This document shows positions 1-14,103 of a DNA stretch of 14,103 nucleotides, in pieces. This DNA is from Actinomycetota bacterium (lineage in GTDB: Bacteria > Actinomycetota > Actinomycetes > Nanopelagicales > Nanopelagicaceae), in contig WLNN01000015.1 of NCBI GenBank assembly GCA_009699765.1, positions 1 through 14,103 on the forward strand, read 5' to 3'. Both the position numbers and the translations under genes were made by a program. How positions within the stretch are numbered: position 1 is the stretch's first letter; each line of letters starts with the position of its first letter. The notes below the pieces were generated by a model. The model was not told where the DNA came from and searched no databases. It was given only the letters and a program-made list of their open reading frames with translations.

Positions 1-1101
1 GATTTTGTTCTTTCGAATCTCGTAAATGCAAATATGCGCAAGATCGCCGTTCTTACTCAGTACAAATCTCACTCTCTCGACCGCCACATCACAACAACTT
101 GGCGCATGTCGACACTTCTTGAAAATTACATTACCCCGGTTCCTGCTCAGCAGCGCCTTGGCCCACGTTGGTACACCGGCTCGGCAGATGCGATTTTGCA
201 AAACTTTAATTTAATTCAGGACGAGAACCCAAAGCACGTTTTGGTCTTCGGTGCCGATCACGTTTATCGCATGGATCCAAGCCAAATGTTTGAACAACAT
301 CTCAGTACTGATGCAGGTGTAACAATCGCTGCAATTCGTATGCCACGTTCTGAGGCACATGATTTCGGAGTAATTGAGCTTGCTGAAGATGGAATCACCA
401 TCAAGGGATTCCATGAGAAGCCTGCAAATCCACCGGCGATGCCTGGTCACCCTGACTTATGTTTGGTATCAATGGGTAATTACATTTTCAAGCGCGACGT
501 AATGGAAGAAGTTTTGATTTTAGATTCCGAAGATCTCGAATCTCGACATGACATTGGTGGAAACATTATTCCGATGCTGACTTCAGGCGGTCACGCAAAG
601 GTGTACGACTTCGAACACAATATTGTTCCAGGAGCCACCGAGCGGGATAAGGGCTATTGGCGAGATGTGGGTTCGATTGACGCCTACTATGACGCGCATA
701 TGGACTTAGTTTCTATCCATCCAATCTTTAATCTGTACAACCGCGAATGGCCTTTACTAACTAATCCACCATCACTTCCACCTGCAAAATTCTCTGAAAA
801 CGGCATCGCACAAGATTCTATTGTTGGCGCTGGTTCGATTATTGCCGGCGGACATGTCAATCGCACCGTTGCTTCTTACGACGTGCATGTTGGTACAGGT
901 GCATTTATTGATAGTTCTGTGTTAATGCCTGGTGTCAAAATCGGGGATCGTTCAGTAATTCGTAGAGCAATCATCGATAAGGGTGTAATTGTTGAGGCTG
1001 GCGCTCAGATTGGTGTAGATCTCGAGAGAGACCGTCAGCGCTTCACTGTTACGGACTCAGGAATTGTTGTTGTGGGTAAAGGTACGCGCGTCACCCCTTA
1101 A
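1..1101 (+). CDS. glgC: Glucose-1-phosphate adenylyltransferase (ADP-glucose pyrophosphorylase), 5'-truncated by window edge
   Basis: Makes ADP-glucose and pyrophosphate from ATP and glucose-1-phosphate, the committed step of bacterial glycogen synthesis in the cytoplasm. The reading frame is open from base 1 ([10 protein letters not shown]...), so the ATG at 34 is internal; by comparison with actinobacterial GlgC (about 404 aa) roughly 40 residues are missing, including the N-terminal GGxGxRLxPLT nucleotide-binding loop. The 366 visible residues carry [33 protein letters not shown], the [10 protein letters not shown] segment with the catalytic Asp, the FHEKP segment with the sugar-phosphate Lys, [25 protein letters not shown], and the C-terminal left-handed beta-helix ([30 protein letters not shown]). 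The stop overlaps the stop of the convergent hydrolase gene. Identification is firm; allosteric properties cannot be read. Confidence 0.96.
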
Positions 1102-2024
1102 TCTAAGAGTTTTTTTAATTCAGCTGCCACAAAATCAATTGCTATTTTTGCAGTAGGGGTCACGGCCATGTTGGTAAAGAATCCATGAATCATTCCGTCG
1201 TATTGCTTATATAAAACTGAGACATTATCGCGGCTCAATAGCGCCGCGTATTGCTCGCCATCACTGAGCAGCGGATCATATTCAGCAGTAATCACAATTG
1301 CCTGAGCCAGATTGGTAAAGTCCTTGCATATCATGGGAACGGCATATGGATTTAAATCGTGTTCGCTTCCCTGTAGATATTGCTCCCAAAACCATTGCAT
1401 CGCTCTTGTTGTTAATCCATATCCAGACGCATTGTTTTGATAAGACTCTGTAGTAAAAACACGACCATTACATGGATAGATTAGAACTTGAAACGCGAGA
1501 GCGGTTTTGCTGTCTCGAGCTTTAATCGCAACAGCACTTGCTAAATTTGCTCCGGCACTATCGCCCATAACTCCAATCTGACTGGAATCAATTTTCAATA
1601 ACTTCGCATTCTCAATAACCCAAAGCAGGGTCGCATAGCAATCATCGAATGGAATCGGAAATGGATGTTCTGGAGCCTTTTGGTAGGCAACACCAATAAT
1701 CGTGAACCCCGATTGATTAGCAAGGCGCACCATCGAGGCGTCATACATGTCCAAGTAATTAAGTACAAAACCTCCACCATGAAAATGAACTATTGCGGGA
1801 GCTGAAGGATTATTTGTCGGGCGATAAATTCTTATTGGTAGATCTGCTGTCGGTCCAGGTATTAATTGATTGACTATCTCGAAAATCGGTTCGACTGGCC
1901 CAGAGGTTGCCATCCGTCGTTGGGTATTTGCTCTAATAACTGCCAACGGCGCATCCCAAACGGCAGGTGCTCCTAGGGCCGCTTCTGCTTCCAGGAATGC
2001 TTTAATTTCTGGGGCGAGGCTCAT
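1098..2024 (-). CDS. Alpha/beta hydrolase, hormone-sensitive-lipase (GDSAG) family esterase
   Basis: A 308-aa carboxylic-ester hydrolase of the bacterial HSL family (family IV). Visible are the oxyanion-hole motif HGGG at residues 82-85, the nucleophile elbow GDSAG at 154-158 with Ser156, and the likely remaining triad members Asp250 (AEYDPL) and His280 (GMIHGFF). Length is usual for the family. There is no signal peptide, so it is probably cytoplasmic; the substrate is unknown, likely a short-chain ester. It is convergent with glgC and the two stop codons overlap by 4 bp. It diverges from pfkA across a 138-bp gap. The ATG at 2024 has no good Shine-Dalgarno; an A/T-rich stretch just upstream (TTTACTTTAATC) could be a weak -10 region. 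No operon partner is visible. Confidence 0.9.
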
Positions 2025-2100
2025 GATTAAAGTAAATCACGCAATTCCTTCGGCACGTGTGACTTTCAGTCGGCCACTCATGGCGTTAGACTTCACCCAG

Positions 2101-2112
2101 GTCAGCGCTGAC
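2101..2112. promoter_or_regulatory. Perfect 12-bp palindrome GTCAGCGCTGAC, possible operator
   Basis: GTCAGC-GCTGAC is its own reverse complement. It lies about 8 bp after the candidate -10 box of pfkA, at the expected transcription start, where a dimeric repressor could block initiation. With no central spacer it cannot fold as a hairpin. A chance occurrence cannot be excluded, and the regulator is not identified. Confidence 0.35.
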
Positions 2113-2116
2113 ATAC

Positions 2117-2135
2117 GGGCTTTTATTTTTAGCCC
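2117..2135 (+). other. Small hairpin in pfkA leader
   Basis: GGGCT (2117-2121) pairs with AGCCC (2131-2135) around a 9-nt loop of T's with one A. It sits between the palindrome and the ribosome-binding site. With a 5-bp stem and no trailing T-run it is not a convincing terminator. Confidence 0.3.
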
Positions 2136-2151
2136 ATTCACACATTTCTTT

Positions 2152-2155
2152 GGAG
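2152..2155 (+). promoter_or_regulatory. Ribosome-binding site of pfkA (GGAG)
   Basis: GGAG lies 7 nt before the ATG at 2163. It fixes the start, which also gives the canonical N-terminus MRFGVLTGGGDCPGLN. Confidence 0.75.
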
Positions 2156-2162
2156 TATTCAG

Positions 2163-3188
2163 ATGCGTTTTGGTGTTCTTACAGGTGGCGGAGATTGTCC
2201 AGGTCTTAACGGTGTTATCCGTGGCGTAGTGACAAAGGGAATCAAAGATTATGGCTACGAATTCGTAGGCTTCCGCGATGGTTGGAAAGGCCCACTTGAG
2301 GGTCTGACAATGCCTTTGGATCTTGCAACAGTAAAGCCAATTTTGGCTAAGGGCGGAACAATTCTTGGTTCATCACGTACCAATCCATTTAAGATCGATG
2401 GTGGCGTAGAGCGAATCAAAGCTAACCTCGAAGCTCACGGAGTAGATGCTCTCATTGCAATCGGCGGGGAAGACACTCTTGGTGTTGCAACAAAGCTTCA
2501 CGCACTTGGCGTTAAGGTCATTGGCGTTCCAAAGACAATCGATAACGACTTAAACAATACAGATTTCACATTCGGCTTTGATACATCAGTAAATATTGCA
2601 ATGGAAGCCATTGATCGCCTTCACACAACTGCAGAGTCACATCACCGCCCACTGATCGTTGAAGTAATGGGACGCCACGCAGGTTGGATTGCTCTTCATT
2701 CAGGAATCGCAGGAGATGCTGCTTGCATTCTGATCCCAGAAGTTAAGTTTTCAGTCGAAAAAGTTTGCGAGTACGTGAAGTCGCGTTTTGCAACAGGTAC
2801 AGCGCCAATCATCGTCATTGCAGAAGGTGCTATTCCACAAGACGGTGACATGATTGTTAAGGATCAAGAGCTCGATGCATTTGGTCACGTGAAGCTCTCT
2901 GGAATCGGAGATTGGCTAGCGAAAGAAATCGAATCAAAGACTGGCTATGAGACACGTTGCACCGTTCTTGGTCACATTCAGCGCGGTGGAACACCAACAG
3001 CATTCGATCGCGTCTTGTCTTCACGTTTTGGTCTAGAGGCAATCACTGCAGCTCATCAAGGTGACTGGGGAACAATGATGGCTCTTCACGGAACCACAAT
3101 TGCTCACGTCCCATTGGCATCAGCTACTGATGTCTTAAAGACCGTCCCGCTTTCTCGCTACGAAGAGGTTTATTCATTCTTCGGTTAA
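2163..3188 (+). CDS. pfkA: 6-phosphofructokinase, PfkA family, with pyrophosphate-dependent-type active site
   Basis: Phosphorylates fructose-6-phosphate to fructose-1,6-bisphosphate. The 341-aa protein has the GGGDCPGLN phosphate loop (8-16), GGED (101-104), PKTIDND (123-129) with catalytic Asp127, the substrate motif MGRHAGW (169-175) and HIQRGGTPT (271-279). ATP-dependent PFKs have Gly104 (GGDGS, or GGEGT in mycobacteria). Here residue 104 is Asp and 124 is Lys, the pair associated with PPi-dependent PFKs such as that of Amycolatopsis methanolica. The enzyme is therefore predicted to use pyrophosphate and to be reversible; this is inferred from two residues, not proven. It starts with a good GGAG site and is followed 64 bp later by the DAHP synthase gene, with no terminator visible between them. 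Confidence 0.93.
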   Translation: MRFGVLTGGGDCPGLNGVIRGVVTKGIKDYGYEFVGFRDGWKGPLEGLTMPLDLATVKPILAKGGTILGSSRTNPFKIDGGVERIKANLEAHGVDALIAIGGEDTLGVATKLHALGVKVIGVPKTIDNDLNNTDFTFGFDTSVNIAMEAIDRLHTTAESHHRPLIVEVMGRHAGWIALHSGIAGDAACILIPEVKFSVEKVCEYVKSRFATGTAPIIVIAEGAIPQDGDMIVKDQELDAFGHVKLSGIGDWLAKEIESKTGYETRCTVLGHIQRGGTPTAFDRVLSSRFGLEAITAAHQGDWGTMMALHGTTIAHVPLASATDVLKTVPLSRYEEVYSFFG

Positions 3189-3240
3189 GCCGTTGAAATA
3201 TGAAGAATTAATTACCCTCCATCCATTCCCTTCGAGACTT

Positions 3241-3246
3241 TAGGCT
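3241..3246 (+). promoter_or_regulatory. Candidate leaderless promoter -10 box (TAGGCT) of DAHP synthase gene
   Basis: TAGGCT matches the actinobacterial -10 consensus TANNNT and ends exactly 6 nt before the ATG at 3253, so transcription would start at or next to the A of the start codon. There is no Shine-Dalgarno. The same geometry precedes the Ser/Thr kinase and nfo genes. No clear -35 hexamer is seen. Confidence 0.6.
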
Positions 3247-3252
3247 AACTAC

Positions 3253-4596
3253 ATGAGCACACTTGAAACCCTCTTTGATGAGAAGGCTGTTGCCGCGCAA
3301 CAACCAAATTGGCCTGGAGGGCCAACCGGCGAACCGTTAGCTAAGGCAGTGGCAGAGCTCAAAGCGCTACCACCGCTTGTCTTCGCAGGTGAATGTGATG
3401 AACTCAAGTTACGAATTGCAGATGCAGCGGCAGGAAAAGCATTCTGGTTGCAAGGTGGAGATTGCGCAGAAACTTTTGGATCAGCTACTGCTGACTCAAT
3501 TCGTAATCGAATCAAAACTATTTTGCAAATGGCAGCAGTTTTGCAATATCAGTCGTCCCTTCCCGTAATCAAGGTTGGGCGCATGGCTGGTCAATTTGCA
3601 AAGCCTCGCTCAAATGACACAGAGACTCGTGATGGCGTAACACTTCCTGCTTACCGTGGCGATGCAGTCAATGGTCTCGATTTCACAGAGAGCGCGCGAA
3701 CTCCAGATCCACAGCGATTGGTAAAGGTCTATAACACCTCTGCCGCAACTCTTAATCTGGTTCGCGCATTCACTCAAGGTGGATTTGCTGATCTGCGCCG
3801 CGTGCACGAGTGGAATAAAGGCTTTATCAAAGATTCAACTTTCGGTGAAAAGTACGAAAAAGTTGCAAATGAAATCGGTCGAGCACTTTCCTTTATGGAA
3901 TCTGCTGGGGTAGATCCAAATGAATTTAAGGCTGTTGATTTCTACGCTAGCCATGAAGCGCTGATTATCGAATACGAGAAAGCACTTACTCGCATCGATT
4001 CACGTACAGAGCTTCCTTACGATGTATCAGGTCATTTTCTTTGGATCGGCGAGCGTACTCGTCAGCTCGATGGCGCACATATTGATTTTGCTTCAAAGGT
4101 GCGCAACCCAATCGGTGTAAAGCTTGGTCCTAAGACAACCGTCGAAGATGCACTTGCTCTAATCGACAGACTTGATCCAAATCGCGAGCCTGGACGACTT
4201 ACATTTATTACACGCATGGGAGCAGGAAAAATCCGTGAGATTCTCCCTGCCTTGGTCGAGGGCGTTACAAAGAGCGGGGCACAGGTCTTATGGGTCTGCG
4301 ATCCGATGCATGGCAATACATTTGAGACATCAAATGGTTACAAGACCCGTCAATTTGAAGATGTACTCGATGAAGTCCGTGGTTTCTTTGAAGTTCATAA
4401 GAAGCTCGGCACTCATCCTGGTGGCATTCATATCGAACTCACCGGTGATGACGTGACCGAATGTCTCGGCGGAGGAAATCAGATTTCAGAGAAGGATCTT
4501 GAATCTCGTTATGAGACAGCTTGCGATCCACGCCTAAATCATTCACAATCACTTGAGCTCGCCTTCCTAGTCGCAGAGATGCTCCGCGACCGCTAA
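3253..4596 (+). CDS. aroG: 3-deoxy-D-arabino-heptulosonate-7-phosphate (DAHP) synthase, class II
   Basis: Condenses phosphoenolpyruvate and erythrose-4-phosphate, the first shikimate-pathway step toward aromatic amino acids. The 447-aa sequence is co-linear with M. tuberculosis AroG (Rv2178c, 462 aa). The metal ligands fall at Cys71, His353 (DPMHGNT), Glu395 (HIELTG) and Asp425 (CDPRLN). The PEP/phosphate residues are Arg110, Glu267 (GERTRQ), Lys290 (GVKLGP) and Arg321 (ITRMG). The spacings between these residues equal those in the mycobacterial enzyme, recalled as C87, R126, E283, K306, R337, H369, E411 and D441. The N-terminal extension, which in mycobacteria carries effector and chorismate-mutase contacts, is about 16 residues shorter, so feedback control may differ. 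It is probably transcribed from its own leaderless promoter. The ogt-type gene follows 5 bp after the stop, suggesting co-transcription. Confidence 0.96.
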   Translation: MSTLETLFDEKAVAAQQPNWPGGPTGEPLAKAVAELKALPPLVFAGECDELKLRIADAAAGKAFWLQGGDCAETFGSATADSIRNRIKTILQMAAVLQYQSSLPVIKVGRMAGQFAKPRSNDTETRDGVTLPAYRGDAVNGLDFTESARTPDPQRLVKVYNTSAATLNLVRAFTQGGFADLRRVHEWNKGFIKDSTFGEKYEKVANEIGRALSFMESAGVDPNEFKAVDFYASHEALIIEYEKALTRIDSRTELPYDVSGHFLWIGERTRQLDGAHIDFASKVRNPIGVKLGPKTTVEDALALIDRLDPNREPGRLTFITRMGAGKIREILPALVEGVTKSGAQVLWVCDPMHGNTFETSNGYKTRQFEDVLDEVRGFFEVHKKLGTHPGGIHIELTGDDVTECLGGGNQISEKDLESRYETACDPRLNHSQSLELAFLVAEMLRDR

Positions 4597-4601
4597 AGCA
4601 A

Positions 4602-5102
4602 ATGCCTGAGCTGCTATCCGCGACAATGTCGTCGCCAATTGGAAAGCTTTATTTACTTACTCGTGGCACAACTGTTCTCGCGTTAAACCTTTCAGGTTTT
4701 CAAGATCTCTTATCTACTCTTACGCCTGGCGAACTAGAAGAGAAAATAACTAAGAGCAGTAAGAGCCACCCGATTATTGCAACGCTAGAGAATTACTTTG
4801 ACGGCGATCTTGCAGCTATAAATAAAATTGCTGTGAAACAACCTGGGGGAGAATTCTCTCAAGCCGCATGGGCGGGAATGCGCAAAATCAAAGTCGGTAC
4901 AACTGAGTCATATGCTGATCTCGCCTATAGAGCTGGGAGTCCGGCAGCAGTTCGTGCAGCTGGTAGCGCATGTGCTAAAAATAAGATTGCCGTGATTGTG
5001 CCGTGCCATCGAATTATTAATTCAGGAGGCGCAATCGGAGCCTACGGTTGGGGTGTTAATAAGAAAATTTGGTTACTAAAGCACGAAGGTGCCCTTAGCT
5101 AA
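4602..5102 (+). CDS. ogt: Methylated-DNA--[protein]-cysteine S-methyltransferase (Ogt/MGMT family)
   Basis: A suicide repair protein that moves the alkyl group of O6-alkylguanine (and O4-alkylthymine) in DNA to its own cysteine. The 166 aa hold an N-terminal ribonuclease-H-like part (about 1-85) and the C-terminal DNA-binding and active-site domain. The latter has TESYADLAYRAGSPAAVRAAG with the helix-turn-helix and the base-flipping Arg118, the acceptor motif PCHR with Cys135, and the closing GAYGWGVNKKIWLLKHEG. Length is usual for single-domain Ogt. The start at 4602 is 5 bp after the DAHP synthase stop and has no strong Shine-Dalgarno. A second in-frame ATG at 4626 (MSSPIGKLY) is a real alternative and would also align with the family. 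Its 3' end overlaps the convergent threonine aldolase gene by 8 bp. Confidence 0.93.
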   Translation: MPELLSATMSSPIGKLYLLTRGTTVLALNLSGFQDLLSTLTPGELEEKITKSSKSHPIIATLENYFDGDLAAINKIAVKQPGGEFSQAAWAGMRKIKVGTTESYADLAYRAGSPAAVRAAGSACAKNKIAVIVPCHRIINSGGAIGAYGWGVNKKIWLLKHEGALS

Positions 5103-6126
5103 GAACCTTAATCATGATTGCGATTGCTTCATCGCACTGTGCATCATCAAAATCTAGATGCGTTACAAGACGTGCGTAATTCTTTCCAAGGGCGCTAATC
5201 CAAAGTCCCTGTTCTTTACAGCGAGCAGCAAAATCAGCAGCTGAGATTCCTGATTGAGAGAGCTCCAACCCCACGATGTTGGTCTCCACGGTATTTGCAT
5301 CGATAACTGATGGGCTGTGCGCGGCAAGGGCTACTGCAATTTTCTGCGCGCGCTTATGATCTTCTACGAGACGATTCATATTGTGATCTAGTGCGTAATG
5401 TCCGGCGGCAGCAAGTAATCCAATTTGGCGCATTCCTGCCCCATAACGCTTGCGCCAGATACGAGCCTCTGCAATTGCAGCCTTACTGCCAAGGGCAATT
5501 GACCCAGCTGGCGCTCCAAGACCTTTAGAGAGACAGACGCTAATTGTGTCAAAGTGCTTGCCAAATTCATTAAATGAAGTTCCAGTAGCTATGTGAGCAT
5601 TCCAAATTCGAGCACCGTCCAAGTGCATGGAAATACCTCGTTCGCGCGCAGCTTTGCTTAAACGTTCAATTTCTGAGAGTGGTTGAACAGTTCCGCCGCC
5701 GAAGTTGTGTGTATTTTCTACTGCGATTGCTGTTGTTGAAACGAGATACGGTCCCGCGTTTTCATGAGCGAGTGCAAGTGGAGTATCGGCGTTTAGCAAT
5801 CCGCGATCTGAAGCCCAGGTGCGGGTAGTGATTCCACTGAAAGCTGCACCAGCGCCGAGTTCGGCGCGAACGATATGAGCGCGCTCTTCAGTTAGAAGTT
5901 CTTCACCTGGTTTAACTAAAGTGCGAATAAGAAGCTGGTTAGCGAGTGAGCCAGTTGGGCAGAAGATGCCGGCCTCTTTGCCAAACATTGCAGCAACGCG
6001 TTCTTCAAGTGAATTTACCGTTGGATCATCACTATAAACATCATCTCCCACTGGGGCAGAAGCGATCGCATCCCGCATTCCCTGTGATGGTTGCGTGACA
6101 GTATCGGAGCGAAGATCAATTGGCAT
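5095..6126 (-). CDS. ltaE: Low-specificity L-threonine aldolase (PLP-dependent)
   Basis: Cleaves L-threonine/L-allo-threonine to glycine and acetaldehyde in the cytoplasm; it can supply glycine or degrade beta-hydroxy amino acids. The 343-aa fold-type I sequence begins with the family signature IDLRSDTVT. It has DDVYSDDPTVNSLE (28-41), FCPTGSLANQ (55-64), ENTHNFGGG (137-145), HLDGAR (168-173, with cofactor-binding Asp170), and LSKGLGAP (199-206) with Lys201 as the Schiff-base lysine. The start is set by a strong GAGAGG site 6 nt upstream, inside the end of the EamA gene, which it overlaps by 11 bp. It is the last gene of the long minus-strand run, and its stop lies inside the convergent ogt-type gene. 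Confidence 0.94.
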   Translation of the reverse strand: MPIDLRSDTVTQPSQGMRDAIASAPVGDDVYSDDPTVNSLEERVAAMFGKEAGIFCPTGSLANQLLIRTLVKPGEELLTEERAHIVRAELGAGAAFSGITTRTWASDRGLLNADTPLALAHENAGPYLVSTTAIAVENTHNFGGGTVQPLSEIERLSKAARERGISMHLDGARIWNAHIATGTSFNEFGKHFDTISVCLSKGLGAPAGSIALGSKAAIAEARIWRKRYGAGMRQIGLLAAAGHYALDHNMNRLVEDHKRAQKIAVALAAHSPSVIDANTVETNIVGLELSQSGISAADFAARCKEQGLWISALGKNYARLVTHLDFDDAQCDEAIAIMIKVLS

Positions 6127-6991
6127 TGCTTACCTCTCGTGGTTTAACAATTGCAAACATGGCCGCAAGGACTAGTACGCCGCCAAGTAATGCTTGCACT
6201 CTAATTGTCTCGCCTCCGAAGAGAACTGCAAAGAGGGCAGCAAAGACAACTTCCATCGTCAAGATAACAGCCACCTTTGTTGCTGAAATATGAGCCTGTG
6301 ACCAAGTTTGAACCATAAAAGCGATCGCGGTACAGGCTATCGCTGTGTAGATAACAACCGGCCAACCTGATTTACCCGCAGGGGCTTCATATCCTTGGCT
6401 AAAGGCGAGTACGCCAGTAAGCAGTGCGCAAGATGTAAGTTGAACAACTGTCATTGCATAACTATCGAGACCGTTACTCCAATGACCGAGGGCGACAATG
6501 TGAGCCCCGAAGGCGATTGCGCTAATAAGAACTAAGAACTCTCCATACCCAACGCTCCATCCGTGGAGGGATAGAAGTGCGAGACCAACAGTTGCGAGTG
6601 CAACGCAACCCCATGTGTAGAGATTGATCTTCTGTCGCAGAATAATCCACGCCAGTACCGGAGTTGAAACAACGTAGAGCCCGGTAATAAAGCCCGTGAT
6701 AGCTGCGCCAGCTATTGCGAGACCAAGTGTTTGAAAAATATAACCCGTGCCTAGAAAGAGTCCAGCGAGGAGGCCTTTACGAATTATCTCGGGAGTTAGC
6801 TTTTTTAATACAGATGGCTTTAGCGCAACCATCGCGATGACAGCGACAGCAAATCGCGTAAAAAGAAAACTATTGACGTTCTGTTTCGAAATCGGATCTT
6901 TCATCACAACAAATGCCAAACCCCACGCAGCAGCGACCATGAGCAGAGCCCATGGAGCGAGTTTTACCAGCTTTTGGTGAGCTGCGCTCAT
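6116..6991 (-). CDS. EamA/DMT-superfamily transporter, 10 TM
   Basis: A 291-aa inner-membrane permease with two tandem EamA halves (about 12-141 and 151-283), each five hydrophobic helices. The first half starts with the typical PWALLMVAAAWGLAFVVMK and the second ends with LLGGVLVLAAMFAIVKP. The TMEVVFAALFAVLFGGE segment (245-261) is the usual E/P-type motif near helix 9 of RhaT/YdcZ-like exporters. Members export or import amino acids, purines or other metabolites; this sequence does not reveal which. It overlaps nfo by 4 bp (ATGA) and overlaps ltaE by 11 bp, so translation is likely coupled. Placement next to threonine aldolase hints at an amino-acid-related substrate, but that is only contextual. 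Confidence 0.9.
   Translation of the reverse strand: MSAAHQKLVKLAPWALLMVAAAWGLAFVVMKDPISKQNVNSFLFTRFAVAVIAMVALKPSVLKKLTPEIIRKGLLAGLFLGTGYIFQTLGLAIAGAAITGFITGLYVVSTPVLAWIILRQKINLYTWGCVALATVGLALLSLHGWSVGYGEFLVLISAIAFGAHIVALGHWSNGLDSYAMTVVQLTSCALLTGVLAFSQGYEAPAGKSGWPVVIYTAIACTAIAFMVQTWSQAHISATKVAVILTMEVVFAALFAVLFGGETIRVQALLGGVLVLAAMFAIVKPREVSNAN
6133..6138 (-). promoter_or_regulatory. Ribosome-binding site of ltaE (GAGAGG)
   Basis: On the minus strand GAGAGG lies 6 nt before the ATG at 6126, within the 3' end of the upstream EamA gene. It is the strongest Shine-Dalgarno noticed in the window and confirms the overlapping start. Confidence 0.7.
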
Positions 6992-7854
6992 CCGCGAAGT
7001 TTCTTTAAGAGCGCGATTTCTTCACCGTGCTCTGGCTCCATTCCTGGAGTTTCGAGAATGAGGGGTGCATTTGCAACAGCTGGGTGAGCTAGAAGTTCTT
7101 TAAATGGAGCTTCTCCAATAAATCCCTTACCGATATTTTGGTGACGATCTTTAAGCGCGCCACAAACATCCATTGAATCGTTTGCGTGAATTAATTGGAT
7201 TCTTTCGATTCCTGCAACTTCAACCAAAAGATCGAGAGTCTCTTTCATTCCGCCTTTTTTGGCAATGTCATGGCCAGCTGCAAAGACGTGACATGTGTCA
7301 AGACAGATGCCAACCTTTGGATGGTACTCAAGTGCTTTTAGATACTTCTCTAAATCTTCAAGCCGTTTGACGAGTGATTGACCTTGGCCTGCAGTTGGCT
7401 CTAGCAATAGCATCGGTGACTCATCGGTGAGTTTTTCCAAAATCGGCATCATGCCTTTATTAATTTGTTTCCATGCTTGATCGACAAAATCTTCTTTTAC
7501 TGCCGAACCCGTGTGGACTACAACTCCTAGAGCACCAATTTCTTGACCTCGCTTGAGCGAGTAAGCCGTCGATGCTAAAGAATTTTTATAAGTATCTTCG
7601 GTTGGCGAACCTAAATTAATAAGGAAAGGTGCGTGTACATAGACCTCGATATCAAGTGCTGTTGCCTTCTCACGAAAGAGCGCATCAGCTTCATGATTGG
7701 TCTCTGGCATTGCCCAACCGCGAGGGTTAGATGTGAATACTTGAATCGCCTCAGCTTGCGTCAGCTCTGCATATGTGATGGAACGCTTGGCCATACCTCC
7801 TGATGTTGGAGTATGAGCACCGATTCTTGGGCGGGATTTATTGGTTGCAGGCAC
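6988..7854 (-). CDS. nfo: Endonuclease IV (AP endonuclease, three-zinc TIM barrel)
   Basis: Cuts DNA 5' of abasic sites and removes blocked 3' ends in base-excision repair. The 288-aa length matches E. coli Nfo (285). All nine metal ligands can be placed: His74, His114, Glu152 (LEPTAGQG), Asp186 and His189 (CLDTCHVFAAGHD), His223 (LIHANDS), Asp236 and His238 (KDRHQNIGKGFIG), and Glu268 (LILETPG). The N-terminal IGAHTPTSGG is the family start region. The GTG start lies 4 bp after the stop of the kinase gene and has no Shine-Dalgarno, but a TAGGCT -10 box sits 6 nt upstream, so it may have its own leaderless transcript as well as read-through. The gene overlaps the downstream EamA gene by 4 bp. 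Confidence 0.95.
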   Translation of the reverse strand: MPATNKSRPRIGAHTPTSGGMAKRSITYAELTQAEAIQVFTSNPRGWAMPETNHEADALFREKATALDIEVYVHAPFLINLGSPTEDTYKNSLASTAYSLKRGQEIGALGVVVHTGSAVKEDFVDQAWKQINKGMMPILEKLTDESPMLLLEPTAGQGQSLVKRLEDLEKYLKALEYHPKVGICLDTCHVFAAGHDIAKKGGMKETLDLLVEVAGIERIQLIHANDSMDVCGALKDRHQNIGKGFIGEAPFKELLAHPAVANAPLILETPGMEPEHGEEIALLKKLRG

Positions 7855-7858
7855 CGGG

Positions 7859-9778
7859 TTAGCCTACTGTGATGGTAACTGAACTGCCACGTTTAACCTT
7901 TGTGCCGACTTTAGGCAGGATATTTGTGACTTTCTTGACCGCCTTCTTACCGATTTTCTTGACTACGACATTGAGTCCAAGATCACGAAGAGCTCTTACC
8001 GCTCTAATTTCTTCAATCGAATAAAGATTCGGGATGTAAGAGTATTGCGAACCTTTTGAAACCACTATTGATATTGCGGCGCCTTTATTTGCGGACGCAC
8101 CGCCAGCAGGGGTTTGTGCAATAACTTCACCGGCAAGTTTTGTCTCACTATAGGCATATGTAGAAGTTACTTTGAATCCAGCATCAGTTAATTCATTGAG
8201 CGCTTGCTCGCCACTTTTACCAAGATATGAAGCTAGGGCAACTTGCTCGATTCCCTTAGAGATTGTGAGGGTTACTGTTGTATTCCGCTTTACTTTGCGA
8301 CCAATTTCAGGTGAAGCGCTAATTACAAAACCATTAGGAACGGAGGAATCAAAGACTTCGATGCTAGTTGCAAGTTTCAAAGGTGATTTTAGAATAAGTC
8401 GCGATGCTGCTTCTGGAGTTAAACCTTTAACTGCAGGAATTACATAGCGTTCCGGACCTTTTGAAATAATAAGTTTTACGGCGCCGCCTTGATCAACTTT
8501 TCCGCCACCTGCTGGATCAGATTCGATTACGCGATCTGCTTCAATCTCTTCGCTAAAACGTCTTTCGACAATCTCTGAAGTAAGCCCTAGCGGACTTAGG
8601 GCTGCAGTGACTTCTGCCTGTGTTGCCCCAACTGTCGACGGAACTACGACCCTAGAGCCTGGACCAATCAGGATGTACCAGCCTGAAATTCCAAGAACAA
8701 CAGCTAGGCCGGCAGCGATATATCGATTTCGGCGTACACGTTTACTTACTTTCTTGCGTCGAGCTACCTGCGAAGTGGTTTCCTTGACTACCTCTACTGG
8801 TTTTTCTTCTTCGATCTTTGGAATTTGAGTAGTCATCTCTTTAATTCTCTTACGAAGCGATTTCTGCTTCTTTGCTGGACGCATTGGTTGAATCGGAATA
8901 TCTAGTTCAAGGCTAAGTTGATTCTCTTTTGGATTTAGACGTGCATTAATTGCACTAAGAAGAGAATGGAATTCAGAGGCGTCACGAGGGCGCTCATCTG
9001 CATCCACCGCGGTAGCTTTTTGAATCAAATCATCGAGATCTGATGGAAAATCTGAAACCAGAGTACTCACTCGAGGCACTCGGTCGTTTACGTGCATGTA
9101 AGCAATTTGTATTGGTTCATCGCCTTCAAATGGTTTCTTGCCTGTGAAGATTTCAAAAGCCGTAATGCCAACCGCATAAACATCCGATCGTGAATCTGCA
9201 ATTCCACGTTGAACTTGTTCGGGAGAGAGGTAGGAGACGCTTCCAAGAATCACACTGGATTCGGCGGTCATTGTCGTTCCAAGTAGAGGCCCTTTAGCCA
9301 AACCAAAGTCAGCAATCTTGATGCGGCCTTCACGTGAGACCAGAATATTCTCTGGCTTAATATCGCGATGAACGATTCCGACTCTGTGCGCGGCACTCAG
9401 CGCACTTAATACCGGTAGCAAAAAGCGAATTCCGTCACGATAGGAAAGTCGCCCCTGCTCATTGAGATAATCGCGCAAAGTATGACCTTCGACCATCTCC
9501 ATCACGATAAAGACTGCTGGAGTTCCGCTCTGATTCCAACCTTGATCTTGGACTGCAACAATATTTGGATGCGATAAGGCAGCGGCGGCTTTCGCTTCGC
9601 GAATAAATCGTTCGACGAACTGCTCATCTTGCGCAAGATGAGGGTGCATGATTTTTACTGCAACTTTACGGTCTAGGCGAGTGTCAAAGCCTTCGTAAAT
9701 GCTCGCCATTCCACCGGTGCCTATTTGACGTAGCAGCTGATAGCGCCCATCAATAAGTTCTCCGGTGAGGTCTGACAC
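7859..9778 (-). CDS. Serine/threonine protein kinase with four extracellular PASTA domains (PknB/PknL type)
   Basis: A transmembrane Hanks-type kinase of 639 aa. Kinase domain about 13-275: glycine loop GTGGMASIYEG (20-30), Lys42 in VAVKI, catalytic loop HRDIKPEN (137-144), DFG (157-159), an activation loop with Thr168/Thr169/Thr171, and GSVSYLSPEQ (179-188; most relatives have GT at the start of this motif). A basic juxtamembrane stretch (about 300-352) is followed by one membrane helix (about 353-372). Four PASTA repeats follow, at about 376-440, 444-508, 512-576 and 579-639, which in relatives sense muropeptides or lipid II. Lying close to class II DAHP synthase and isoprenyl synthase genes suggests a PknL orthologue, although mycobacterial PknL lacks PASTA. 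The GTG start at 9778 has no Shine-Dalgarno but a well-placed -10 box. Confidence 0.94.
   Translation of the reverse strand: MSDLTGELIDGRYQLLRQIGTGGMASIYEGFDTRLDRKVAVKIMHPHLAQDEQFVERFIREAKAAAALSHPNIVAVQDQGWNQSGTPAVFIVMEMVEGHTLRDYLNEQGRLSYRDGIRFLLPVLSALSAAHRVGIVHRDIKPENILVSREGRIKIADFGLAKGPLLGTTMTAESSVILGSVSYLSPEQVQRGIADSRSDVYAVGITAFEIFTGKKPFEGDEPIQIAYMHVNDRVPRVSTLVSDFPSDLDDLIQKATAVDADERPRDASEFHSLLSAINARLNPKENQLSLELDIPIQPMRPAKKQKSLRKRIKEMTTQIPKIEEEKPVEVVKETTSQVARRKKVSKRVRRNRYIAAGLAVVLGISGWYILIGPGSRVVVPSTVGATQAEVTAALSPLGLTSEIVERRFSEEIEADRVIESDPAGGGKVDQGGAVKLIISKGPERYVIPAVKGLTPEAASRLILKSPLKLATSIEVFDSSVPNGFVISASPEIGRKVKRNTTVTLTISKGIEQVALASYLGKSGEQALNELTDAGFKVTSTYAYSETKLAGEVIAQTPAGGASANKGAAISIVVSKGSQYSYIPNLYSIEEIRAVRALRDLGLNVVVKKIGKKAVKKVTNILPKVGTKVKRGSSVTITVG
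7861..7866 (-). promoter_or_regulatory. Candidate leaderless promoter -10 box (TAGGCT) of nfo
   Basis: On the minus strand TAGGCT ends 6 nt before the GTG start of nfo at 7854. It is embedded in the last codons of the upstream kinase gene and leads directly into its TAA stop. The hexamer and spacing are identical to those before the DAHP synthase gene. No -35 was identified. Confidence 0.55.
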
Positions 9779-9784
9779 GCCGAA

Positions 9785-9790
9785 ATTCTA
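9785..9790 (-). promoter_or_regulatory. Candidate leaderless promoter -10 box (TAGAAT) of the Ser/Thr kinase gene
   Basis: On the minus strand TAGAAT ends 6 nt before the GTG at 9778; its TAG is the stop codon of the upstream P-loop kinase gene. Spacing equals that at the DAHP synthase and nfo genes. No Shine-Dalgarno and no clear -35 are present. Confidence 0.55.
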
Positions 9791-10324
9791 GTTTGTCAGG
9801 ACGAAATCAGAGGCGTTCTGAGAGTCGTTATCGAGAAAGTGTTGGGCTTGCTTAATCAGCCAAGAATTCATCTGATGGGATATCGCATCACCATCGCGAA
9901 GAAGTACTCGTTCAACTCCAACTGCAGGGTCGATATCAATCCAAATGCTTGCTGTTACAAACTCTCTGATAACTAAGTGAGAAGAGGCGACGCCTTCAAG
10001 AATAAGGAGTTGGCATGGTGGGACTCCTTGTACGGCTCCATATTTTCCTGTGCCCCAGTTATAGATTGATAATGAGATTCTCTGGGATTTTTGATGGGCT
10101 CTACAGGCACCAATTAGCGCATCAGTGAGATGGTGATCAAATGGAGTTTCCCAACCGTTGTAGAGATCATCCATGTGAAGGGTGGTGCATTTATACTTCA
10201 GCGACATCGCAGTGCTGATGTGTTCTGCAAGAGTCGTCTTTCCAGCACCTGCAGGGCCATCAATTGTGATGATGGGACGTGCAGTTGTTTTACAGAGATC
10301 GAATAGCGCGTCGATGAGTTCCAT
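9788..10324 (-). CDS. P-loop kinase, uridine-kinase-like; candidate kinase for the PnuT substrate
   Basis: A 178-aa small-molecule kinase of the uridine kinase/phosphoribulokinase fold. It has Walker A GPAGAGKT (23-30), the HMDDLYNGW acceptor-site motif (50-58, Asp52/Asp53) typical of actinobacterial proteins annotated 'uridine kinase', LILEGV (107-112), and a lid-like region with RDGD (143-146). The frame stays open up to 10456, but the ATG at 10324 is chosen because it has GGAG 8 nt upstream and removes a 44-residue unconserved extension buried in the transporter gene. The remaining overlap with that gene is 35 bp. Because the preceding transporter is under a TPP riboswitch, the substrate may be thiamine or a precursor. 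Nucleoside or nicotinamide-riboside kinase activity are alternatives. The fold call is firm; the substrate is unknown. Confidence 0.82.
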   Translation of the reverse strand: MELIDALFDLCKTTARPIITIDGPAGAGKTTLAEHISTAMSLKYKCTTLHMDDLYNGWETPFDHHLTDALIGACRAHQKSQRISLSIYNWGTGKYGAVQGVPPCQLLILEGVASSHLVIREFVTASIWIDIDPAVGVERVLLRDGDAISHQMNSWLIKQAQHFLDNDSQNASDFVLTN

Positions 10325-10880
10325 ACCAAGAGCTCCATCCCATAGCGGCCATGATCGTAAATGCAATATAGAGAACTGTTGTAAAGAGTAGTCCTTGTGA
10401 AGCGTAGAGAGCGACATATCCTGCATCCACAACGAGCCAAAGCGGCCAGTTGTCATACTTTTGATAGACCATCAAAAGTTGCGCCGCAATACTTCCAAAC
10501 AAGAGCAATGAATCTTGAGTTGCTGCAGCGGCACCAATGTTCTTGAGAAATGGTGCAAGTAAGAGCGTCGCCAACAAAATTGCAACGATTGTGTAAATGC
10601 GATATCTATTTTTAAATGGACCGGGCTTAGCGCCAGTTGCTTCCCATCCAAACCAACCCGCCACTGCCGCTGCAATGAAAACTAATTGAAGAGCTGCACT
10701 TGCATAGAGATCGAATTGGATAAAAAAGAGGCCATAGAGCGCACTGCTTAGCGCCCACCATGGCCAAGTAATTCTCTTGCCGGTAATACCGAGACCTACT
10801 CCGATAAATGATGTAGTCGCTGCAAGAAATTCGAGATAAGAGACTTGATAGCTCCAGGCAGTGAAAAAAGTAGATGACAT
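10290..10880 (-). CDS. pnuT: PnuC-family vitamin transporter, probably thiamine transporter PnuT
   Basis: A 196-aa inner-membrane facilitator of the PnuC family. It has about seven hydrophobic segments, the AGWFGWE motif (74-80) and the substrate-site region YDNWPLWLVVD (142-152) followed by GLLFTTVLYIAFTIMAAMGWSSW. PnuC proteins carry nicotinamide riboside, but family members PnuT (thiamine), PnuX (riboflavin) and PnuN (deoxynucleosides) are distinguished mainly by gene context. Here a TPP riboswitch lies immediately upstream, which points to thiamine. Family members move substrate by facilitated diffusion and rely on intracellular phosphorylation, which fits the overlapping P-loop kinase gene. 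The ATG at 10880 is chosen because upstream in-frame TTG (10901) and ATG (10895) codons lie inside the aptamer. Specificity is inferred, not shown. Confidence 0.87.
   Translation of the reverse strand: MSSTFFTAWSYQVSYLEFLAATTSFIGVGLGITGKRITWPWWALSSALYGLFFIQFDLYASAALQLVFIAAAVAGWFGWEATGAKPGPFKNRYRIYTIVAILLATLLLAPFLKNIGAAAATQDSLLLFGSIAAQLLMVYQKYDNWPLWLVVDAGYVALYASQGLLFTTVLYIAFTIMAAMGWSSWYGTHRRAIRSL
10333..10336 (-). promoter_or_regulatory. Ribosome-binding site of the P-loop kinase gene (GGAG)
   Basis: On the minus strand GGAG lies 8 nt before the ATG at 10324, inside the 3' end of the transporter gene. It decides this start over the longer open frame. Confidence 0.65.
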
Positions 10881-10887
10881 ATATAAA

Positions 10888-10978
10888 CTCGACATTCTCA
10901 ATCCGCATTACCGGACTGGTCAAACGGTCGATCTCATTGTTGAGATCCTCTCAGCCACCATGGCTCCCGTGTGTTGAA
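10888..10978 (-). ncRNA. TPP riboswitch (THI box)
   Basis: Read on the minus strand, the 91 nt between crtB and the transporter carry the conserved THI-box blocks in order: ACACGGGAGCC (10972-10962), GGCTGAGAGG (10956-10947), a perfect 7-bp P3a stem GATCTCA/TGAGATC with loop ACAA (10947-10930 region), CGACCGTTTGACC (10930-10918), and TCCGGTAATGCGGA (10915-10902) followed by GAGAATGT. The 5' half is almost identical to actinobacterial THI boxes. The 3' half is shortened (ACCAGTCC where ACCTGATCC is usual). P1 can form from TTCAACA (10978-10972) with TGTCGAG (10894-10888). The P1 3' strand contains the GAG that serves as the weak Shine-Dalgarno of the transporter gene (7 nt to ATG). No terminator hairpin or T-run follows, so control is probably translational. 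Confidence 0.9.
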
Positions 10979-10980
10979 CT

Positions 10981-11859
10981 TTAGCGCATGCGAAGGAAAA
11001 GTGTCTGCAGAAATGCAACTCCAGCTACTCGAAATCTGCGCCATTGAGATGTGGTTGCTCGAGTTGTAAATACGTCATAGCCATTAGCTTCGATCTCATC
11101 AACGATGCCGCAATACAACTCACTTGCTGCGCGGATGCACGGACGAGATATTGGATCAAGAAATTGGATTCCGGTTTCGGCAGTTGCCTGCAATTCGCGG
11201 ACTCTAGCAATTTGATACTTGAGCGCTTCTACTATCTCTGGAGTTAGTTTGCGTTGTAACAACATTTCTTCAGAGACGCCGAAACGAGCTAGATCATCAA
11301 GTGGCATATAGATTCGTCCGCGCTCGATATCCTCATCGATATCTCTAATGAAGTTAGCTAATTGAAATGCTGCACCCAGAGCGCTTGCTGCTTCAATTGC
11401 GCGTGGATCGCTATAGCCAAGGATTGGAAGCATCTCTAGACCAATAACGACTGCCGAACCATAAACATATGTCATCAAATCTTCAAAAGTTTTGTAGCGC
11501 GTTACAGTTAAATCCATCTCCATCGAAACCATAAAAGCGTCAAAGTATTCGAGCGGAATCTTGTACTTCTTGACTGTATCAACAAGAGCTCTACCAATTA
11601 GATCGCTACTCTCTCCTGTACGTAAATCGGATAGCACCGAGTCACCCCATGTACGAAGAACCTGGGCCTTCTCGTGCGGAGATAGCGTCGAGGCAAGATC
11701 ATCAACAATCTCATCGGCGTAGCGCGCGAAACCATAAAGAGCATGCACTGGTGGCCGCTTTGCAGAGGGAAGAAGAAGTGTTGCTAAGTAGTACGTCTTG
11801 CCGTGAAGTGCATTAAGTCGTTTGCACTCCTCGTACGATTCTTGCAACAAGTCAGACAT
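10981..11859 (-). CDS. crtB: Phytoene synthase (15-cis), squalene/phytoene synthase family
   Basis: Condenses two GGPP to 15-cis-phytoene, the first committed carotenoid step. The 292-aa sequence has the two Asp-rich Mg-diphosphate motifs, DEIVDD (49-54, DxxxD) and the second in NFIRDIDEDIERGRIYMP (Asp173 and Asp177), plus the substrate-pocket segment YVYGSAVVIGLEM (131-143). Length is standard. Its ATG directly follows the crtI stop with no gap (TAAATG), so translation is coupled; only a distant GGGA is seen upstream. The THI-box aptamer begins 3 nt after its stop, so any read-through transcript runs straight into the riboswitch. Confidence 0.95.
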   Translation of the reverse strand: MSDLLQESYEECKRLNALHGKTYYLATLLLPSAKRPPVHALYGFARYADEIVDDLASTLSPHEKAQVLRTWGDSVLSDLRTGESSDLIGRALVDTVKKYKIPLEYFDAFMVSMEMDLTVTRYKTFEDLMTYVYGSAVVIGLEMLPILGYSDPRAIEAASALGAAFQLANFIRDIDEDIERGRIYMPLDDLARFGVSEEMLLQRKLTPEIVEALKYQIARVRELQATAETGIQFLDPISRPCIRAASELYCGIVDEIEANGYDVFTTRATTSQWRRFRVAGVAFLQTLFLRMR

Positions 11860-13344
11860 TTACTTAACTGGTCCCACAATGCGCTCTGCTGCAAGGCGAC
11901 CCGAGATGAGAACCATTGGGACTCCAACTCCAGGTTGTGTTCCACTTCCGGCAAATACAACGTTGTCGAATCCAGCTGCGATATTTCGAGGGCGGAAAGG
12001 TCCGGTCTGGAAGAAGGTATGCGCACTTGCAAAAGGCGCACCTTGCTCCATTCCTTGTGCTTGCCAATCCAGGGGAGTGGTCATGTGCTCGGTCTCGATA
12101 GCATCACCAAATCCATGATAGCCACGAGCTTCAAGAACTCTAATCATTTCATCGCGATAGCGAGACTTCTCTTTAGTCCAATCAATGTCAGCGCTGAGGT
12201 TGGGAGTAGGGAAAAGCACGTAATAAGACTCTTTTCCTGCAGGCGCAAGTGATTTATCGTCATGAGAAGGCACGGTGACAAGAACAGAAGGGTCTGTCAT
12301 CAGGATCTTCTTCTTAATGAGTTCATCAAATACGCCATCCCATGATTCACCGAAGTGGATATTGTGGTGAGCAATATGGTCGTAGTGCTTTGAAGATCCA
12401 ACAAGCAAAGTTACGCATGATGGAGAGTACTTAAGACGTTTAATTGAAAGTGGCTCTTTGCCGAGTAAGTCTTTCCAGACAACAGGCAAATCTGGATTCA
12501 TCACTATTGCATCGCACTCAAAACGCTCACCCTTATCGGTAATTGCTGCAGTCACACGTGAGCCACTTTTTTCTAGCGAGGTGACAGATGAGTTATAAAT
12601 AAATTTTACGCCGTGCTTCTGCGCGGCGGCTGCCAGAGCTCGAGGAACTGCATGCATTCCTCCCTTAGGGAAGAAGACACCATTTACTGAGTCCATATAT
12701 GCGATAACTGCATAGATTGCGAGTGCCTGTTGTGGACTGACTCCGGCATACATTGCTTGGAAAGAATAAACCTTCTGCAGGCGAGGATCTTTTAGAAATT
12801 GATTCACCTTGGGTTGCAAGTGTCTAAAGCCACCAAGTGCAATCAAGCGTGCAAGATTTGGTGTCAAAAGATTGAGCGGTGAATCAATATTTCGATCGAT
12901 AAAGTCGTTCATCTCATACTTGTATAACTTGGTTACAAAATCAACGTAATTGCGATATCCAGCGGCCTCAGTGGCTGAAACCTTTTCACGGATTTCTTGT
13001 TCCATCGCTTTTGTATCTGCATGAACATCAATTTGTGATCCATCGGCGTAAAAAGCGCGATAGAGAGGCGAGACTGGCATGAGCTCTAGCCAATCTTTCA
13101 TATCTTCGCCAACTGCTGAGAATGCATCTTGAATCAACGATGGCATGGTTAGAACTGTTGGGCCCGTATCAAATGCATATCCATCTTTATTTAGCAGACC
13201 ATTGCGACCACCTGGTACGGATTCACGTTCGATAACAGTTACATCGCGACCTGCCCCAGCAAGACGCAGGGCAGCGCTAAGTCCTGCCAATCCTGCGCCT
13301 ACTACAACAACTTTCTGCGATGGGCCTTTGATGCGTTTAACCAT
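11860..13344 (-). CDS. crtI: Phytoene desaturase, CrtI type (FAD-dependent)
   Basis: Oxidises phytoene stepwise to neurosporene/lycopene-type polyenes at the membrane, using FAD. The 494-aa protein starts with the Rossmann dinucleotide-binding motif VVVVGAGLAGLSAALRL (12-28; G16, G18, G21), the ribose-binding Glu39, and PGGRNG and FDTGPTVLTMP typical of CrtI. The C-terminus has the bacterial-type desaturase signature, here GTQPGVGVPMVLISGRLAAERI. The number of desaturation steps and the final product cannot be read from the sequence. Its start overlaps the crtE stop by one base (TAATG), preceded by GGAG 6 nt upstream (13351-13354). It lies between crtE and crtB in one operon. Confidence 0.96.
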   Translation of the reverse strand: MVKRIKGPSQKVVVVGAGLAGLSAALRLAGAGRDVTVIERESVPGGRNGLLNKDGYAFDTGPTVLTMPSLIQDAFSAVGEDMKDWLELMPVSPLYRAFYADGSQIDVHADTKAMEQEIREKVSATEAAGYRNYVDFVTKLYKYEMNDFIDRNIDSPLNLLTPNLARLIALGGFRHLQPKVNQFLKDPRLQKVYSFQAMYAGVSPQQALAIYAVIAYMDSVNGVFFPKGGMHAVPRALAAAAQKHGVKFIYNSSVTSLEKSGSRVTAAITDKGERFECDAIVMNPDLPVVWKDLLGKEPLSIKRLKYSPSCVTLLVGSSKHYDHIAHHNIHFGESWDGVFDELIKKKILMTDPSVLVTVPSHDDKSLAPAGKESYYVLFPTPNLSADIDWTKEKSRYRDEMIRVLEARGYHGFGDAIETEHMTTPLDWQAQGMEQGAPFASAHTFFQTGPFRPRNIAAGFDNVVFAGSGTQPGVGVPMVLISGRLAAERIVGPVK

Positions 13345-14103
13345 TATGCGCTCCGTTTTACTGCGCTAAGCGCAATGTGTGTGAGAAATTCTCTCGATGA
13401 TAGGTGGATTGAAGAATCTTCAATTGCTGTAAGTGATTGATTAGTCAGACTCTCAATCAAATTTTCAACTTTTTCAACTGCGCCAGAGGAAATTATTAGC
13501 GCCCGAAGTTCTTCAATTTTAGATGGTGAAATCTCTGGTTGTCCGAGATGTGCAAGGAGCTCTTTTCGACCCGATTCAGATAGCGCTTCAAGGGACATCG
13601 CGATGAGGACTGTTCGCTTGCCTTCACGTAAATCATCTCCGGCTGGCTTTCCGGTCACCGTTGGGTCTCCGAATATTCCAAGCAAGTCATCGCGCAATTG
13701 AAACGCCTCGCCAAGCGGAAGGCCGTAACGAGAGAGCGCATCGAGAATTGAAGAGTTGCTTGAAGGATTTCCAATTACTGCGCCGATATGAAGCGGACGT
13801 TCAATTGTATATTTTCCTGATTTGTAGCGTGCAATCCGCAATGAACGATCTGCGCTATAGGTAGTCTCACCCGATTCACGAATGTCCAAATACTGACCTG
13901 CCATGAGTTCGATTCGCATCTCATCATGAATTACATGTGCCGCAAGAAGAGAGGGAGTTGATATTCCTGATGTGTTGAGCATTTGATCAGACCAAACAAG
14001 TGCGAGATCACCAAGAAGAACCGCAGCCGCTTCACCAAATTGAGCAGCAAGACCATTCATTGCTGATGATTGATGTAGATTTTCAAAATGACGATGAATT
14101 GCC
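13344..14103 (-). CDS. crtE: Geranylgeranyl/polyprenyl diphosphate synthase, N-terminus beyond window edge
   Basis: Builds GGPP from IPP and allylic diphosphates for CrtB. The frame stays open to the right edge (AIHRHFENLHQSSA before the internal Met at 14060), so about 252 C-terminal residues are visible and about 100, including the first Asp-rich motif (FARM), lie outside. Visible marks are FGEAAAVLLGDLALVWSD, the GQYLDIRESG segment, the YTIERPLHIGAVIG helix, and the second Asp-rich motif in QLRDDLLGIFGDP, followed by TGKPAGDDLREGKRTVL. The style matches actinobacterial IdsA2/CrtE proteins of about 350 aa. Chain length is set by residues before the FARM, which are not visible; a GGPP product is inferred from the adjacent crtI and crtB. 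It is the first visible gene of the crtE-crtI-crtB run. Confidence 0.93.
   Translation of the reverse strand, partial: AIHRHFENLHQSSAMNGLAAQFGEAAAVLLGDLALVWSDQMLNTSGISTPSLLAAHVIHDEMRIELMAGQYLDIRESGETTYSADRSLRIARYKSGKYTIERPLHIGAVIGNPSSNSSILDALSRYGLPLGEAFQLRDDLLGIFGDPTVTGKPAGDDLREGKRTVLIAMSLEALSESGRKELLAHLGQPEISPSKIEELRALIISSGAVEKVENLIESLTNQSLTAIEDSSIHLSSREFLTHIALSAVKRSA
13351..13354 (-). promoter_or_regulatory. Ribosome-binding site of crtI (GGAG)
   Basis: On the minus strand GGAG lies 6 nt before the crtI ATG, inside the last codons of crtE. It supports the one-base TAATG overlap as the true junction. Confidence 0.65.

Follow-up and report, generated by a model that had tools for sequence, protein, structure and literature searches.

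A TPP-class aptamer without the pyrophosphate pocket upstream of a predicted thiamine transporter gene in freshwater bacteria

The window, that is, the whole stretch of 14,103 nucleotides of contig WLNN01000015.1 that was analysed, carries a TPP-class aptamer in front of a Pnu-type transporter gene. In this aptamer and its relatives, the internal loop that bears C77 and G78 is replaced by a covarying helix, and the pyrimidine- and thiazole-binding half is retained. The PnuT proposal and the THI element were already known; what is added here is the loss of the pyrophosphate pocket, which would account for the low score of these RNAs against the Rfam family RF00059. We propose, giving it about an even chance, that the aptamer would be functional on the TPP scaffold but with an altered ligand, thiamine or thiamine monophosphate (TMP), in place of TPP or in addition to it. 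It would control an uptake operon. The original prediction had described a TPP riboswitch in the gap before the transporter. All the THI-box blocks that it quoted are found there on the minus strand and the TPP-class aptamer is confirmed, but the label itself oversimplifies, since this RNA lacks the pyrophosphate pocket. The features are as follows.

9788 to 10324, minus strand: P-loop kinase of the uridine kinase/pantothenate kinase fold (PF00485, 28 bits), overlapping the end of pnuT
10290 to 10895, minus strand: pnuT, predicted Pnu-type thiamine transporter (PF04973, 122 bits; tree)
10879 to 10980, minus strand: TPP-class (THI-box) aptamer, loop-less P4/P5 variant (RF00059, 40.1 bits, E 1.6e-6)
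10897 to 10919, minus strand: fused P4/P5 hairpin, a near-continuous helix without the 2x2 internal loop
10906 to 10911, minus strand: L5, GUAAUG, within the fused P4/P5 hairpin
10930 to 10947, minus strand: P3a stem-loop, both sides of which vary in five of six pairs
10949 to 10953, minus strand: UGAGA loop (U39-A43, E. coli thiM numbering) of the pyrimidine-binding half, invariant in 60/60

The aptamer and its fused P4/P5 helix

A cmscan of positions 10700-11150 placed the RF00059 match at 10980-10879(-), spanning model positions 1-105. The minus-strand search suggested with the original prediction thus returns a match, but its 40.1 bits remain below the gathering score of 54.3, and an Rfam scan of the window at the gathering threshold gave zero matches. 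RF00059 run against the entire genome at E<=10 gave no match either, probably because the first filter of the search passes the element over. Among 19 PnuT-positive acI genomes searched with RF00059, none reached gathering, the best score being 45.7 bits. We therefore rely on our own covariance model, R1, built from an alignment of the aptamers of 60 relatives (out of 70 non-redundant ones). R1 scores 90.3 bits at 10880-10979, the window sequence being part of its training set, and matches 195 of the 201 genomes of the order, including 180 of the 181 PnuT-positive ones; the exception, G086, ends at a contig edge. Leaders were read at 90 pnuT loci drawn from these 181 genomes (the 30 best matches and 60 hand-picked for genus spread), and the whole RNA was present at 88 of them, the other two being broken by contig ends.

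Covariation in the 60 aligned aptamers scored 0.341, the mean of the shuffled alignments being 0.149, and none of 500 shuffles was as high, although related rows inflate this value. When the pairing partners were slid, covariation reached at most 0.116; 94.0% of the cells of the same alignment are paired. The helices with comparative support are P2, P3, P3a and the fused P4/P5. The window leader folded alone is unremarkable (z -1.07), so the structural support for the aptamer is comparative. Altogether, this is an RF00059-type element far beyond chance. Among the matches listed, the species genomes holding the variant are those of Candidatus Nanopelagicales, Nanopelagicus and Planktophila, with one record titled acI, and we take these names to denote the acI group of freshwater actinobacteria. 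The same pattern was seen in records titled Bifidobacterium breve, Fonsibacter and Flavobacteriia (L095, L098, L135, L152, L154, L159), which are probably mislabelled metagenome bins.

In the canonical riboswitch, C77 and G78 hydrogen-bond the pyrophosphate, the pyrimidine is held by G40, G19, G42 and A43, and the thiazole is touched by G72 (PMC7824784; see PMC3764141). We mapped the thiM numbering from a thiM sequence, and it matches the naming of the bases in these two papers. In canonical aptamers a 2x2 internal loop separates P4 from P5, and each of the two strands counts 10 bases. In the acI variant the 5' strand is shortened in all 60 aligned aptamers, to 8 bases in 59 and to 9 in one; in a larger set the corresponding numbers are 87 and 1 of 88, and 79 of these 88 are predicted to fold into eight base pairs with either no bulge or a single bulged base. 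A CG at the place of C77-G78, the two bases that follow P5, occurs in 3/60 only (L035, L075 and L076), and there it could pair with the opposite strand in two cases and only partially in L035. U59 is kept in 1/60 and, by alignment column, A80 in 3/60 and G60 in 51/60; the window aptamer retains only G60 out of U59, G60, C77, G78 and A80. The comparison aptamers, in contrast, have U59, G60 and A80 in 68/68 and C77-G78 in 64/68, a set for which 74 other aptamers were examined, six loop-less ones were omitted by choice and G432 was counted twice. The pair that replaces the loop (columns 69-87) is AU in 37 aptamers, CG in 9, GC in 8, GU in 1 and UG in 1, and is unpaired in 4; the former pocket therefore has no fixed base. 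The other half is invariant: G19, U39-A43, A56, U68-U71 and G72 are each found in 60/60. The UAAU of L5, the loop that would dock on P3, is likewise conserved together with G72 in 60/60. We found no earlier account of why these aptamers score low in the literature searched, from which most subscription journals were out of reach.

Loop-less forms and the possible ligand

The 20 genomes of the order that lack PnuT offer a comparison within the same group. R1 matches 15 of them, with E-values of at least 8.3e-13, as against 8.1e-17 or less in PnuT-positive genomes (except the truncated G173), R1 having been trained on PnuT-positive sequences. Thirteen of the 15 pass RF00059 gathering, and C77-G78 is kept in 20 of the 21 aptamers read from them, a count that leaves out a second R1 match in G081. 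The remaining one, the same-family aptamer L266 of G089, lies before a thiamine-binding-protein gene and has UA in place of C77-G78. A one-base 5' deletion was found in three of the 21: the two thiC aptamers, in G007 and in G044, and that of G089. The genes behind the aptamers of PnuT-negative genomes are thiC (2 genomes), thiO (5 genomes; TIGR02352 over cut-off), cytX-like permeases (4 genomes; TIGR02358 near 200 bits, under cut-off) and thiamine ABC binding proteins (9 genomes; TIGR01254 over cut-off); G044 also has a permease with PF09819, presumably YkoE, behind an aptamer. Since C77-G78 is kept in 8 of 9 aptamers of same-family thiamine ABC importers, thiamine import alone does not demand a change of the pocket.

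Forty other Actinomycetes aptamers taken from the R1 list comprise 2 loop-less, 18 full-length, 18 with a one-base 5' deletion and 2 irregular ones. The P4/P5 region therefore tolerates change, as 18 of the 38 aptamers without full loop loss carry the one-base deletion and keep C77-G78; these (among L303-L342) are possibly an intermediate form. The loop-less pair lies before pnuT in G239 and before thiO in G265. Further loop-less aptamers precede pnuT and the kinase in G311, a cytX-like permease in G278 and G305, and thiO in G426. The last genome holds two canonical aptamers and the loop-less one (L281, L287 and L275), a natural side-by-side comparison. In a pattern scan of the phylum, 13 of 396 genomes matched; eight of them retain the 3' side and were judged not loop-less, and three genomes of one genus (f81) were judged loop-less. 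In one of these, G585, the aptamer precedes thiT (TIGR02357, 120 bits) and TPK. Because loop-less forms occur in scattered lineages and gene contexts, the loop seems to have been lost several times in the phylum, often but not only before thiamine transporters.

What, then, would the acI aptamer sense? The pocket is gone and the pyrimidine/thiazole half is kept, so the ligand would most likely be a thiamine vitamer for which no pyrophosphate is strictly needed. This preferred explanation is based on structure, conservation, gene context and the missing pathway genes. The loop-less forms in front of thiO (G265, G426) and of cytX-like permeases (G278, G305), which are ordinary thiamine-pathway genes, count against an altered ligand. 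They fit a sensor of TPP in which the shortened P4/P5 would set the pyrophosphate against the helix groove, where Mg2+ and the backbone would hold it, so that only the architecture would differ. We consider such a sensor quite possible, although short of an even chance. Indeed, A56 and L5, which make scaffold contacts, do not vary, and G426 combines one loop-less with two canonical aptamers. On the other hand, the former pocket has no fixed base at all, and a weaker charge on the tail of the ligand lowers the affinity by two to four orders of magnitude (PMC7824784), which implies that canonical recognition leans on the pyrophosphate pocket.

A decaying aptamer, or one that senses another pyrimidine compound such as HMP, is improbable. 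The score below Rfam gathering would agree with decay and the full conservation of the pyrimidine half with HMP, but the strong covariation and the order-wide retention argue against decay. Moreover, the gaps in thiamine synthesis expected in the original prediction are there: ThiC is absent from all 24 PnuT genomes tested and ThiE gave fragment matches only (in G003, G013, G032 and G017), so these cells would gain little from HMP.

The pnuT operon and a candidate thiamine kinase

A vitamer of thiamine as the ligand is also suggested by the genes that follow the aptamer. The order on the minus strand is crtB, the aptamer, the PnuC-family gene, the overlapping P-loop kinase, a PASTA-domain protein kinase and nfo. 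Carotenoid genes occupy positions 10981-14102 directly upstream, with phytoene synthase recognized by PF00494 and a desaturase-like and a prenyl synthase-like gene by eye; pnuT with its leader is flanked by crtB on one side and the kinase-pknB pair on the other. The pnuT start is probably the ATG at 10880-10878, because many homologues align only from residue four to six onward. Between positions 9700 and 12000 there is no terminator-like site (shuffled mean 2.5) and one promoter-like site (shuffled mean 3.2). A purine-rich, Shine-Dalgarno-like stretch lies at most 24 bases after L5 in 56 of 60 leaders; the window's own leader has no clear purine-rich ribosome-binding site. The lack of a terminator-like site together with this stretch suggests that control is probably exerted at translation. 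In a test for a switching P1 helix, no excess of cognate pairing was detected in 84 leaders (p 0.63), nor in 53 other aptamers, of which two are loop-less (p 0.83).

The transporter is present in 181 of the 201 genomes of the order. It scores 69.9 bits against the equivalog TIGR01528 (cut-off 42.45), and NCBIfam naming would therefore make it PnuC. Among 296 genomes of the class, matches split into those with at least 43% identity (acI, G311, G239, G397, G432, G446) and those with at most 33%. In a tree of 48 proteins, for which 25 of the 90 acI rows were hand-chosen and whose PnuT members are all predicted ones, 30 aptamer-linked transporters stand apart from 14 PnuC and 4 PnuX-like proteins on a 100/100 branch; support is 94/63 for the PnuC group and 98/92 for the PnuX-like group, in a tree with some flagged long branches. 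The window protein therefore does not cluster with the nicotinamide riboside (NR)-specific PnuC.

We also fetched 20 other Pnu loci: 14 distant homologues (L377-L390), L391, L392, L393 and L394-L396. A nadR motif is found downstream in 13 of the 14 distant PnuC homologues, and the remaining one, L381, is followed by a Nudix protein that we read as NrtR-like. No Rfam riboswitch at E<=0.01 was found beside these 14. Across all 20 loci, the Rfam matches at this threshold were one FMN and two TPP aptamers only, which does not favour NAD-related regulation of Pnu loci. The two TPP aptamers, of about 65 bits, belong to L391 and L392, homologues of 45-46% identity. The FMN aptamer, of 94 bits, lies at L393 (G017:C1:206500-208700, an acI relative of the same family), beside a second distant Pnu homologue that would be the riboflavin carrier PnuX; a PnuX with an FMN riboswitch was described in one acI strain (Kang et al. 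2017, PMC5301498). L394-L396 are PnuX-like judging by the tree and their neighbouring genes alone. Despite its TIGR01528 score, an ordinary PnuC carrier of nicotinamide riboside is hardly credible, given that the nadR-linked PnuC proteins form a separate group by tree and neighbours and that the aptamer accompanies pnuT at every one of the 90 loci not cut by a contig end.

The identification of the PnuC-like protein as PnuT, advanced in the original prediction, is thus well supported, by inference from the tree, the nadR-linked PnuC neighbours and the missing ThiC and TPK. It had been published before. In each of the four acI genomes that they studied, Kang et al. (2017, PMC5301498) found a THI element upstream of pnuC, and they proposed PnuT, so the central claim of the prediction is correct but known. 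The same paper describes acI as thiamine auxotrophs that lack nearly all thiamine enzymes. ThiL is a small exception to this statement: it was found in 24/24 PnuT genomes tested (G010 just under cut-off), and TPK in none of them. In 40 genomes the counts were TPK 0, ThiL 40 (38 over cut-off) and ThiC 2.

The P-loop kinase at 9788-10324 is a candidate thiamine kinase, because ThiL is present, TPK is absent and the kinase follows import. A tblastn search located it downstream of pnuT on the same strand in 90/90 loci. Its presence tracks thiamine import (34/34 importers, 0/6 others), importers being recognized solely by the gene that the aptamer precedes and four of the six others belonging to one genus. 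The model of the kinase is closest in fold to UCK2 and PanK, and no thiamine kinase appeared among the 50 rows listed by either fold search or VIA-align, a comparison at the level of fold only. In eight relatives without pnuT the kinase precedes pknB, as seen when the kinase loci were read; the link with pnuT in acI may therefore be partly inherited order, which weakens the view that the kinase arrived in acI together with pnuT. What remains in support of the link is the import profile and G311, in which pnuT and the kinase occur together, away from pknB. In two other families (L351, L352, L391, L392) the gene after pnuT encodes a different P-loop kinase, which matched AAA_28 in the two cases tested and would be another candidate thiamine kinase family. 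No report of a thiamine kinase with pnuT was found in the literature searched, subscription journals being mostly inaccessible.

A thiamine-uptake switch and its known counterparts

We propose the following scenario. The aptamer would control a thiamine-uptake operon made of pnuT and the P-loop kinase. PnuT would admit thiamine, the kinase would trap it by conversion to TMP, and ThiL would turn TMP into TPP. The aptamer would sense a vitamer without a strict need for pyrophosphate; when this vitamer is plentiful, the ligand-bound aptamer would close and block the ribosome site, so that pnuT would be shut off and uptake would fall. More tentatively than either reading of the ligand, we suggest a new TPP-riboswitch subclass that would read thiamine or TMP, with several origins in Actinomycetota and fixation in the acI genomes that bear PnuT, together with a new thiamine kinase of the uridine-kinase fold.

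The TPP riboswitch is a widespread and well-studied switch with a two-handed pocket; throughout an entire order of freshwater bacteria, the genomes that bear PnuT have lost one of these hands. Should the ligand indeed be different, this would be, as far as the literature searched goes, the first TPP aptamer with a switched ligand, and it would offer a natural means of sensing free thiamine or TMP. The kinase, if its assignment is true, would complete the route from thiamine to TPP in acI and name the missing kinase. For annotation, the Rfam gathering threshold misses the loop-less RNAs in the 19 PnuT genomes tried, and NCBIfam would give the transporter the name PnuC.

Work on riboswitch variants has reportedly been done by Weinberg et al. 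in 2017. In the literature that we searched, which took in few subscription journals and hence does not prove absence, no ligand-switched or atypical TPP aptamer was found. The available part of one review lists ligand-switched riboswitch variants, TPP not being among them (PMC7266159). That review also covers the HMP-PP riboswitch (thiS motif), with which the proposed switch would share its place as a sensor of the thiamine pathway whose ligand is not TPP. The acI element and its operon can further be set beside several described systems. The HMP-PP riboswitch has an architecture unrelated to that of the acI variant. In the Bacteroides pnuT-tnr3 operon (PMC5613172), as proposed here, a transporter and a thiamine-phosphorylating enzyme are placed behind a TPP riboswitch; the second gene there is a thiamine pyrophosphorylase according to its authors, whereas in acI it is a uridine-kinase-fold protein. 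The THI element before pnuC in acI is the same element before the same gene, with the same proposed PnuT role, and the missing pocket and the kinase are not mentioned in the available part of that report (Kang et al. 2017, PMC5301498). Finally, the acI variant shares with the TPP riboswitch (RF00059) P2, P3, P3a, the UGAGA loop, the UAAU of L5, G72 and the context of thiamine genes. It differs in that the P4/P5 internal loop with C77 and G78 is a helix, U59 and A80 are not conserved, and the score lies below gathering.
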